Of a stretch of 64,000 nucleotides of DNA, positions 1 through 64,000 are shown piece after piece. The position numbers and the translations under genes were made by a program. Positions within the stretch are counted from its first letter, which is position 1, and every line of letters begins with the position of its first letter. Source of the stretch: Streptomyces tsukubensis (GTDB lineage Bacteria; Actinomycetota; Actinomycetes; Streptomycetales; Streptomycetaceae); NCBI RefSeq assembly GCF_003932715.1, contig NZ_CP020700.1, forward strand, positions 6,222,501 through 6,286,500, read 5' to 3'. Below the pieces are notes generated by a model, which was given only the letters and a program-made list of their open reading frames with translations, had not been told where the DNA came from and did not search any database.

Positions 1-486
1 GGCGACTTCGCCGTCTCCGTCGCGGCCGACGGGCTGCCCGGCGGCACCCTCGCCGGGCCCGTCGCCGCCTCACCCACCCCCGTCGACCCGCTGGGCGTGA
101 TCCCGGGCGGCACCCTGCGCGCCCTCGCCGACGGACGCCAGGAGACGGCCGGCGGCGGACCGGCCGCGCGCGCCGACGACGACGCCAGGACCACCGTCTC
201 CCTCAGCCCCGGCAACGGCACCCTCGGCTACGCCCTGGCCTGGGTCAACCTCGAACCACCGACGGCGGCCCACCTCCACCGGGGCGCACTCGGCCGCACC
301 GGCCCGGTCGCCGTACCGCTGATCACCGCACCCCTGCCGCCGACGCTGATCGCCGTCTCGGGCACGGCCGAGGTCGAGGACACCGCTGTCCTGCGGGAAC
401 TGGCCGCGGCCCCGGGCGGCTTCTACGCCGATCTGCACACCCGGTCGTTCCCCGCGGGCGCGGTCCGCGGCCAGGTGTTCCGCTGA
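1..486 (+). CDS. CHRD-domain protein, C-terminal part
   Basis: The frame is open from the first base, so the start lies upstream of the window. The visible 161 residues end in a pattern typical of CHRD (chordin-like) domains: alternating beta-strand segments, HLHRGALGRTGPV, then a closing FYADLHTRSFPAGAVRGQV. An earlier stretch (GDFAVSVAADGLPGG) may be the end of another repeat. CHRD proteins in bacteria are usually exported, but no signal peptide can be checked here. Biochemical function is unknown. A strong hairpin follows directly. Confidence 0.8.
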   Translation, partial: GDFAVSVAADGLPGGTLAGPVAASPTPVDPLGVIPGGTLRALADGRQETAGGGPAARADDDARTTVSLSPGNGTLGYALAWVNLEPPTAAHLHRGALGRTGPVAVPLITAPLPPTLIAVSGTAEVEDTAVLRELAAAPGGFYADLHTRSFPAGAVRGQVFR

Positions 487-507
487 CCGGACCCCGAAGC
501 CGGGGAA

Positions 508-548
508 AGGGGCGGGGCGGTTCCTGTGATGGGAACCGCCCCGCCCCT
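508..548. terminator. Convergent bidirectional terminator
   Basis: 17-bp perfect arms (508-524 and 532-548) around a 7-nt loop, between the convergent CHRD and lipoprotein genes. There is no U-tract, as usual for Streptomyces. Confidence 0.85.
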
Positions 549-564
549 CGCCGTACCCCGGCCG

Positions 565-1527
565 CTACTTGGCCAGTGCGCCGTCCGCGCGGACCGCGAA
601 CCAGGTGCCGCCCACGCCCTGCCCCTTGGTCTCGCCCGGTGCCTTGTCACCGGTGAACCAGTACAGCGGCCAGCAGTCGACGGTGAGCTGCCGGGTGCCG
701 TCGGGGCGCTTGTACTCGATGATCAGCTTCGGGTCGATGCCGGTGGCCTGCGCGACGGCGGCCTTGTCGAGCATCTTCGCGGGCCGCCAGGTGTCCAGGC
801 ACGGGCCGGTGCAGTTGGACTTCATCGGCCAGTCGGTGTCCTTGGTGAAGCGGTAGAGCGTCCGGCCCTTGCCGTCCCGGACGATCGGCCCCAGCTTCGC
901 GTCCTTGCGGACCGAGAGCGGCGGCAGCGCCCCGGCCGCGTCACCCGTACCCGTACTCGTATCCGAGCCCGTGCCGGATCCGGCGGCGGCGCCCGCCTTG
1001 GCCTTGCTTCCGTCGGGGGCGGCCGCGAACCAGGTGCCGCCGACGCCCTGGCCGTTGGTCTGCCGCGGCGCGGTGTCCTTGGCGAACCGGTAGAGCGGCC
1101 ACCCCTTGAGCGTGAGCTGCTGGGTGCCGTCGGCGCGGGTGACCTTGCCGAGCAGGGCCGCGTTCATCCCGTCGGCCGCCCTGGCATCCGCGGCGAGCAC
1201 CGGCGGCCAGGCCTTCGCGCAGTCGCCTTCGCAGACCGACTTGGGCGGCGAGGCGGTGTCGCTGTCGAAGCGGTAGAGGGTGAAACCGGCGCTGTCGGTG
1301 ACCACGGGGCCCAGCGGCCCGCTCGTCCAGATACTCAGCTTCCCCGCGGTGACGGGCCGTACCCCGGCGGCCTGGGCCGTACCACCGCCGGCCGGGGCCG
1401 CCGCCTGGGCGGCACCGGCCTTCTTCGCATCGCCGCCGTCCTTGGTCTCGCCGCCGCAGGCGGTCAGCAGGACGAGCGCGGCCGCGGCACCGGCCGCCGT
1501 CACCACGGTGCTCCGGAGATTGCGCAT
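565..1527 (-). CDS. Secreted-repeat (PF03640-type) lipoprotein
   Basis: 320 residues. A short basic N-terminus and hydrophobic segment end in the lipobox LLTAC (Cys24), so a diacylglycerol-anchored lipoprotein is predicted. After a flexible Ala/Gly linker come two pairs of the secreted repeat seen in SCO0930-like proteins. Each has a GFTLYRF or GRTLYRF strand, a Cys-x3-Cys (CEGDCAKAWPP, CTGPCLDTWRP), and a closing GWPLYRF or CWPLYWF with GQGVGGTWFA. The repeats are thought to be redox or cell-envelope related, but no activity is established. An ECF-type promoter lies about 165 nt upstream on the same strand, which ties the gene to the ECF/type VII locus. Confidence 0.9.
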   Translation of the reverse strand: MRNLRSTVVTAAGAAAALVLLTACGGETKDGGDAKKAGAAQAAAPAGGGTAQAAGVRPVTAGKLSIWTSGPLGPVVTDSAGFTLYRFDSDTASPPKSVCEGDCAKAWPPVLAADARAADGMNAALLGKVTRADGTQQLTLKGWPLYRFAKDTAPRQTNGQGVGGTWFAAAPDGSKAKAGAAAGSGTGSDTSTGTGDAAGALPPLSVRKDAKLGPIVRDGKGRTLYRFTKDTDWPMKSNCTGPCLDTWRPAKMLDKAAVAQATGIDPKLIIEYKRPDGTRQLTVDCWPLYWFTGDKAPGETKGQGVGGTWFAVRADGALAK

Positions 1528-1691
1528 GATGGTCCCCTCGTTTCTTCGTCGGTTCTTCGCTGGTTCTTCGTCGTCCGGGCCGCCCCGGGGGCCGGGGAGG
1601 AGGCCGCCGGCCTCCGGGGCGGAGTCTGCCGAGCCGTCTCGGGACTCCCCGCGGTCCGCGTCCCTTCTGGCTTCCGGTGCGGACTCGCCAT

Positions 1692-1720
1692 CAACACGGC
1701 CCGGGAATACGGGCGGTTCA
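1692..1720 (-). promoter_or_regulatory. ECF-type promoter, site A (lipoprotein)
   Basis: On the minus strand TGAACCG, 15 nt, CGTGTTG. It lies in the 331-nt gap 1528-1858 upstream of the lipoprotein gene and matches five other sites in the first 16.5 kb. The rest of the gap is unremarkable apart from a GGAA/TTCC-rich stretch; the 5' leader would be about 150 nt. Confidence 0.7.
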
Positions 1721-1858
1721 GCCGGTCGAAGGGAAATGCAGATTTCTTTTCCGGTCCCTTCCGGAAGACTTCCCGGGGAAGGGAGGAGAGGGATTTCCGG
1801 TACGCCGGAAACGCCCTCGGCGAAACGAGCCGGGGCGTATTCCGGAAAAGGTCAGCCC

Positions 1859-3541
1859 CTAGATTCGGTCCGCCGCGGTCGGCTGCGGGGCCGGGACCGT
1901 CACCCGCAGGCCCAGCACCCCGAGGTCGACCGTGCCCTCGGGCTCCGCGTACCACCGCCAGTGCGCTCCCGGTACGTCTCCGGCCACCAGCGCCGTCCAG
2001 CCGCCGCGCGGCGACGCCAGTTCGGCCAGGGCCCGCGCCTCGTCGGCGTCCGGAGGGCGCAGCACCAGCAGAAAGCCCGCGACCGCGCCCCGGCCGCCCG
2101 GTGCGCGGACCAGACCCAGACCCAGGCCCTCCGCCGCCTCGAAGACGGCCTCGGGCGCCCGGTCCCGGACCTCGGCCAGCGACCGGATCCGCACCAGTCC
2201 GTGCAGCCCGGGCAGGGTGTCGGCACCGGGGTCGACGGCCACCACCACCGTGTTCTGCCAGGGGAGTTCCAGCAGCCCGTGGGCGAGCGCGGCGACCGTG
2301 TCCCGGGCCACCCGGAGATCGCCCCGCACACTCAGCGCGCCCCTGATACCGCCCAGGCCCACCATGATCTGGGCGCCGTGCTCGTCGACACCGACCCGGG
2401 CCAGATGGGGCAGCGCCGGTCCGGAGACCGCGTCACCGCCGGCCTTCGGCCTTCCGAGCGCCTCGGGGAGGCCGTCGCGCCGCCAGCTGTACGGGGTGAC
2501 CTCGGTCCACGGCAGCGGCGCCCGGTCCGCGCCCGATACGGCCACCAGCAGCCCGTTGTCCTCCACCCGGACGGTGTGCACCTGCGGCGGGGCCGTGTCC
2601 CGGGCCAGTTCGTCCAGTGCCCCGCGGACCACGACCGGGGTACGGCTGTCGGCGGCGAGCCGCCGGGCCAGAGCCGTCCGGCGGCGGCGCCGCAGGGCGA
2701 GGGCGAGCGGGCGCGGCAGGCGGGGCCGCAGCATCCGGCCGGTCCGGCGCAGCCCGCGGCCCGCCGCCCGGAGCGCCCGGGCCAGTGCACGGCGGGCGAT
2801 GATTCCCACGGTCAGCGCCGCGACCCCGGCGACCCCGCCGACGAGGAGCGGCAGGGGCACCCGGTCGCCGATGGACGCGAAGGGGTTGGCGGAGTTCGCG
2901 GCGCTCGTGGAGCGGGTGACGGCCGGTGCGGTCCCCGTGCCGGGCGGGGCGCCCGTCCCCGCCGGGGCGCCGTTCTCACCGGGCAGGGCGCCGAACTGCA
3001 CGTCCTGGCCTTCGGCGTCGGCCGGCAGCCGCAGCGCGAAGCCGGGAACGACCTGTTCGGCGCCGAGGAAGAGCTGTCCGTCGGGCAGGGCGCGGCCCGT
3101 GTTGAGGACCAGGATCTCCTGGAACCGGTCGGGGTCGCCGAGGGTGCGCCCGGCGATACCGGCCAGGTCGTCCACCCGGCCGCCGTTCTCCTCCGGCGAT
3201 TTGACCACGTAGTACTTGCTCAGTTCATTCGCCAGTTCAGTGGCCAGTTCAGTGGTCAGTTCTTTGGCCGGGGCGAGTCCGGGTGGCAGCGCGGGCGCGG
3301 CGGCGGGCGCCGGTCCGGGGGCTGCGAGCGGTGCGGCGGGTACGGCCGCCTGCGCGGGCGCGGGCAGCAGCAACAGCGCGCCGAAGGCCAGCACCGGCAG
3401 TGCCGCGCGCGCTCCACGGCGGCCGTTCGCCCGGAGCCGTACCGCCACGGCATGCGCAGCCGCAGCCGTAGTTGTAGGTGCGGCAGCCGCCGCTGTCCCG
3501 CCGCGCCCGTACCCGGGCGCTTCTCTGGGGTCGTCCCGCAT
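1859..3541 (-). CDS. LysM-like membrane protein of the type VII locus
   Basis: 560 residues from the ATG at 3541, chosen because GGAGGAGGA sits just upstream. A hydrophobic segment lies near residues 45-64. After a Pro/Ala-rich stretch comes a LysM-like domain (about 95-160: YVVKSPEENGGRVDDLA...NTGRALPDGQLFLGAEQVVPGFALRLP). A second membrane segment (VPLPLLVGGVAGVAALTVGII) precedes an Arg-rich region and a cytosolic alpha/beta C-terminal part without a recognised family. LysM-containing membrane proteins accompany many actinobacterial ESX-like loci. Here it is transcribed divergently from the giant candidate substrate. A role as envelope scaffold is inference. Confidence 0.8.
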   Translation of the reverse strand: MRDDPREAPGYGRGGTAAAAAPTTTAAAAHAVAVRLRANGRRGARAALPVLAFGALLLLPAPAQAAVPAAPLAAPGPAPAAAPALPPGLAPAKELTTELATELANELSKYYVVKSPEENGGRVDDLAGIAGRTLGDPDRFQEILVLNTGRALPDGQLFLGAEQVVPGFALRLPADAEGQDVQFGALPGENGAPAGTGAPPGTGTAPAVTRSTSAANSANPFASIGDRVPLPLLVGGVAGVAALTVGIIARRALARALRAAGRGLRRTGRMLRPRLPRPLALALRRRRRTALARRLAADSRTPVVVRGALDELARDTAPPQVHTVRVEDNGLLVAVSGADRAPLPWTEVTPYSWRRDGLPEALGRPKAGGDAVSGPALPHLARVGVDEHGAQIMVGLGGIRGALSVRGDLRVARDTVAALAHGLLELPWQNTVVVAVDPGADTLPGLHGLVRIRSLAEVRDRAPEAVFEAAEGLGLGLVRAPGGRGAVAGFLLVLRPPDADEARALAELASPRGGWTALVAGDVPGAHWRWYAEPEGTVDLGVLGLRVTVPAPQPTAADRI

Positions 3542-3583
3542 CTTCCGTCTCCTCCTCCGCCGGTGGCCGTCGTGCTCGGGGGA

Positions 3584-3612
3584 GCACACGGGCTCCGCCG
3601 CGAACCGGTTCA
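3584..3612 (-). promoter_or_regulatory. ECF-type promoter, site B (LysM protein)
   Basis: Minus strand TGAACCG-N15-CGTGTGC, about 40 nt before the ATG at 3541. Its -35 box and that of site C form the arms of a 9-bp inverted repeat (ACCGGTTCA/TGAACCGGT), so the two promoters are back to back. Confidence 0.75.
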
Positions 3613-3633
3613 ACGGGCCGTTCCGGGCGGTGC

Positions 3634-3661
3634 TGAACCGGTCGCGGCGGCCCGTACGTGA
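3634..3661 (+). promoter_or_regulatory. ECF-type promoter, site C (giant substrate)
   Basis: TGAACCG, 16 nt, CGTGAC on the plus strand, ending about 40 nt before the ATG at 3703. The spacer is one base longer than at the sister sites and the -10 is CGTGA rather than CGTGT. Confidence 0.65.
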
Positions 3662-3702
3662 CTTGGCTCGGTGACCGGACCAGGAGGCCAGGAGGCGGGC
3701 AG

Positions 3703-6700
3703 ATGCCGCGACGACACACCACGGGCTGGGAGGTCCTCGGCTTCGGCGAGGACCCGACGCCCGGGAACCCGGACGATATCCGCGTCCTCGCGGGGACCTA
3801 CCGCGAACTGGGCGACCAGGCCGGGGAGGGCGTCGAACTGCTCCGCGGCGACGGGCGGATCCGCAACGGCAAGGGGCAGGCGATGGACGCCCTCCGGGAG
3901 CGGATCCGGGAGGTCCCCGGGATGCTGGAGCGCACCCGTGACTCCTTCCGGCGGGCCTCCGACGCCTACCGGGACTACGCCGGTGAGCTGGAACAGGCGC
4001 AGGGCATGCTCGACGAGGCGATCGACATCGGGCAGGCCAACGAGGCCCTGGCGAAGACCGAGGTGCCCGCGTCGGCCCCGGACGCCGCACCCGAACAGGT
4101 CGCCGCCGACGACGCCGAACGGGACCGGGTCGCGGGGGCCCGGGCCGAGCTGGACCGGGCCGTCGCCCTCGGGCGGCAGGCCGAGTCGCTGCGGTCCGGC
4201 GCCTCCGGCCGGGCCTCGGTCACCCTGCGGGACGCCGCCGACGACGCCATCGAGGAACGCGACCCCCTGAAGAAGATCGGGGACTTCCTCGCCGACAACC
4301 CGATCGTCGAGCTGATCGCCGGGATCGTCATCGGCATCATCTCGGTGTTCTTCCCCGTCATCGGGATACTCCTCGGTGCTGCGCTGCTCGCCTTCTCGGT
4401 GATCCGGATGGTCTCCCAGGGGAAGATCGACGTCGGTGAGCTGCTGATCAACATCCTGACCCTGGTGCCGGGCGGGGTGCTGCTCGGCGCCCTCGGCAAG
4501 ATCGGGGCCTCGGTCGCCAAGGTGGCGAAACTGGCGCCGCTGCTGGCCAAGTTCGGCAAGGGGACGGGAACGATCTCGGCGGCCGTGACCAAGGCGCTCC
4601 AGGGGTCGACCGCCTTCCGGAAGTTCTTCGGCCCGCTCGGCAAGGGGATCGCCGGGCTGAAGACCAATCCGGCACTTGCCCTGGCCGGGAAGGTCGCGGT
4701 CGACGCCGGTACCGATTTCACTCTGGGACTGACCGCTTCGGCCATTACCGCGGGCGTCGAGAAGAAACCCCTGGACGTCAAGAACGCGGTCATCGGGGCG
4801 GCTATCGGGGCCGCGCTCGCCGGTGGTTTCGCCGCTTTCGGCGGTACGGCGCTGGCGAACAACGTCAAGAACGCCTTTACGGTGAAGGGGAAATTCAAAA
4901 GCAATATCGACAAGGCTTTCTCGAAGCAGAGCTTCGGCTTCGGGCCCGACGGGAAGTTCGCCTTCGGGAACCTGCTCTTCGTGGACGGGGTGGGATTCCC
5001 GCAGAAGACCGGATTCCACGGTCTCAAGGGCAAGACGTCGTCCAGCGCCGAGACCGGCGCGGTCTCCACCAAGATCACCACTCCGGAGGGGCTGGCGACG
5101 GAGACGAAGATCGACCCGGGTGCCCAGAAGCCGCCGCAGGACGGGGCCGCACCGCCGCCGGTCGTCACGGCGAAGACCACGACCCCGGACGGGTTCACCT
5201 CCGAGACCGGGGGCGGCATCAACACCATCACCTCGCCGGAGGGCGACACGGTGGTCTCCGACGGGACCACGACGACGGTGGAGACGCCCGTTCCGCAGGG
5301 CAAGAACCCGCTGACGACGACGTTGACGCCCGACGGCTTCACCACATCGGGGCCGTTCGGCGAGATCTCGAAGGGGCCGGACGGGACGACGATCGCGGGG
5401 CCCCGGCCGCCCGTACCCGAAGCCCAGGCCCCCGGCAACGGAAACGACGGCAACGCCAACGCACCCGGCAACGCCAACGCACCCGGCAACGCCGAAGGGA
5501 TCGGGATCGGCAACAACCCGGTCAATGTCCCGGGCGCGGGCAACGCGGGCCCGGCGAACAACCCGGGCAACGCCGGTGACGGCGGCCAGCCGCCGCAGCC
5601 CCCGCCCCCGGCCCCTCCGAAGTTCGTCATCGACGCCGACGGCATCGGCACGCCCGGCGGTGGTCTGTCCGCCGGGGACAACGGCAGCTTCAACACCGTC
5701 ACCACCGACACCGCCACCATCACCAACGAGAACAAGGTGATCGACGTCTTCGACCGGCCGGGCCCCGGCGACGGCGATCTGCCCGTGGTCTCCTTCACCC
5801 CCGGCACCGGCGCGATCACGGTCAACACCCCCGGCGACCACACCCTGACCACCACCCCCGGCAACCCGGGCCAAGTGACCGTCGACACCAACCAGGTGGA
5901 CCTCGGAGCCAACGGCGGGATCACCTTCACCAACGGCGGCAACGGCCAGACCGTCACCCTTCCGCCGCCCGGTGCCACCGGCCCCGTGACCGTCCAGGAC
6001 GGCCCCACGACCACGGCCATCGGCCTGGACGGCACTGCCACCGTCACCACCCCCGGCGGCCCCGCGACCTCCCTCGGGGCCAACGGATTCTCCACGAGCA
6101 CCGGCGGCGCGAATCCGACCACCGTCGTCTTCGACGGCCCCTCCGGCACCCTCGGCGTCACCCCGGGCGGCGGTCCGAAGGTCACCGTGGACCCGGCGGG
6201 CGGTTTCGCCGTGGGCGGGGTGAACGGCACCGGCCCCGGCACCGGAACCTTCGGCGGGCCCGGCGGGAGCGTCGGCTTCGGGCCCGGCGGTCACACCCTC
6301 ACCCCACCCGGTACGGACGGGGTCCCGTTCACGGTCGGGCCCGACGGCTCCTTCACCGGCGGCGGTATCCAGCAGGCCCCCAACGGCGCCGTCACCACCG
6401 GCGGAACGCCCTTCCCGACGAAGATCGCCCCGCCCGACGCGAACGGCCACACCGTCGTCACCTCCAACGGCCTCGACCTGACCGTCGGGGACGGCGGCGA
6501 GCTGACCGTGAAGGTCTACCAGCCGGGCGGCGAGATCACGGTGGAGCAGTACGGGGCCCAGCCCACCCTCACCCAGCCCGTGAACTTCGGCGACGCCGCC
6601 ATCGGCGTCGACGCCACGGGCGGCCCGGTGATCACCGTCGACGCCGGGCAGGGCACCGTACTGACCGTGAACGGCGGTGTCTCCACCGTCGCTTCGGGCC

Positions 6701-9315
6701 CGTTCACCACCACCCACGGGCCCGGCGGCCTCAGCACCACCCTGCCGGGGATTCCCGGGACCGGGGGAGCGCCCGGCACACCGGGCGGGACGGTCTCCAC
6801 CGGCCCGGCCGGCCCCACCACGATCACCCAGGGCCCCACCACAGTGACGACGAACCCCGTCACGGGCACCACCACCGTCAACAGCGGTACGGGCGGGCCG
6901 ACCGTCACCGTCACCCCCGCCGACGCCGACGCGAACACCCCGCTCACCGTCACCACTTCGGACGGCACCGCCTCCACCCTCACCGACGGCGGGGCGCAGA
7001 CCTCCTTCGACGGCGCACCGGTGGCCTCCGCGACCGTCGAGACCACCGCGGACGGCCCGGCCACCACCAGCGCGGCACCCGCGGGCGGCCACACCACCGT
7101 CACCCATGGCCCCGCCCACACCACCGCGGCCGACACCGACGGCGGGTTCACCGTCGACGACACCCAGGGCATCCAGTCCGGCGGGGCCACCATCGCCACC
7201 GGGACGGACGGCACCGGACTGCCCGCGGTCTCCGTCACCACGCCCGCCCCCGCGGGCGGAGCCGCGACCTCCACCGTCAACGGGAACGGCATCACCTCAC
7301 CGGGCGCCACCGTCCAGACCCCCGCAGCGGGCGGTGTCGTCGTCACTCCGACGCCGGGCGGGGGCGCGGCACCGACCACGGTCGGCATCGCCCCGGACGG
7401 TGCGCTGCACATCCAGGGGCCCGGCGGCAGCACCGCCGATATCGCCCCGCTCGGCGACGCACCGGCCCAGGGCCCGAACCAGAACCCGGGCGGCGGGAAC
7501 CCCGGCGGCGGGACCGTCCCCGGCGCCGCCAAGGTCACCAACGCCGACGGCGACACCATCGCCACCTCCGGCACCACCACCACCGTCGTCCAGAACGGTT
7601 TCACCACCACCTTCACCGGCGACGGGGCCAACGGCACCACGGTCACCACCGTCCACGACAAGAGCGGCACCGGGCATACGATCGCCGCCGACGGCGGACT
7701 CACCGTCCTGAACCCGCCCGGCCAGGCCACCATCACCGCGACCAGCACCGGCGGCACCGTCGTCACCCCGCCGAACACCGGCCCCTTCCTGGGCCATCCG
7801 GAGCTGGCGGGCGGCGGCAACACCCTCTCCAACGGGCAGAACGGGCAGCCGGGACCGACCGTCACCACCCCCGGCAGCGACCCGGTCGTGGACCCCGGCA
7901 GCACGGTCGTCCACCACCCCGGCCAGGTCAACGGCCTCGACGGTGTCGTCACCGTCACCCACGGCCCGGCCACCGGCTCCTTCGCCCCCGGCGGGCCGAC
8001 CGAACTCAATCCCTCCGGAAACCAGGTGGGCGGGCAGACCATCGACACGGCGGGCAACCCGGTGGGCGACCAGCCCGGCCAGACGAAGATCAGCACCGTC
8101 ACCGGCGACGGCCAGGGCCAGATCTCCGTACCCGCCTTCGACGGCGCGGGCACGCTCCAGCACGGCGGCTTCTTCGGCGGCCCGACCACCATCGACACCG
8201 GCACCACCACCATCACCAAGACCACCGACGGCAACGCCGAGAACGTCAGCACCCCGGGCCAGAAGTCCGGTGTGCTCGACGGACCCGCCAACCCCGTCGC
8301 TCCGGCCCCCAAGAACCCGCCCGTCTTCACCGTCGGCGGCACCGACACCAACGGCCCCGGCGTGGAAATGCCGCTCAAGGGCGGCGGAGCCACGGTCCAC
8401 GGCGGCGACTTCGACGTGAAGGCGGTCGGCGGCGGCTCCTTCGAGGTCTCCGTCCCCGGCGCGACCGGCGGCGGAGCCCAGGACTCCGTCGTCGTCAACG
8501 CCGACGGCAGCCTCACCGGACCGGGCGTCGTCCAGCCCCCGGCCGCCCAAGGCGGACAGCTGCCACCGCCGACCATCACCCTCGGCAACGGCGCCGTGGT
8601 GACCGCGGGCACCCCGCCCACCTTCACCCCGCCGGCCAACGGCGGCACCACCACCCTCACCTTCAACACCAACAACGGCACCGCCACCACCCACGACCCC
8701 GCCACCGGGATCACCATCGTCCAGCAGCCCGGCGGCACGGCCGAGTTCCAGAACACCGCCGGAGGGCAGAACACCACGCTGACCCTCACCCCCGGCGGCG
8801 TCAGCGGCACGGTCACCACCACCGGCGGCAACCAGCCGGGCACGTACACCGTCGAAGCGGGCAGCAGCGGCGCCGCGCAGATCACGGACCCCGCGGGGCA
8901 GCCCGTCGCGCTCGACCCGGGCGGCTCCTTCCACGAGCAGCACTCGCCGTCCCACGACTACGACGCGCACGTCAACGCGCCCACGGCCACCACCGAGTAC
9001 CACGAGTACGGGTACGAGGCCGCCACCAACGTCATCAAGGGCGTCCTCAGCAGCATCGTCAACGTCGCCCACCAGGTGAACAACCAGGGCGCCGACTTCG
9101 ACACCGCCGTGCAGAACGCGGCCGTCGGACTCGGCAACGGCGTCCCCAACGCCCTCGCCAACAAGGCGCTGGAGAACAAGTACGGCTTCAAGACCGGCGG
9201 ACTGGAGACCGCGCTGGCCGCCATCCCGACGAAGACCATCCACAGCCTCGACAACAACCAGGACACCGGCTACGTCAACCCCAAGCCCGATCCGGCCCTC
9301 ACGTCCGGCGGCTGA
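3703..9315 (+). CDS. Giant Gly/Thr/Pro-repeat protein, candidate type VII substrate
   Basis: 1,870 residues from the ATG at 3703 (GGAGG eight bases upstream). Residues 1-190 resemble the T7SS secretion-signal type of N-terminus: WEVLGFGEDPTPGNP, then long helices (DDIRVLAGTYRELGDQAGEGVELL). Residues about 195-400 hold several hydrophobic or amphipathic helices (PIVELIAGIVIGIISVFFPVIGI). About 470-1750 is low-complexity sequence with recurring TVTTPGG, GPDG and TTT motifs, likely beta-rich, including an NANAPGN tandem near 585. The final 100 residues return to ordinary composition with a helix-rich unit (YEAATNVIKGVLSSIVNVAHQ). No toxin domain is recognised. It is followed by a small ESX-like gene and the ATPase. 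Candidate exported surface protein or effector. Confidence 0.85.
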   Translation: MPRRHTTGWEVLGFGEDPTPGNPDDIRVLAGTYRELGDQAGEGVELLRGDGRIRNGKGQAMDALRERIREVPGMLERTRDSFRRASDAYRDYAGELEQAQGMLDEAIDIGQANEALAKTEVPASAPDAAPEQVAADDAERDRVAGARAELDRAVALGRQAESLRSGASGRASVTLRDAADDAIEERDPLKKIGDFLADNPIVELIAGIVIGIISVFFPVIGILLGAALLAFSVIRMVSQGKIDVGELLINILTLVPGGVLLGALGKIGASVAKVAKLAPLLAKFGKGTGTISAAVTKALQGSTAFRKFFGPLGKGIAGLKTNPALALAGKVAVDAGTDFTLGLTASAITAGVEKKPLDVKNAVIGAAIGAALAGGFAAFGGTALANNVKNAFTVKGKFKSNIDKAFSKQSFGFGPDGKFAFGNLLFVDGVGFPQKTGFHGLKGKTSSSAETGAVSTKITTPEGLATETKIDPGAQKPPQDGAAPPPVVTAKTTTPDGFTSETGGGINTITSPEGDTVVSDGTTTTVETPVPQGKNPLTTTLTPDGFTTSGPFGEISKGPDGTTIAGPRPPVPEAQAPGNGNDGNANAPGNANAPGNAEGIGIGNNPVNVPGAGNAGPANNPGNAGDGGQPPQPPPPAPPKFVIDADGIGTPGGGLSAGDNGSFNTVTTDTATITNENKVIDVFDRPGPGDGDLPVVSFTPGTGAITVNTPGDHTLTTTPGNPGQVTVDTNQVDLGANGGITFTNGGNGQTVTLPPPGATGPVTVQDGPTTTAIGLDGTATVTTPGGPATSLGANGFSTSTGGANPTTVVFDGPSGTLGVTPGGGPKVTVDPAGGFAVGGVNGTGPGTGTFGGPGGSVGFGPGGHTLTPPGTDGVPFTVGPDGSFTGGGIQQAPNGAVTTGGTPFPTKIAPPDANGHTVVTSNGLDLTVGDGGELTVKVYQPGGEITVEQYGAQPTLTQPVNFGDAAIGVDATGGPVITVDAGQGTVLTVNGGVSTVASGPFTTTHGPGGLSTTLPGIPGTGGAPGTPGGTVSTGPAGPTTITQGPTTVTTNPVTGTTTVNSGTGGPTVTVTPADADANTPLTVTTSDGTASTLTDGGAQTSFDGAPVASATVETTADGPATTSAAPAGGHTTVTHGPAHTTAADTDGGFTVDDTQGIQSGGATIATGTDGTGLPAVSVTTPAPAGGAATSTVNGNGITSPGATVQTPAAGGVVVTPTPGGGAAPTTVGIAPDGALHIQGPGGSTADIAPLGDAPAQGPNQNPGGGNPGGGTVPGAAKVTNADGDTIATSGTTTTVVQNGFTTTFTGDGANGTTVTTVHDKSGTGHTIAADGGLTVLNPPGQATITATSTGGTVVTPPNTGPFLGHPELAGGGNTLSNGQNGQPGPTVTTPGSDPVVDPGSTVVHHPGQVNGLDGVVTVTHGPATGSFAPGGPTELNPSGNQVGGQTIDTAGNPVGDQPGQTKISTVTGDGQGQISVPAFDGAGTLQHGGFFGGPTTIDTGTTTITKTTDGNAENVSTPGQKSGVLDGPANPVAPAPKNPPVFTVGGTDTNGPGVEMPLKGGGATVHGGDFDVKAVGGGSFEVSVPGATGGGAQDSVVVNADGSLTGPGVVQPPAAQGGQLPPPTITLGNGAVVTAGTPPTFTPPANGGTTTLTFNTNNGTATTHDPATGITIVQQPGGTAEFQNTAGGQNTTLTLTPGGVSGTVTTTGGNQPGTYTVEAGSSGAAQITDPAGQPVALDPGGSFHEQHSPSHDYDAHVNAPTATTEYHEYGYEAATNVIKGVLSSIVNVAHQVNNQGADFDTAVQNAAVGLGNGVPNALANKALENKYGFKTGGLETALAAIPTKTIHSLDNNQDTGYVNPKPDPALTSGG

Positions 9316-9331
9316 GCAGCCCCCGCGGGAC

Positions 9332-9360
9332 TGAACCGGACCGCCCGTCCGCACGTGTTC
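9332..9360 (+). promoter_or_regulatory. ECF-type promoter, site D (ESX-like protein and ATPase)
   Basis: TGAACCG-N15-CGTGTTC immediately after the giant gene stop codon. It would drive the 98-residue ESX-like gene and the ATPase downstream. Confidence 0.75.
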
Positions 9361-9445
9361 CCGGTACCCACCCGCCGTCCGGCCCGCCCGGGGCCGGACG
9401 GACGGCCCGGGCACCCACCACCCCACCCGATTCCGGAGGAACCCC

Positions 9446-9742
9446 ATGGCCGACTACATCGTCAACGACGAGAAGCTCAACCAGACCGCAGCCAGCACCA
9501 TGAACCAGTACGACACCGCCGTCGCCCAGCTCCAGGCCATCCAGACCGAGCTGAGGTCGCTCGCTGCCGACGGCTACAACACCCCCCACGCCAAATCGGA
9601 CTTCATCCCGTTCGTCGAGGAGTTCTTCCGCGGCTACGACTCCGTGGTCCAGGGCCTGGTCGGCATCTCCAAGTACGTCAAGGCCGTCGGGGACGGCTTC
9701 TCCCAGCTCGACCGGGACCTCGGCGCCAGCCTCCGCGGCTGA
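9446..9742 (+). CDS. Small ESX/WXG100-like helical protein
   Basis: 98 residues, predicted as two helices joined by a turn. It has the length and position of an ESAT-6/WXG100 secretion substrate, lying directly upstream of the FtsK-type ATPase. The Trp-x-Gly turn is absent: the protein has no tryptophan, and the turn reads ADGYNTPHAK. The start follows GGAGGAA with good spacing. By family logic it would form a helical hairpin dimer, alone or with the minus-strand partner at 15057-15365, and be exported through the ATPase. The classification rests on size, predicted fold and context rather than on the signature motif. Confidence 0.8.
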   Translation: MADYIVNDEKLNQTAASTMNQYDTAVAQLQAIQTELRSLAADGYNTPHAKSDFIPFVEEFFRGYDSVVQGLVGISKYVKAVGDGFSQLDRDLGASLRG

Positions 9743-9804
9743 GCCGCACCCCTGCCCCCGGGCCTGCGGCCCGCAGTCCCCCAGCCAGCGCGAGGAGGAG
9801 CACC

Positions 9805-12800
9805 ATGCGGCTCACCGTCACCGTGGCCGACCCCGATCCCGCCCCCGACGTCGATACCGAGGGTCGCAGCGCGGATTTCCTGATCGACACCGATCCCCGG
9901 GTGCCCGCCGGTGATCTCGCGGCGGAGCTGTTCCGGCAGTTGCACGGCCGCCCCGCGGCCACCGCGCCGGTGCTCCATCTCGGCGCCGAGCCCGTACCCG
10001 CCGACCGGCCCGTCGGCGAGGCCGGACTGCTGCCCGGCGGGGTCCTCGGCCTCGGCGCCCCGCTGCCGCTGCCCGGCCGCGAACCGGACGGCACCGCCGA
10101 ACTGCGGGCCGTCGGCGGCGCGGACGCCGGAGCGGTGTTCCGGCTGCCGCCGGGGGAGTACGCCGTCGGGGCGGACGTCTCGTGCACCGTACGGCTCACC
10201 GCCGACGGCCTGCCCGGAACGGCCGCCCGCCTGCGGATCGGCGCCGACGGCAGCGCCGAGGTCCGGTCCGTACCGGCCGGGGCGGAGCCCGTACCGTACG
10301 GAGCGGAGCCGGTGCCGTACGGAGCGGAGCCGGTGCCGTACGGGGACGGCGCCCGGTCCGAGCGGCACACCGTCCTGCTCGACGGCGAACCCGCCCCCGA
10401 CTGGACCCCCTTCCCCGTCGGCGGCATCCTCACCGCAGGACCCGTCCTCCTCGAACGCACCGAACCCTCCCGCCCCGACGCCGCCCTCCAGCGCTCGGAC
10501 GACGGCACCGGACTCGACTACAACCGCCCGCCCCGGCTCCTCCCGCCGCCCGTGCAGGACCGCTTCCGGATGCCCGGGCGCCCCGCGAAACCGCCCCGGA
10601 GCCCGCTCCAACTGGTGATGATCTTCGCCCCGCTGCTGATGGCCCTGGTCTTCGTCGTGGTCCTGGGCAACGCCCGGTTCCTGATCTTCGGACTGCTCTC
10701 CCCGGTGATCGCCCTCGCCTCCCAGCTCAGCAGCAAACGCCGGGGCAAGGAGAGCTACGAGGACCAGCTCAAGGAGTACGAGGCACGCCGCGCCCGGCTG
10801 GACCGCGACGTCGCCGCCGCCGTCACCGCCGAGGAACGCGCCCGCCGCGCCGCCTGCCCCGACCCCGCGGCCGTCACCCTGATCGCCACCGGCCCCCGCC
10901 AGCGGCTCTGGGAACGCCGCTGGCGGGACCGGGACTTCCTGCTGCTCCGGCTCGGGGTCGCGGACCGGCCCGCCCATCTGGAGCTGGAGGACCCCGACGA
11001 GGCGGAGCACCGGCGCAGGATCGTCCGGACCACCCACGCCGTCCCGGTCGCGGTGCCGCTGCGGACCGCGGGGGTCGCCGGAGTCGCCGGGGGAGCGGCC
11101 GCCGCCCCTCTCGTACGGTGGCTGATCGGCCAGGCCGCCGCCCTGCACAGCCCCTCCGATCTGCGGATCTGCGTACTCTCCGGCAACCGTGACCGGCTCG
11201 GGGACGCCGACCGCTGGTCCTGGCTGCACTGGCTGCCGCACGCCGCCCCCCTCGGCGACGGTCTGCTCGGCACGGCGGGGACGTCCGCCGAGTCCACCGG
11301 CCGCCGCATCGCCGAACTGGCCGTCCTCGTCGCCGCCCGCCAGGAGGCCGGAGACCGGGCGCCGCGCGGCGGGGCGGCCGGGGAGCCCGATGTCCTCGTC
11401 GTCCTCGACGGCGCCCGGCGCCTGCGGTCGCTGCCCGGGATGATCCCCCTGCTGCGGGAGGGCCCCGCGTTCGGCGTGTACTTCCTCTGCGTGGACGAAG
11501 AGGCCCGGCTGCTGCCCGAGGAGTGCCAGGCCGTCGCCGTGGCCGACGCGGGCGGCCCGGGGCGGCTCCGGGTGGAACAGGCCGACGCCGACCCCGTGGA
11601 CGACGTCCTCATGGACGCGCCCGGCCCGGGCTGGATCAACGGGATCGCCCGCTCCCTCGCCCCCGTACGCGACGTCGGGGACGACACCGAGGAGAGCCTG
11701 CTGCCGGTCGCCGCCCGACTGCTCGACGTCCTGGGCCTGGAGCCGCCGACCGGCGACGCGATCGCCGCGGGCTGGACCGCCGGGGGCGGCCGGTCGACCC
11801 GCGCCGTCATCGGGGAGGGCGTCGACGGCCCCTTCGCGGTCGATCTGGCCGCCGACGGCCCGCACGCACTGATCGCGGGCACCACCGGCGCCGGGAAGTC
11901 CGAACTCCTCCAGAGCCTCGTGGCGTCGCTCGCCGTCGCCAACCGCCCCGACGAACTGAACTTCGTCCTCGTCGACTACAAGGGCGGCAGCGCCTTCGCC
12001 GAATGCGAGGACCTGCCGCACACCGTCGGCATGGTCACCGACCTGGACACCCACCTCGTGGAACGGGCCCTGGTGTCACTGGGCGCCGAACTGAAACGCC
12101 GCGAACGCATCCTCGCCGCCGCCGCGGCCAAGGACATCGACGACTATCTGGAGAAGCGCACCCGCACCCCGGGGCTCGGGCCGATGCCCCGGCTGGTGCT
12201 GGTCATCGACGAGTTCGCGTCGATGGTCCGCGAACTCCCCGACTTCGTCACCGGACTGGTCGGCATCGCCCAGCGCGGACGCTCCCTCGGCATCCACCTC
12301 GTCCTCGCCACCCAGCGGCCGTCCGGCGCCGTCACCTCCGACATCCGCGCCAACACCAATCTGCGGATCGCGCTGCGCACCACCGACACGGGCGAGAGCC
12401 GGGACATCATCGACGCCTCCGAAGCGGGACGGATCTCACCCCGCACCCCGGGCCGTGCCTACGCCCGCCTGGGCCACGCCGCCCTGCTGCCGTTCCAGAC
12501 CGGCAGGATCGGCGGCCGCCGGATCCAACCGACCGCCGCGACCGCCGACGAGCCGGACCCGCCCCGGGTCACGGAAATGGCATGGGAGCTGCTCGGCGAG
12601 CCACCGGCCCCCGCCCCGGCGGGGGAGCGGACGGCAGTCGTCCAGTCCGTCACCGATCTCGCGGTCCTCGTCGAAGCGGTACGGGAGGCCGCGGCCCGGC
12701 TCGACCTGCCCGAGGCCCGCCGCCCCTGGCTGCCGCCGCTGCCGGAGCTGCTGACCCTCGACGAACTGCCCGGGCCCGGCGCCCCGGACGCCCGGGACGG

Positions 12801-14346
12801 GTCCCTCGCCCCCGTCCCGTACGGCCTCGTCGACCTGCCCGACGAGCAGGACCGCCGGCCGCTCCTCCTCGACCTCGACACCCTCGGCCACCTCCATCTC
12901 ATCGGCTCGCCGCGCGGCGGCCGGTCCCAGCTGCTGCGCACCCTCGCCGCCGCCGTCGCCCGCGCCCACAGCAGCGCCGACGTCCATCTCTACGGACTCG
13001 ACTGCGGCAACGGAGCCCTCGCCGCCCTGGCCGGGCTGCCGCACTGCGGAGCCGTCGTCGACCGCTCCCAGTCCGAACGGGTGGCCCGGCTGCTGACCCG
13101 GCTCGCCGAGGAGACCGCCCGCCGGCGCACCCTCCTCGGCCGTGCGGGCACCGCCGACCTCACCGAACTGCGCCGGAGCCTGCCGGACGCCGAACGGCCC
13201 CCGCACGTCCTGCTGCTGATCGACCGCTTCGAAACCTTCGAGAGGGACTTCGGCGCCTATGACCAGGGCGCCGTCCTGGACACCCTCCTCGCCCTGCTCA
13301 GGGAGGGCGCGAGCGCCGGAATCCATGTGGTGATCACCGGGGACCGGGTGCTGACGCAGAGCCGGTTCGCCGCCACCACCGAGGACAAGCTGGTGCTCCG
13401 CCTCAACGAGCGCAACGACTACGCGATGGCCGGGCTCAGCCCCCGTACCGTGCCCGCGACGATGCCGCCGGGCCGTGCGATCGACGTACGGACCGGCCGC
13501 AGCACCCACCTCGCGCTGATCGCCCCCGACCCCGCCGGAGCGGCTCAGGCGGAGGCGCTCGCCGCCCTCGCCGAGCGGGTACGGGACCGGGACACGGCCG
13601 TCCCCGCGGCCCGCCGCCCCTTCCGCGTCGACCTCCTCCCCTCCGAGCTGAGCTTCGACGACGCCTGGTCGCGGCGCCCCGCCGAAGCCTCCCCGCTCTG
13701 GGCGATGGCCGGAGTCGGCGGCGACGAACTGACCGCGATCGGCACCGACCTCTCCCGGGTGCCGTCGTTCCTGATCGCCGGACCGGCCCGGTCGGGCCGG
13801 AGCACGCTGCTGCTCACCATGGCCCGCTCCCTCCTCGCCCACGGCACCGGAATCGTCGTCGTCGCGCCCTTCGCCTCCCCGCTGCGTGCCCTCGCCGGAC
13901 GGCCCGGCGTCGCCGCGGTGTTCACCGAGGCCGACCCTTCCGTCGCCGCGTTCCGGACCGCGCTCGGCCGGATCGACAGCCCCGCGGGCGCCGTCCTCGT
14001 CGACGACGCCGACATGCTCATCGGCGCCGAGATCGACGGCGATCTGTCGGCACTCGCCCGCGGCAGCGCCGGGGACGGCTGGGGACTGGTCGTCGCCGGG
14101 AACAACGAGGCCCTGTTCAGCGGAGTGCCCGGCTGGCACGCCCTCGTCCGCCGCAACCGCTGCGGCGCGCTCCTCGCCCCGCGCGCGCTGGGCGACGGCG
14201 AGATCCTCGGGCTGCGGGTGCCGCACGGGCTTCTGGGCGCCGACACCGAACCGGGCCGCGCCCATCTCCACCTCGGCGACGGCCGGTTCCGTACGGTACG
14301 GGTCCCCGCCCCGGCCCCCGACGGCGCCGCCGTACCGACGGGCTGA
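9805..14346 (+). CDS. EssC/EccC-type FtsK/SpoIIIE ATPase of type VII secretion
   Basis: 1,513 residues from the ATG at 9805 after GAGGAGGAG. Residues 1-95 look ubiquitin-like (MRLTVTV...VPAGDLAAELFRQL...LLPGGVLGLGAPLPL). About 100-215 look like an FHA-type beta domain (GAVFRLPPGEYAVGADVSCTVRL). Two membrane helices follow at about 270-310. Three FtsK-type ATPase modules come next. The first has an intact Walker A GTTGAGKS (692-699) and Walker B LVLVIDEF. The second (GSPRGGRS, about 1033) and third (GPARSGRS, about 1325) carry Arg in place of the Walker Lys, as in EccC proteins where only the first motor hydrolyses ATP. FHA domains ahead of the motors recall Firmicutes EssC. It should be the membrane motor that exports the small ESX-like and giant proteins. 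Confidence 0.92.
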   Translation: MRLTVTVADPDPAPDVDTEGRSADFLIDTDPRVPAGDLAAELFRQLHGRPAATAPVLHLGAEPVPADRPVGEAGLLPGGVLGLGAPLPLPGREPDGTAELRAVGGADAGAVFRLPPGEYAVGADVSCTVRLTADGLPGTAARLRIGADGSAEVRSVPAGAEPVPYGAEPVPYGAEPVPYGDGARSERHTVLLDGEPAPDWTPFPVGGILTAGPVLLERTEPSRPDAALQRSDDGTGLDYNRPPRLLPPPVQDRFRMPGRPAKPPRSPLQLVMIFAPLLMALVFVVVLGNARFLIFGLLSPVIALASQLSSKRRGKESYEDQLKEYEARRARLDRDVAAAVTAEERARRAACPDPAAVTLIATGPRQRLWERRWRDRDFLLLRLGVADRPAHLELEDPDEAEHRRRIVRTTHAVPVAVPLRTAGVAGVAGGAAAAPLVRWLIGQAAALHSPSDLRICVLSGNRDRLGDADRWSWLHWLPHAAPLGDGLLGTAGTSAESTGRRIAELAVLVAARQEAGDRAPRGGAAGEPDVLVVLDGARRLRSLPGMIPLLREGPAFGVYFLCVDEEARLLPEECQAVAVADAGGPGRLRVEQADADPVDDVLMDAPGPGWINGIARSLAPVRDVGDDTEESLLPVAARLLDVLGLEPPTGDAIAAGWTAGGGRSTRAVIGEGVDGPFAVDLAADGPHALIAGTTGAGKSELLQSLVASLAVANRPDELNFVLVDYKGGSAFAECEDLPHTVGMVTDLDTHLVERALVSLGAELKRRERILAAAAAKDIDDYLEKRTRTPGLGPMPRLVLVIDEFASMVRELPDFVTGLVGIAQRGRSLGIHLVLATQRPSGAVTSDIRANTNLRIALRTTDTGESRDIIDASEAGRISPRTPGRAYARLGHAALLPFQTGRIGGRRIQPTAATADEPDPPRVTEMAWELLGEPPAPAPAGERTAVVQSVTDLAVLVEAVREAAARLDLPEARRPWLPPLPELLTLDELPGPGAPDARDGSLAPVPYGLVDLPDEQDRRPLLLDLDTLGHLHLIGSPRGGRSQLLRTLAAAVARAHSSADVHLYGLDCGNGALAALAGLPHCGAVVDRSQSERVARLLTRLAEETARRRTLLGRAGTADLTELRRSLPDAERPPHVLLLIDRFETFERDFGAYDQGAVLDTLLALLREGASAGIHVVITGDRVLTQSRFAATTEDKLVLRLNERNDYAMAGLSPRTVPATMPPGRAIDVRTGRSTHLALIAPDPAGAAQAEALAALAERVRDRDTAVPAARRPFRVDLLPSELSFDDAWSRRPAEASPLWAMAGVGGDELTAIGTDLSRVPSFLIAGPARSGRSTLLLTMARSLLAHGTGIVVVAPFASPLRALAGRPGVAAVFTEADPSVAAFRTALGRIDSPAGAVLVDDADMLIGAEIDGDLSALARGSAGDGWGLVVAGNNEALFSGVPGWHALVRRNRCGALLAPRALGDGEILGLRVPHGLLGADTEPGRAHLHLGDGRFRTVRVPAPAPDGAAVPTG
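10282..10344 (+). repeat. Three tandem 21-nt units in the ATPase gene
   Basis: Three in-frame copies of a 21-nt unit encode AEPVPYG three times in the linker between the FHA-like domain and the membrane helices. Copies two and three differ by one base. Likely slippage-prone spacer. Confidence 0.9.
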
Positions 14347-14365
14347 CCCGCCCGCCCCGCACGAC

Positions 14366-14401
14366 CGGGGCCCGGACCGCACCAGGGCGGTCCGGGCCCC
14401 G
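14366..14401 (+). terminator. Hairpin terminator after the ATPase gene
   Basis: 15-bp perfect arms (14366-14380, 14387-14401) with a 6-nt loop, between convergent genes. Confidence 0.8.
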
Positions 14402-14412
14402 TACCCGTACCC

Positions 14413-15060
14413 TCAGCCGTCGTTGCCGTCGGCGTCGGCATACTCGAACGAGAACGTGGCCGTGACGGCGGAGAAGAGGTCGTACAGCGGGTCGGCGAGC
14501 GGCAGATTGGGGCTGTAGCCGGTGATCACCAGCACCCGGCGGGACCCCGGCACCGGAACGACGGTGTGCATCACCAGCATCCGGTACGACACCCCGTTCG
14601 CGGCATCGGCCTCCTCCACCCCGGTCAGCCGCCCCACCGGGCCGATGCCCGGCAGCTCGACGGTCGTGAACTGCCGTTCGCCCCGCCCCCCGCGGCGCCG
14701 CCCGGTCGCGGAGAAGTGACGGGCCAGCTCATGGGCGGTGAAGCTCTCACCCGGCGGCGGGGTCAGCCGGAAGATCATCATCCCGGCCAGCAGCAGCCCG
14801 TCCTCGAACATGCCGGTGATACCCGAGGCATAGACCGCCCCGTGCCGCCGGGCCGTCGCGAGGATCCGGCGGGCATTGCGGAACGTCGCGTTGATCAGCT
14901 CGCGCTCGGCCCGGTCCGGGGACTGCCGCAGCATCGCGGCGCGCACCGGGGCGAGCCCGTCCCCGTCCAGGTCGTACTGCGTCCAGGTCTCCGGAACGGC
15001 GATACCGAAGGAGTCCGGCTCCCGCAGCACCGCGGCCGTCCCGCTGCCGTTCCCGGTCAT
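14413..15060 (-). CDS. Uncharacterised protein of the type VII locus
   Basis: 215 residues. The ATG at 15060 overlaps the stop of the upstream small ESX-like gene (ATGA), so the two are translationally coupled. It starts with SFGIAVPETWTQYDLDGDG, a strand-helix opening like that of PsbP/LpqN-fold proteins. The rest is mixed alpha/beta with no catalytic motif, signal peptide or membrane helix. The strict pairing with a small ESX-like protein suggests a chaperone or partner function, as EspG serves in mycobacteria, but there is no clear sequence similarity to EspG. Function unknown. Confidence 0.75.
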   Translation of the reverse strand: MTGNGSGTAAVLREPDSFGIAVPETWTQYDLDGDGLAPVRAAMLRQSPDRAERELINATFRNARRILATARRHGAVYASGITGMFEDGLLLAGMMIFRLTPPPGESFTAHELARHFSATGRRRGGRGERQFTTVELPGIGPVGRLTGVEEADAANGVSYRMLVMHTVVPVPGSRRVLVITGYSPNLPLADPLYDLFSAVTATFSFEYADADGNDG

Positions 15061-15365
15061 GCCCCCGCCCCCTGCGGTGCCGCCGGGGTGCCCTCGTCCT
15101 TCAGGGACGAGGCCATCTCCCGGTCGGCGTCCGCGAAACCCTTCACGACCATGTCGCAGCCCTCCTTCAGCCCCTTGCACTCCCGCTTGAGCTGGAACCG
15201 CCCGTCGTTCCACGCCTCGTCGAAATCGCGCCCGGCGGCGGCGAGCGGCGGCCCCACGGCGACCGCGTCAAAGCCCGCGGCCCGGGTGTCGATCAGCTCC
15301 ATCACCCGCCCGATGAGCTGCCCCATCCGCTCCACCTCCGCTCCCGGCATATCTATTTCGGCCAT
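15057..15365 (-). CDS. Second small ESX-like helical protein
   Basis: 102 residues from the ATG at 15365; GTGs and ATGs further upstream and an internal ATG twelve bases later are possible. Two long amphipathic helices (AEIDMPGAEVERMGQLIGR..., LKRECKGLKEGCDMVVKGF) flank AWNDGRF, the closest thing to a WxG turn in this locus. It is divergent from the DUF1996 gene, has an ECF-type promoter and is coupled to the 215-residue protein. Probable secretion substrate or heterodimer partner of the 98-residue protein. Confidence 0.75.
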   Translation of the reverse strand: MAEIDMPGAEVERMGQLIGRVMELIDTRAAGFDAVAVGPPLAAAGRDFDEAWNDGRFQLKRECKGLKEGCDMVVKGFADADREMASSLKDEGTPAAPQGAGA

Positions 15366-15421
15366 CGTCGGACCGCCTTCCCCGGTATCCGGACCCGGCG
15401 GGAACTCCCCGCCGCTGCCGC

Positions 15422-15450
15422 GCACACGGACGGCGGAACGGAAAGGTTCA
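15422..15450 (-). promoter_or_regulatory. ECF-type promoter, site E (second ESX-like operon)
   Basis: Minus strand TGAACCT-N15-CGTGTGC, about 57 nt before the ATG at 15365. The -35 forms part of a perfect 8-bp inverted repeat (GGTTCAAC/GTTGAACC). The plus-strand arm at 15463-15469 has no matching -10. Confidence 0.75.
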
Positions 15451-15496
15451 ACGGCCGCTTGTTGAACCGTCGTTCAGAAGCTGGAACCCTGGCGGG

Positions 15497-16492
15497 GTGG
15501 GGATCCGACTCCGTTCCACCAGACTCTCGCCCGCGCGCCAGACGGTCGCCGCCGCGTTGCTCGTCGCCGTCGTCGTCACCGCGGTCGTCGCCAACCGCCC
15601 GGCCGGGGCCGGGGACGGGCCGCCCGGCGGCGCCTACGTCCCGTTCGCCGCCCTGCCCGCGGCCGCCCCCGAACCCCGCCCCGGGCCCGACGCCGCCACC
15701 GGCTCCTGGACCGTGGAGTGCGGCCGCAACGAACGCGGCCACTACAACACCGACAACGTGGTGACCTCCCCCGGTCTGGTCGGCGGCGCCCACCACACCC
15801 ACGACCACGTCGGCAACACCACCACCAGCGCCCTCTCCACGGACGCAAGCCTCGCCGCCGCGCCCACCACCTGCACCGGCGGCGACCGCTCCGCCTACTT
15901 CTGGCCCGTGCTGCGCCGCCTCGACCGCAAGGGCGCCGACGCCGGTTCCCACGGCGGCGGACGCCACGGGAACACCGGCCGGATCCTGGTGCCCTCCGAG
16001 GTCCGTATCGCCTACCTCGGCAATCCGGCCGGACAGGTGCTCCCGTACCCCGCCGGACTGCGCATGATCACCGGGGATCCGGTGGCCGCCACCACCACCG
16101 ACACGAACGTCCGCGCCCGCTGGGGCTGCTCCGTGGACCCCGGCCGCTCCACCACCCGCTACCCGCGCTGCCCCGAGGGCAGTGCCCTCACCCGTACCCT
16201 CTCCTTCCCGAGCTGCTGGAACGGGCTCCACCCCGACAGCGACAACCACCGCACACACATCGTCCACCCGGACCCGGCCGGGACCTGCCCGCCCGCCACC
16301 TTCCCGGTGCCACGGCTGCGGATCACCCTCTCCTACGAGCTCCCCGACGGAGTGCCGTTCGCCGTGGACTCCTTCCCCGAACAGCGGCGGGACCCCCGGA
16401 CCGACCACGCCATGTACGTCGGAGCCCTCCCCGAACGAGCGCGTACGGAGATGGCCGACTGCCTCAACGAAGGCCGTCACTGCCGGGGTTGA
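15497..16492 (+). CDS. Secreted DUF1996 protein
   Basis: 331 residues from a GTG at 15497 with a weak ribosome site. It has an N-terminal signal or anchor (ARQTVAAALLVAVVVTAVVA). The core matches the DUF1996 family: HYNTDNVVTSPG, AHHTHDHVGN, SFPSCWNGLHPDSDNHRTHIVHP, CPPATFPVPRLRITLSYELP, with conserved His and Cys. DUF1996 proteins are exported and widespread in fungi and actinobacteria; activity is unknown. The stop codon lies inside the -35 box of the ECF sigma promoter. It sits between two units of the putative ECF regulon, but its own promoter is not clear. Confidence 0.85.
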   Translation: MGIRLRSTRLSPARQTVAAALLVAVVVTAVVANRPAGAGDGPPGGAYVPFAALPAAAPEPRPGPDAATGSWTVECGRNERGHYNTDNVVTSPGLVGGAHHTHDHVGNTTTSALSTDASLAAAPTTCTGGDRSAYFWPVLRRLDRKGADAGSHGGGRHGNTGRILVPSEVRIAYLGNPAGQVLPYPAGLRMITGDPVAATTTDTNVRARWGCSVDPGRSTTRYPRCPEGSALTRTLSFPSCWNGLHPDSDNHRTHIVHPDPAGTCPPATFPVPRLRITLSYELPDGVPFAVDSFPEQRRDPRTDHAMYVGALPERARTEMADCLNEGRHCRG

Positions 16493-16518
16493 ACCGTCCG
16501 CCGCTCCCGGCCGTGTTC
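16490..16518 (+). promoter_or_regulatory. ECF-type promoter, site F (sigma factor autoregulation)
   Basis: TGAACCG-N15-CGTGTTC ending 42 nt before the sigma factor ATG. A promoter of the same form in front of the sigma gene is the usual sign of autoregulation and identifies the cognate motif. Confidence 0.8.
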
Positions 16519-16560
16519 AGCGCAACGGACCGGCGGAGGACGGATGGACGGAGTGAGTGG

Positions 16561-17145
16561 ATGGCCGCACTGTGGTCACGCGCCCGGCAGAGGTCGAGCG
16601 ACGAAATACTGATCCGGGCGCTGTACGAGGAGCACGGCAGGGCGCTGCTCGCCTACGCTTCGCGGCTCACGGGCGACCGGGCGGCGGCGGAGGACGTGGT
16701 CCAGGAGACGCTGATCCGGGCCTGGAAGCACCACGAGTCGCTGACCAACGGCAAGGGCTCCGTCCGCGGCTGGCTGCTGACCGTGGCCCGCAATATCGTC
16801 ACGGACCGCTGCCGCGCCCGCGCCGCCCGCCCCACCGAGGTCGCGGAATCCCCGGCGAACGGGCCGGTCGAGGGCGACCACGCGGAGGCCGTCGTCGACT
16901 CGATGGTGGTGCTGGAGGCACTCGACCGGCTGTCCCGGGACCATCGCGAGGTGCTGGTGGAGCTGTACTTCCAGGGCCGTACGGTCACCGAGGCGGCCAA
17001 GGTCCTCGGAATACCGGCGGGAACGGTCAAATCCCGATCACACTATGCCCTGAAGGCATTGAGAGAGCTGTACACCGGGAACGGTGAACCGAGGCAACCC
17101 GAAGGCAAGAGCCGGCTGGTCGTGGTGAAGGAGGCGGCGGCATGA
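16561..17145 (+). CDS. ECF RNA polymerase sigma factor
   Basis: 194 residues from the ATG at 16561 (GGAGTGAG upstream). Sigma region 2 covers about 20-85 (LYEEHGRALLAYASRLTGDRAAAEDVVQETLIRAW...GWLLTVARNIVTDRCRAR). Region 4 covers about 125-175 (LDRLSRDHREVLVELYFQGRTVTEAAKVLGIPAGTVKSR). Regions 1 and 3 are absent, as in ECF factors. The stop overlaps the anti-sigma start (ATGA). Six promoters of one consensus surround the type VII locus and one precedes this gene, so it is the likely regulator of the locus. The signal is unknown. Confidence 0.95.
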   Translation: MAALWSRARQRSSDEILIRALYEEHGRALLAYASRLTGDRAAAEDVVQETLIRAWKHHESLTNGKGSVRGWLLTVARNIVTDRCRARAARPTEVAESPANGPVEGDHAEAVVDSMVVLEALDRLSRDHREVLVELYFQGRTVTEAAKVLGIPAGTVKSRSHYALKALRELYTGNGEPRQPEGKSRLVVVKEAAA

Positions 17146-17855
17146 GCATCCAGCAGCACGACAGCGCACTGCTCGGCGCCTATGTGCTCGGCGCCCTCGA
17201 CGAAGAGGAGAACCGCGAGATCGAGGCCCATGTGGCCGGCTGCGAGGGATGCCGGATGGAGGTCGAAGCACTCAGGGAACTGGAGGCCACGCTCGGCGAG
17301 TTGCCGCCGGAGGCGTTCCTCGAAGGACCGCCCGAGGACGGCGATCTGCTGCTCGGGAGGACCCTGCGCCGGGTCCGTGCCGAACGGGACAGGGCCGAGA
17401 CCCGCCGCCGTACCGTGCTGGCCGCGGTCGCGGCGGTCGCCGCCGTCTCCGTCCTCGGCGCCGGCTTCTTCCTGGGCCGGGGCGCCGACGAGGAGAAGAC
17501 GGTGGTGCAGCCCCGGGTCACGGTCACACCGGTGGCCCCGGCCCCGCCCGCGGGCGTCAGGGTCGCCTCCGCGACCGATGCCGGGACCGGCGCCCGGATG
17601 GCGGTCCGGCTGACCCCGGCGGCCGACTGGGTCCGGGTCAACGTCGCCGTCGGCGGCATCCCGGCAGGGGAGCTGTGCCGGTTGCTGGTCGTCTCCAGGA
17701 GCGGGAAGACGGAGGTGGCGGGGAGCTGGACGGTCGGCAGCGCCGAGAAGGGCTCCAACCTGGACGGCTCGGCGGCGATCCCGGCCGCGGAGGTGAAGGA
17801 GGTCGTCGTGGAGAACGCGGCGGGCAAACGGTACGTGGTGGCCCGTATGGCGTGA
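17142..17855 (+). CDS. Zinc-finger anti-sigma factor, membrane-bound
   Basis: 237 residues. The N-terminal anti-sigma domain has the typical opening DSALLGAYVLGALDEEE and zinc motif H30-x3-C34-x2-C37 (ZAS/zf-HC2 type), so it should sequester the ECF factor encoded just before it. One membrane helix spans about 92-112 (VLAAVAAVAAVSVLGAGFFLG), followed by an extracytoplasmic domain of about 120 residues, probably the sensor. Coupled to the sigma gene by ATGA. A strong hairpin follows. Confidence 0.93.
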   Translation: MSIQQHDSALLGAYVLGALDEEENREIEAHVAGCEGCRMEVEALRELEATLGELPPEAFLEGPPEDGDLLLGRTLRRVRAERDRAETRRRTVLAAVAAVAAVSVLGAGFFLGRGADEEKTVVQPRVTVTPVAPAPPAGVRVASATDAGTGARMAVRLTPAADWVRVNVAVGGIPAGELCRLLVVSRSGKTEVAGSWTVGSAEKGSNLDGSAAIPAAEVKEVVVENAAGKRYVVARMA

Positions 17856-17883
17856 CGGCCCGTTGGGAGCGCGAGGCCGGGGA

Positions 17884-17916
17884 CCGGGGCGGGCGCCGAG
17901 CAGGCGCCCGCCCCGG
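17884..17916 (+). terminator. Terminator after the anti-sigma gene
   Basis: 14-bp perfect GC arms (17884-17897, 17903-17916), 5-nt loop. Confidence 0.8.
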
Positions 17917-17978
17917 GCGTTCCGCCGCCCCCGGAAAAACCGTTGCGGCCCGCCTGACCCCCGTGAAGGGTGTGCTGC

Positions 17979-19061
17979 ATGATGCAACTGACGGAAATAA
18001 GCGGACTTGCGCGGTATGTCAATGAGGACTGGCAGTCGCCGGTGGCCGATGCCGTCGCCGCCCGGTGGGGGATCGCCCCCGGGGTCGCGCGCTGGTGGCG
18101 GTCGAGCGCCTCGCACGTGTTCGTCGTCCCCGGCACCCCGGAACCGGACACCGCCCGGTATCTGCGGTTCGTACCCGAACGGTACGCGGCCTACGGGCGG
18201 TTCGGGACGATCGCCGCCCTGATGGACCGGCTGCACGACAGCGGTCTGGCGCTCGCCCCGCCGGTCAGGTCCGCCGGGGGCCGCCTCGTGGAGACCGTGG
18301 AGACACCGATCGGGACCGTACGCGCCATGTGCCTCACCGAGGCACCCGGCGAGGAGACCGGAGTCGAGGAGCTGACCGTGGCGCAGGCACGGGCCTGGGG
18401 CGCCCTCCTCGCGGACACCCACCGGCACGCCGCCGCACTGGACCCGGGGGTGACCGGCGCGCTGCCGCGTCCGCTCGACACGATCGCCGGAGCGGCCCGC
18501 CTCTATGCGGACGACACCGAACTCGCCGCGGCCGTCACGGAGCTGGCCGCCCGCCTTGCCGGTCTGGCCCGCGATCCGGAGGTGTACGGCGTGGTCCACG
18601 GCGACTTCGAACTGGACAACCCCGCCTGGGAGAACGGGACCGCGACCGCCTTCGACTTCGACGAGGCCGCGCTCTCCTGGTACGCGGCGGATATCGCCCA
18701 TGCGGTCCGGGACCTCACCGACGAAGGCCGCTCCGACCCGGCCCGAGCCGGGCTTCTCGACTCGTTCCTGGCCGGCTACCGAGAGGTCCGGCCCCTGCCC
18801 GGGGCCGGACCGGACGAACTGCTCCTGTTCGCGGGCGCCAACGCGGCCCGCAGCCTGGTCGAGCTGCATCCCGTGTTCGCGACCCTCGACGAAGGCCGCC
18901 CCGACGACCTCGACGGGCTCCGGGCGGATCTGGCCGGACACCGCGACGAGCAGCGCCGCATCGTCATCGCCGCCGCGGGCCTGCCTCCGGCGGCCGCCGA
19001 CGCCCGCCGTCCCCACCCCCCGTGGGGGAACGGCGGGCGTCCGGGCGGGTTCAGCCGTTGA
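17979..19061 (+). CDS. Aminoglycoside phosphotransferase-fold kinase
   Basis: About 360 residues; an ATG at 17982 and GTG at 17970 are alternative starts. The APH/choline-kinase fold is shown by the catalytic loop VVHGDFELDNPAWENG and the metal-binding ATAFDFDEA. The N-lobe (ARYLRFVPERYAAYG) is divergent. Substrate cannot be told from sequence: APH-fold enzymes phosphorylate antibiotics, homoserine, choline or other small molecules. Its 3' end overlaps by 11 bp the end of the convergent UvrA-like resistance gene, which makes a self-protection role possible but unproven. Confidence 0.85.
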   Translation: MMQLTEISGLARYVNEDWQSPVADAVAARWGIAPGVARWWRSSASHVFVVPGTPEPDTARYLRFVPERYAAYGRFGTIAALMDRLHDSGLALAPPVRSAGGRLVETVETPIGTVRAMCLTEAPGEETGVEELTVAQARAWGALLADTHRHAAALDPGVTGALPRPLDTIAGAARLYADDTELAAAVTELAARLAGLARDPEVYGVVHGDFELDNPAWENGTATAFDFDEAALSWYAADIAHAVRDLTDEGRSDPARAGLLDSFLAGYREVRPLPGAGPDELLLFAGANAARSLVELHPVFATLDEGRPDDLDGLRADLAGHRDEQRRIVIAAAGLPPAAADARRPHPPWGNGGRPGGFSR

Positions 19062-21372
19062 CGTACGACCCGAGGTGGCGGGCCGTCAGGGTGTCCCCGG
19101 CGGTGACGAGTTCGCGGGGGGTGCCGGTGAAGACGACCTGGCCGCCGTCGTGACCCCCGCCGGGGCCGATGTCGATGATCCAATCGGCGTGGGCCATGAC
19201 GGCGAGGTGGTGTTCGATCACGATGACCGAGTTCCCGGTGTCCACCAGCCGGTCCAGCAGCGCCAGCAGTTTGTCCACGTCCGCGAGGTGGAGACCGGTC
19301 GTGGGCTCGTCGAGGATGTACGTGGACGATTTCTCGGCCATGTGGATGGCCAGCTTCAGCCGCTGGCGCTCACCGCCGGAGAGGGTGTTCAGCGGCTGGC
19401 CGAGGCGGACGTAGCCCAGCCCGACGTCATGGAGCCGGCCGAGGACGGTACGGGCCTGGCCGGAGACGAAGAAGCCGTGCGCCTCCGCGATCGGCATCTC
19501 CAGCACCTCGCTGATGTTCTTGCCGCGCAGGGTGTAGGTCAGGACCTCCGGGGTGTACCGCTTGCCCTCGCACTGCTCGCAGACCGAGGCGACCCCGGCC
19601 ATCATCGCCAGGTCCGTGTAGACGAGGCCGACACCGTTGCAGCCCGCGCAGGCCCCCTCCGAGTTGGCGCTGAACAGGGCGGCCTTGACGCCGTTCGCCT
19701 TGGCGAAGGCGTTGCGGATCGGGGCGAGCAGCCCCGTGTAGGTCGCCGGATTGGAGCGGCGCGAACCCCGGATCGGGGACTGGTCGGCGACGACCACGCC
19801 CTCCCGGTGGGAGAGATGGCCGTGGATCAGGGAGCTCTTCCCCGAGCCCGCGACCCCCGTGACCACCGCGAGGACCCCCAGCGGGACGTCCACGGAGACG
19901 TTCTTGAGGTTGTGGAGGGTGGCGTTCTCGATGGAGAGCTTGCCCTTCGGCGTCCTGACGGTCTCCCGCAGGGCCGCCCGGTGGCCCAGATGGCGGCCGG
20001 TGAGGGTGCCGGACGTACGCAGCCCGGCGACATCGCCCGCGTACCCGATCAGCCCGCCTTCGGTGCCCGCGCCGGGCCCGAGGTCGACCACATGGTCGGC
20101 GATGGCGATGACCTCGGGCTTGTGCTCGACGACGAGGACCGTGTTGCCCTTGTCCCGCAGCCGGACGAGCAGACCGTTCATCCGCTGGATGTCATGGGGG
20201 TGGAGACCGATCGTGGGCTCGTCGAAGACATAGGTGACATCGCTGAGCGGGGAGCCCAGATGCCGGACCATCTTCACCCGCTGGGCCTCGCCGCCGGAGA
20301 GACTGGAGGAGGTGCGGTCGATGCTGAGGTAGCCGAGGCCGATCTCGACCAGCGAGTCGAGGAGTCCGTGCAGACTGCCGAGCAGCGGGGCCACGGCCGG
20401 GGCGTCCAGCTTCCGCACCCACTCCGCGAGGTCGCTGATCTGGAGCGCCGAGCACTCGGCGATGTTCAGACCGCCGATCCGGCAGGAGAGCGCGGCCTCG
20501 TTGAGCCGGGCGCCGCCGCAGTCGGGGCAGGTGCGGAAGACGACGGCGCGGTCGACGAAGGCGCGGATATGGGACTGCATCGCCGCCCGGTCCTTGGCGA
20601 GGTACGTCCGCTTGATACGGGTGATCAGGCCCTCGTACGTCAGCGTGCTGGTGTCGACCTTGACCTTGGTGAGCGGCCGGTGGAGGAGATCGGACAGCTC
20701 GGTCTCGTCGAAGTCGCCGACCTTCTTGTCCGGATCGTAGAAGCCGGAACCCGCCATCACCTTCCACTGCCAGGAGTCGACGGGGAAGCCGGGGACCAGG
20801 ATCGCGCCCTCGTTGAGGGACTTCGACCGGTCCACGACCTCGTCGACGTCGACGTCGGAGACCCGGCCGATGCCCTCGCAGCCCGGGCACATGCCTTCGG
20901 CGTTGTTGAAGCCGAAGTGGTGGGAGGGGCCGACATACGGTTCACCGAGCCGGCTGAAGACGATCCGCAGCATGGTGTACGCGTCGGTCGCGGTGCCGAC
21001 CGTGGAGCGCGAGTTGGCGCCCATGCGCTCCTGGTCGACGACGATCGCGGCGCTGAGGTTCCGCAGCGCGTCCACCTCCGGACGGCCCACCGACGGCATG
21101 AACGACTGGATGAAGCTGGTGTACGTCTCGTTGATCAGGCGCTGGGACTCGGCCGCGATCGTGCCGAAGACCAGGGAGGACTTCCCGGAACCCGAGACGC
21201 CCGTGAAGACCGTGAGGCGCCGCTTCGGAATGTCCACGGAGACGTCGCGCAGATTGTTCTCACGGGCCCCGCGCACCTCGATGACGTCATGGCTGTCGGC
21301 GAGCGGGACATTGCCGGGGCCGGTCCCGTCGGGGCTGCTGCTGTGCTGGTGGAACGTGCCGTCGGCGGGCAT
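19051..21372 (-). CDS. UvrA-like ABC protein, DrrC-type drug resistance
   Basis: 773 residues from the ATG at 21372 (GAGGAGAG upstream), shorter than housekeeping UvrA (about 950). Two ABC modules carry GVSGSGKSS and GVAGSGKSS, two signatures LSGGEAQR and LSGGERQR, and DEPT motifs at both Walker B sites. Zinc-type cysteine clusters are present (CPGCEGIG, CPDCGG, CAGCNGVG/CEQCEGKRY). Such UvrA2 proteins (DrrC in the daunorubicin cluster, for example) are thought to remove intercalating drugs from DNA. It is soluble with no membrane segments. It stands beside an APH-fold gene and upstream of a phosphopantetheinyl transferase. Confidence 0.92.
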   Translation of the reverse strand: MPADGTFHQHSSSPDGTGPGNVPLADSHDVIEVRGARENNLRDVSVDIPKRRLTVFTGVSGSGKSSLVFGTIAAESQRLINETYTSFIQSFMPSVGRPEVDALRNLSAAIVVDQERMGANSRSTVGTATDAYTMLRIVFSRLGEPYVGPSHHFGFNNAEGMCPGCEGIGRVSDVDVDEVVDRSKSLNEGAILVPGFPVDSWQWKVMAGSGFYDPDKKVGDFDETELSDLLHRPLTKVKVDTSTLTYEGLITRIKRTYLAKDRAAMQSHIRAFVDRAVVFRTCPDCGGARLNEAALSCRIGGLNIAECSALQISDLAEWVRKLDAPAVAPLLGSLHGLLDSLVEIGLGYLSIDRTSSSLSGGEAQRVKMVRHLGSPLSDVTYVFDEPTIGLHPHDIQRMNGLLVRLRDKGNTVLVVEHKPEVIAIADHVVDLGPGAGTEGGLIGYAGDVAGLRTSGTLTGRHLGHRAALRETVRTPKGKLSIENATLHNLKNVSVDVPLGVLAVVTGVAGSGKSSLIHGHLSHREGVVVADQSPIRGSRRSNPATYTGLLAPIRNAFAKANGVKAALFSANSEGACAGCNGVGLVYTDLAMMAGVASVCEQCEGKRYTPEVLTYTLRGKNISEVLEMPIAEAHGFFVSGQARTVLGRLHDVGLGYVRLGQPLNTLSGGERQRLKLAIHMAEKSSTYILDEPTTGLHLADVDKLLALLDRLVDTGNSVIVIEHHLAVMAHADWIIDIGPGGGHDGGQVVFTGTPRELVTAGDTLTARHLGSYVNG

Positions 21373-21468
21373 GGCTGGACTCTCCTCGGGCTGGGCAGGG
21401 GAGCGCACGGGGCGGCGGCGGCGGGCCGGGCCCGCGGCGCTCGGAAACCTTTACTCTACCCTCATTGG

Positions 21469-21479
21469 ATACACTGTAC
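21469..21479. promoter_or_regulatory. Near-palindrome upstream of the UvrA-like gene
   Basis: GTACA-G-TGTAT in an unusually A/T-rich stretch (21449-21485) about 100 nt before the UvrA-like start. It has the size of a TetR-type half-site pair, but no regulator gene is adjacent. Confidence 0.35.
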
Positions 21480-21543
21480 GCAGATCATGGCGGGCCGCAT
21501 CCGGACCGGCGGAGCGCAGGCGCCGGGGATGCTCCTGCAGGCG

Positions 21544-22275
21544 TCAGGAGTCCTGGAGCAGGATGTCGCCGTCCTTGGAGCGGAGCGTGATCCCGTGGCG
21601 GGCGGCCGGGTCATGGGCCATGTCGACGTCCGTATCGCCGCCTTCGGAGGCCACCGACACCTTGTAGCGCCCCTTCGGGACGCGCAGGTTGATCCGGCCG
21701 CCGTCCGTGCGGACCGTCGCGGAGACCGGGGTGCGGGCCGTCAGATGGACCGTGCCGTCCGTGGCCTGGGCCCGGACCGGGCCGCCCTTGATGTTCCGCC
21801 CGGTGATCCGGCCCTTCCCGGTCACCACCTCGACCGCCCCGGTGACGCCGTTCATCTCGATACGGCCCGAGCCCGTCGTCACCCGGACCGCGCCGACCTG
21901 CGAGAGCTTGACCGTACCGCCGGAGACCTTGCCGCGGACGGGGGTGCCTTCGGGCACCTCCACCTCGTACTCGGCCGTACAGTCCTTGCCGCAGCCGCCG
22001 AGGACCAGAACGCCGTTCTCGACGCGGTACGTCGGCTTCTTCGGCCGGTCGCCCTTGTAGTCGACGCGGCGCTCCAGGGTGAGCGGGGCGCTGCCCTTGC
22101 GGCCCCGGACGGTGACATCGCCGGAGCCGTCCAGCAGCACCGAGTTGATCTTCCCGGAGAGGGTCGTGTTGTCGTCGAAGCTGTCGCCCCGGGTCATACC
22201 GCAGCCCGACAGCCCGGTCGTCACCACCCCGGCCACCGCCACCAGCGCGATCCGGCGCAGTCGCCGACGACGCAT
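21544..22275 (-). CDS. DUF4097-type lipoprotein
   Basis: 243 residues. A basic start and hydrophobic segment end in GLSGC (Cys25), a lipobox. The rest is a run of short beta-strands with G-x-G turns (SGDVTVRG, TGSGRIEMNG, GKGRITGR, TDGGRINLRVPKG, SKDGDILL), the right-handed beta-helix pattern of DUF4097 'adhesin' proteins. These are exported in actinobacteria and linked to envelope stress loci in some Gram-positives; function is not established. Monocistronic. Confidence 0.88.
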   Translation of the reverse strand: MRRRRLRRIALVAVAGVVTTGLSGCGMTRGDSFDDNTTLSGKINSVLLDGSGDVTVRGRKGSAPLTLERRVDYKGDRPKKPTYRVENGVLVLGGCGKDCTAEYEVEVPEGTPVRGKVSGGTVKLSQVGAVRVTTGSGRIEMNGVTGAVEVVTGKGRITGRNIKGGPVRAQATDGTVHLTARTPVSATVRTDGGRINLRVPKGRYKVSVASEGGDTDVDMAHDPAARHGITLRSKDGDILLQDS

Positions 22276-22432
22276 GAACGTCCCCCGTCCCCTCGGTCAA
22301 CGGCCCCTTTGCCGGGGCCTGTTCGGCGCCGCGGGGACCTCCCTGTCCGACGCTACCGTGCCCGCCGCCGGACTGCCACGGTGCAGGTCCCGAGGGCGGG
22401 GCGGGACGGTGAAGAGACTGGCTAGGGGGCGC

Positions 22433-22444
22433 CTAGGGGTGTCG
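22433..22444 (+). promoter_or_regulatory. CTAGGGGTGTCG box before the PPTase gene
   Basis: The word TAGGGGTGTC recurs at 25511-25520 upstream of the LAL regulator, and TTAGGGGTGCC in inverse sense at 30467-30479. It is preceded by a CTAGG/CCTAG inverted repeat and lies about 85 nt before the PPTase start. Candidate activator box. Confidence 0.35.
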
Positions 22445-22528
22445 CACCCGTGGCGGCGCTGCTTACCGTGCTGGAGATTGCCCGTGGAGGACGATCGGCC
22501 GGGCACCGGAACATCGGGGAAGCTGCTG

Positions 22529-23203
22529 ATGATCGAACGGATACTGCCCGACAGCGTGATCGCGTACGAGACGCTGACGGACCCGCCGGACGCGGTGCTC
22601 CTCCCCGAGGAGGAGGCCCTCGTCCGGGGAGCCGTGCCCAAACGGCGCGACGAGTTCAGGACCGGCCGCCACTGCGCCCGCCGGGCGCTCGCGGGACTCG
22701 GCTTCGCGGATCAGCCTCTGCTCCGCGGGCCCAAGGGTGCCCCCTTGTGGCCCGAGACGGTGGCCGGGAGCATTACGCACTGCGACGGATACCGGGCGGC
22801 AGCCGTCGCCCTGACCGAGGACGTCGTCTCCCTCGGTATCGACGCCGAACCCAACCAGCCCCTGCCCGAAGGGGTCCTGGAGGCGGTGGCGCTGCCGGAG
22901 GAGCAGGTCCGCATCAAGGAGCTGCTCCGCGGCCGGCCCGATGTGCGCTGGGACCGGCTGCTGTTCAGCGCCAAGGAGTGCATCTACAAGACCTGGTACC
23001 CGATCACCCGCCGCCCGCTGGGGTTCGAGGAGGCGACCGTCGACATCGACCCCGTCGGAGGCGGGTTCACCGCACGACTGGCGGACCGCAGCGTCCGCGG
23101 CGTCCCGGGCGCTCCCCGGGAGTTCACCGGCCGCTGGACGGCCGGTGGCGGGCTGGTCCTCGCCGCGATCGTCCGGCCCGCCGGGCACCGAACCGGAGCC
23201 TGA
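22529..23203 (+). CDS. Sfp/EntD-type 4'-phosphopantetheinyl transferase
   Basis: 224 residues from the ATG at 22529 (GGGGAAG upstream). Catalytic signatures: GIDAE at about 103-107 (Mg and CoA binding) and WDRLLFSAKECIYKTWYP around residue 149, the EntD-like form of the (W/F)xxKE motif. GSITHC upstream is the third conserved block. It moves phosphopantetheine from CoA onto carrier proteins of PKS, NRPS or fatty acid synthesis. Followed by a DUF5988 gene on the same strand and then by a convergent type II thioesterase. Confidence 0.93.
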   Translation: MIERILPDSVIAYETLTDPPDAVLLPEEEALVRGAVPKRRDEFRTGRHCARRALAGLGFADQPLLRGPKGAPLWPETVAGSITHCDGYRAAAVALTEDVVSLGIDAEPNQPLPEGVLEAVALPEEQVRIKELLRGRPDVRWDRLLFSAKECIYKTWYPITRRPLGFEEATVDIDPVGGGFTARLADRSVRGVPGAPREFTGRWTAGGGLVLAAIVRPAGHRTGA

Positions 23204-23266
23204 TCGTCCGTCCCCGGCGGACGGCGCCGGAATCCCTCGACGCACAGCCCAGGAAGGAGCACCGCC

Positions 23267-23485
23267 GTGAGCCCGACCGAGCCGAATGTGGTTCTACGGG
23301 GCGGAACCTCGCCCTATCTCCCCGAAGTCCAGCGCATCCGCCGCGTGTCCGACACGGACGACACCCTGAAGCTGCTGCTGGGCAACCGCTACGAGCACTT
23401 CGAGCCCACCGGCGAGAGCGAACTCCACCAGGGCGTCGCGCTCCAGGTCTTCCGCTGGGTCGGGAGCACCAAGCCCGCCGAGTGA
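23267..23485 (+). CDS. DUF5988-like small protein
   Basis: 72 residues from a GTG at 23267 with AAGGAG upstream. The pattern NVVLRGG...RIRRVSDTDDTLKLLLGNRYEHFEPTG matches the DUF5988 small proteins that are common in actinobacterial PKS/NRPS clusters. No signal peptide or catalytic residues are apparent. Context (PPTase upstream, thioesterase downstream) fits a secondary-metabolism accessory role of unknown mechanism. Confidence 0.8.
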   Translation: MSPTEPNVVLRGGTSPYLPEVQRIRRVSDTDDTLKLLLGNRYEHFEPTGESELHQGVALQVFRWVGSTKPAE

Positions 23486-23491
23486 CCGGGC

Positions 23492-23533
23492 CGCCCCCGG
23501 CGCCGTACCGTCGACGGTACAGCGCCGGGGGCG
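23492..23533 (+). terminator. Hairpin after the DUF5988 gene
   Basis: 12-bp arms CGCCCCCGGCGC/GCGCCGGGGGCG around an inner GTACCGTCGACGGTAC palindrome. Confidence 0.75.
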
Positions 23534-23560
23534 CCGCGCATCCTGATGCGGTGGGACGCA

Positions 23561-23602
23561 ACGGCGGCGGCCGGAAGCCTGAAGGCTTCCGGCCGCCGCC
23601 GT
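23561..23602. terminator. Strong bidirectional terminator
   Basis: 20-bp perfect arms (23561-23580 and 23583-23602) with a 2-nt loop, just beyond the stop of the minus-strand thioesterase gene. Confidence 0.85.
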
Positions 23603-23613
23603 CCCGTGGGGGG

Positions 23614-24381
23614 TCAGTGCGCGGAACCCGCCCGATGTCCGTCCAGATGTTCGGTGATCATGGCGAGGATCTGCGGTACGCAGTCGTTCAGGTAGAAGTG
23701 GCCCCCGGGGAAGACCCGGTAGTCGAAGGCGCCCTTGGTGTGGCCCTCCCAGGCCCGCGCGTCCGCCACGGTCGCCTTGGGGTCGCTGTCGCCGATCAGC
23801 GCCGTCACCGGGCAGGTCAGCTCCCGTCCCGGACCGGGGTTGTACGTCTCCGCCGCCTTGTAGTCGTTGCGGATCGCGGGAAGGATCATCCGGAGGACGT
23901 CCTCGTCGCCCAGCAGCGACGAGTTGGTGCCCGCCAGCGCCTTGATCTCGGCCACCAGACCGTCGTCGCCCCGCTCGTGGACGGTCTCCGGGCGGAACCG
24001 GGACGGCGCTCGCCGGCCCGATACGAACACCCCGGTCGGCACCACCCCGGCGGCTTCGAGCCGCAGCGCGACCTCGTAGCCCAGCGACGCGCCCATGCTG
24101 TGGCCGAAGAGCGCGAGCGGCCGGTCCGCCCACGGCAGCACCTCCCGCGTGACCGCGTCGGCCAGTTCTTCGATGGTCGGAATGCCCGGCTCGGACATCC
24201 GGTCCTGACGGCCCGGGTACTGGACCGCGAGCACTTCGACCTTCGGTGACAGCGCCCGGGACACGGGAACGAAGTAGCTGGCCGAACCACCGGCGTGCGG
24301 CAGGCAGACCAGACGGGTCCGGGCGTCCGGCGCGGGGTGGTAGCGCCGTATCCAGAGGTCGTTGGTGGAGGGGGAGGGCAT
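23614..24381 (-). CDS. Type II thioesterase
   Basis: 255 residues, alpha/beta-hydrolase. Oxyanion region CLPHAGGSASYF, nucleophile elbow GHSMG (Ser95), acid region LIGDSDPKA and catalytic His in FPGGHFYLND follow the standard TEII order. TEIIs remove aberrant acyl groups from PKS or NRPS carrier proteins, which agrees with the nearby PPTase and DUF5988. No synthase is in the window, so the parent cluster is elsewhere or the enzyme serves several pathways. Confidence 0.93.
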   Translation of the reverse strand: MPSPSTNDLWIRRYHPAPDARTRLVCLPHAGGSASYFVPVSRALSPKVEVLAVQYPGRQDRMSEPGIPTIEELADAVTREVLPWADRPLALFGHSMGASLGYEVALRLEAAGVVPTGVFVSGRRAPSRFRPETVHERGDDGLVAEIKALAGTNSSLLGDEDVLRMILPAIRNDYKAAETYNPGPGRELTCPVTALIGDSDPKATVADARAWEGHTKGAFDYRVFPGGHFYLNDCVPQILAMITEHLDGHRAGSAH

Positions 24382-24551
24382 GGTCGAAGGGTGTCCTTTC
24401 GCTCTGCGTCAGCCCGGCGGCGGGTGCCCGCCGTGGACGGCGCCGCCCGCGCGAGGGAGACTTCCGCGGCTCCCCCCTCCCCAAGCTGCCAGGCCCCGAG
24501 GCGCCCGGACAACCCCTGCCTTCCCCTACGGGGGTGCCCGGCCGGGGGAGT

Positions 24552-25094
24552 TCAGGTCGCGTCACCCGGGGTGGCCTGCGTGATCAGGGTCAGCTCCTCG
24601 GCGAGATCACGGGCGAGTCCGTGTGCCAGTCCTTCGATGCGGACCGCCCCCGCGGCCGAAGCGGTGGTGACGATCAGGGTCGACAGCCCGAACGCCCGCT
24701 GGAGCGGCCCGCGTACGGTGTCGACGGTCTGGATGCGCGACAGCGGTGCGATCCGCCACTCCTGCCACGCCCAGCCCGCCCGGGTGAACACCGCTTCGCC
24801 GGTGGTCTCCCAGCGGTGCACCCGGTACCGCCAGGACGGCATCACGGCCGTGTAGAGCAGACCGGGCGCCGCGATCAGGACCGCCGAGAGCAGCAGCCAG
24901 AAGCGGGCCGGGGCGATCAGCAGTCCGAGCAGGGCCAGGACCAGCACCGGCGGCAGTACGCCGACCAGGGCCCGCACCGTCCACCAGGCGACCGACCGCC
25001 GGTCCACCGCATGGTTCGGCGGGCGCAGGGCGAGCCGTGCCGAAGGCCCGCCCGCGGTCGTGGGACGGGCGTCGGTCGTTGCGGGATCGGCCAT
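24552..25094 (-). CDS. bPH2 (YdbS-like) membrane protein
   Basis: 180 residues. Two membrane helices at about 38-85 (VRALVGVLPPVLVLALLGLLI, FWLLLSAVLIAAPGLLYTAV) precede a bacterial PH domain of the DUF304 type: WRYRVHRWETTGEAVFTRAGWAWQEW...PLSRIQTVDTVRGPLQRAFGLSTLIV. The family is common and functionally unassigned. It lies upstream of the thioesterase on the same strand with a 170-nt gap. Confidence 0.85.
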   Translation of the reverse strand: MADPATTDARPTTAGGPSARLALRPPNHAVDRRSVAWWTVRALVGVLPPVLVLALLGLLIAPARFWLLLSAVLIAAPGLLYTAVMPSWRYRVHRWETTGEAVFTRAGWAWQEWRIAPLSRIQTVDTVRGPLQRAFGLSTLIVTTASAAGAVRIEGLAHGLARDLAEELTLITQATPGDAT

Positions 25095-25747
25095 CGTCAG
25101 CTCCGGGAACGGGTCGCAGGGGATACCAGGGGAACGCTAAGCGGTTCGTGTCCGCAAGCGCCCGGCGCCGTACGAAGATCACCCGGAGTCACCGGCGAAA
25201 AGATCTTTACCTTCGCCGGCGGGGCCCCGGACAAGAACCAAAGGGGGGCGCAGTGAGGGGAAAGCGGGAGTTCCCGGAGCGGATCGTCCCGCCGGGGCGC
25301 TTCGATGCGGTCCCGCGGGCTTCGGCGCGACCCCCGGACGGCCACTCCGGCGGGCGCGCCGATGCCCGGTCGGACGCCCGGTCCGGCACCCTTTGCTGTC
25401 ATGACACGTCCGCGTCAACGGACCATCCGGCGCCGGACCGCGGGACATACCGTCACGACCGCTGTGACCTGCGAGGCAAAGGGTCCCGGTGGTCGGCCGC
25501 CGGAGCCCCTTAGGGGTGTCCGGAGGGTAGGGGTAAGGGTTTACAGGGGGATCCGCCTGAGGTTAGTGTGTCAATTGAGCACGGCTGCCCGAAGAAGTTT
25601 ATTCAAATTAAAGAGAACAATTAAAATTCAGTTGACGGTTGTACAGGGCAAGGCGTTGGAGATCCGTCTTGGAATGCCTGGCAGTGTACAGTCCGTTGCT
25701 GTTTCGTTTGGCCATGGTGCGGTAATGACGGGGGAAAGGCGTCGCCT
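25095..25747. other. 653-nt intergenic region, A/T-rich at its LAL side
   Basis: No convincing gene. It contains an 8-bp hairpin (25192-25219: CCGGCGAA/TTCGCCGG). A perfect palindrome CCCCT-T-AGGGG at 25506-25516 is followed by GTGTC, matching the PPTase box. Base composition falls sharply at 25555-25740, including a run of A/T around 25598-25635 and a TTGACG near 25632, the likely promoter zone of the LAL gene. The low-GC leader and the rare codons at the start of the LAL gene are consistent with tight control. Confidence 0.6.
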
Positions 25748-28510
25748 GTGGTATTGGTGGAACGTTCGCGTGAAATAAGACTATTTGACGAGCTGTTCGC
25801 CGATACCGCAAGAGGTAGCGGCAAAATCGCGCTCGTCACCGGAGCCGTGGCGAGCGGGAAAACAGAATTACTCCATGCCTTCGCCGACCGCTGTATCGCG
25901 AGGGGCGGCATTCTGCTGTCCGCCACCGCGGCCCGGGAGGACCGCGGTGTGCCCTTCGGGGTGCTGAGACAACTCCTGGACTGGGTACCGTCCGCGGGCC
26001 GGCTCGTCGACGAGCTGTCGGCACCGCAGGTGAGCAGCGAGACCCTGCGCGAAGTGGGCACGCTGGCGCTCCGGCTCTCCGACGAGGCACCGTTGCTGGT
26101 GGCCGTCGACGACGTCCACCACGCCGACGAACAGTCCCTGGACTGCCTGCTGCGCCTGGTGAAACGCATCCGCTCCACCCGCGTGATGCTGGTGCTCGCG
26201 GAGTCCACCCAGGCCTGGTCGGTCCATCCGGCCTTCCGGATCGAACTGGTCCGGCAGGCCCAGTTCCGCCGGATCCGGCTGGCGCCGCTGACGGTGGACG
26301 GGGTGGCGGAGATGCTCTCCCAGCACCTCGGGCAGGCTGCCGCATGGAGCCTGGCCCAGGAGGCCCACCAGGCCACCGGCGGAAACCAGCTCCTGGTCAG
26401 AGCACTGATCGAGGACTACGCCGATGTCGTCGAGTTTCCCGACTACATGAGCCGCCCGATGGGGGAGAGCTTCCGGCAGGCCGTCCTCGCCTGTCTCTAC
26501 CGCAGCACCCCGGAGACGCTGGAAGTGGCCCGGGGCACCGCCGTTCTGGAGACCACCGGCTCACCGGCCGGCGTCGCCGAACTGCTCGACCGGGACCCGG
26601 AGGTGGTCGAGCGGGCGCTCCACGCGCTGCAGGCGGCGGGCCTGGTCGAGAACGGACGGTTCCGGCATCCGCTGATCCGCGCCGCCGTCTACGACGATCT
26701 CGACCCCGCCCTGCTGAAGGAGCTGCACACCCAGGCCGCCCGGCTCCTGCTCGACGGAGCGGGCTGTGTCACCGATATCGCGGACCACCTCGTGGCCGCG
26801 AAGCAGGTCAGTGCCGACTGGGCCGTGGCCGAACTGGAGCGCGCCGCCGAACGCGCCCTGGACGAGGACGACGAGGAGTCCGCCGTCCGGTACATCGAGT
26901 TCGCGCTCTCGATGTCCGCGAGCCCCCGGCAGCAGGCCTCCCTGAGAATGCTGCTGATCAGGGCCGAGTGGCGGACCAGCCCCGAGACCGCCGCCCGCCA
27001 TCTGGAACCGCTCTACCAGGCGCGGCGGGAGGGCCTCCTGAGCGCCGAGCAGACCGCCGCACTGATGCGTGCGGCGATGTGGCACGGACACGTCCAGGAC
27101 GCCGGAGAGCTCATCGGCGACGTCACGGGCGCCCGGCCCGAAGCCGGGGCACGCGCGGACCCCTTCCTCGTCAGCACCCGGAACTGGGTCAAGTTCGCCT
27201 GTCCCCAGTTCCTGCCGCTCGACGCCCGCGACGACGCCCCGGCGGCCGGCCAGGTGCCTTCGCCGCCCGGACAGCACGCCCAGGCCGTGGCCGCGCTCAG
27301 CACCGTCCTCGGCCAGGGCCGGGACGAGAACGGCAGCTGCACCCGGATCGCGGAACAGATCCTCCAGACCTCGTCGCTGTCCGACGTCTCCCTGGAAGCG
27401 GTCATCGCCTCCCTGCAGATCCTGATCTACGCCGAGCAACTGCCCCTGGCCGCCCAGTGGTGCGACGCGCTGCTCGCGGAGGCGGACGCACGCGGAGTGG
27501 TCTGGTGGCAGGCGGTGCTCTCCTGCTGCCGGGCCGAGATCGCGGTGCGCAACGGCGAACTCGTGGAGGCCCAGAAGCACGCGCTCCGCGCCCTGAAGCT
27601 GATCGGGCTCCGCGGCTGGGGCGTGGCCGCGGGCCTGCCCCTGGGCGTCCTGGTCGACGTCGCCACCTCCATGGGCGACTTCGACACTGCCCGCCGGTAC
27701 CTCAAGGAACCGGTGCCCGATGCCATGTTCCAGACCGTGTACGGGCTCCCCTATCTGCGGGCCCGGGGCCGCTACTACCTGGCGACCGACCGGCTCCAGG
27801 CCGCTCTGGTCAACTTCCGCTACTGCGGCGAGCTGATGACGGCCTGGAACCTCGACGCCCCGCCCCTCATCCCGTGGCGGAGCGACATGGCGGAGGTCTA
27901 CCTCCGGCTCGGCGACCACGAGCGGGCGCAGCAGCTCGCCAAGGAGCAGATGCTGCGCTCCGGTTCGCGGACCTCCCGTACCTACGGCTATTCGCTGCGG
28001 GTGCTGGCGGCGACCGCGGGGCACCGGGCCCGGCTGCGCATCCTGAAGGAGTCCGTCGAGGTCCTCCAGGCGCGCGGCGACCGGCTCACGCTCACCCAGG
28101 CGCTCTCCGATCTGAGCCGTGCCCACCAGATGCTCGGCGAGTTCAACAAGGCACGGGTGCTCTCGCGCCGGGCCGGGCGGCTGGCCAAGGAGTGCCGGGT
28201 CCAGCGGATGGAGACCGAGACCGCGACGGTGCAGGAGAAGCCGCTGATGATCGCGCCGCGGAGCAGGGAAGGCTGGTCGCCGCCCACGGCCTCCCTGGCC
28301 CGTGCGGCGGAGGTGCTGACCCTCTCCGAACGGCGGGTCGCCGCCCTGGCCTCCCTCGGCTACACCAACCGCGAGATTTCCGGGAAACTCCACATCACGG
28401 TGAGCACCGTCGAACAGCATCTGACCAAGGTATTCCGGAAACTGAAGGTGAAGCGGCGGACCGACCTTCCCGTCGATCTGGAATTCCAGGGCAACGGCTC
28501 GGCCTGCTGA
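25748..28510 (+). CDS. LAL-family LuxR regulator with a TTA codon
   Basis: 920 residues from the GTG at 25748 (GGGGAAAGG upstream). An N-terminal AAA-type ATPase domain has Walker A GAVASGKTE (32-40) and a Walker B-like LLVAVDDVHHAD. A helical TPR-like middle follows. The C-terminal LuxR HTH is at about 856-911 (LSERRVAALASLGYTNREISGKLHITVSTVEQHL). Leu41, directly after the Walker A, is encoded by TTA at 25868-25870, so translation should depend on the bldA tRNA. ATA, AGA and CTA codons lie nearby. LALs are usually activators of antibiotic clusters. A TAGGGGTGTC box is shared with the PPTase promoter. Terminator follows. Confidence 0.95.
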   Translation: MVLVERSREIRLFDELFADTARGSGKIALVTGAVASGKTELLHAFADRCIARGGILLSATAAREDRGVPFGVLRQLLDWVPSAGRLVDELSAPQVSSETLREVGTLALRLSDEAPLLVAVDDVHHADEQSLDCLLRLVKRIRSTRVMLVLAESTQAWSVHPAFRIELVRQAQFRRIRLAPLTVDGVAEMLSQHLGQAAAWSLAQEAHQATGGNQLLVRALIEDYADVVEFPDYMSRPMGESFRQAVLACLYRSTPETLEVARGTAVLETTGSPAGVAELLDRDPEVVERALHALQAAGLVENGRFRHPLIRAAVYDDLDPALLKELHTQAARLLLDGAGCVTDIADHLVAAKQVSADWAVAELERAAERALDEDDEESAVRYIEFALSMSASPRQQASLRMLLIRAEWRTSPETAARHLEPLYQARREGLLSAEQTAALMRAAMWHGHVQDAGELIGDVTGARPEAGARADPFLVSTRNWVKFACPQFLPLDARDDAPAAGQVPSPPGQHAQAVAALSTVLGQGRDENGSCTRIAEQILQTSSLSDVSLEAVIASLQILIYAEQLPLAAQWCDALLAEADARGVVWWQAVLSCCRAEIAVRNGELVEAQKHALRALKLIGLRGWGVAAGLPLGVLVDVATSMGDFDTARRYLKEPVPDAMFQTVYGLPYLRARGRYYLATDRLQAALVNFRYCGELMTAWNLDAPPLIPWRSDMAEVYLRLGDHERAQQLAKEQMLRSGSRTSRTYGYSLRVLAATAGHRARLRILKESVEVLQARGDRLTLTQALSDLSRAHQMLGEFNKARVLSRRAGRLAKECRVQRMETETATVQEKPLMIAPRSREGWSPPTASLARAAEVLTLSERRVAALASLGYTNREISGKLHITVSTVEQHLTKVFRKLKVKRRTDLPVDLEFQGNGSAC

Positions 28511-28546
28511 CATCGCTGTCGGGTAACCGGACCTCCGGTTTCCGTT

Positions 28547-28582
28547 CCGTGCCCCCGGGTGGATTTCCGCCCGGGGGCACGG
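28547..28582 (+). terminator. Terminator after the LAL gene
   Basis: 13-bp perfect arms (28547-28559, 28570-28582), 10-nt loop. Confidence 0.85.
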
Positions 28583-28908
28583 TCCGTTCCGGAGGAGGGT
28601 TTTCCGGTACGGCGAGAAGGGGCGCCGACCGGGCCGCGGAGGCCGTTTCGGCGGTGGGCGGAGCCACGGGAAGGACGGACCCGGGGCTGGGCCGTGCGGG
28701 TGGTTCGGCCCCCGCCGACCCCCTGAAGCAGTTGAACATTTACATAGCCACGTATCTTCTCGGCCATTCCGCCGCGATCCCCGGGCGGCTCCGGACCGGA
28801 ACCCCTGTCCGGCCCCTGGTAGGGGGTGGGACAGGGGTCTCGTCCGCCCGGCGCCCGGACCCGGCTTCAGGCCTTCCGCGGCCCCGTCTCCGCCGGTCCT
28901 TACAGGGT
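28583..28908. other. Intergenic region with CCCCT-GGT-AGGGG palindrome
   Basis: No gene seen. An A/T-rich patch at 28734-28760 and an inverted repeat CCCCTGGTAGGGG at 28813-28825 resemble the box family near the PPTase and LAL genes. Confidence 0.4.
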
Positions 28909-29181
28909 CTAGCGGTGCCGCCAGCTGTGCGGGGCGCGGAAGCCCGAAGTGGGTCCCGGACGGTGCCAGCGGGCGCTGGAGCAGCGCAGGCCCCCGGATC
29001 CGGCCGGTGGCGCGCCCGCGGCGCGTGCCAGCAGCAGCGCGGTGACGGCGGCGAGCTCCTCCGGCGCGCACTCGCCCTTCTCCACGCGCAGCAGGGACGG
29101 GTCGGTGGTGGCGGCGTTGTCGGCGGGAACGGTGTTGGCTGTGCTGTCGGTGTTGGCTGTGTTGGTGGCGGGGTGGGTCAT
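28909..29181 (-). CDS. Acyl-CoA carboxylase epsilon subunit, orphan
   Basis: 90 residues from the ATG at 29181 (AGGAGG seven bases upstream). The first 30 residues are a Thr/Asn/Ala-rich tail. Then comes LLRVEKGECAPEELAAVTALLLARAAG, and the end is RWHRPGPTSGFRAPHSWRHR. This matches the epsilon-subunit family: a beta-strand and helix followed by a Trp/Arg-rich tail. Epsilon subunits stimulate actinomycete acetyl- or propionyl-CoA carboxylases by bridging alpha and beta subunits. Normally the gene follows a carboxyltransferase beta gene; none is in this window. Confidence 0.8.
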   Translation of the reverse strand: MTHPATNTANTDSTANTVPADNAATTDPSLLRVEKGECAPEELAAVTALLLARAAGAPPAGSGGLRCSSARWHRPGPTSGFRAPHSWRHR

Positions 29182-29384
29182 GGGGTACGTCCTCCTGTTG
29201 GCCCGGCCGTTCTCCCGGCTGTTCTCCGGTCGTTTCCCCGGCCGCGCCCGCCCGGCCCGCCACGATCCGGCAGCAGGCCGCGCTCGGCCGACAGAAGGAT
29301 GACCGGAATATCCAAAGCGTTGCATATCGGGACGGAGTGCGCAGCGCCAACGCCCGGGGGAGGGGGTCGGCGGCGGCCCCCGGA

Positions 29385-30263
29385 TCAGGCGCGCAAACCG
29401 GTCCCGGCGGCTGCCACGGGTGCGGCCGCGGGCAGGATCTGCACCAACTGCCCCGGTCTGCCGGTCCGGCGACGCCACTCGCGCGGATAGCCCAGGGAGA
29501 CCTCCTGATGCGGTACGCCGTCGACCCGGATCGTGCGGGGGATGTGCAGATGCCCGTAGACCACGGACCGGGCCCGGAACCGCACATGCCAGTCGGCCGT
29601 CGCCGTGGTCCCGCACCACAGGGCGAACTCCGGATGCCACAGCACCCGGGTGGGCTCGCGGACCAGGGGAAAGTGGTTGACCAGCACGGTCGGCAGTTCG
29701 TCCGGCAACTCCGCCAGTCTGGCCTCGGTCCACCGGACCCGGGCCCGGCACCAGGCCTCCCGGCTGGGGTAGGGGTCGGGATGGAGCATGAATTCGTCCG
29801 TGCAGATCACCCCGGCGCGCTCGGCCTGTTCGAGCGCCGCCTCCTTGGTGTACGTACCGTCCGGGCGGAAGCTGTAGTCGTACAGCAGGAAGAGCGGGGC
29901 CACGGCGACGGGGCCGCCCTCCCCTTCCCAGACCGGGTAGGGGTCCTCGGGGGTGGCGACGCCGAGCCCCCGGCAGATCTCCACGAGATGCCGGTACCGC
30001 TCCTCGCCGCGCAGGCGTACGGGGTCCTCCGGGGCGGTCCACAGTTCGTGGTTGCCCGGTGCCCACACCACCTTGGCGAAGCGGTCCCGCAGGGTCCGCA
30101 GGGTCCGTTCGACCTCCGAGACGATTTCCCCCACATCACCGGCCACGATCAGCCAGTCCTCGTCGGACCCGGGCCGCAGGCCGTCGGCGATCTTCCTGTT
30201 CTCCTCGTAGTGGACGTGCAGGTCGCTGATGGCGAGGAGTTTCCCCGGCCGGGTCTCACGCAT
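29385..30263 (-). CDS. Calcineurin-like metallophosphoesterase
   Basis: 292 residues from the ATG at 30263; a TTG one codon earlier is possible. The two-metal phosphoesterase motifs appear in order: SDLHVHY, VAGDVGE, APGNHELW, VNHFPL and GHLHIPR. Proteins of this group with the DLHVH opening are widespread in Streptomyces, often close to PPTase genes of secondary metabolism. Substrate unknown. Cytosolic. Single gene with about 200 nt to the epsilon-subunit gene. Confidence 0.9.
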   Translation of the reverse strand: MRETRPGKLLAISDLHVHYEENRKIADGLRPGSDEDWLIVAGDVGEIVSEVERTLRTLRDRFAKVVWAPGNHELWTAPEDPVRLRGEERYRHLVEICRGLGVATPEDPYPVWEGEGGPVAVAPLFLLYDYSFRPDGTYTKEAALEQAERAGVICTDEFMLHPDPYPSREAWCRARVRWTEARLAELPDELPTVLVNHFPLVREPTRVLWHPEFALWCGTTATADWHVRFRARSVVYGHLHIPRTIRVDGVPHQEVSLGYPREWRRRTGRPGQLVQILPAAAPVAAAGTGLRA

Positions 30264-30606
30264 CAATGGCTCCGCTGGTTCCGCGTGTTCGGAGGGACGG
30301 TTCCGGCCCGGGCGCGGACAGCGGCCGGGGCGACGGGCCCGCTCCCCTCGTCAGCCGTACCCGCCGGCCCCGCCACGGCAGCCGCGCCGGGCCCGTGGAG
30401 CGGCCGAACAGGGGGGCCGTCAAGCCGACTTCGCCCTCTCGGAGACTATCGACGCCACTCCGGTACGGGGCACCCCTAATCCCGGTCCGTACACCCCCTG
30501 ACATGGGGAGAGCCCGAGTTGTCCGACGGCCCCCGCGGGTTGGGGCCGGGTGCGGGTCGCGGAGAATGTCCCGGCTAGGTGCCCTATGCAATGAACGAGT
30601 GAAGAG
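30264..30606. other. Intergenic region upstream of the iron box
   Basis: No gene seen. It contains GGGGCACCCCTAA at 30467-30479, whose reverse complement TTAGGGGTGCCCC resembles the PPTase and LAL boxes. Confidence 0.4.
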
Positions 30607-30625
30607 TTAGGTTAGGCTAAGCAAA
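30607..30625 (+). promoter_or_regulatory. Iron box (DmdR/IdeR-type operator)
   Basis: TTAGGTTAGGCTAAGCAAA, a good match to the DtxR-family 19-bp consensus TTAGGTTAGGCTAACCTAA with three mismatches, all in the 3' half. It lies 68 nt before the siderophore-binding lipoprotein gene, so the operon should be repressed by Fe(II)-loaded regulator. Confidence 0.88.
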
Positions 30626-30692
30626 GTCTGAAGCTCTTCGCGGCCTCGTCGTCCTACGGCGGGGCTGCCTGTCCGTCCCGGGAGACCCCGCC

Positions 30693-31682
30693 GTGCGTTC
30701 CGTCCGTTTTCGCAAGAGCATCGTCGTGACCAGTACGGTCCTGTGCGCCGGAGTGGTGCTCAGCGCCTGTGGCAAGTCCGACAGCGGTTCGGACTCCGGC
30801 AAGAGCCACGGCAACGTCACCGTGACGACCGCCAAGGGCGAGGTCGAGGTCCCGCTGAAGCCGGCCAAGGTCGTCGCCCTCGACAACACCTCCTTCCTGA
30901 CGCTCAAGGCCTTCGGCATCAAGCCGGTCGCCGCCCCCAAGGGCCTGCTGCCCAACGAGGGCTTCGAGGACTGGCAGAAGGACTCGTCCATCAAGGACGC
31001 GGGCATCCACCACGAGCCCAAGTTCGAGGCGATCAACGCCACCGAGCCGGACCTGATCATCGGCGGCTACCGCTTCGGCGAGCACCACGACAAGCTCTCC
31101 AAGATCGCCAAGACGATCGACATCGCCCCCTCCGACGAGTCCAAGGAGGGTTACGTCAACGCGCTGAAGGCGCAGACCGTGACCCTCGGCAAGATCTTCG
31201 GCCAGGAGGACAAGGCCAAGGAGATCGTCGCCGCTCTGGACAAGTCCCAGCAGGCCGCCACCGCCGCCACCAAGGGCGAGAAGGTCTTCCTCGGCGTCGC
31301 CAGCGCGGGCAAGATCGACAACGGCGCCAGCCGGATCGGCCGCCTCACCCAGCCGCTCAACCTGAAGAACGTGCTCGACGCCGGGGGCAAGAAGAGCACC
31401 TCCGTGCACGACAACTCCGGACTGGCCCCGGAGACCATCGCCAAGCTCAACCCCGACTGGGTGATCCTGCTGGACCGCGACGCGGCCGTCGGCGCCGAGG
31501 AGGGCACCGTCGCCGTCCCCGCGAAGAAGGTCGTGGAGGGCATGGAGGCCTGGGACAAGACCACCTTCCGCAGCAAGGACCAGGTCATCTACCTGGACAA
31601 CAACTTCTACCTGACCGAGGGCATCCAGGCCTACACCGAGGCCTTCGACCAGGTGGCGACCGCGTTCGGCAAGACCGGCTGA
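30693..31682 (+). CDS. Siderophore-binding lipoprotein of an iron ABC importer
   Basis: 329 residues from a GTG at 30693 (GGGAG upstream). Lipobox LSAC (Cys26). Class III periplasmic-binding fold of the FecB/FhuD type: VTTAKGEVEVPLKPAKVVALDN, EPDLIIGGYRFGE, LNPDWVILLDRD. It delivers a ferric siderophore to the two permeases encoded next. No synthetase genes are nearby, so it may take up a siderophore made elsewhere. A 12-bp hairpin after the stop probably raises its level relative to the permeases. Confidence 0.93.
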   Translation: MRSVRFRKSIVVTSTVLCAGVVLSACGKSDSGSDSGKSHGNVTVTTAKGEVEVPLKPAKVVALDNTSFLTLKAFGIKPVAAPKGLLPNEGFEDWQKDSSIKDAGIHHEPKFEAINATEPDLIIGGYRFGEHHDKLSKIAKTIDIAPSDESKEGYVNALKAQTVTLGKIFGQEDKAKEIVAALDKSQQAATAATKGEKVFLGVASAGKIDNGASRIGRLTQPLNLKNVLDAGGKKSTSVHDNSGLAPETIAKLNPDWVILLDRDAAVGAEEGTVAVPAKKVVEGMEAWDKTTFRSKDQVIYLDNNFYLTEGIQAYTEAFDQVATAFGKTG

Positions 31683-31700
31683 CACCCTCCACGCGCCGCC

Positions 31701-31728
31701 GCGGCCCCGGGCACCCGCCCGGGGCCGC
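31701..31728 (+). terminator. Intra-operon hairpin
   Basis: 12-bp perfect arms (31701-31712, 31717-31728) between the binding-protein and permease genes. Likely partial terminator or RNA stabiliser. Confidence 0.65.
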
Positions 31729-31752
31729 ACCCACACCCGTCCCGGAAGCCCG

Positions 31753-32715
31753 ATGCGCCGACTCCCGATCCTCCTGGCCACGCTCGGAGTGCTGGCCCTG
31801 ATCGTCGTCTCCCTCTTCGTCGGGAGCTACGACATCGACCTGCGGTCACTGTTCACCGACCCCGAGGCGCGGCGGATGTTCTTCATCTCCCGCGTCCCCC
31901 GGACCCTCGCGCTGGTGCTCGCCGCCGCCGCGATGGCCGTCTCCGGCGTGATCATGCAGATGCTCGTACAGAACCGTTTCGTCGAACCGACGACCACCGG
32001 CACCAGCGAATGGGCCGCGCTGGGCGTTCTGCTGCTCACCCTGCTCGCCCCGGCGGCCTCCCCGCTGCTGAAGATGGGCGCCGCCAGCGCCTTCGCCTTC
32101 CTCGGCGCGATGGTCTTTCTCTTCGTCCTCCAGCGGATCGCGCTCAAGTCCCAGGTCATCGTGCCGATCGTGGGCATCATGCTGGGCGCCCTGATCAGCT
32201 CGCTGACGCTGTATCTCGCCTCCACGTACCAACTGCTCCAGACCCTCGCCACCTGGCGTTCGGGCGGATTCAGCTCCGTGGTCCGCGGGACGTACGAACC
32301 CCTGTGGGTGGTGGGGATCATCGTGATCGGGCTCTATCTGGCCGCCGACCGGTTCACCATCGCCGGACTCGGCCGCGACACCGCCACCAGCCTGGGACTG
32401 CCCTACCGGCGCATCATGTTCATCGGTCTCACCATGGTGGCCCTGGCGACCGGTGTGACCACCGTCGTCGTCGGCTTCCTCCCCTTCCTGGGGCTGATCA
32501 TCCCCAATCTGGTCTCCATGGCCCGCGGTGACGACATCCGCAGCAATCTGCCCTGGGTGGTCCTCAGCAGCGTCGCGCTGATGATCGCCTGCGATCTCGT
32601 CGGGCGGACCCTCGTCGCCCCGCTGGAGATCCCGGCGACCGTGGTCCTCGGCGCCGTCGGGGCCGTGGTGTTCGTCGCGATGATCCTGCGTCAGCGGAAG
32701 AAGGCCCATGTCTGA
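31753..32715 (+). CDS. FecCD-type siderophore permease subunit 1
   Basis: 320 residues, start ATG with GGAAG upstream. Eight to ten predicted membrane helices (LPILLATLGVLALIVVSLFVGSY onwards). FecCD family features include VPRTLALVLAAAAMAVSGVIMQ near the N-terminus and the ATPase-contacting segment FLPFLGLIIPNLVSMARGDD. Its stop overlaps the start of subunit 2. Partner of the binding protein, permease 2 and ATPase. Confidence 0.93.
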   Translation: MRRLPILLATLGVLALIVVSLFVGSYDIDLRSLFTDPEARRMFFISRVPRTLALVLAAAAMAVSGVIMQMLVQNRFVEPTTTGTSEWAALGVLLLTLLAPAASPLLKMGAASAFAFLGAMVFLFVLQRIALKSQVIVPIVGIMLGALISSLTLYLASTYQLLQTLATWRSGGFSSVVRGTYEPLWVVGIIVIGLYLAADRFTIAGLGRDTATSLGLPYRRIMFIGLTMVALATGVTTVVVGFLPFLGLIIPNLVSMARGDDIRSNLPWVVLSSVALMIACDLVGRTLVAPLEIPATVVLGAVGAVVFVAMILRQRKKAHV

Positions 32716-33706
32716 GACCCGAATCGCCGCCCGCCCGGCCGCACCGGCCCGGCGGTCCCTGCCCGTGGCCGCCCGGCTGGCCGTCGCCGGGACGATCGCC
32801 GCCACCGCGGTCGTCTGCTACCTCTTCCTCTTCATCCAGGGCTCCTTCGACTTCGCCTTCGAACGGCGGCTGACCGTCATCGGCACGATGGTCGTGGTCG
32901 CCTTCGCCCACGCCGTGGGGACGGTCGTCTTCCAGACCATCACCCACAACCGCATCCTCACCCCGTCCATCATGGGCTTCGACGCGGTCTACATCCTGAT
33001 GCAGACCCTGCTCGTCGCCTTCTTCGGCGGCAGCGTGCTCGCCGCGACCGACGGGATGCCCAAACTCCTCACCCAGACCCTGCTGATGGTCTGCTTCACG
33101 ATGCTGCTGTTCCGCTGGCTGTTCTCCGGCCGCGGCGGCAGCATCCATGTGATGCTGCTGGTCGGCGTGGTCCTCGGGCTCGCCTTCCGCAGTGTGTCGG
33201 ACTTCCTCCAGCGGATGCTCTCGCCCAGTGAGTACGACGTGCTCTCCACCCGGCTCTTCGGGCGGCTCACCAGCGCCGAAGCGTCCTATCTGCCGCTGGC
33301 GGCAGGCGTCTGCCTGATCGCCGGAGCCGTGGTCTGGTACCGCTGCCACCGGCTCGACGCCCTGCTCCTCGGCCGGGACGCGGCCACCAACCTCGGCATC
33401 GACCACAAGCGCGAACTGACCGTGATGCTGCTGGTGGTCTCCCTGCTGATCGCGATGTCCACCGCGCTCGCGGGCCCCATGACCTTCTTCGGCTTCGTCA
33501 CCGCGATGCTCGCGTACCAGATGACGGGCACCCACCGGCATGCCGCCGTCCTCCCGATGGCCTTCTTCATCGGGGTGATCACCCTGGTCGGCGGACAGTT
33601 CGTCCTGGAGCACGTCTTCTACGCCTCCGGCATGCTCACCGTCGTCATCGAGTTCCTCGGCGGGGCGGTCTTCCTCCTCCATCTCCTCCGGAAGGGCACC
33701 CTGTGA
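32708..33706 (+). CDS. FecCD-type siderophore permease subunit 2
   Basis: 332 residues. Overlaps subunit 1 by 8 nt and the ATPase gene by 4 nt. Polytopic FecCD fold: VVVAFAHAVGTVVFQTITHNRILTPSIMGFDAVYILMQTL, then the ATPase-contact loop around AGPMTFFGFVTAMLAYQMTG. It pairs with subunit 1 to form the iron-siderophore channel. Confidence 0.93.
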   Translation: MSETRIAARPAAPARRSLPVAARLAVAGTIAATAVVCYLFLFIQGSFDFAFERRLTVIGTMVVVAFAHAVGTVVFQTITHNRILTPSIMGFDAVYILMQTLLVAFFGGSVLAATDGMPKLLTQTLLMVCFTMLLFRWLFSGRGGSIHVMLLVGVVLGLAFRSVSDFLQRMLSPSEYDVLSTRLFGRLTSAEASYLPLAAGVCLIAGAVVWYRCHRLDALLLGRDAATNLGIDHKRELTVMLLVVSLLIAMSTALAGPMTFFGFVTAMLAYQMTGTHRHAAVLPMAFFIGVITLVGGQFVLEHVFYASGMLTVVIEFLGGAVFLLHLLRKGTL

Positions 33707-34461
33707 TCGAGTTCACCGACGTCCGCAAGGCGTACGGAGACACCGTCGTCCTCGGCCCGGTGTCGGGCCGGATACCCGCGGGCGGTGTCACCTCCCTGGT
33801 CGGCCCCAACGGCGCCGGGAAGTCCACCCTCCTCACCATCATGGGGCGGCTCGCCGAACCCACCTCCGGCACCGTGACCGTCGACGGGATCGACGTCCAC
33901 CGGGCCCCGTCCCGGGACGTGGCGAGGACCCTGTCCATCCTGCGCCAGGAGAACCACTTCACCGCCCGGGTGACCGTACGGGAACTCGTCTCCTTCGGCC
34001 GCTTCCCGCACAGCCGCGGCCGGCTCACCAAGGAGGACCGGACCCATGTCGACGACGCCCTCGACTTCCTCCACCTCGGCGACCTCCAGCACCGCTATCT
34101 CGACCAGCTCTCCGGCGGTCAGCGCCAGCGCGCCTATGTGGCGATGGTCCTCGCCCAGGACACCCGGTACGTCCTGCTCGACGAGCCCCTCAACAACCTG
34201 GACATGAAGCACTCGGTCCGGATGATGAGCCAGCTCCGCCGCGCCGCCGACGAACTCGGCAAGACCGTGGTCCTGATCGTCCACGACATCAACTTCGCCG
34301 CCACCTACTCGGACCGGATCATCGCCCTGCGCGACGGCGGGATCGCCGCCTCCGACACGGTCGACGCGATGATGCGGGCCGAAGTGCTCAGCGACGTCTT
34401 CGACACCCCCGTACGGATCCACGAGGTCGACGGCGTGCGGACGGCCGTCTACTACCGCTGA
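33703..34461 (+). CDS. Siderophore ABC importer ATPase (FecE/FepC type)
   Basis: 252 residues, GTG start inside the stop of permease 2 (GTGA). Walker A GPNGAGKST, Q-loop LRQENHF, signature LSGGQRQR, Walker B YVLLDEPLNNLD, and switch His in LIVHDINFAA. It energises ferric-siderophore import. Last gene of the iron-box operon, followed by a terminator. Confidence 0.95.
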   Translation: MIEFTDVRKAYGDTVVLGPVSGRIPAGGVTSLVGPNGAGKSTLLTIMGRLAEPTSGTVTVDGIDVHRAPSRDVARTLSILRQENHFTARVTVRELVSFGRFPHSRGRLTKEDRTHVDDALDFLHLGDLQHRYLDQLSGGQRQRAYVAMVLAQDTRYVLLDEPLNNLDMKHSVRMMSQLRRAADELGKTVVLIVHDINFAATYSDRIIALRDGGIAASDTVDAMMRAEVLSDVFDTPVRIHEVDGVRTAVYYR

Positions 34462-34487
34462 CCCCGCCGTCCGACACCCCCCCCACA

Positions 34488-34519
34488 CGATGGGCCGCGC
34501 CGACCGGCGCGGCCCATCG
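34488..34519 (+). terminator. Terminator of the siderophore operon
   Basis: 14-bp perfect arms (34488-34501, 34506-34519), 4-nt loop. Confidence 0.85.
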
Positions 34520-34578
34520 CCGTACCCCCGCCGGACGGCACTCCACCGCACCCGCCATCGCGCCGTCACATCCCCTAG

Positions 34579-34594
34579 GTGAATAGCTGCTAAC
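34579..34594 (+). promoter_or_regulatory. Lipid-cluster operator L1 (GTGAA-N7-TAAC)
   Basis: GTGAATAGCTGCTAAC, about 170 nt before the MFS gene, in an otherwise A/T-rich leader. One of five matching sites in the lipid cluster. Confidence 0.65.
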
Positions 34595-34761
34595 CATCGT
34601 CAATCTCATGATCGACAGAGAAAGCCTTGTGAGAGGGCTTGTCGTGGCTTGTTTGTGATGCTTCTCTTTCTCTCGGTGAGAGGCCTGGCCCCGGATCGGG
34701 CGGTATCCGAACCGATCGCGTCGTGCCTGCCGTCCCCTTCCGACCTCTCCGAGGGAGACCC

Positions 34762-36105
34762 ATGACCGTCGATGTGGACCGCACTGCCGACCCCGCCTCC
34801 GGGCCCCCTGCCGAACGGCCCGCGGGCCCGGGCGGGCGCCGCGCCTGGCTGGTGGTCTGGGTCCTGGTCCTCGTGCTCGTCATGAACTACGCGGACAAGA
34901 TCGTCACCAATATCGCCGGGCCCGCGATCATGAGGGATCTCGGCATCGGCGAGGCCAGGTTCGGGGTGATCCAGGCGAGCTTCTTCGCCCTGTTCGCCGT
35001 CGGCGGGATCCTCGGCGGCTGGCTGATGACCAGGATCCGGCCGTGGATCCTGCTGCTGATCACCATGGTCGTCTGGTCCCTCAGCCTGCTGCCGATGGGC
35101 TGGCAGGTCGGCTTCGGCACCATGGTGGCGATGCGCGTCCTCCTGGGCTTCGCGGAGGGGCCGACGACGGCCCTCGCGATGTACATCGCGCACACCTGGT
35201 TCCCGCCCGAGAAGCGGGCGCTCCCCAGCTCCGTGATCATCGCGGGCGCCACCCTGGGCGCGGTCATCGGCGCCCCCACCCTGACGTGGATCGTCGCGGA
35301 CTACTCGTGGCGGGCCGCCTTCGTCGTCCTGGCCGTCGCCGGAGCGGTGGTGGCCGGCATCTGGCTGGCCGTCGGGCGCGAGGGGGACCAGGGCGGCACC
35401 GCCGCCCGCGCCGCCGGGAGCGTTCTGCCGCTGCGGGTCCCCCTGCGCGTTGCGCTCACCACCGGGTCGGTGATCGGCATCTCCCTGATGTTCTTCGCCG
35501 CCTACGCCTCGACCGCCCTCAAGATGACCTGGCTCAAGCCCTATCTGGAACAGGGGTTGGGCTACGGCGAGCGGGCCGCGGGCAATCTGACCGCCCTGCC
35601 CTATCTCGGCGGCACCATCGCCGTGATCGCCATCGGCTTCGTTTCCGCCGCCCTGACCCGGCGCGGGGTGAGCAACCGGGCCTCCCGGGGCGTTCTCGGC
35701 GCCTCGCTGCTCATCGGGTCCGGTGTCCTCCACCTCGTCTGGGCGCCGCTGAGCGCGGGACCGCTGCACATGGTGCTGCTGGTGATCAGTGCCTCGCTGG
35801 GTTCGGCGGGGTACGGCGCGGCGTTCGCCGCGATCAGCGATGTCGCCCCGGTCGAACAGCGCGGTGTCGTGCTCTCCGCCGTCACGGCCTTCTACGGGCT
35901 GGGCGGGATGCTGGCACCGCTGGCCCTCGGCGGCATCGTGGAGGGCGCGGCCAGCAAGGCCGCCGGGTACACCACCGGATTCACCCTGGTGGGCGCCCTG
36001 CTGGTGGTCGGCGGAATCGTCGGGATGCTGCTCATCAACCCCGAACGGGACGCGGCCCGGCTGGCCGCCTTCGCCGCCGCGGAGGAGGAGCGGGCCGGAA
36101 AGTAG
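34762..36105 (+). CDS. MFS transporter (anion:cation symporter-like)
   Basis: 447 residues from the ATG at 34762 (GAGGGAGA upstream). Twelve membrane helices are predicted. It opens with AWLVVWVLVLVLVMNYADKIVTNIAGPAIMRDLGI and has the ACS-type loop GGWLMTRIRPW after helix 2 and an AMRVLLGFAEGPTTA segment in helix 4. Relatives carry organic anions such as aromatic or tricarboxylic acids. Position in front of the lipid-catabolism genes and the shared GTGAA-N7-TAAC element suggest it imports the acid degraded by that cluster; the substrate is not known. Confidence 0.9.
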   Translation: MTVDVDRTADPASGPPAERPAGPGGRRAWLVVWVLVLVLVMNYADKIVTNIAGPAIMRDLGIGEARFGVIQASFFALFAVGGILGGWLMTRIRPWILLLITMVVWSLSLLPMGWQVGFGTMVAMRVLLGFAEGPTTALAMYIAHTWFPPEKRALPSSVIIAGATLGAVIGAPTLTWIVADYSWRAAFVVLAVAGAVVAGIWLAVGREGDQGGTAARAAGSVLPLRVPLRVALTTGSVIGISLMFFAAYASTALKMTWLKPYLEQGLGYGERAAGNLTALPYLGGTIAVIAIGFVSAALTRRGVSNRASRGVLGASLLIGSGVLHLVWAPLSAGPLHMVLLVISASLGSAGYGAAFAAISDVAPVEQRGVVLSAVTAFYGLGGMLAPLALGGIVEGAASKAAGYTTGFTLVGALLVVGGIVGMLLINPERDAARLAAFAAAEEERAGK

Positions 36106-36113
36106 CCGGGACC

Positions 36114-36142
36114 CGGGCGGGCGCGCTGGCGGCGCCCGCCCG
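36114..36142 (+). terminator. Terminator after the MFS gene
   Basis: 11-bp arms CGGGCGGGCGC/GCGCCCGCCCG, 7-nt loop. Confidence 0.7.
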
Positions 36143-36160
36143 AACGTGTTCCTTGTCAAA

Positions 36161-36176
36161 GTTAGCGCAGCTTCAC
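36161..36176 (-). promoter_or_regulatory. Lipid-cluster operator L2
   Basis: GTTAGCGCAGCTTCAC on the plus strand, that is GTGAA-N7-TAAC on the minus strand, 85 nt before the first thiolase start. A TTGTCA lies just upstream. Confidence 0.65.
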
Positions 36177-36260
36177 TTGTGCTTGCTTGTTCCCTACTCT
36201 GTCAGGAGATTGAGAATCAACGGCAGGTAAGTACATCCTCTCGCAGGAGTGGGAGCACCC

Positions 36261-37427
36261 ATGCGTGACGCAGTCATCGTCGACGCCGTCCGGACTCCGG
36301 TCGGCAAACGGGCCGGGGCCCTGTCCGGTATCCATCCCGTGGATCTGTCGGCCCATGTCCTGACCGCCCTGGCCGGGCGGACCGCCCTCGACCCGGCGGA
36401 CCTGGACGACGTGGTCTGGGGCTGTGTCAGCCAGATCGGTGAACAGGCCTCCAATATCGGCCGGTACGCGGTGCTGGCGGCCGGCTGGCCCGAGGAGGTG
36501 CCCGGGGTGACCGTCGACCGCGCCTGCGGCTCCTCGCAGCAGGCCGTGCACTTCGCGGCCGGTCTGGTGGCTGCAGGCCAGTACGACCTGGTGATCGCCG
36601 GGGGCGTCGAGTCGATGAGCCGGGTCCCGATCGGCGCCGCGCGCAACGCCGTCGAGTACGGCCGGCCCTTCGGCCCCGCGGTGCGCGCACGGTACGGCGT
36701 CGACGAGTTCAACCAGGGGCTGGGCGCCGAGCTGATCGCGGAGCGGTACGGATTCAGCCGGACCCGGCTCGACGAACTCGCCCTGGAATCGCATGCCAAA
36801 GCGGCCCGGGCCACTGCGGAAGGCCGTTTCGAGGCCCAGTTGGCGCCGGTGGTCACCACCGCCGACGACGGCTCACTGCGTACGTTCGCCGCCGACGAGG
36901 GCATCCGTACCGGCTCCACCCCGGAGAAGCTCGCCGCCCTCGCCACCCCGTTCAAGGAGGACGGCGTGATCAGCGCCGCCAACTCCTCGCAGATCTCGGA
37001 CGGCGCCGCGGCCCTGCTGATCACCACGGGTGAGATCGCCGCGCGCCGCGGCTGGCGGCCGATCGCCCGGGTGCACACCGCGGTGCTCGCCGGTGCCGAC
37101 CCGGTCACGATGGCCCTCGGCCCCGCCCCGGCGACCGCCAAGGCCTTGAAGCGCGCCGGTCTGTCGATCGGTGATATCGGGGCCTTCGAGATCAACGAGG
37201 CCTTCGCCCCCGTCACGGCCGCCTGGCTGGAGGAGACCGGAGCGGATCCCGCGCGGCTCAACCCGAACGGCGGGGCGATGGCGATCGGCCATCCCCTCGG
37301 GGCCTCGGGCGCCCGGCTGATGACCACGCTGGTCCACCATATGCGGGACAACGGCATCCGGTACGGGCTCCAGTCCATGTGCGAGGCGGGCGGTATGGCC
37401 AACGCCACCATCGTCGAACTGCTCTGA
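36261..37427 (+). CDS. Acetyl-CoA acetyltransferase (thiolase), copy 1
   Basis: 388 residues from the ATG at 36261 (GGAG upstream). Thiolase motifs: nucleophile Cys in VDRACGSSQQAVH, GGVESMSRVP, EINEAFA, GHPLGASGARLM (catalytic His) and second Cys in CEAGGMANA. It performs thiolytic cleavage of 3-oxoacyl-CoA in beta-oxidation, or the reverse condensation. Strongly similar along its length to the thiolase at 38508-39674, so the two are paralogues within the same cluster. Preceded by operator L2 and followed by a convergent SDR. Confidence 0.93.
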   Translation: MRDAVIVDAVRTPVGKRAGALSGIHPVDLSAHVLTALAGRTALDPADLDDVVWGCVSQIGEQASNIGRYAVLAAGWPEEVPGVTVDRACGSSQQAVHFAAGLVAAGQYDLVIAGGVESMSRVPIGAARNAVEYGRPFGPAVRARYGVDEFNQGLGAELIAERYGFSRTRLDELALESHAKAARATAEGRFEAQLAPVVTTADDGSLRTFAADEGIRTGSTPEKLAALATPFKEDGVISAANSSQISDGAAALLITTGEIAARRGWRPIARVHTAVLAGADPVTMALGPAPATAKALKRAGLSIGDIGAFEINEAFAPVTAAWLEETGADPARLNPNGGAMAIGHPLGASGARLMTTLVHHMRDNGIRYGLQSMCEAGGMANATIVELL

Positions 37428-37437
37428 CGACACATCC

Positions 37438-37489
37438 GCTGAGGCGTACGGGGGTGCCACCAGCCGGTGGCACCCCCGTACGCCTCAGC
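37438..37489. terminator. Very strong bidirectional terminator
   Basis: 24-bp perfect arms (37438-37461, 37466-37489), loop AGCC, between convergent thiolase 1 and SDR 1. Confidence 0.9.
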
Positions 37490-37508
37490 TCCCCGGCGAC
37501 CTGTGGGG

Positions 37509-38312
37509 TTACACCCGGGCGCCGTCGACGACGAGGCACTGGCCGGAGACGTAGTCGGTCTCCGGAAGGCAGAGCACATAGACGGCCCCCGCGGCCTCCT
37601 CGGGGGTCCCCGGCCGCCCCAGGGGGATGATTTTCGAGGCCATGGCGGCCTTCTCCGGGTTGAGGCCGACCTTGATGTCCCGGCCGTCGATCGACAGGGT
37701 CGCGTTGTCGGCGGCGGTGGCCTCGGTCATCCGGGTCAGCACATAGCCGAAGGCCACGGCGTTCACATTGACCCGGTAGCGGCCCCACTCCTTGGCCAGG
37801 GTCTTGGTCAGACCGATCATGCCCGCCTTGGCTGCGGCGTAGTTGACCTGCCCGAGATTGCCGTAGTAGCCGCTGGTCGAGGAGATGTTCACAACCTTGC
37901 GGTGGTACGGGACCGGGTTGGCGCGGAAGTACGGCAGGGCCGCGCGCAGGATCTTGAACGAGGCCGTCAGATGCACGTCCAGGACGGTGTGCCACTGCTC
38001 GTCGGTCATCTTCTGGATGACGGTGTCCCAGGTGTAGCCCGCGTTGTTGACGATGATGTCGAGCCCGCCGAAGTGCTCGACGGCGGCCTCGGTGAACCGC
38101 TCGGCGAAGCCCTCGTCGGTGACCGAGCCCACGCAGGCCACGGCCCGGCCGCCTGCGGCCCCGATCGCCGCGACGGTCTCCGCGGCGGGTTCGGCGTCCA
38201 GATCGTTGACCACGACCGAGGCCCCCTCGGCGGCCAGTTTGAGGGCGATCGCCCGTCCGATGCCCCGCCCCGAGCCCGAGACGATCGCGACCCTGCCGTC
38301 CATGGTTCCCAT
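37509..38312 (-). CDS. SDR-family 3-hydroxyacyl-CoA dehydrogenase-like, copy 1
   Basis: 267 residues. Classical SDR: cofactor loop SGSGRGIG, NDLD after beta-2, NNAG, catalytic Ser in NISSTSGYYG and NYAAAKAG for Tyr-x3-Lys. Likely an NAD(P)-dependent oxidoreductase acting on 3-hydroxyacyl-CoA in the cluster's beta-oxidation. Closely related to the SDR at 43089-43892. It has its own promoter, whose 46-nt element is shared with the thiolase-led operon at 45992. Confidence 0.9.
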   Translation of the reverse strand: MGTMDGRVAIVSGSGRGIGRAIALKLAAEGASVVVNDLDAEPAAETVAAIGAAGGRAVACVGSVTDEGFAERFTEAAVEHFGGLDIIVNNAGYTWDTVIQKMTDEQWHTVLDVHLTASFKILRAALPYFRANPVPYHRKVVNISSTSGYYGNLGQVNYAAAKAGMIGLTKTLAKEWGRYRVNVNAVAFGYVLTRMTEATAADNATLSIDGRDIKVGLNPEKAAMASKIIPLGRPGTPEEAAGAVYVLCLPETDYVSGQCLVVDGARV

Positions 38313-38354
38313 GGCGAGCCCCGCCCTTCCACTCCGTGAGATGCCTGCACTTCA

Positions 38355-38400
38355 GTTATGGAAGATTCACTTTTTCTGTGAACGTCCCTGGTGTCAAGGG
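38355..38400 (-). promoter_or_regulatory. Promoter and operator L3, shared 46-nt element
   Basis: Read on the minus strand: CCCTTGACACC (a perfect -35 TTGACA), a 17-nt spacer, AAAAGTGAATC and four bases before ATAAC. GTGAA-N7-TAAC occupies 38355-38370. The element aligns without gaps with 46012-46057. It ends 43 nt before the SDR start. Confidence 0.7.
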
Positions 38401-38423
38401 ATCCAAGGGGCTAGCTTGAGTTC

Positions 38424-38439
38424 GTAAAGATTCGCTAAC
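38424..38439 (+). promoter_or_regulatory. Lipid-cluster operator L4 (one mismatch)
   Basis: GTAAAGATTCGCTAAC, same spacing as the other four sites but GTAAA in place of GTGAA. It lies 69 nt before thiolase 2. Confidence 0.55.
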
Positions 38440-38507
38440 AGCCTTATCGGCCCATCGGCCCATCGGCCCATCGGCCCAGCGGCCGTCGAACGGCAGGGAG
38501 AGACCCC

Positions 38508-39674
38508 ATGCGTGACGCAGTCATCGTCGACGCGGTGCGAACCGCGGTCGGCAAACGGAACGGTTCGCTCGCGCAGCAGCACTCGGCGTCCCTCTCGGCG
38601 CACGTCCTGACCGCGCTCGCCCAGCGGACCGGACTCGACCCGGCCCTCGTCGACGATGTGATCTGGGGCTGTGCGGGCGCGGTGGGCATGCAGACCGGCT
38701 GCGTCGCCCGGGCCGCGGTCCTCGCCGCGGGCTGGCCCGAATCGGTGCCGGGCGTGACCGTCGACCGCCAGTGCGGCTCCTCGCAGCAGTCCGTGCACCA
38801 GGCCGCGGCCGGTGTCGTCTCGGGGCAGTACGACATCGCCGTGGCGGGCGGCGTGGAGGTCATGAGCCGGATCCCCCTCGGCACCACCCGCCTCGACGGC
38901 AGCTTCGGCGAACCCTTCGGCCCCGACGTCTGGAAGCGTTACGGCGACGTCCGCTTCCACCAGGGACGGGGCGCGCAGCTGATCGCCGACGAGTACGGCA
39001 TCACCCGCACCGAGATGGACCGGCACGGACTGGACTCCCACGCCCGCGCCGCCCGCGCCGTCGACGAGGGCCGCTTCACCGGCCAGATCGCCCCGATCAC
39101 CGTCACCGGCCCCGACGGCACGGAACGCGTCTTCGACACCGACGAGGGCATACGCCGCAACTCCACGCTCGAAGCCCTCGCCGCCCTCAAACCCGCCTTC
39201 GGGGACACCGGTTCGATCACCGCGGGCAATGCCTCGCAGGTCTCCGACGGCACCGCCGCCCTGCTGATCACCACCAGCGAGATCGCCCGCGCCCACGGCT
39301 GGCGGCCGATGGCCCGGATCCATACGGCGGTCCTCGCCGGCACCGACCCCGTCACCATGCTGAAGGGCCCCATCCCCGCCACCGCCAAGGCCCTGAAGAA
39401 GTCCGGTCTGTCGATCGGAGACATCGGGGCCTTCGAGATCAACGAGGCCTTCGCCTCGGTCACTCTGGCCTGGCTGCGGGAGACCGGCGCGGACTACGCC
39501 CGGATGAACCCCCTCGGCGGGGCGATGGCGATCGGCCACCCCATCGGCGGCTCCGGCGCCCGGCTGATGACCACCCTGGTCCACCATATGCGCGACAACG
39601 GCATCCGCTACGGCCTCCAGTCCATGTGCGAGGGCGGCGGTATGGCCAATGCCACGGTCCTCGAACTCCTCTGA
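38508..39674 (+). CDS. Acetyl-CoA acetyltransferase (thiolase), copy 2
   Basis: 388 residues starting MRDAVIVDAVRTAVGK after GGGAGAGA. All thiolase residues are present: Cys in VDRQCGSSQQSVH, EINEAFA, GHPIGGSGARLM, CEGGGMANA. Paralogue of the 36261 gene, with nearly identical N- and C-terminal thirds and a divergent cap region. Co-transcribed with the acyl-CoA thioesterase 22 nt downstream. Short CGGCCCAT repeats lie just before the gene (38448-38481). Confidence 0.93.
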   Translation: MRDAVIVDAVRTAVGKRNGSLAQQHSASLSAHVLTALAQRTGLDPALVDDVIWGCAGAVGMQTGCVARAAVLAAGWPESVPGVTVDRQCGSSQQSVHQAAAGVVSGQYDIAVAGGVEVMSRIPLGTTRLDGSFGEPFGPDVWKRYGDVRFHQGRGAQLIADEYGITRTEMDRHGLDSHARAARAVDEGRFTGQIAPITVTGPDGTERVFDTDEGIRRNSTLEALAALKPAFGDTGSITAGNASQVSDGTAALLITTSEIARAHGWRPMARIHTAVLAGTDPVTMLKGPIPATAKALKKSGLSIGDIGAFEINEAFASVTLAWLRETGADYARMNPLGGAMAIGHPIGGSGARLMTTLVHHMRDNGIRYGLQSMCEGGGMANATVLELL

Positions 39675-39696
39675 CCCCGGAAGAGGAGTGCACCCC

Positions 39697-40614
39697 ATGA
39701 CGACCACACCGCACCACAGCCCCCCGCCCCCCGGCCCGGGAACCGCCCCCGGCGGGCCCGGTACGGACCTGCTCGGCTTCCTCACCCTGGAGCGCACGGA
39801 GCGCGACCTCTTCCACGGCTGGTGCCATGCCGCCCTGCCCCGGCGGGCCTTCGGCGGACAGGTCGCGGCCCAGGCGCTGACCGCGGCGGGCGGCACCGTG
39901 GACGACGACCGGCGCGTGCACTCCCTGCACGGCTACTTCCTGCGCGGCGGAAACCCGGCCCGGCCCATCGCCTACCGGGTCGAACGGCTGAAGGACGGCC
40001 GCGGATACGCGTCCCGGCGCGTCACGGCCCTCCAGGGCGACGAGGTGATCTTCACCCTCTCCGCCTCCTTCACCCGCCCCGAGGACATCCCCGGACGGCA
40101 TCTCGCCATGCCGCCGACCACCCCGCCCGAGGAGCTGCCCAACGCTTTCAGCGCCTGGGCCGCCCGGGACCCCGAAGGCTTCGAGCGGTTCGAGATCGGC
40201 CGGGTCCTCGACGTCCGCCGGGCCCCCGTCGACCGGCCGGAGCGCGACGGGGGCACCGAACAGCGGCTGTGGATCCGCTCCGCCGCCCCGCTCCCGGACG
40301 CGCCCCTGGTCCATATGTGCGCCCTCACCTACGCCTCGGACCTGATGCTCGCCCCGGTCGCGGCCCTCGACGTCGAAGCACCCGGGGTGCTGCGCTCGGG
40401 CCCGGACTCCTCGCACCACTTCATGGCCTCCCTCGACCACGCCGTCTGGTTCCACCGCCCGTTCCGCGCCGACGACTGGCTGCTGGTGGTCCAGCGCGGC
40501 CCGACCGCGGGCGACGGCCGGGGCCTGGTGCACGCCGGGTTCTGGTCCCGGGACGGCAGGCTGGTCGCCTCGGTGGTCCAGGAGACGGTGCTGCGCCCCC
40601 GCCGCAGCCCATGA
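39697..40614 (+). CDS. Acyl-CoA thioesterase II (TesB-like)
   Basis: 305 residues from the ATG at 39697 (AGAGGAG). Double-hotdog TesB fold: RRAFGGQVAAQALTAAG and SLHGYFLRGGNPARPIAYRVE in the first half; HMCALTYASDLMLAPV and the C-terminal SLDHAVWFHRPFRADDWLLV in the second. It hydrolyses acyl-CoA to free acid and CoA, a release valve for CoA during beta-oxidation. A short Pro-rich N-terminal extension is not conserved in the family. Confidence 0.93.
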   Translation: MTTTPHHSPPPPGPGTAPGGPGTDLLGFLTLERTERDLFHGWCHAALPRRAFGGQVAAQALTAAGGTVDDDRRVHSLHGYFLRGGNPARPIAYRVERLKDGRGYASRRVTALQGDEVIFTLSASFTRPEDIPGRHLAMPPTTPPEELPNAFSAWAARDPEGFERFEIGRVLDVRRAPVDRPERDGGTEQRLWIRSAAPLPDAPLVHMCALTYASDLMLAPVAALDVEAPGVLRSGPDSSHHFMASLDHAVWFHRPFRADDWLLVVQRGPTAGDGRGLVHAGFWSRDGRLVASVVQETVLRPRRSP

Positions 40615-40632
40615 CCCCATGGGTGGTACGAC

Positions 40633-40673
40633 GGCCGGGGGCCGGGACACCCACCGTGTCCCGGCCCCCGGCC
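40633..40673. terminator. Bidirectional terminator
   Basis: 18-bp perfect arms (40633-40650, 40656-40673), 5-nt loop, between convergent TesB and CaiB genes. Confidence 0.88.
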
Positions 40674-40690
40674 TCGTACTTCCGCAGGCG

Positions 40691-41890
40691 TCAGCCGATG
40701 ACGCCCTCACTGCGCAGCGCGGCCAGCTCGTCGGCGCCGATTCCGGCCTGCCGCAGTACCTCGTCGGTGTCGCTCCCGGTCACCGCGGCGGGCCGCGGTT
40801 CGGGGGAGGGGGTGCCGAGGAAACGCGGTGCGGTCCCCGGCTCCGGGTAGCCGTCGGGGGTGATCCGGTACGTGCCGCGGCCCGCGTTGTGCGGATGGCG
40901 GGCGGCCTCCGTCCAGTCGAGCACGGGCGTCACGCAGGTCTCCGTACCGTCGAAGCGGGCCGTCCAGTCGTCGCGGGTGCGGCCCGCGAACACTTCGGCC
41001 AGCTTCGCCGCCATCGCCGGCCACGCCCCGCGGTCGTGCTGCCGCGCGAACAGGGGATCGCCGGTGAGCCCGAGCACCCGCAGGGTCTCCGCGTAGAACT
41101 GCGGTTCCACACAGCCGACCGCCATGTGCAGTCCGTCCGCGCAGCGGTAGGTGCGGTAGAAGGGGGCGGCGCCGTCGAAGAGGTTGGAGCCGCGGCCCTC
41201 GGTCCACTGGCCGGTGCGCAGCAGCCCCTGGAGCAGCGCGAGCTGGATCGCGGTGCCGTCGGTCATCGCCGCGTCCACCACTTGGCCCCGGCCGGTGGTC
41301 CGGGCCGAGTACAGGGCGGCGCTGATGCCGAGGGCCAGCAGCAGACCGCCGCCGCCCATATCGCCGAAGAGGTTGAGCGGGACGACGGGATCGCCGTCGG
41401 CGGGTCCGATCTGGGCCAGGGCCCCCGCGACGGCGATGTAGTTGATGTCGTGGCCGGGGGCCTGGGCCAGCGGTCCGTCCTGTCCCCAGCCGGTCATCCG
41501 CCCGTACACGAGCCGGGGGTTGCGCTCCAGACAGGGGCCGGGTCCGAGACCGAGGCGTTCGGTGACGCCCGGGCGGAAGCCTTCGATCAGGGCGTCGGCG
41601 CCGTCGATCAGCTTTCCGACGAGGCCGACGCCCCGGGGGTCCTTGAGGTCGGCGGTGACGGAGCGGCGGCCGCGGTGCAGGATCGGATGGCGCGACGGGC
41701 TGCCGTGCTCGGCCGGCCGGTCGACGCGGACGACGTCGGCGCCGAGGTCCGCGAGGATCATCCCGGCGAACGGCCCGGGGCCGATCCCGCCGAGTTCGAC
41801 GATCCGGACGCCCGCGAGCGGACCGCCGCCCCCGCCGGACGGCCCGGTGGCGGACCGTCCGGCGGGGGCGGCATCGGCGGTGGGCGTCAC
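40691..41890 (-). CDS. CaiB/BaiF CoA-transferase family, racemase-like
   Basis: 399 residues. Family III CoA-transferase fold: LAGVRIVELGGIGPGPFAGMILADLGADVVRVDRP, ADLKDPRG, IEGFRPGVTERLGLGP, GMT-like RMTGWGQDGP, and GHDINYIAVAGAL. GHDINY and the following LFGDMGGGG are characteristic of alpha-methylacyl-CoA racemases, so epimerisation of 2-methylacyl-CoA before dehydrogenation is the best guess. The Gly/Pro-rich first 25 residues are non-conserved. ATG overlaps the stop of the acyl-CoA dehydrogenase gene (ATGA). Last gene of a six-gene operon. Confidence 0.9.
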   Translation of the reverse strand: MTPTADAAPAGRSATGPSGGGGGPLAGVRIVELGGIGPGPFAGMILADLGADVVRVDRPAEHGSPSRHPILHRGRRSVTADLKDPRGVGLVGKLIDGADALIEGFRPGVTERLGLGPGPCLERNPRLVYGRMTGWGQDGPLAQAPGHDINYIAVAGALAQIGPADGDPVVPLNLFGDMGGGGLLLALGISAALYSARTTGRGQVVDAAMTDGTAIQLALLQGLLRTGQWTEGRGSNLFDGAAPFYRTYRCADGLHMAVGCVEPQFYAETLRVLGLTGDPLFARQHDRGAWPAMAAKLAEVFAGRTRDDWTARFDGTETCVTPVLDWTEAARHPHNAGRGTYRITPDGYPEPGTAPRFLGTPSPEPRPAAVTGSDTDEVLRQAGIGADELAALRSEGVIG

Positions 41891-43044
41891 AGACCGAGGT
41901 CCTTGGCGATGATGGTCTTCATGACCTCACTCGTGCCGCCGTAGATCCGGTTGACCCGGGTGTCGGCGTAGAGCCGGGCGATCGGGTACTCCAGCATGTA
42001 GCCGTAACCGCCGTGGAGCTGGAGGCATTTGTCGATGACCCGGCCCGCGGTCTCGGTGGCGAAGAGTTTGATCTTCGCGGCGTCGGCGGGGGTCAGTTCG
42101 CCCGCGTCGTCGAACGCGATGCCCTGGTCGACCATGGCCTGGAGGGCCGCGACCTCGGTCGCGCACTCGGCCAGGACGAACTTGGTGTTCTGGAAGGCGG
42201 CGACGGGCTTGCCGAAGACCTGGCGCTCGGTGACGTACTCCTTGGCGAACCGGATCGCGGCGGTCGCGGCGGACACCGCGCCCACACTGATGGAGAGCCG
42301 CTCGCGGGGCAGGTTCTGCCCGAGGTACGAGAAGCCCTCGTCCTGCTTGCCGAGGAGGTTCTCCACCGGCACCTTCACCTCGTTGAAGGCCAGTTCGGAG
42401 GTGTCGGAGGAGCGGAGGCCGATCTTCTCCAGCTTGCGGCCGTATGCGAAGCCCTCGCTGTCGGTCGGGACGACGAACAGGCTCAGTCCGTGCCTGCGGT
42501 TCTCCGGCGTCGCCGGGGAGGTACGGGCGGCGACGATGCACAGCTCCGAGTTGCGGGCCCCGGTGATGAAGGTCTTGGAGCCGTTGAGGACGTAGTGGGT
42601 GCCGTCGTCGGAGAGCTTCGCGGAGGCCCGGATGCCCGCCAGGTCGGAGCCCGTACCGGGTTCGGTCATGGCCACGCAGAGCATCAGCTCACCGGCGGCG
42701 ACACCGGGCAGCCACCGCTGCTTCTGCTCCTCGTTCGCGAGGTTGAGCAGATAGGGCAGGACGATGCCGGTGGAGACCGAGTAGTGCCCGAAGGAGACCG
42801 CGGCCCTGGCGGACTCCTCGGTGATGATCGCCTGGTACTTGTAGCTGGTCTCGCCCGCGCCCCCGTACTCCTCGGGGATGTCGAAGCCCATCACGCCGAG
42901 CGCGCCGAGCTTGCGGAAGAGATCACGGTCGACGAGGTTGTCCTGCTCCCACTGCGCGAAGTGGGGCTCCACCTCTTTGACGATGAAGTCCCGGATCATC
43001 GCCCGGAACGCCTCGTGCTCCTCGGTGTAGATGCTGCGCTTCAT
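41887..43044 (-). CDS. Acyl-CoA dehydrogenase, LCAD/IVD-like
   Basis: 385 residues from the ATG at 43044; AGGA sits correctly for this ATG and too close to the ATG six bases earlier. FAD-dependent acyl-CoA dehydrogenase: YTEEHEAFRAMIRDF, CVAMTEPGTGSDLAGI, TFITGARNSELCIVAA, RQVFGKPVAAFQ, QLHGGYGYMLEYP and RIYGGTSEVMKTIIA. Gly replaces the Glu of the MCAD-type YEGT motif. The base is probably the Glu in PRERLSISVG, as in long-chain and isovaleryl-CoA dehydrogenases. It introduces the 2,3-double bond. Embedded in the minus-strand operon. Confidence 0.93.
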   Translation of the reverse strand: MKRSIYTEEHEAFRAMIRDFIVKEVEPHFAQWEQDNLVDRDLFRKLGALGVMGFDIPEEYGGAGETSYKYQAIITEESARAAVSFGHYSVSTGIVLPYLLNLANEEQKQRWLPGVAAGELMLCVAMTEPGTGSDLAGIRASAKLSDDGTHYVLNGSKTFITGARNSELCIVAARTSPATPENRRHGLSLFVVPTDSEGFAYGRKLEKIGLRSSDTSELAFNEVKVPVENLLGKQDEGFSYLGQNLPRERLSISVGAVSAATAAIRFAKEYVTERQVFGKPVAAFQNTKFVLAECATEVAALQAMVDQGIAFDDAGELTPADAAKIKLFATETAGRVIDKCLQLHGGYGYMLEYPIARLYADTRVNRIYGGTSEVMKTIIAKDLGL

Positions 43045-43088
43045 GACCATTCCTGACGGTGTGGGAGGGGTACGGGGTCGGGCGGGGT

Positions 43089-43892
43089 TCAGCGGGAGGC
43101 GCCGTCGACGTTGAGGACCTGTCCGGAGACGTAGTCGGCGTCGGGGGTGCAGAGCAGATAGATCGCGCCCGCGGCCTCGGCGGGGGTGCCGGGGCGGCCG
43201 AGCGGATGGGTGCGCTTGACGGCCTCCATGATCTGCGGCGAGACGCCGACCTTGATCCGGCGGCCTTCGATCTCGACGAAGGTCTCGTCGGCGGCGGTGG
43301 CCTCGGTCATCCGGGTGAGGATGAAGCCGAAGGCGACGCCGTTGACGTTGACCCGGTAGCGGCCCCACTCCTTCGCCATCGTCTTGGTGAGACCGATGAC
43401 ACCGGCCTTGGCGGAGGAGTAGTTGGCCTGCCCCGGATTGCCGAAGACACCGGAGACCGAGGAGACGTTGACGACCTTGCGGTGGTACGTCGTCGGGTTG
43501 GCCTTGATGAAGGGCTGGGCGGCGCGCAGGATCCGGAACGGCGCCTTGAGGTGGACGTCGATGATGGCGTCCCACTGCTCGTCGGTCATCTTCTGGATGA
43601 CGGTGTCCCAGGTGTAGCCCGCGTTGTTGACGATGATGTCGAGTCCGCCGAAGCTGTCGACCGCGGTCTGGACGAACCGTTCGGCGAAGCCTTCTTCAGT
43701 GACCGAGCCGGTGCAGGCCACCGCCTTGCCGCCGGCCGCGGTGATAGCGGCGACGGTCTCGTCGGCGGGCTCCTTGTCCAGATCGTTGACGACGACGCTC
43801 GCGCCTTCCGAGGCCAGCTTGAGCGCCACTTCACGGCCGATGCCGCGGCCGGATCCGGAGACGATCGCGACCTTGCCGTCCAGGGTTCCCAT
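43089..43892 (-). CDS. SDR-family 3-hydroxyacyl-CoA dehydrogenase-like, copy 2
   Basis: 267 residues, same length as the SDR at 37509 and clearly paralogous. SGSGRGIG cofactor loop, NDLDKEPADETVAAI, NNAGYTWDTVIQKM, catalytic Ser in NVSSVSGVFG and NYSSAKAG (Tyr-x3-Lys). Here it sits between MaoC hydratase and acyl-CoA dehydrogenase genes, so oxidation of the 3-hydroxyacyl-CoA made by the hydratases is the natural role. A single divergent residue in the loop after the active-site Ser (VFGNPG against YYGNLG) separates the two copies near the active site. Confidence 0.92.
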   Translation of the reverse strand: MGTLDGKVAIVSGSGRGIGREVALKLASEGASVVVNDLDKEPADETVAAITAAGGKAVACTGSVTEEGFAERFVQTAVDSFGGLDIIVNNAGYTWDTVIQKMTDEQWDAIIDVHLKAPFRILRAAQPFIKANPTTYHRKVVNVSSVSGVFGNPGQANYSSAKAGVIGLTKTMAKEWGRYRVNVNGVAFGFILTRMTEATAADETFVEIEGRRIKVGVSPQIMEAVKRTHPLGRPGTPAEAAGAIYLLCTPDADYVSGQVLNVDGASR

Positions 43893-43918
43893 GATGTGCG
43901 TCCGTCCTTCTCTGAGGT

Positions 43919-44350
43919 TCAGTCGGTGGTGACGGTGGCGCGGCCCTGGAGGGTCACGCTGCCGTCGGGCAGGCTGACGGTGAGGTCGAGACGGGCCAGA
44001 CCGTCCTCGACGGAGACGACGGTGCCCCGGCAGACGGGGGTGGTGTTGACCGGCGTGATCGCGGAGAAGCGCACCCCGTACTCCCGGATCCGGTCCTGCG
44101 GCACCCAGTCGGTGAGCAGCCGCCCGAGGTAGGCCATGGAGAGCATGCCGTGGGCGAAGACGTCGTCGATGCCGACCGCCCGGCAGGCGTCGATGTCGAT
44201 ATGGACCGGGTTGTGGTCGCCGGATGCGCCCGCGTAGAGCGCCAGCGCGGTGCGGGTCACCTTGGGTGCTTCGAGGGTGAAGGTGTCACCGGGCTTCAGG
44301 GCGGTCTTCTGGGCGGTCTTCAGGACGGGCTGCGGTACGGAGCTGGTCAT
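43919..44350 (-). CDS. MaoC-type enoyl-CoA hydratase
   Basis: 143 residues. Hotdog fold with the hydratase-2 motif YAGASGDHNPVHIDIDACRAVGIDDVFAHGMLSMAYLGRLL (Asp and His of the catalytic dyad). Hydrates trans-2-enoyl-CoA to the R-3-hydroxy form. The start overlaps the stop of the upstream FAS1-like gene by four bases (44347-44350), as is usual for heterodimeric MaoC pairs in which this half supplies the catalytic residues. Confidence 0.92.
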   Translation of the reverse strand: MTSSVPQPVLKTAQKTALKPGDTFTLEAPKVTRTALALYAGASGDHNPVHIDIDACRAVGIDDVFAHGMLSMAYLGRLLTDWVPQDRIREYGVRFSAITPVNTTPVCRGTVVSVEDGLARLDLTVSLPDGSVTLQGRATVTTD

Positions 44351-44802
44351 CGGGCCGCCTTCGGATCGCGTACGACGGTGGTGCTGGTGAGGGTGGCGAC
44401 CGGAGCGCCGTCACGGGTGACCCGGGTGGTGCGCACGATGAACTCCAGCGCCCCGCCCTTCTTGCTGTAGACGTCCGTCACCTCGGTGGCGAAGGCCAGC
44501 TCCTCGCCCGCGTGCACGGGGGAGTGGTAGGCGAACTCCTGGCCGCCGTGGAGGATCGTGCGGACGTCGATCCCCAGATCCCGCAGGAACTTCCCGCGGT
44601 CGGGGTTGTCCATCTCCAGACAGAAGAGGAAGGTCGGCGGGACCGGCAGATCGGGGTATCCGGCCGCCTTCGCGGCGTCGGTGTCCGTGTACACCGGATC
44701 GTGCTGTCCGGTCGCCCCGGCGAAGAAGCGGAGCCTGCCGCGCTCCGCCGAGGTCCGGAACTCCGGGTACCGGGTGCCGATGAGGGAGGGGGAGAGGGGC
44801 AT
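44347..44802 (-). CDS. FAS1-like dehydratase-domain partner of MaoC
   Basis: 151 residues from the ATG at 44802, which follows the thiolase stop by two bases. Hotdog domain of the FAS1-like N-terminal dehydratase type: RFFAGATGQHDPVYTDTDAAKAAGYPDLPVPPTF, ILHGGQEFAYHSPVHAGEELAF, TDVYSKKGGALEFIV. It should pair with the 143-residue MaoC protein to form a hydratase like ChsH1-ChsH2 or HadAB heterodimers. Confidence 0.9.
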   Translation of the reverse strand: MPLSPSLIGTRYPEFRTSAERGRLRFFAGATGQHDPVYTDTDAAKAAGYPDLPVPPTFLFCLEMDNPDRGKFLRDLGIDVRTILHGGQEFAYHSPVHAGEELAFATEVTDVYSKKGGALEFIVRTTRVTRDGAPVATLTSTTVVRDPKAAR

Positions 44803-44804
44803 CG

Positions 44805-45992
44805 TCAGGAGACCTTCTCGAAGAGGGTGACGACTCCGGCGGTGCCGAGGCCGAGGTTGTGCTGGAGGCCGAGCCGGGCTCCGTCGACCTGACGGGCACC
44901 CGCCTCGCCGCGGAGCTGCCAGGTGATCTCCGCGGTCTGGGCGAGACCGGTGGCACCCAGCGGATGGCCCTTGGAGAGCAGTCCGCCGGAGGGGTTGGTG
45001 ACGATCCGTCCGCCGTAGGTGTTGTCGCCGTCGCTGATGAACTTCTCCGCGCCGCCCTCCTCGCACAGGCCCAGGCCCTCGTAGGTGAGGACCTCGTTGA
45101 CCGTGAAGCAGTCGTGGAGTTCGACGACGTCGACATCCCGCGCGTCGACCCCGGCCCGTTCGTAGACCTCCGTTGCGGCGGCCCGGGTGACATCGGTGCC
45201 CACCAGGGACATCGCGCTCTTCCTGGTGAACACGTCGTCGCTGTCGGAGTGCAGCGCCTGCGCGGCAATAGCAACCCGCGGGGCGATTCCGTTGGCCCGG
45301 GCGAACTCCTCCGAGCAGACGACGGCCGCGGCGGCACCGCAGGTGGGCGGGCAGCACTGGAGCCGGGTCAGACCGCCCGCGACGACCGGCGAGCCCAGCA
45401 CGTCGTCCAGGCCGATCGGATCGCGGAAGACGGCGTACGGATTGTTGGCCGCGTGCCTGCGGGCCTTGACCGCGACCCGGGCGAAGGTCTCCGGGTGCGC
45501 GCCGTACTTCTCCAGGTACTCGCGGCCCGCGGCGTCGAAGTACTGGGGGGTGCCCGGGAGGGCGGGGTCGAGCGGATAGACCTCCTCCAGGACCTCCCGG
45601 AAACCGGTCAGCGGATGGGGCCGGTCGTTCCACTTGGCGCTCAGCGCCCCGGGCGGCATCTGCTCGAAGCCGACGGCGAGGGCGCACTCCACGGCACCGC
45701 TGCGGACGGCCTGGTGGGCCAGCCAGAGCGCGGAGGAGCCGGAGGCGCAGTTGTTGTTGACGTTCAGCACGGGGACCGCCGTCCGGCCGAACCCGTAGAC
45801 CACGCGCTGGCCGCAGGTCGAGTCGCCGTAGACGTACCCCGCGTACACCTGCTGGATCCGGTCGTACGGAAGGCCCGCGTCGTCGAGTACGGCCCGGACC
45901 GCGCCGCGGCCGAGTTCGTCGTACGTCGCCCCGGCACTGGGCTTGCGGAACGGCACCATCCCGACGCCCGCCACGAGCACTCTGCGCGCCAT
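44805..45992 (-). CDS. SCP-x-type thiolase / lipid-transfer protein
   Basis: 395 residues. Thiolase superfamily of the Ltp/SCP-x branch: VAGVGMVPFRKP at the start, nucleophile Cys in NVNNNCASGSSALW, DCFTVNEVLTYEGLGLCEEG, GGLLSKGHPLGATGLAQ. HNLGLGTAGVV stands where biosynthetic thiolases have the second Cys. Ltp enzymes cleave branched 3-oxo- or 3-hydroxyacyl-CoAs, for example in sterol side chains. First gene of the six-gene minus-strand operon and preceded by operator L5. Confidence 0.92.
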   Translation of the reverse strand: MARRVLVAGVGMVPFRKPSAGATYDELGRGAVRAVLDDAGLPYDRIQQVYAGYVYGDSTCGQRVVYGFGRTAVPVLNVNNNCASGSSALWLAHQAVRSGAVECALAVGFEQMPPGALSAKWNDRPHPLTGFREVLEEVYPLDPALPGTPQYFDAAGREYLEKYGAHPETFARVAVKARRHAANNPYAVFRDPIGLDDVLGSPVVAGGLTRLQCCPPTCGAAAAVVCSEEFARANGIAPRVAIAAQALHSDSDDVFTRKSAMSLVGTDVTRAAATEVYERAGVDARDVDVVELHDCFTVNEVLTYEGLGLCEEGGAEKFISDGDNTYGGRIVTNPSGGLLSKGHPLGATGLAQTAEITWQLRGEAGARQVDGARLGLQHNLGLGTAGVVTLFEKVS

Positions 45993-46011
45993 CGACCCTC
46001 CCTGGAAGTTG

Positions 46012-46057
46012 GTTATCGCTGATTCACTTTTACGTCCATCCTCCCCGGTGTCAAGGG
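46012..46057 (-). promoter_or_regulatory. Promoter and operator L5, shared 46-nt element
   Basis: Minus strand CCCTTGACACC, 17 nt, AAAAGTGAATC and ATAAC, gap-free alignment with 38355-38400. GTGAA-N7-TAAC at 46012-46027 ends 20 nt before the operon's first ATG, placing it over the start of transcription. Confidence 0.72.
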
Positions 46058-46096
46058 TAGATCGTGAACAGATGAGGTTTCCGGTGGCATAACGAA

Positions 46097-46130
46097 ACCC
46101 GCCCGCCGGACAGTGGTCCGGCGGGCGGGT
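46097..46130. terminator. Terminator of the HxlR gene
   Basis: 14-bp perfect arms (46097-46110, 46117-46130), 6-nt loop. Confidence 0.8.
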
Positions 46131-46149
46131 CGGGTGGTGCGCGGGCGGT

Positions 46150-46479
46150 TCAGTCCGCCGGGGTCCCGGCGGCGGGGACGGCGGCTGCCCAGGCGGCCAT
46201 GGCGTCGAGGACGGGGCGCAGCTCCCGGCCGAGGGGCGTCAGCTCGTAGACCACGCGCGGGGGGATCTCGGCATGGGCGGTACGGGTGACGATGCCGTGG
46301 GTCTCGAACTGGCGCAGCCGGCTGGTCAGCGTGTGCGGGCTGATACCGGGCAGGGTGGCGCGCAGCTCGGTGAAGCGGTGGGGGCCCCGCAGCAGCTCGC
46401 GGACGATCAGGGTGGCCCAGGGGCCGTCCAGCAGAACGAGGAAGCGGGCGACTCCGCAGGTGGGCAGGGGAGTGGTCAT
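46150..46479 (-). CDS. HxlR-family transcriptional regulator
   Basis: 109 residues from the ATG at 46479; an ATG at 46497 gives 115. Neither has a clear ribosome site. Winged helix of the HxlR/MarR-like type: CGVARFLVLLDGPWATLIVRELLRGPHRFTELRATLPGISPHTLTSRLRQFETHGIVTR. The Cys in CGVAR is at the conserved redox-sensing position of the family. Divergent from the NmrA-like gene, with a palindrome between them. Confidence 0.9.
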   Translation of the reverse strand: MTTPLPTCGVARFLVLLDGPWATLIVRELLRGPHRFTELRATLPGISPHTLTSRLRQFETHGIVTRTAHAEIPPRVVYELTPLGRELRPVLDAMAAWAAAVPAAGTPAD

Positions 46480-46517
46480 GATGTGATCGTATGCCATTAG
46501 TGCAGTTGATGTAACCG

Positions 46518-46532
46518 GTGCATCGTATGCAC
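46518..46532. promoter_or_regulatory. Palindrome GTGCAT-CGT-ATGCAC
   Basis: Perfect 6-bp arms with 3-bp centre, ending nine bases before the NmrA-like start. ATCGTATGC occurs again at 46488-46496 by the HxlR start. Probable HxlR operator. Confidence 0.6.
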
Positions 46533-46541
46533 CATAGGCTC

Positions 46542-47414
46542 ATGAGCTATGTGATCCACGGCGCCACCGGCGCCCAGGGAGCCCCCGTACTCGCCGCCCT
46601 CCGGGCCGCGGGCAAGCCGGTGACGGCCGTCACCCGCGACCCCGGGAAGCTGCCCGAAGGCACCCCCGCGGTCGCCGCCGACTACGCATCCGCCGAAGAA
46701 CTGGCCCGCGCCTACGAGGGCGCCGACGGCGTCTTCGTCCATCTGCCGCTGGCCGCGCCTGACGACCGCCTCGCCTACGCCGCCCATATTGCCGCCGCTG
46801 TCGCCGAGGCCCGTCCGGCCCGGGTGGTGATCTCCACCAGCGGCTCCTTCGCGGACGCCCCGGACGTCGCGGGTGGGACGTCCCCGGTCCCGGCGGACCC
46901 CGCGGTCGCGCGGCTGATCGAAGGGGTGGCCGCGAGCGGGGTGTCGTACGCGGTGCTCGCACCCAAGCTGTTCCTGGAGAACCTGCTGCTGCCGCCGGTC
47001 GTCGGCGCGGCCCGGGAGGAAGGCGTCCTGCGCTACCCGATCGGCACGGACTTCCCTGTGTCCTGGGTGTCCCACCTCGACGTCGCCGACGCGGCGGCCG
47101 CCCTGCTGGAGCGCCCGGACCTCACCGGCACGGTCCCGGTCGGCCAGTACCCGCCCGTCACCGGCCCGCAGCTCGCCGAGGCGTTCGGAGCCCGGTTCGG
47201 CCGTGGGGTGACGTACGAGGCGATCACGCCCGACGAGTTCGGCGCCCTGATCGCCCCGCTGCTGGGCGAGCCCACGGCGGCCGGAGTCGCAGCCCTCTAC
47301 CGTACGATCGCCACCCTCCCGGACCATGCGATCACCCCGGCCCGCTCGGCGGAAACCCTGCTGGGCCTCGCCCCGCGGACCACCGGCGCCTGGCTGGCCG
47401 ACCTGGGCATCTGA
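46542..47414 (+). CDS. NmrA-like NAD(P)-binding protein
   Basis: 290 residues from the ATG at 46542. Atypical SDR: nucleotide loop VIHGATGAQGAPVL, TAVTRDPGKLP, GADGVFVHLPL, VVISTSGSF, and APKLFLENLLLPP. The family includes quinone oxidoreductases (QorB) and redox-sensing NmrA proteins, and is often divergent from a HxlR regulator with a sensing Cys, as here. A role in electrophile or quinone detoxification is inferred from that pairing. Confidence 0.88.
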   Translation: MSYVIHGATGAQGAPVLAALRAAGKPVTAVTRDPGKLPEGTPAVAADYASAEELARAYEGADGVFVHLPLAAPDDRLAYAAHIAAAVAEARPARVVISTSGSFADAPDVAGGTSPVPADPAVARLIEGVAASGVSYAVLAPKLFLENLLLPPVVGAAREEGVLRYPIGTDFPVSWVSHLDVADAAAALLERPDLTGTVPVGQYPPVTGPQLAEAFGARFGRGVTYEAITPDEFGALIAPLLGEPTAAGVAALYRTIATLPDHAITPARSAETLLGLAPRTTGAWLADLGI

Positions 47415-47517
47415 CGGCACCGCCAAGCGGTGGGGAACCTTCCGCGGCGGGTGATCGTCGTGTGGGACACGGGGCCGGGTATCCGGCTCCGTGTCCTTCC
47501 CGAGGAGGCTGCCCGCC

Positions 47518-47739
47518 ATGGAGCCGACGAACGACAAGAACGCCCTGGAGACCACTCTGAGCGACGGCCGTAAGGTCACGCTCTCTCTCGGCCCGACGGA
47601 CGCCCCGTGGGCCGAGGGCGGCGTCGCCGCGCTGCGCCCGGTCGCCCCCACCCACACCACCAGCGCCGACAACCCGCCGCCGCTCCCCGAGGAGCCCGCG
47701 GTCCCGCTCAACGTGGCGATCATGGGCCTGGTCGTCTGA
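47518..47739 (+). CDS. Small protein of unknown function
   Basis: 73 residues from the ATG at 47518 with GAGGAGG nine bases upstream, a strong site supporting a real gene. Sequence: acidic N-terminal half (NALETTLSDGRKVTLSLGP), Pro-rich middle (PPPLPEEPAVP) and a short hydrophobic tail NVAIMGLVV. No Cys. It looks like a small secreted-peptide or RiPP-type precursor in shape, but no modifying enzyme or transporter is adjacent. No family recognised. Confidence 0.65.
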   Translation: MEPTNDKNALETTLSDGRKVTLSLGPTDAPWAEGGVAALRPVAPTHTTSADNPPPLPEEPAVPLNVAIMGLVV

Positions 47740-47756
47740 GATCCGAAAGAGACGAC

Positions 47757-48218
47757 CTAAGTCGGGGCGGTGGCCCCGTAGGCGGTTGCGGCCGCCAGCA
47801 CGGCCACCGCCCCCAGCCGTACCTGCCAGCCCGGTACGAAGAGCGCCGCGGCCACGGCGTACGGCACCCCCGTCAGGGCGATGCGGGTACCGGCGCTGCC
47901 CAGTTCGCCGCCCTCGGTGTAGAAGGCCACCCCGGCCCCCGCACCGAGCGTGCCGAGGACGAAGACCATGACGGCCCAGCACAGCCGCCCGCCCAGGGAC
48001 GCGCAGATCGGCAGCATGGTCCGCACCGGTGCGACCGTCGTGACCAGCAGGCCCAGTACCAGCGGCACCCCCAGGGCGGCGATCGGTACCGCCGCACCGA
48101 CCCCACCGCCCCAGCCCGCCATCAGTAGCCAGAAGCCGAGCATCGGCATCGCCGCAGTCATCGCCGCCCAGACCAGCAGGAGGTGAAGGGCGGTCGGTTT
48201 GGCCTTGTCACGCGTCAT
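47757..48218 (-). CDS. Four-helix membrane protein
   Basis: 153 residues with four predicted membrane helices (LHLLLVWAAMTAAMPMLGFWLL, VPIAALGVPLVLGLLVTTV, RLCWAVMVFVLGTLGAGAGVAFY, RLGAVAVLAAATAYGA). No catalytic motif and no recognised family. Convergent with the 73-residue small protein gene and divergent from the MarR-type gene. Confidence 0.75.
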   Translation of the reverse strand: MTRDKAKPTALHLLLVWAAMTAAMPMLGFWLLMAGWGGGVGAAVPIAALGVPLVLGLLVTTVAPVRTMLPICASLGGRLCWAVMVFVLGTLGAGAGVAFYTEGGELGSAGTRIALTGVPYAVAAALFVPGWQVRLGAVAVLAAATAYGATAPT

Positions 48219-48318
48219 AAAGCGGATCCTGCCAAGCCCGGGCCCCGGGGCACATGAGTTCCCGTACTCAGCCCGGACGGCCGACCGTCCCTCCCCGGGC
48301 AGCCCGACGGCTCCCCCC

Positions 48319-48348
48319 TTGACGGAACTCCCGCAATTTCGGTATCAC
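48319..48348 (+). promoter_or_regulatory. Promoter of the MarR gene, probably leaderless
   Basis: TTGACG (48319-48324), 18 nt, TATCAC (48343-48348). The ATG follows seven bases after the -10 and no ribosome site is present, so the transcript probably starts at the ATG. Confidence 0.6.
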
Positions 48349-48354
48349 TTCATT

Positions 48355-48927
48355 ATGAAGCACGTAACTAATTCCGACGAGCTGAACCATGATGCCGAAG
48401 GGCTGCTCTACGACCCCCAAGTCCGCACGTCCGCCGCCTATTTCGCCTCGGGCGGCTCCACCAGCCGTCTGGAGGCGGCCGCCGCGGCCCGCGCCGCCAA
48501 CAAGACGCTTGAGCGGCTGCGCACGCTGGGCTCCGAGGGCCGGGGCCTCAGCACGGGAGCCGTGGACGTCCTGATCCGGCTGCGCACCCTCGGAGCCGAC
48601 GGCGCCCACCTCGGCGAGCTGGCCCGCTCCGCCGGCATGACCCCCCGCAACGCCACCGGTCTGGTCGACACCCTCGAACGCGAGGGCCTCGTCCGCCGCG
48701 ACCCCGACCCCGCGGACCGCCGGTCCGTCCTCGCCCGCATCACCCCCGCCGGACTGGCCTGGCTGGACGACTTCCGGATCCCGACGCAGCGGGCGATGGC
48801 GGCCCTGTTCGACGGCTTCAGCGAGCCGGAGCTCCATCAGCTCCGCCACCTCTGCCTGCGCCTCGTCCGGAACCAGCGCCGTATCACCGCCCACCTCACC
48901 CCCGCCGAGCGGGACGCCCTGGACTGA
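48355..48927 (+). CDS. MarR-family transcriptional regulator
   Basis: 190 residues from the ATG at 48355. The N-terminus is about 40 residues longer than in typical MarR proteins and of unusual composition (MKHVTNSDELNHDAEGLLYDP). The winged helix is clear: LSTGAVDVLIRLRTLGADGAHLGELARSAGMTPRNATGLVDTLEREGLVRRDPDPADRRSVLARITPAG. Codons near the start are A/T-rich. Effector and targets unknown; no operon partner. Confidence 0.9.
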   Translation: MKHVTNSDELNHDAEGLLYDPQVRTSAAYFASGGSTSRLEAAAAARAANKTLERLRTLGSEGRGLSTGAVDVLIRLRTLGADGAHLGELARSAGMTPRNATGLVDTLEREGLVRRDPDPADRRSVLARITPAGLAWLDDFRIPTQRAMAALFDGFSEPELHQLRHLCLRLVRNQRRITAHLTPAERDALD

Positions 48928-48936
48928 CGGACGCCG

Positions 48937-49452
48937 TCATGCGCGCTCGGGCCGCGGGACCAGGTACTCCGCCCAGACCGTCTTCCCCGGTCCTTCGGGG
49001 CGCGGGTGCCAACCCCAGCGGTGGGCCAGCTCCGACACGAGGAGCAGCCCCCGCCCGCCCTCTTCGAGCCCCGGGTCCACCAGGGCGTCGGGCTGCGGCG
49101 GCAGCCGTTCGCCACGGGTGTCGGTCACCTCGACCCGGGCGACCGGATCGGGCAGGGAGGTCGGGCGGAGCCGCAGGTGGAAGTCCCGCCCCGGGACATG
49201 GCCGTGCCGGACGGCGTTCGCGATCAGCTCGGCCGAGATGAGCACGATCGCCTCGTGCGGGGTGGTGCCGTACGGGATCCCCCACTCGTGCAGCCGCACG
49301 GCGACGAGCCGCCGGGCCAGGGAGGCGCCCCGGGGCGTGGAGGTGAACGGCATGGCGAATTCGGGCCCGTACGGTCCGGCCCCGGTGCTCAAGTGCCCGC
49401 CGGTGCCGTGGGGATAGGCGGTACGGGCGGGGCTGTGGGGGTTGTTCATCAT
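48937..49452 (-). CDS. RsbW-like ATP-binding protein (HATPase)
   Basis: About 171 residues; ATGs at 49452 and 49449 are equivalent candidates. Serine-kinase-like ATPase fold: SLARRLVAVRLHEWGIP, ISAELIANAVRHGH (N box), VEVTDTRGERLP (G1 box), EEGGRGLLLVSELAHRWGW (G2). Such proteins are anti-sigma-type kinases or regulators, abundant in Streptomyces. Here it is divergent from a WhiJ-like HTH gene with DUF397 partners, the classical whiJ/abaA arrangement. Confidence 0.9.
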   Translation of the reverse strand: MMNNPHSPARTAYPHGTGGHLSTGAGPYGPEFAMPFTSTPRGASLARRLVAVRLHEWGIPYGTTPHEAIVLISAELIANAVRHGHVPGRDFHLRLRPTSLPDPVARVEVTDTRGERLPPQPDALVDPGLEEGGRGLLLVSELAHRWGWHPRPEGPGKTVWAEYLVPRPERA

Positions 49453-49598
49453 GGCCACCACGGTGCTTGCGGTGGCGTAGCGTGACCAGTGGTGACGCAC
49501 CGACGCGAGCCGCTTGTACGTGCCTTGTCGGCGCCCGTACGCAGGGCACGGCGTGACCGCGCCCATGCGGGGGCGTTGAGCCGAGGAGGCGGTGCTTC

Positions 49599-50468
49599 AT
49601 GGCAGAGAACAGGACAACTTCGGGTGGCGTCGAAGACGCCGACAGCGACGACGGCCGGACGGCGGACAAGTCGGCCCAGGGTGTGGTCACGGCCTTCGGT
49701 CGGACCATGAAGACCCTGCGGATCCGGGCCGGTCTGGAACGCGAGGAGCTGGGCAAACGCCTGGGCTACTCGGCGTCCACCATCGCCTCCTTCGAACAGG
49801 GACGACGCATTCCGCCGCCGAGGGCGATCGACCGGGCGGACGGGGAGCTGGGGGCGGACGGGCTGCTGACGCTGTGGAAGGAGGAGGTGGAGCGGGCGCA
49901 GTACCCGTTGTTCTTCCAGGGAATGGCGCAGTTGGAGAAAGAGGCCATTGAGCTGCTCTCGTACGACACCCTCATTGTGAACGGCCTGCTCCAGACCGAG
50001 GAGTACATGCGAGCGGTACTCGCCATGCGGCGCCCGCCTCAGGATCCGGAGACCATCGAGCAGAGGGTGACCGCACGACTGGCCCGACAGGACATTTTTG
50101 ACCGCCGTCCCACGCCTCTTCTGAGCTTCGTCATGGACGAGTCGGTTCTTCGCCGCAAATATGGAGGCGGGCAGGTACTACGCGGCCAGTTGGAGCAACT
50201 CCTGCTGCTCGGCCAGAGGCGGAACGTCGAACTTCAGATCATGCCGCACGACTTGGAGGAAAGTGCGGGCGCGGACGGTCCCTTCACCGTAGTCACGCGT
50301 ACGGACGGCAAGAAGTCTGTGTACATGGAAACGCAGGGCATCAGCACCTTGGAGACGGGCCCTGCCCGTGCCGCCCTGGTTGCCGCGCGCTATGGGATTA
50401 TCCGCTCGCAGGCTCTCACCCCGCGGGAGTCGCTGAAGATCATCGAAGAGTTGATGGGAGAGCTATGA
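49599..50468 (+). CDS. WhiJ-like XRE regulator with DUF5753
   Basis: 289 residues. HTH_XRE at about 30-90 (FGRTMKTLRIRAGLEREELGKRLGYSASTIASFEQGRRIPPP), then the DUF5753 domain (LLSYDTLIVNGLLQTEEYMRAVL...VELQIMPHDLEESAGADGPFTVV...YGIIRSQALTPRESLKII). Stop overlaps the start of the first DUF397 gene (ATGA). WhiJ-type proteins repress development in S. coelicolor and are antagonised by their DUF397 partner; similar pairs have been discussed as toxin-antitoxin-like. Confidence 0.93.
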   Translation: MAENRTTSGGVEDADSDDGRTADKSAQGVVTAFGRTMKTLRIRAGLEREELGKRLGYSASTIASFEQGRRIPPPRAIDRADGELGADGLLTLWKEEVERAQYPLFFQGMAQLEKEAIELLSYDTLIVNGLLQTEEYMRAVLAMRRPPQDPETIEQRVTARLARQDIFDRRPTPLLSFVMDESVLRRKYGGGQVLRGQLEQLLLLGQRRNVELQIMPHDLEESAGADGPFTVVTRTDGKKSVYMETQGISTLETGPARAALVAARYGIIRSQALTPRESLKIIEELMGEL

Positions 50469-50656
50469 ACAACGCTGAGTCCCTCGCCTGGTTCAAGAGC
50501 AGCTACAGCGGCTCTGAAGGCGGCCAGTGCGTGGAGGTGGCGGTGTCCGGCACGAGCGCGGTGTACGTGCGGGACTCCAAGGCCGCAGTTGGGCCGACCC
50601 TCCGGGTATCACGTGAGGCCTGGGCGGGGTTCGTCGGGCTTGCTGCCTCCAAGTAG
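50465..50656 (+). CDS. DUF397 protein, copy 1
   Basis: 63 residues: MNNAESLAWFKSSYSG, then EGGQCVEVAV, VYVRDSKAAVGPTLRVS and AWAGFVGLA, the complete DUF397 signature. Overlaps the WhiJ-like gene by four bases. Probable protein partner of that regulator. Confidence 0.93.
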   Translation: MNNAESLAWFKSSYSGSEGGQCVEVAVSGTSAVYVRDSKAAVGPTLRVSREAWAGFVGLAASK

Positions 50657-50681
50657 CCCGTTTAACGGAGAGGTGAGAGCT

Positions 50682-50882
50682 ATGAACAACGCCGAGCCCC
50701 TCGCCTGGTTCAAGAGCAGCTACAGCGGAGCCGAAGGCGGCGACTGCGTCGAGGTCGCAGCGTCCTGCACGGGCGCGGTGCACGTCCGGGACTCCAAGGT
50801 GGCGACCGGGCCGGTCATACGGATGTCGCCCGAGGCCTGGGCGGGGTTCGTCGGGCTTGCCTCCTCGGAGCAGCGCATCTGA
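50682..50882 (+). CDS. DUF397 protein, copy 2
   Basis: 66 residues from the ATG at 50682 (GGAGAGG upstream). A tandem duplicate of copy 1: MNNAEPLAWFKSSYSG, EGGDCVEVAA, VHVRDSKVATGPVIRMS, AWAGFVGLA. Differences cluster in the middle and at the C-terminus, so the pair may have diverged in partner choice. Confidence 0.93.
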   Translation: MNNAEPLAWFKSSYSGAEGGDCVEVAASCTGAVHVRDSKVATGPVIRMSPEAWAGFVGLASSEQRI

Positions 50883-50899
50883 CGGCAGTACGTACGCCG

Positions 50900-50933
50900 G
50901 AGCCCTGCCACCCCATTCCGGGTGGCAGGGCTC
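50900..50933 (+). terminator. Terminator after the DUF397 pair
   Basis: 14-bp arms around CATTCC. Confidence 0.75.
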
Positions 50934-50951
50934 TCGCGCGTACCGAAACGC

Positions 50952-51155
50952 CTACTGCGGGGCGATGTTGAAGACCCCGCACTGAACCGACGGGGAGAGC
51001 AGCAACAGGGCTTCGTTGCACGCCGAAACGATGTCGGTGTGCTCCTCCGTGGTGATGATGATGTCACCGAACTCGATCGCACCGGCGGTGGTCGCGGTGC
51101 CGGCCACGGAGGCGGCGGCCAGGGCCAGGGCGGCGAGGGCAGTACGGATACGCAT
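50952..51155 (-). CDS. Small secreted two-cysteine protein
   Basis: 67 residues from the ATG at 51155 (AGGA seven bases upstream; GTG two codons earlier possible). Sec signal peptide of about 26 residues (RIRTALAALALAAASVAGTATTAGA). The mature part, about 40 residues, starts IEFGDIIITTEEHTDIVSACNEALLLL and contains two Cys, likely one disulfide. It is too short and lacks the Gly/Asn pattern of a chaplin. Family not recognised; several Streptomyces have such small exported proteins. Confidence 0.75.
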   Translation of the reverse strand: MRIRTALAALALAAASVAGTATTAGAIEFGDIIITTEEHTDIVSACNEALLLLSPSVQCGVFNIAPQ

Positions 51156-51319
51156 GGTCACGTCCTTCGGCGGGGCTCGGTGCCGCTGACTGCGGTACCG
51201 CCCCCAGCGATCCCCGCCCCGCCGCCCCCGGACACCGGTTCCGAGGTTTCACCCCCGTTCGGACGCGGCGGCGCGCGGTCGTCCAGGTGAGCCGGGGGTA
51301 CGGAAGCGCGAGGGGGCGG

Positions 51320-51582
51320 TCACCCGGCGGGCGTGGCGCGCAGATGCGCGCGGGTGCCCTGCGGGCCGAAGAGGATCAGGAGTTCGACCGCGCCGCCGTC
51401 GGCGCTGCCCAGCCAGTGCGGCAGGGCGGTGTCGAACTCGGCCGCCTCGCCGGGCGAGAGCGTCAGATCGCGGTCGCCGCCGCCAGCGCGGCGAGCGTGA
51501 TCCCGCGTTCCCGGCGCAGCGCCCGCAGCCGCGGCCCGACCGCGGCGAGTACGTCATCGTCGTCCCCACTCGTGCCTTCCAT
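51320..51582 (-). pseudogene. XRE-cupin regulator, internally deleted
   Basis: From the ATG at 51582 the reading begins MEGTSGDDDDVLAAVGPRL and continues RALRRERGITLAALAAATA, the first helices of an XRE domain, then stops at 51463. In another frame the sequence resumes at once with DLTLSPGEAAEFDTALPHWLG and ends LLILFGPQGTRAHLRATPAG, the C-terminal strands of the cupin domain of the same family. About 110 residues are missing between, with a frame shift at the junction. It was divergent from the methyltransferase gene, the usual arrangement of intact pairs. Confidence 0.75.
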
Positions 51583-51590
51583 CGTGCCAT

Positions 51591-51607
51591 CTTGCCGGAA
51601 CGGCAAG
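51591..51607. promoter_or_regulatory. Inverted repeat CTTGCCG-GAA-CGGCAAG
   Basis: Perfect 7-bp arms between the broken XRE-cupin gene and the methyltransferase gene, probably the regulator's former operator. Confidence 0.6.
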
Positions 51608-51671
51608 ATTCCGTGCCGGATCGCGGGGCGTCCGCCCACACTGTCCATCCGCCCGGCAGAAGGAGAGCCCG

Positions 51672-52298
51672 ATGAGTACGGACGAAGCGCTCACGTTCTG
51701 GGACGGCTTCTACGCCTCCCGTACCGAGGCCGTGGATCCGCGGCCGAACGCCCGCCTCACCGAGACGGTCACCGGCCTGCCGCCCGGTGACGCCCTGGAC
51801 CTCGGCTGCGGCGAGGGCGGCGACAGCCTGTGGCTCGCCCGCAACGGCTGGCGCGTCACCGCGGTCGACGTCTCGGGCGTCGCCGTCGAACGGCTGGCCC
51901 GGCTCGCCCGTACCGGCGGACTGGAGGGAGCGGTCACCGCCGAACGGCACGATCTGCGCGCGACCTTCCCCGGCGGCACCTTCGACCTGGTCAGCGCCCA
52001 CTATCTGCACACGCCTCTGGACCTGGACCGCTCGGCCGTCCTGCGGTCCGCCGCCCATGCCCTGCGCCCCGGCGGGCGGCTGCTGGTCGTCGACCACGGG
52101 TCGACCGCCCCCTGGTCGTGGAACCAGGACCCCGATATCCACTACCCCACCCCGCAGGAGGTCGCCGCGGGCATCGGCCTGGACCCCGCGTCCTGGACGG
52201 TCGAGCGCACCGATGTGCTCCGCCGGACCGCGACCGGCCCCGGCGGGCAGACCGCCGAAGTCGTCGACCACCTGCTGCTCGTCCGCCGTACCGCCTGA
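51672..52298 (+). CDS. Class I SAM-dependent methyltransferase
   Basis: 208 residues. Motif I LDLGCGEGGDSLWLA, VTAVDVSGVAVERL, HDLRATFPGGTFDLVSAHYLHTP and LRPGGRLLVVDHG. This is the small Methyltransf_11/25 type usually paired with an XRE-cupin regulator in Streptomyces. RBS GGAGA is well placed. Substrate unknown. With the regulator deleted it may be expressed constitutively. Confidence 0.9.
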   Translation: MSTDEALTFWDGFYASRTEAVDPRPNARLTETVTGLPPGDALDLGCGEGGDSLWLARNGWRVTAVDVSGVAVERLARLARTGGLEGAVTAERHDLRATFPGGTFDLVSAHYLHTPLDLDRSAVLRSAAHALRPGGRLLVVDHGSTAPWSWNQDPDIHYPTPQEVAAGIGLDPASWTVERTDVLRRTATGPGGQTAEVVDHLLLVRRTA

Positions 52299-52544
52299 TA
52301 CCCCGCACCCTCCGAAGGAGACCCCGCGGCCCGCCGTCCGGCGGGTCGGCCATGCGGTCGGACCCACCGGACGCGCCCCCCAGCACGTTGACGGTGGACA
52401 ACTGTTCGCCACCGCGGCGGCCATGGCCGCGAACCGGGCCGCCGCCCGGCCCGGCGGTACACCCATCGACCGAAGCGATCCTCCCTTGTCCCGCCATTGC
52501 GCCCAAACGGGTGAATGTCGCGCATCAAGGGATTTACGACTGCT

Positions 52545-52550
52545 TATGAT
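52545..52550 (+). promoter_or_regulatory. -10 box TATGAT of the hydroxylase gene
   Basis: TATGAT eight bases before the GTG at 52559 with no ribosome site between, indicating a leaderless transcript. The rest of the 260-nt gap from 52299 holds only GC-rich short repeats. Confidence 0.5.
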
Positions 52551-52558
52551 CCGCTTCT

Positions 52559-53746
52559 GTGATGGAAAGTCAGAGGGCGGACACGGTCCGTGACATGGCC
52601 GATGTGATCGTCCTGGGGGCCGGCCCCGCCGGGCTGCTCCTCGGAAACCTCCTGCTGGCCGCCGGGGTCGACTGCGTCGTCCTGGAACGGTCCGCCGAGG
52701 CGGACGTCCGGACCCGGGCACGCGCCGGGTTCCTCGCCGCGAACACCGTACGGATTCTGGACCGCCACGGTCTCGGCGACGGGCTGCACCGGTCCGGCCG
52801 GACCCACTCCCTCTGCGAATTCCGCACCGGGGACGGCCGGTTCCGGCTGGACTACGGCAGCCTCGGCCGCGGCGAGCGGCACACCGTCTACCCCCAGCAG
52901 GAGCTGGTGGGGGATCTGCTGACGGAGTACACCGGCCGGGGCGGGCGGATCCGCTTCGGAACCGAGGCGCTCGCCGTACGGGACGCCGACGGCGTACGCC
53001 CCTCGGTCACCGTCCGCGGCCCCGACGGCCGCCCGGGCCGCTGGCAGGGCCGGTACGTCGCGGGCTGCGACGGCCGCCACGGCGCGGCCCGCCGCTCCCT
53101 CCCGCCCGGAGCGGTCCGGCGGCACCACCGCGACCACGGGATCTCCTGGCTGGGGCTGCTCGCGGAGGCGCCGCCGAGCCTCGACGCGGTGGGATACGCG
53201 GTGCACCCCGCGGGGTTCGCCGGGCATATGGCCCGTACGGCCGACATCACCCGCTACTACCTCCAGTGCCCCCGGGGGACGGCGCCCGACGACTGGTCCG
53301 AGGACCGGATCTGGGCCGAACTGGAGCTGCGGATGCGGGGCCCCTTGCGCCGGGGCGCACTGATCCAGCGCACCGTGGTCGACCTGGAGTCCGACGTACT
53401 CGAACCACTGCGCCACGGCAGCCTCTTCCTCGCCGGTGACGCCGCGAGCCTGCTCAGTCCGTCCGCGGCCAAGGGCGCCAACCTCGCGGTACTGGAGGCG
53501 GAGCTGCTCGCCCGTGCCCTCACCGACGACCTTCTGCACGGCGACTCCGAGGGTCTCGACGCCTACTCGGCGCGATGCCTGGCCCGGATCCGGCGGGCAC
53601 AGGACTTCTCGCAGTGGATGATCCGCCTGCTGCACGACCTTCCCGAGAACAGCTCACAGCACCACATCCGGCGCCCCTGCCTCGAAACGCTCCGCACCTC
53701 GCGCGCCGAACAGGACTGGTTCGCCGAGCAGTACGTCGGCGTCTGA
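52559..53746 (+). CDS. PobA-like FAD-dependent aromatic hydroxylase
   Basis: 395 residues from GTG 52559; an ATG at 52595 (MADVIVLGAG) is the alternative start. Class A flavoprotein monooxygenase: FAD loop VLGAGPAGLLLGNLL, ARAGFLAANTVRILDRHGL, the DG fingerprint VAGCDGRHGAARR, and LFLAGDAASLLSPSAAKGANLAVLEAELLARAL. The last block is close to 4-hydroxybenzoate 3-hydroxylase (GDAAH-x-PPTGAKGLNLA) but has GDAASLLSPSAAKGAN. It should hydroxylate an aromatic acid ortho to a hydroxyl or amino group. Followed after 66 nt by a methyltransferase, suggesting hydroxylate-then-methylate tailoring. Confidence 0.9.
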   Translation: MMESQRADTVRDMADVIVLGAGPAGLLLGNLLLAAGVDCVVLERSAEADVRTRARAGFLAANTVRILDRHGLGDGLHRSGRTHSLCEFRTGDGRFRLDYGSLGRGERHTVYPQQELVGDLLTEYTGRGGRIRFGTEALAVRDADGVRPSVTVRGPDGRPGRWQGRYVAGCDGRHGAARRSLPPGAVRRHHRDHGISWLGLLAEAPPSLDAVGYAVHPAGFAGHMARTADITRYYLQCPRGTAPDDWSEDRIWAELELRMRGPLRRGALIQRTVVDLESDVLEPLRHGSLFLAGDAASLLSPSAAKGANLAVLEAELLARALTDDLLHGDSEGLDAYSARCLARIRRAQDFSQWMIRLLHDLPENSSQHHIRRPCLETLRTSRAEQDWFAEQYVGV

Positions 53747-53812
53747 ACCCCCGCACCCCGCGCTCCGAACCACCGAACCACCGAACCGCCGAAACCTGAG
53801 GACACCCCTCCG

Positions 53813-55534
53813 ATGAAGCCCCAGACGCCGACGATCCCCAGCGACGCGGCCCGCCTGACCGCCGCGGCCGACTTCGTCAGGGAGCACGACACCGCCGCCC
53901 TGCTGTCGCTGCTGCTCCCCGGCCTCGATGCCCTGGAGGCCCGGGCCCTGGAGGACCGCTGCCACTTCTCGCACGCCGCCCTGCTGGTCTTCCCTCCCGA
54001 CCCGGGCACCCTCCGTGCCGAACTGGCCGCCTGCGGACTGGCCGCGGACCCGGACGCCGAACCCGTACCGAGTGTGGTCGTACGGGACCGGCTCGCCGCA
54101 CGGCACCGGCGCGAGGCGGCCGGGCTGGACGTCCGCATCCTGCGCCCGTCGGTTCCCGGGCCGGGCGCCGAGCACCGTACGGTCGAAGTCTTCGCGCTGA
54201 CCGTGCCCCCCGGCTCCGGACTCGCCGCCGTCGCCGCCGACGAGCGCGCCCGAGAACACGAGGCCCATCTCGCCTTCGAGGTCGAACGCCCGGACCCGCT
54301 GGTACTGCGCGGCATGGGCGCGATCCTCACCCGCCACGGAGCCGTCCCCGACGGTGGCGGCTACAACCCGCACGAGGACGGCACGGTCTTCTACTTCACC
54401 GCACCCGACGATACGAAGACCGGATACCGCAGGGTCGAGCTGTACGCGCCCGGCGACCACCGCGAGGTACTGGCGGCCCATCTCGCCGCCCCCGGCGAGA
54501 CCCCGCCTGCCGAAACGCTCCTGCGCCTGCTGACCGGCGCCTGGAGCACCCAGGCCTTGGCGGGCTTCGCCGCACTCCGCATCCCCGACGCCATGACCAC
54601 GCACACGTCCCTCGCCGCCGGGCCCCTCGCCGCCCGGACCGGCACCGACCCCGGGAGCCTGGCCCGGCTCCTGCGCTATCTCGGGATGCTGGGCGTGGTG
54701 ACCGGCGACGAGGAGAACGGCTTCCGGCTCACCCCGGTCGGCGCCCTGCTCCGCGCCGACGCCCCGGGCTCCCTGCGGCCCCTCGCCCTGCTGTACGGCG
54801 GCCCGTTCTACGAGTCCTTCGCCGCCCTCGGCCACACCCTCCGCACCGGGAAGACCGCCTTCGACCACGTCTTCGGCGCCCACCACTTCGACCACTTCGC
54901 CCGCCACCCCGAACTCGCCGGGCTCTTCGACCGGTCGATGGCCGCCAGCACCCGGATGTTCGAACCCCTCGGCGGCCATCCCGTCATCACCGCGGCGAGC
55001 ACGGCGGACCGTCCCGGCACGGTCGTCGACATCGCGGGCGGCAACGGCGAACTGCTCGCCCGCCTCCTGACCGCGCACCCCCGCCTCCACGGCACCCTCC
55101 TCGAACGGTCCCACGCCGTCGAAGCCGCCCGCCGCACCCTGGCCGCCGCCGGGTGCGCCGACCGGTGCACCTTTCTGACCGGCGACTTCGCCGACGTACC
55201 CCCGGACGGCGACGTCTACGTCCTGTCCCGCGTGCTCCACGACTGGGACGACGAACGCTGCACCGAGATCCTCCGCCACTGCGCCCGTGCCATGCCCGCC
55301 GACGCGGACCTGCTGATCGTCGAACGCCTCCTCCCCGCTGACGTCTGCACCGGCGGATCCCCGTCTCTCGCCGTGGCGTGGGACCTCCACATGATGTGCA
55401 ACGTCGGCGGCAGGGAACGCACCGAGGCCCACTACGCCCGCCTGCTCGCCGCCGCGGACCTCACCCTGCTCTCCACCACCCCGCTCCCGCTGGAAGGCAA
55501 CGTCCTCCACGCACGCAGGACCGCCCGGCCCTGA
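53813..55534 (+). CDS. Methyltransferase with unfamiliar N-terminal domain
   Basis: 573 residues. The C-terminal 340 are an O-methyltransferase of the DnrK/TcmO type: helical dimerisation region (LLTGAWSTQALAGFAALRIPDAM), VVDIAGGNGELLARLL (motif I), TFLTGDFADVPP, and SRVLHDWDDERCTEIL with the catalytic-type His. The first about 230 residues (SHAALLVFPPDPGTLRAELAACG..., YNPHEDGTVFYFTAPDDTKTGYRRVELYAPGDH) form a separate alpha/beta domain I cannot place. Such a long N-terminal domain is not usual for the family (about 340 residues). Co-directional with the hydroxylase; convergent with the large SARP. Confidence 0.88.
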   Translation: MKPQTPTIPSDAARLTAAADFVREHDTAALLSLLLPGLDALEARALEDRCHFSHAALLVFPPDPGTLRAELAACGLAADPDAEPVPSVVVRDRLAARHRREAAGLDVRILRPSVPGPGAEHRTVEVFALTVPPGSGLAAVAADERAREHEAHLAFEVERPDPLVLRGMGAILTRHGAVPDGGGYNPHEDGTVFYFTAPDDTKTGYRRVELYAPGDHREVLAAHLAAPGETPPAETLLRLLTGAWSTQALAGFAALRIPDAMTTHTSLAAGPLAARTGTDPGSLARLLRYLGMLGVVTGDEENGFRLTPVGALLRADAPGSLRPLALLYGGPFYESFAALGHTLRTGKTAFDHVFGAHHFDHFARHPELAGLFDRSMAASTRMFEPLGGHPVITAASTADRPGTVVDIAGGNGELLARLLTAHPRLHGTLLERSHAVEAARRTLAAAGCADRCTFLTGDFADVPPDGDVYVLSRVLHDWDDERCTEILRHCARAMPADADLLIVERLLPADVCTGGSPSLAVAWDLHMMCNVGGRERTEAHYARLLAAADLTLLSTTPLPLEGNVLHARRTARP

Positions 55535-55547
55535 CCGTGCCTCGCCG

Positions 55548-57863
55548 TCAGCCCGCGTGATGGGCCAGCGGCCACGGGCCCTCGTCGTACGGGTGCGGCC
55601 TCCCCTTCGCGGCTCGCAGCGCGGCGCGCCGCAGCGGGAGGGGCACGGTCGTCCGGACCGCCGGATCGCCCGCGGCCTCGGCCTCCGCCGCGGCCAGGGC
55701 GTGCTCGGTCAGCCGGATCCACTCCGACCGGGGGAGCCGGTGGTGCAGCAGCTTCCGCAGCCCTCCGACCAGACGCCCGGCATAGGGGCGGGGCCCCTGC
55801 TCCGCCGCCTGGACGACGACGGCCGCGATGTCCTGCCACTCCGCGTCGAACCAGGCGTAGGCGTCGGCGGAACAGGTGAAGGTACGGGGGTTCGCGCCCG
55901 CGACCGCGGCCCCCGCGGGCTGCCGCGGCAGATACAGCCCGCACGCCTCGGTGGCGTTGACGATGCCGTGCAGATAGTGGTCGAGGAGGCGCCGGACGGC
56001 CGCCTTCCGCTCCGCCCGGCTGTCCTCGGCCGCCGCCCGCTGCCCGGCGTACTCGTGCACCAGATCGTCCCAGGTGAACCGGCCCGGCCAGGTCTCGCGC
56101 AGCAGATGCAACCGGACCACGGGCCGCAGGAGTTCCTCCAGCCGCCGCCGGTCGACGCCCGTCACCGCCGCCGCGGCGGCCACCGAGAACCCCTTCCCCG
56201 GCATCAGCCCGAGCAGCCGGAACGCCCGTCTCACATGCGCGGGCAGGGCCTCGTACGACAGGTCGAGAGCGGCCCGTACGGCAACGTTCCGGTCGCCCTC
56301 GACATAGAGCCGGGCCAGTCGGCCGCGATCGGCCAGGGCCCGCACGTACGCGCCGATGCTGTTCGGCTCCCGGTCACCGATCCACGAAGTGGCGACGCAG
56401 AGCGCGAGCGGGAGGAAGTCGCAGAGCGCGGCGAGCCGCGCCGCCGCCTGCGGTTCGGCGGCCACCCGCGCCGGGCCCGAAGCGGCCCTGATCAGGTCGA
56501 GAGCCTCCGCACTGTCCAGGACCCCGCAGGTCAGCCGGTGCGCGCTGTCGAGGGCGACCAGCCCGTCCAGCCGGTCCCGGCTCGTCACCAGGGTCAGGGA
56601 ACGGGATGTGCCGGGGAGCAGCGGACGCACCTGGGAAGGGTCGGCGACATCGTCGAGGACGATCAGGACCCGGCGGTCCGCGAGCAGAGTGCGGTACAGG
56701 GCGGTCTGGGCGTCGAGACCGGTGGGGATGTCCGGGGGCCGGCACCCGAGGCCCTGGAGCAGCATGGGAACCGCTTCCTCCGGGGCCATCGGGGGAGAGT
56801 CGTGGAAGCCCCGCATGTCGAGGTACAGCTGCCCGTCGGGGAAGTGCCGCGCCGCCAGATGCGACCAGTGGAGCGCGAGCGCCGTCTTTCCCACCCCGGC
56901 GGCCCCCACCAGCAGGACGACGGGCTCCGCCGCGGCGAGCGCCTCGTCCATGCGGCGCATCGAGTCCGCCCTGCCGACGAACCGGTGGGTCGCCGCCGGG
57001 AGCTGCCGGGGAATCACCCCGGCGGCCCCCGCCCCGGACTCGTGTTCCTGGTACCCCCGGAACTTTCCGGCCGGGGCCGCCCCGGTCCGGGCCCCGCCCG
57101 TCCCGCCCAGCAGCCGCCGGTGGAGTTCGCGGAGTTCGGCCGTGGGCTCGACACCGAGTTCGACGATCATGCGCTTCCGCAGCCCCGCGTACACCGCCAT
57201 GGCCTCCCCGGTCCGGCCCGCCTTGTGCAGTGCCGTCATGAACAGGGCGTGCGGACGTTCGCGCAGCGGATGCTCCGCCACCAGCCGGGCCAGCTCGGCG
57301 AGGGAGGACCGGTCCCGCCCCAGCATGTTCCCGGCCTCCGCGCGGCCCTCGACGGCCGTGATCCGGAGTTCGTCCAGGCGGAACTGCTCGGCGGGGGCCG
57401 ACAGATCGGGGTGCGGATCGCCCCGCCACAGGGTCAGCGCCCGTTCGAAGCTCTCAAAGGCCTCGTTCCAGCCGCCCGCGGCCGCGGCCCGGGTGCCGTT
57501 CTTGATGAGGGACTCGAAGGCGAGGAGGTCGAGCCCGTCGGGGCCCACCCGGATCACGTATCCGGGGCTCTGCGTCACCACCAGCCGCGCGCCGACCGGG
57601 CCCAGGGCCCTGCGGACCTCGGTGACGAGGGACCGGACCCGGGCCGCCCCCGATACCGGTGGGTGGTCTTCCCACAGGCGGCTCACGATGCGCTCGACGG
57701 ACACCACACGGTTGGCGCTGAGCAGCAGAACGGTGCACAGGGAACGCTGCCGTCCGGTGAGCGGAACGACGGACCCCTCGACCTCGACTTCCAGGGAACC
57801 CAGCAAACGGAAGTGAACTCGGGAGTTTTGCACCCTTCGACCGTAACTCAGGACTGAGGGCAT
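55548..57863 (-). CDS. AfsR-like SARP regulator with NB-ARC domain
   Basis: 771 residues from the ATG at 57863; TTG 57869 and GTG 57833 are alternatives. OmpR-type winged helix at about 15-100 (FRLLGSLEVEVEGSVVPLTGRQRSL...VSVERIVSRLWEDHPP), BTAD about 105-250, and an NB-ARC ATPase with P-loop VGAAGVGKTALALHW near 320, kinase-2 VLIVLDDVADPSQV and DFLPLALCVA. The TPR tail of full AfsR (about 990 residues) is mostly lacking. SARPs bind direct repeats near -35 boxes and activate antibiotic genes. Candidate activator for the hydroxylase/methyltransferase pair or the peptide cluster. Confidence 0.93.
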   Translation of the reverse strand: MPSVLSYGRRVQNSRVHFRLLGSLEVEVEGSVVPLTGRQRSLCTVLLLSANRVVSVERIVSRLWEDHPPVSGAARVRSLVTEVRRALGPVGARLVVTQSPGYVIRVGPDGLDLLAFESLIKNGTRAAAAGGWNEAFESFERALTLWRGDPHPDLSAPAEQFRLDELRITAVEGRAEAGNMLGRDRSSLAELARLVAEHPLRERPHALFMTALHKAGRTGEAMAVYAGLRKRMIVELGVEPTAELRELHRRLLGGTGGARTGAAPAGKFRGYQEHESGAGAAGVIPRQLPAATHRFVGRADSMRRMDEALAAAEPVVLLVGAAGVGKTALALHWSHLAARHFPDGQLYLDMRGFHDSPPMAPEEAVPMLLQGLGCRPPDIPTGLDAQTALYRTLLADRRVLIVLDDVADPSQVRPLLPGTSRSLTLVTSRDRLDGLVALDSAHRLTCGVLDSAEALDLIRAASGPARVAAEPQAAARLAALCDFLPLALCVATSWIGDREPNSIGAYVRALADRGRLARLYVEGDRNVAVRAALDLSYEALPAHVRRAFRLLGLMPGKGFSVAAAAAVTGVDRRRLEELLRPVVRLHLLRETWPGRFTWDDLVHEYAGQRAAAEDSRAERKAAVRRLLDHYLHGIVNATEACGLYLPRQPAGAAVAGANPRTFTCSADAYAWFDAEWQDIAAVVVQAAEQGPRPYAGRLVGGLRKLLHHRLPRSEWIRLTEHALAAAEAEAAGDPAVRTTVPLPLRRAALRAAKGRPHPYDEGPWPLAHHAG

Positions 57864-57986
57864 GATCAACGGCTCTACGGCTCTGACCTGCGGATTATGC
57901 CTGTGCCGGGCATCCTGCGGGGTCCTGCGGGCCGTCGCCCTATGGCCTTCGAAACGAGAACCGGAGGGCCGGGAAGGGTACTTGGT

Positions 57987-58859
57987 TCAGGCCGATTGCG
58001 GAGTCCGGTGGCTGCAGGCCCCGTCCGGGTCCCGGGTGAACGCGGCCGGGTGCCCGACCGCATGGGTGCCGAAGGAGCGGCGGCCCGGCCCCTCGGCCGC
58101 ATGGTCCAGCCGGGGATCGCGCCGCAGGATCCGGCCGTGCAGCTCCGCCAGGGAAGGGCCCGGCCCGTCGCCGAGGCGCGCCACCATCCGCGCACGGACG
58201 AGCTGGAAGTGGTCGAGGGCCTCCGCCTGGCGTCCGCTCCGGTACAGGGCGAGCATCAGCAGCCCCGCCACCCGTTCGTCCAGCGGATGGGAGAGCGCGA
58301 GCTGCTGCAGGGCGGGCAGATGCTCGGCATGGCGTCCGGCCCGCATGCCGAGTTCGGCCCGGCCGGTCAGCACGGCGCGGTGCTCGTGTCTGAGGGTGAC
58401 CCGGACCGACCGGGCCCACGACGAGTTCAGATCCGACAGGGGATCGCCGCGCCACAGGGACAGCGCCTCGTCGAAATGCCGCAGGGCCCGGTCCGGGTCA
58501 CCCGCCCGTTCGGCGTCCTTCGCCCGCAGCACGGACGTACGGAACCGGTGGAGGTCGACGGCTTCGTGCGCGACGGCCAGAAGATATCCGCCCCGCCGCC
58601 GCACCACGGCGATACCGTCGGCCGGCTCGGCTCCGCACCCCAGCGCCTTCCGCAGCCGGGTGGCGTGGACGTACAGCGTCTGCCGGGGGTGCTGGGGGGC
58701 CTCGTGATCCCACAGCCGCTCGGCCATGGTCTCGTCCGTGACGAAGTGGTTCGGACGCCAGGCCAGCGAGGCGAGGAAGTGGCGGGCGCTCTCCGGGAGA
58801 ACGATCCGGTCACCGGCGGGCGTATGCGCCTCGACGCAGCCAAGGAGCTGAATATTCAT
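57987..58859 (-). CDS. Small SARP-type regulator
   Basis: 290 residues from the ATG at 58859 (GTG three codons earlier possible). N-terminal winged helix (IQLLGCVEAHTPAGDRIVLPESARHFLASLAWRPNHFVTDETMAERLWDHEAPQHPRQTLYVHATRLRKAL) and a BTAD (about 100-250: VDLHRFRTSVLRAKDAER...LARLGDGPGPSLAELHGRI), the compact size of classical SARPs. It follows the S26 peptidase gene in the same direction, so it probably belongs to the peptide operon and acts on the GGAAA repeats at 62787-62863. Confidence 0.92.
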   Translation of the reverse strand: MNIQLLGCVEAHTPAGDRIVLPESARHFLASLAWRPNHFVTDETMAERLWDHEAPQHPRQTLYVHATRLRKALGCGAEPADGIAVVRRRGGYLLAVAHEAVDLHRFRTSVLRAKDAERAGDPDRALRHFDEALSLWRGDPLSDLNSSWARSVRVTLRHEHRAVLTGRAELGMRAGRHAEHLPALQQLALSHPLDERVAGLLMLALYRSGRQAEALDHFQLVRARMVARLGDGPGPSLAELHGRILRRDPRLDHAAEGPGRRSFGTHAVGHPAAFTRDPDGACSHRTPQSA

Positions 58860-59001
58860 GGGGGGCACCTGCTGTTCGTGATCTGTGCTGGTGCCCCCAA
58901 TGTGCAGTCCGGTGCGAACGGTCGGCGCATGGATCCCGCATGGCCGGGAAATAAACCCGCCGCGACGGTGTGATGGCCGGGTCCGGCCGTGGCTCCCCGG
59001 C

Positions 59002-59463
59002 TCAGATCCGTCGCCGTACGACCCCGAGCACCCGGTCCGCCGAGAACAGGCCGAGCTGCCGGGAGTCCACGCTGAACGGCGGATTGTCCCCCAGCAGATA
59101 CAGGCAGCCGGGCGGAATCCGCTCCGTCTCCCCGGAGTCCGTCACCCGGAGATCACCAGGACCGGCCTCCACCCGCTTGATGACCCACCGGTGCCCGTCC
59201 ACCGCGGCGCGCCCCGGCCCCGGGCGGGCCGAGGGAACCCCCCTGAGACGGTCCTCGCCACTGGGCTGCTCGACCACGACGACGCTCCCGCGCCGGGGCG
59301 TCGCGCCCCGCCGTACGATCACCCGGTCCCCGGGCCGGAAGGCCGGCTCCATACTCGGCCCCCGGACCGTGACCGCCACATACCGGCGGCGCAGCGACCA
59401 CAGCACCCAGCCTGCCGCGCCGGACGCGGCCGTCGCGGCGGCGATGACGGCTCCCCGGCTCAC
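59002..59463 (-). CDS. S26-family signal peptidase
   Basis: 153 residues from the GTG at 59463, overlapping the ABC exporter stop (GTGA). One membrane helix (VSRGAVIAAATAASGAAGWVLW). Catalytic Ser in VRGPSMEPAFRPGDRVIV and Lys in GHRWVIKRVEAGPGDL; GCLYLLGDNPPFSVDSRQ is the box E substrate region. It is short for type I signal peptidase but complete in motifs. Fused in the operon to an exporter that lacks its own peptidase domain, so removal of the leader of the six-cysteine peptide is the likely task. Confidence 0.9.
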   Translation of the reverse strand: MSRGAVIAAATAASGAAGWVLWSLRRRYVAVTVRGPSMEPAFRPGDRVIVRRGATPRRGSVVVVEQPSGEDRLRGVPSARPGPGRAAVDGHRWVIKRVEAGPGDLRVTDSGETERIPPGCLYLLGDNPPFSVDSRQLGLFSADRVLGVVRRRI

Positions 59464-61379
59464 AGCGCGGCTCCCGCCATCGGCGCCTCGTCCGATTCGC
59501 CCTGGTATCCGGAGGCCTGAAGGGTGAACAGGCGGGCGTACTCGCCCCCACCGGCCATCAGGGAGGCATGGTCCCCCTCCTCCGTGATCCGGCCCTCGGA
59601 CAGCACGACGATACGGTCGGCGTCCCGCACGGAACCCAGCCGGTGCGAGATGAGGACGCTGGTCCGGCGCGCCCGGAACTCCCGCAGCCCCGTGTGCAGG
59701 GCGTACTCGGCCTCCGCGTCGAGCCCGGACGCGGGCTCGTCGAGGATCAGCAGATCGCGCCCCTCCCGCAGCAGCGCCCGGGCCAGCGCCAGACGCTGGA
59801 ACTGGCCGCCGGACAGAAGCACCCCGGTCGTGTCGTTCTTGTCTTCGGCTTCGGACTCGGAATCTTCGGATGCGGCTTCGCCGCAGTCCTGGAAGAAGGT
59901 GCGCGTCACCATGGTCTCGTAGCCCCGGGGGAGCGCGGCGACCGTCTTGTGCACCCCCGCCCGCTCCGCGGCCCGGACCAGACGCGCGGGATCGTCCAGG
60001 GCCGTGAGGTCCCCGACCGCGATGTTCTCGCCTGCCGTCAGGTCGTAGTCCATATAGTCCTGGAAGACCGCGCTCATCCGCTGCCGCAGCTCCTCCGGCG
60101 CGACGTCCCGGATGTCCACACCGCCCCACAGGACGGCACCCCGGGTCGGGTCGTAGAACCGGCAGAGCAGCTTGACCAGGGTCGATTTGCCCGCACCGTT
60201 CAGGCCGACCAGGGCGAGACTCCGGCCCGCGGGGATCCTGAGGTCCACCCCGCGGAGAATCCACGGCTGGTCGTCCGCATATCGGAACCAGACGTCCCGG
60301 AGTTCGATGTCGCCCGCCGGTGAGGCGAGCGCCCGGGGCTGCTCGGCCCGGACCAGATCGGGCGGCATGGTCATCACGGCGTGATAGTGCCCGAACAGGG
60401 TCAGTGCCTGGTGCGCGCCCGCCGCATCGGCCGCCAACTGGGCGACGGCCGCCTGGACCCCCGTCACCGCGGCGATGAAGATGACCACGTCTCCCGTCGT
60501 CAAAGTGCCCTTCAGCGCGGCGTGTACGGCCCAGGCGAGGCCCGCGCCCGAGACCACGGCCGCCAGGAGCGCCAGCAGCGACTGGGTGCGCAGCTCACGC
60601 CGGTCCGTCGACCGCTGCTCCGCGTTCGCCGCCAGCCGCTCCTGCTGCATCCGGCCGAGGAGGAAGCCCCCGATCCCGAACAGCCGGACCTCCTTGGCCG
60701 CGTCCGCGCTGGACAGCAACTGGTCGTAGAAGATCTCGCGCCGCTCCCGCGGCCCGATCCGCCACAGCATGTCCGCCCGACGGCGCGACAGCATGATCTC
60801 CGCCGCCAGCACCGGCACCGCGGCGGCCAGCAGGAACACGCTCATGACCGGTGCCAGGACCAGCAAGGAGCCCAGGAAGCCGCCGATCGTGACGCCGGAA
60901 CGGAGCAGCCCCAGCGCCCCGTCGAGCACCTGGTTCGGCGAGGTCTTGCCGGACTGCTTCGCCAGCCGCAGCCGGTCCAGGAACACCGGATCCTCGAACC
61001 GCGACATACCGACCGACCTGCCCACGGACCGGAAGAGCCCGCCCTGCGCGACGACGGTGGTGGCCCGCTCCAGCTCGGCCCGGAGATACCCGGCGGCCTG
61101 CGGAACCACCGCCTGGGCGATACCGCAGAGGGCCAGCCCGGCGACGAGCCCGGTCAGCGTCCCGGCCGGTCCGCCCCGGGTCAGCGCGTCCAGGGTCAGC
61201 TTGGTCAGCCAGCCCAGGGCGACCGGCAGCACACCGGTCAGCAGACCCAGCGCCGCATAGGCGGCCACCTTCCCCGGGGCCGCGCTCCAGCTCAGCTTCA
61301 GAGCGGCGGGAAGATGCCGTCCGGGCCCGGGCGTCCGGCGGCGGGCCGGGGCGCCCGCCCGCGAGTTCTCCTGCGGCAT
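59460..61379 (-). CDS. ABC exporter (fused permease-ATPase)
   Basis: 639 residues. The N-terminal membrane domain has about six helices (VAAYAALGLLTGVLPVALGWL onward). ATPase: Walker A VGLNGAGKSTLVK, Q-loop AVFQDYMDYDL, signature LSGGQFQRLALARAL, Walker B LLILDEPASGLD, H-loop LISHRL. An acidic insertion EAASEDSESEAEDK precedes the signature. There is no C39 peptidase domain at the N-terminus. Half-transporter that should dimerise. Flanked by the thioredoxin-like and S26 peptidase genes; likely exporter of the Cys-rich peptide. Confidence 0.95.
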   Translation of the reverse strand: MPQENSRAGAPARRRTPGPGRHLPAALKLSWSAAPGKVAAYAALGLLTGVLPVALGWLTKLTLDALTRGGPAGTLTGLVAGLALCGIAQAVVPQAAGYLRAELERATTVVAQGGLFRSVGRSVGMSRFEDPVFLDRLRLAKQSGKTSPNQVLDGALGLLRSGVTIGGFLGSLLVLAPVMSVFLLAAAVPVLAAEIMLSRRRADMLWRIGPRERREIFYDQLLSSADAAKEVRLFGIGGFLLGRMQQERLAANAEQRSTDRRELRTQSLLALLAAVVSGAGLAWAVHAALKGTLTTGDVVIFIAAVTGVQAAVAQLAADAAGAHQALTLFGHYHAVMTMPPDLVRAEQPRALASPAGDIELRDVWFRYADDQPWILRGVDLRIPAGRSLALVGLNGAGKSTLVKLLCRFYDPTRGAVLWGGVDIRDVAPEELRQRMSAVFQDYMDYDLTAGENIAVGDLTALDDPARLVRAAERAGVHKTVAALPRGYETMVTRTFFQDCGEAASEDSESEAEDKNDTTGVLLSGGQFQRLALARALLREGRDLLILDEPASGLDAEAEYALHTGLREFRARRTSVLISHRLGSVRDADRIVVLSEGRITEEGDHASLMAGGGEYARLFTLQASGYQGESDEAPMAGAAL

Positions 61380-61385
61380 ACCGCG

Positions 61386-61961
61386 TCAGCCGCCGACGGC
61401 CACGGGCGCGAGGACTCCGCCTCCGGCCTCCATGAGCCGCCCGGAGTCCGCGGTGGCGACCGCGACGGTTCCCCCGCCGTCGACGACGATGTACGTGGGG
61501 AAGATGACCACGCCGAGTTCCTTCTTCAGCTCCGCCGCGGTCCCGCCCTCGGGGAAGACCCGGCTCAGCCCGTTCAGCTCCGACCGATAGAAATCGGTAC
61601 CCGACGCGTCCCCGCCGATGACGGAGAAGACCCGGCTCTCGTCCACACCCGTCTCCGCGAGGAACTCCTTCAGCACCGGCAGCTGTTCCTTGCAGCCGTC
61701 GCACTCGGCCGACTGGAAGGTCAGCACCCAGGGCGCCCCGTCGCCGAGCGGAAGCTCGACGGCCGTACCGTCGGCGTCTGTCAGCGCGGGCACCGCGGGA
61801 ACGACGGTACCGGGCAGCGGGGAGAACGGCGGCGGACCGCCCGCCACCCGCTCCGCGACCCAGGGGTCGAGAATCTTCTTCACCCGCAGCGCAACGGCCA
61901 GGGAAAGCGCGCATGCGACTGAGGCCACCAACAGGGCGACTGCGGAGAGCGCGATGCCCAT
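61386..61961 (-). CDS. Membrane-anchored thioredoxin-like protein (TlpA/MauD type)
   Basis: 191 residues. An N-terminal membrane helix (IALSAVALLVASVACALSLAVAL) is followed by an extracytoplasmic thioredoxin fold with WVLTFQSAECDGCKEQLPVLKEFL (active site Cys-Asp-Gly-Cys) and cis-Pro region VIFPTYIVVDGGG. Together with the MauE-like protein encoded just upstream it forms a MauD/MauE-type disulfide pair. Likely oxidises or isomerises cysteines of the exported six-Cys peptide. Confidence 0.92.
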   Translation of the reverse strand: MGIALSAVALLVASVACALSLAVALRVKKILDPWVAERVAGGPPPFSPLPGTVVPAVPALTDADGTAVELPLGDGAPWVLTFQSAECDGCKEQLPVLKEFLAETGVDESRVFSVIGGDASGTDFYRSELNGLSRVFPEGGTAAELKKELGVVIFPTYIVVDGGGTVAVATADSGRLMEAGGGVLAPVAVGG

Positions 61962-61977
61962 GTGTGCATCCTTCGTG

Positions 61978-62496
61978 TCAGTTCTTCTGGGAGAAACGGA
62001 ACAGAGCGGCGAGTTCGCCGAGATGAAGCAGGGTCACACCGACGACGGCCGCGGGCGCCGCGACCAGCGCATAGTCGACCGGCCCCGGGCCTTCCGACGA
62101 GGCGGTCGCCCACCAGGCGCCGGCACAGATCACCAGCAGGACGGCGTTCCGTACGAGATGCGCCGCCGAGACCTCGCTGCCCGCACTGCCGACGCAGCCG
62201 CAGGAAACCCCCGGGCGCGAACGCAGAATCCGCCACAGGTACACGGTGAATGCGAGAAGCATCAGTCCTGCCGCGCCGAAACCGGCCCACACCGGATGGC
62301 GCAGGAACAGCGCGAGCGCGATGCCGACCTCCAGTACGGGTATCGCCAGTGCCACCGCAAAGGCGGAGCGCCCGAAAGCGGGCACGGTCAGTACGATGTG
62401 CCGTTGGAATGTGCGGAGATCGCGGAATTTCAGTACGGCTGACCATACGAATACCGCCGCCAGACAGATCTGGCCGAATGCGCCTATCGCTTGCAT
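61978..62496 (-). CDS. MauE/DoxX-like redox membrane protein
   Basis: 172 residues, four predicted helices. It starts QAIGAFGQICLAAVFVWSAVLKFRD, a DoxX/MauE hallmark, and has RPGVSCGCVGSAGSEVSAAHLVRNAVLL with a Cys-Gly-Cys. MauE is needed for disulfide formation in methylamine dehydrogenase and is a VKOR/DsbB-like partner of MauD. No methylamine dehydrogenase genes are present. Placement next to a Cys-rich peptide suggests disulfide formation in that peptide. Confidence 0.92.
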   Translation of the reverse strand: MQAIGAFGQICLAAVFVWSAVLKFRDLRTFQRHIVLTVPAFGRSAFAVALAIPVLEVGIALALFLRHPVWAGFGAAGLMLLAFTVYLWRILRSRPGVSCGCVGSAGSEVSAAHLVRNAVLLVICAGAWWATASSEGPGPVDYALVAAPAAVVGVTLLHLGELAALFRFSQKN

Positions 62497-62528
62497 CTTT
62501 CCTCAGCGGGTTGCCGGCCGTCCGGGCC

Positions 62529-62567
62529 GGGCGGCCACCGTGACCCGGCGGATCACGGTGGCCGCCC
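62529..62567 (-). terminator. Hairpin between precursor and MauE-like gene
   Basis: 15-bp perfect arms (62529-62543, 62553-62567), 9-nt loop. Likely a leaky terminator giving more precursor than processing-gene transcript, as is common after bacteriocin precursors. Confidence 0.75.
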
Positions 62568-62574
62568 CGGTCAA

Positions 62575-62742
62575 TCAGCTACAGCGGATCTTGCAGTCCT
62601 CGTACTGGCAGCAGTGCCGGACGTAGCCCTGGCTGCCGGACCCGGCGGTGTCCTTCCAGCAGGACTTGGGGCAGCGGGCAGCGGCCTCCGCGTAGGTCTG
62701 GGGGAGAAGCTTGTCCGCGAGCATGCGCAGCGTCTTCGACAT
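62575..62742 (-). CDS. Six-cysteine peptide precursor (candidate bacteriocin/RiPP)
   Basis: 55 residues from the ATG at 62742; AGGAAAGAGAG lies just upstream. The leader, about 20 residues, is amphipathic (SKTLRMLADKLLPQTYAEA) and not a Sec signal. AEA and AAA at 18-22 are possible cleavage sites. The core contains Cys24, 28, 44, 45, 50 and 54: C-x3-C, 15 residues with a GSGSQG turn, CC, x4, C-x3-C. Two C-x3-C helices flanking a loop suggest a disulfide-locked helical hairpin. Operon partners are MauE-like, thioredoxin-like, ABC exporter, S26 peptidase and SARP. Named family not recognised. Confidence 0.85.
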   Translation of the reverse strand: MSKTLRMLADKLLPQTYAEAAARCPKSCWKDTAGSGSQGYVRHCCQYEDCKIRCS

Positions 62743-62786
62743 ATCGCTCTCTCTTTCCTGAGGGGGTGGCTCGGTCTGCCGCCCCG

Positions 62787-62863
62787 TTTCCTCCGTCAGT
62801 ATTTCCCGGCGTTCTTTCCAAGGGATTTCCATGAACTTTCCCGGAGCTTTCCATGAACTTTCC
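62787..62863 (-). promoter_or_regulatory. SARP-type operator with GGAAA every 11 bp
   Basis: On the minus strand GGAAA occurs at plus positions 62859-62863, 62848-62852, 62837-62841, 62826-62830 and 62815-62819, exactly 11 bp apart, then at 62802-62806 and 62787-62791. Within it an 18-bp direct repeat CGGGAAAGTTCATGGAAA lies 22 bp apart (62826-62843, 62848-62865). SARPs bind direct repeats at 11 or 22 bp. Located 45-120 nt before the precursor start. Confidence 0.75.
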
Positions 62864-63036
62864 CGCTCCGTTTTCAGAAGGCCGCGGCAAGGATCGGAGG
62901 CCGTACGGAGCCCGGTCCGGCTCACTTTGCGTACGTTCGAGTGGTCTACGGGAAGCCGTAGCCCTGAGAGCTGACGGCACGGCACCCGCGTCGTTACCTT
63001 GACCGCCGTATCGGATATCGACCTGAGCGGTGGCGC

Positions 63037-63666
63037 ATGCGAAGTATCTGGATGGCCGTCGGCGCGGCACTCACGCTCGTCGTCGGCGGACTCGTCTGGG
63101 CCGTCATGACGCATGCGGGCCCGGCCGCCGAAGGTGCCGCCGCCGACGGCGTGAACAGCGAAATCAGGACCGACGCCCTGCTGGAGTCCGGTCTGCTGCA
63201 CTTCCGGCACCGGGACCTCCCCCAGGCGAAGGCCGCTTTCGAACACGTCCTGGCCCTGGACCCGGAGAACAAACTCGCCTGGTACAACCTGGGCGTCCTG
63301 GCCCAGGACCAGGGACGCAGATCGGACGCCCACCGGGCCTACGACGCGGCCCTCAAGGCCGACTCCGCATACCCCTCCGCACTCTTCAACAAGGCCCTGC
63401 TGCTCAAGGCGAGCGACCCCGACAAGGCGCTCGGACTTCTGCGGCGGGCCGTCGCCGCCGACCCGAAGGCCTCCACCGCCCACTTCCACATCGGCGAGAT
63501 CCTGGCCCGCAAGGGCCGGGAGGACGAGGCACGGAACGCCTATCACCGGGCCGTCGGGCTCGACCCCGCCCTGCGCTCCCAGGTCCCGGCGGCCTTCCGC
63601 CCCGCATCCGGTGAGAGCGCCGAAGCCGCCGTGAACTCCGACACCGAGGCAGGTAGCCCCAGATGA
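63037..63666 (+). CDS. Membrane-anchored TPR protein
   Basis: 209 residues from the ATG at 63037 (ATG 63052 possible). An N-terminal membrane helix (WMAVGAALTLVVGGLVWAVM) is followed by three to four TPR units (DALLESGLLHFRHRDLPQAKAAFEHVLALDPENKLAWYNLGVLAQDQGR..., STAHFHIGEILARKGREDEARNAYHRAVGLDP). TPRs bind peptides or proteins. The stop overlaps the start of the GT2 glycosyltransferase gene (ATGA), so the two are coupled. Divergent from the Cys-rich precursor with a 294-nt gap. Confidence 0.88.
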   Translation: MRSIWMAVGAALTLVVGGLVWAVMTHAGPAAEGAAADGVNSEIRTDALLESGLLHFRHRDLPQAKAAFEHVLALDPENKLAWYNLGVLAQDQGRRSDAHRAYDAALKADSAYPSALFNKALLLKASDPDKALGLLRRAVAADPKASTAHFHIGEILARKGREDEARNAYHRAVGLDPALRSQVPAAFRPASGESAEAAVNSDTEAGSPR

Positions 63667-64000
63667 CGCCGACCGCGACCCCCAGATTCTCCGTCTTCAC
63701 CCCCAGCCACCGGCCCCGGTTCCTGGACGAGTGCCTGGAGACCCTCCAGGCGCAGTCCTGCGGGGACTGGGAGTGGATCGTCCTCCTCAACAACGGCGCC
63801 AGGTGGCGGCCCGAACAGCCCGACGAGCGGGTCCGCGTGGAGATCGCCGACGAGCTCCGGGGCGTCGGCGCGGCCAAGCGCCGGGCCTGCGAACTCGCCC
63901 GCGGCGAGATCCTCGTGGAACTCGACCACGACGACCTGCTGGCCCGCGACTGCCTGGCCGAACTGGCCCGGGCGTTCGACGAGAACCCGGACGCGGTCTT
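63663..64000 (+). CDS. GT2-family glycosyltransferase, N-terminal part
   Basis: The gene runs off the window; 112 residues are visible. GT-A nucleotide-sugar fold: FSVFTPSHRPRFLDECLETLQAQ, WEWIVLLNNGA, GVGAAKRRACELARGEILVELDHDDLL. The DHDD carries the metal-binding DxD-type motif. Acceptor unknown. Coupled to the TPR protein and divergent from the six-Cys peptide. In glycocin systems a GT2 enzyme with TPR-like regions glycosylates the peptide, so that role is a possibility, but a cell-wall or polysaccharide role is equally open. Confidence 0.88.
   Translation, partial: MTPTATPRFSVFTPSHRPRFLDECLETLQAQSCGDWEWIVLLNNGARWRPEQPDERVRVEIADELRGVGAAKRRACELARGEILVELDHDDLLARDCLAELARAFDENPDAV

Follow-up and report, generated by a model that had tools for sequence, protein, structure and literature searches.

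Sublancin-type glycocins (SunA/SunT/BdbA/BdbB/SunS) produce a small peptide with disulfides, served by its own ABC exporter and its own pair of thiol-oxidoreductases. The genes mauE and mauD are known from the maturation of methylamine dehydrogenase, and proteins of the MauE family have five transmembrane (TM) segments. SodX, the maturation protease of Ni-SOD, acts on a cytosolic protein, whose short leader is not of the Sec type. In Streptomyces, decRiPPter (PMC7794033, 2020) predicted three candidate RiPP families containing mauE, one of them also mauD, with Cys-rich precursors of at least 8 Cys; the filter required a transporter, a peptidase and a regulator, and a role of mauE in precursor modification was suggested. 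Among the matches listed from the open-licence literature, only this work ties MauE to candidate RiPPs.

We analysed 64,000 nucleotides of Streptomyces tsukubensis (NZ_CP020700.1, positions 6,222,501 to 6,286,500; hereafter the window), in which a precursor gene and genes for a MauE protein, a thioredoxin-like protein (Trx), an ABC exporter, an S26 peptidase, a SARP and a larger SARP/NB-ARC protein are tightly spaced on the same minus strand (Table 1). This is a real system, and it belongs to a broad actinobacterial class that has hardly been described. A preliminary description of the same DNA had given the Cys spacing of the peptide as C-x3-C-x15-CC-x4-C-x3-C, which is exact (Cys 24, 28, 44, 45, 50 and 54), and the MauE, Trx, ABC, S26 and SARP genes that it placed downstream on the same strand are present. 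The interval to which it assigned the system, 62575..64000, holds the precursor at 62575-62742, but the remainder (62743-64000) is occupied by divergent plus-strand genes for a TPR protein (63037) and a GT2 enzyme (63663), for which we found no link to the peptide system. The larger SARP/NB-ARC gene is also found near the closest relatives (L019, L021, L022, L031). Beyond it, at window 53813-55531, lies an O-methyltransferase gene whose product is extended at the N-terminus by about 230 aa that have no Pfam match.

The start of the GT2 gene is 0.9 kb from that of the precursor, and a glycocin-like peptide glycosylated by this neighbour had been considered. However, the gene lies on the opposite strand behind the TPR gene and beside apparent dTDP-sugar genes, and among 103 loci selected for S26, MauE and ABC (3 repeats, 100 distinct) a GT2 homologue was called in one, the window's own, and in none of the other 102. 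The glycosylation idea thus fails, and we find such a peptide hardly credible. Two observations belong to the same neighbourhood. In the stretch L003:6663-11459 a GT2 gene, the second half of which resembles a methyltransferase, is followed by genes that we take to be for dTDP-rhamnose synthesis, and this stretch looks like a separate sugar locus; and 4.9 kb past the right end of the window (L003:11876-13411) there is an ORF that resembles collagen in its long runs of G-x-x (GTQGTQGANGAQG).

Table 1. Features of the peptide locus, in window coordinates
Feature	Position	Strand	Basis
Precursor gene, 55 aa	62575..62742 (stop included)	-	ORF and relatives
Leader (1-22) and predicted core (23-55, containing the 6 Cys)	within precursor		
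A20-A21-A22, predicted S26 cleavage site (after A22)	62677..62685	-	A20/A22 invariance; A-x-A in relatives
Five-heptamer SARP-box-like array	62814..62864		repeat pattern
Hairpin (stem of 18 bp) in the gap before the MauE gene	62529..62567	-	
MauE-family protein, five hydrophobic segments, C99-x-C101 (62194-62202)	61978..62496	-	PF07291
Trx, membrane-anchored, CDGC residues 87-90 (61692-61703)	61386..61961	-	weak Thioredoxin_8/AhpC-TSA; family HMM
ABC exporter, permease and ATPase	59460..61379	-	PF00005
S26-family peptidase; start overlaps ABC stop	59002..59463	-	PF10502, TIGR02227
SARP-family activator (BTAD)	57987..58868	-	PF03704
Larger SARP with NB-ARC domain, start uncertain	55548..57869	-	PF03704, PF00931

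The MauE protein is a member of its family by the PF07291 score (85.5 bits versus a cut-off of 27), and its CxC is present in 104 of 104 aligned rows (window counted twice). The label TlpA/MauD-like, given earlier to the next protein, needs correction: the protein is thioredoxin-like, with general thioredoxin models matching, all below their cut-offs, but no MauD model matches at E up to 1. The S26 protein scores 60.4 bits with PF10502 (cut-off 22.9) and 53.9 with the signal peptidase I model TIGR02227 (cut-off 47); it has the GxSM and Lys (IKRV) motifs, and the Ser and Lys motifs are kept in 23/23. Its second-best NCBIfam match is the SodX model TIGR02754, at 41.3 bits under the cut-off of 63.25, and the tree was not decisive (support 0.595) for placing it with either SodX or signal peptidase I (SPase I). 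No C39 model is found among the Pfam matches of the ABC protein. With an S26 gene present and an ABC protein free of a C39 match, the earlier claim that S26 replaces C39 is borne out; together with a precursor leader that ends in A-x-A this sets the system apart from class II bacteriocins of the C39 double-Gly type.

In a single-sequence search of 5.8 billion proteins the window peptide matched only itself. The first search of same-genus genomes gave matches in 14 of 392, seven of them weak. None of these seven (L011-L017) returned with a better profile, A2, and they were rejected; wide stretches for two of them (L025, L026) contain no labelled system gene. MauE, Trx and ABC genes adjoin the precursor in the stronger matches. 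Profile A2, which carries no machinery information, found 25 places in 23/392 same-genus genomes, and 24 of the 25 fall within a MauE + ABC + S26 locus, a count in which the system ABC of L031 is cut by the locus edge with no Trx found and two G382 places share one set. The 25th (L039) has no machinery and was judged spurious. According to the preliminary description, homologues standing without the MauE, ABC and S26 genes would speak against a dedicated system, and the single such place that we met is this apparently spurious one. In a phylum-wide sample profile A2 matched 2/396 genomes, both of the same genus.

A profile of seven precursors led to 26 database proteins from Streptomyces, Embleya and Yinghuangia, hypothetical where named, and a wider precursor profile adds Kitasatospora. 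Two close subfamilies were seen, one with 6 Cys and LPQTxAAAGC, the other with 8 Cys and LPKAxAEAGC; in those of its loci that were seen, the latter also has a second Trx gene, which lies upstream. The six Cys columns of the window peptide are retained in relatives. Pooled omega values (leaders 0.26, cores 0.34, cores without Cys 0.50; 110 non-independent pairs) indicate that the precursor genes are under purifying selection, and we rejected arms-race positive selection since pooled omega is below 1. Because the six Cys columns are kept in relatives and the genes are, in pooled pairs, under this selection, the observation is beyond chance.

A PDB sequence search with E up to 10 returned no solved relative of the precursor, none of 19 precursors (alignment A3) matches NCBIfam at E up to 0.01, and Pfam has nothing for the window precursor and nothing over cut-off for six others. 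Several features of the relatives' loci may be mentioned in their own right. In the 8-Cys subfamily (L023, L024, L028, L029) the second Trx has CGPT, not CxxC, in 4/4 loci. L021 has, besides the precursor of its complete set and about 10 kb away from it, a second stretch that resembles a precursor but is interrupted by an in-frame stop (L021:3306-3470); it lies beside a SARP gene, looks like a decayed copy and was excluded from all alignments; from the precursor set we also dropped the L040 ORF at 3196 (too far) and the L086 ORF (no machinery). Another candidate peptide system lies between S26 and SARP in L019:1952-4436, L021:7821-10329 and L022:12188-14696 and near the precursor in L031 and L032, with a ThiF-type enzyme (PF00899; weak PaaA-like N-terminal match) and a weak M50-like membrane protein; L019, L021, L022 and L031 have with it a 46-47 aa peptide ending like IEIRLLDKIETIxxK. 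This system was not seen in the window's cluster.

These comparisons show that the locus does not stand alone: its leader and four processing genes are shared by a large class in soil actinobacteria. Already among the profile-A2 matches the leader is constant and the cores change. A MauE profile matches 137 of 392 genomes of the same taxonomic class (E up to 1e-12), with exactly one match in the window genome and several copies per genome in some genera. Twenty wide loci were hand-picked from high-scoring MauE matches (not the top 20 in order), and 17 of them have MauE, Trx, ABC and S26; a precursor was found by the leader pattern in 13 of these 17 and is possible by eye in L075, L079 and L085, while none was found in L087. 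MauE alone was rejected as a marker, given that L086, L090 and L094 have it without the full set and the first family-wide sample gave 3/21. In L094 (9336-10043) two Cys-rich peptides are encoded in tandem near MauE, Trx and ABC genes, with no S26 match; their leader is unrelated, and they are perhaps a sister class.

The same class was approached from the exporter by a scan of a species-genome collection, in which the best 80 of 411 ABC relatives were kept. S26 is present in 73 of these 80 loci, MauE in 68, Trx in 78 and all three in 63. A leader-only HMM was applied to 17,094 reads, a number that includes nested starts and corresponds to 5,850 distinct stops. It picked out 67 precursors, which lie in 64 of the loci (best 80 of 411); 53 of these 64 have S26, MauE and Trx, and the other 16 loci gave no precursor. 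The 67 precursors are spread over 18 genera or groups, among them Streptomyces, Microbispora, Actinomadura, Nocardiopsis, Nonomuraea, Catellatospora, Micromonospora, Thermobifida, Nocardia, Lentzea and Pseudonocardia. A regular-expression figure of 69/80 loci was set aside, as it includes plain non-precursors (L100 at 2545, L107 at 178, L122). Sets are incomplete in the MauE relatives L086, L090 and L094 and in the ABC relatives L122, L124 and L172. When called genes of at least 60 aa were clustered across the 103 loci, the families were ABC (102 loci), Trx (97), S26 (83), MauE (77), SARP-type (56) and the precursors; beyond them no family exceeded 13/103 loci, and no recurrent immunity-like or modifying enzyme family was seen, with the reservation that such clustering would miss small or lineage-specific genes.

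The leader of the class reads approximately xDRLLxxxVPxxxAxA. A20 and A22 are invariant in 19/19 rows of alignment A3. An A-x-A lies 0-6 residues ahead of the first Cys in 47/47 database relatives, which were gathered by profiles that favour A-x-A and Cys, and anywhere before the first Cys in 63/67 of the leader-HMM precursors (from the best 80 of 411 ABC relatives; the strict motif is missing in 4/67), the HMM being blind to the core but trained on precursors having A-x-A. For locus ORFs outside the leader-HMM set, A-x-A and at least 3-4 Cys were themselves selection rules. The motif fits a signal-peptidase-type site compatible with an S26 enzyme, and this putative cleavage site is well supported by comparison. 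Given A20-A21-A22 in the window precursor, the predicted product is therefore residues 23-55, with a computed monoisotopic mass of 3747.57 Da when three disulfides are formed. Sec export was considered and set aside: the window leader has no hydrophobic core (best 12-aa mean hydrophobicity 0.20; relatives: median 0.62, maximum 2.2), although a few relatives' leaders are more hydrophobic. A helical-hairpin fold finds no support in the AlphaFold2 model of the precursor, which has strands at low confidence (mean pLDDT 66.9, pTM 0.37).

The number of Cys in these peptides is almost always even. All 67 leader-HMM precursors (66 distinct; best 80 of 411 ABC relatives) have an even number, with 4 Cys in 4, 6 in 19, 8 in 25, 10 in 17 and 12 in 2, and 50/51 of the combined set at <45% core identity do so. 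The remaining small ORFs in these loci that have 4 Cys or more served as the control; of them 617/985 are even (63%) when one read per stop is taken (1555/2323 in a looser count with nested or alternative starts); the tail is 1.4e-9, a statistic whose true strength is reduced by relatedness among precursors. The odd exceptions, both with 7 Cys, are P0029 (identical to the L033 protein) and P0016. Gain and loss of Cys in pairs matches the prediction of complete pairing, which we regard as well supported on these counts. An exported metal-binding peptide, metallothionein- or metallophore-like, with MauE and Trx managing the redox state of its Cys, would likewise be small and Cys-rich with an adjoining exporter; this is very unlikely, considering that the Cys count shifts almost only by twos while the spacing varies widely, and that no further gene family is found in more than 13/103 loci. 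The comparison of loci upholds the earlier picture of a disulfide-rich, leader-bearing, ABC-associated peptide with its own MauE/Trx pair.

It is more difficult to decide on which side of the membrane the peptide is processed. The normal place of action of S26 signal peptidases and of TlpA-like proteins is outside, and the preliminary description can be read as placing oxidation and cutting after export. On that account the ABC protein would export a reduced precursor, S26 would cut it and MauE and Trx would oxidise it outside, like the DsbB/Trx proteins of sublancin-type systems. The usual habits of these families, the S26 score over the signal peptidase I cut-off and the A-x-A, a classical signal peptidase site present in 47/47 database relatives, all agree with it. 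The charge patterns do not. In 104 aligned MauE rows the median net charge of loops 1 and 3 is +4 and that of loops 2 and 4 zero; loop 3 carries the CxC and is positive in 98%. The flank after the TM segment is the more positive one in 91/97 Trx proteins, with none reversed, and in 70/91 S26 proteins, with 13/91 opposite. Controls show the usual bias: the positive flank precedes the TM segment in 6/6 housekeeping SPase I proteins (a small set, these being the distinct sequences with the motif that 33 control loci yielded), a rougher SPase I control including at least 2 wrong frames gave 6/8 usual and 0 reversed, and TlpA/ResA-like lipoproteins gave 9/10. By the positive-inside rule alone, we infer that MauE, Trx and S26 all have their catalytic parts on the cytoplasmic side, opposite to housekeeping signal peptidases. 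These charges make the export-first order doubtful; processing outside is possible, with somewhat poor prospects, and we lean towards oxidation and cutting at the cytoplasmic face before export. Such an order has precedents: SodX is an S26 enzyme whose substrate leader is cytosolic, and inverted VKOR/DsbB proteins form disulfides inside.

SARPs bind heptamers 11 bp apart. Upstream of the precursor, 72-122 bp before its ATG, five heptamers (TGGAAAG/GGGAAAG read towards the precursor) stand at an exact 11-bp spacing, and a four-heptamer pattern, derived from the sequence itself, has 0 matches in 100 window shuffles. GAAAG repeats of the same period are found upstream of the precursors in L019, L021, L022 and L030. 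At least three GAAAG repeats of this period occur before 15/103 precursors, and therefore the array is not class-wide. The hairpin behind the precursor gene is possibly an attenuator or an RNA stabiliser. Stems of at least 14 bp follow 26/102 precursors versus 2/2040 shuffles, and therefore the precursor may be expressed above the machinery in part of the class.

Taken together, we consider it likely that the product of the locus is a secreted peptide with all its Cys in disulfides and that the class is defined by a shared leader, a variable core with an even number of Cys and four dedicated proteins, a gene set well supported by comparison. In the proposed course the SARP would switch on the operon, the leader would guide the precursor to a complex in the membrane, the disulfides would be formed by MauE (CxC) and Trx (CxxC), S26 would cleave after A22, and the ABC protein would export the peptide. 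Predicted from genes alone, its role is most likely that of an antimicrobial or other competitive peptide. The absence of a recurrent immunity-like family in 103 loci is unusual for a bacteriocin. This, the SARP-type family in 56/103 loci and the purifying selection would suit a developmental or signalling peptide that is not antimicrobial; such a role seems rather unlikely, however, in view of the patchy distribution (23/392 same-genus genomes, 22 without the spurious one), the multiple MauE copies that genomes of some genera carry and the variable cores. A tentative but not implausible further reading is a large combinatorial class of disulfide-stapled mini-proteins in actinobacteria, with a single leader, a single membrane set of four proteins, even-Cys cores of great variety and, in some genera, more than one set in a genome; they would be oxidised and cut on the cytoplasmic face by inverted MauE, Trx and S26 and exported finished, with a layout like that of a conotoxin library and with targets that may need no self-immunity.

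Stable disulfide peptides are sought-after scaffolds. If 18 genera or groups share one leader and one machinery, the class would offer a wealth of natural cores as well as a kit of four genes for disulfide formation and leader removal. If the redox and protease domains do face the cytoplasm, the class would be a natural route to multi-disulfide peptides inside the cell before export, which bears on the site of action of MauE-type proteins.

The class is not wholly new, because decRiPPter (PMC7794033, 2020) already had MauE-containing candidate clusters. Like the present class, those are Streptomyces clusters with mauE and Cys-rich precursors, and our 8-Cys subfamily (L023, L024, L028, L029), compared by description only, may be one of the decRiPPter families. 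Those families are predictions, and the accessible part of that paper is silent on a leader and a cleavage site as well as on Cys parity, S26 and topology. Kinship with sublancin-type glycocins is unsupported: the present class has no conserved glycosyltransferase, C39 domain or double-Gly leader, and MauE replaces DsbB, although an ABC exporter and a thiol-oxidoreductase pair are found in both. With SodX the window peptidase shares the S26 fold, but SodX proteins, examined by eye, have no TM segment before the motif. Unlike in methylamine dehydrogenase maturation, a peptide of some 50-100 residues is the substrate, Trx has no MauD match and no other mau gene was seen beside it; what both have in common is a MauE protein acting with a membrane-anchored thioredoxin for a Cys-rich partner.
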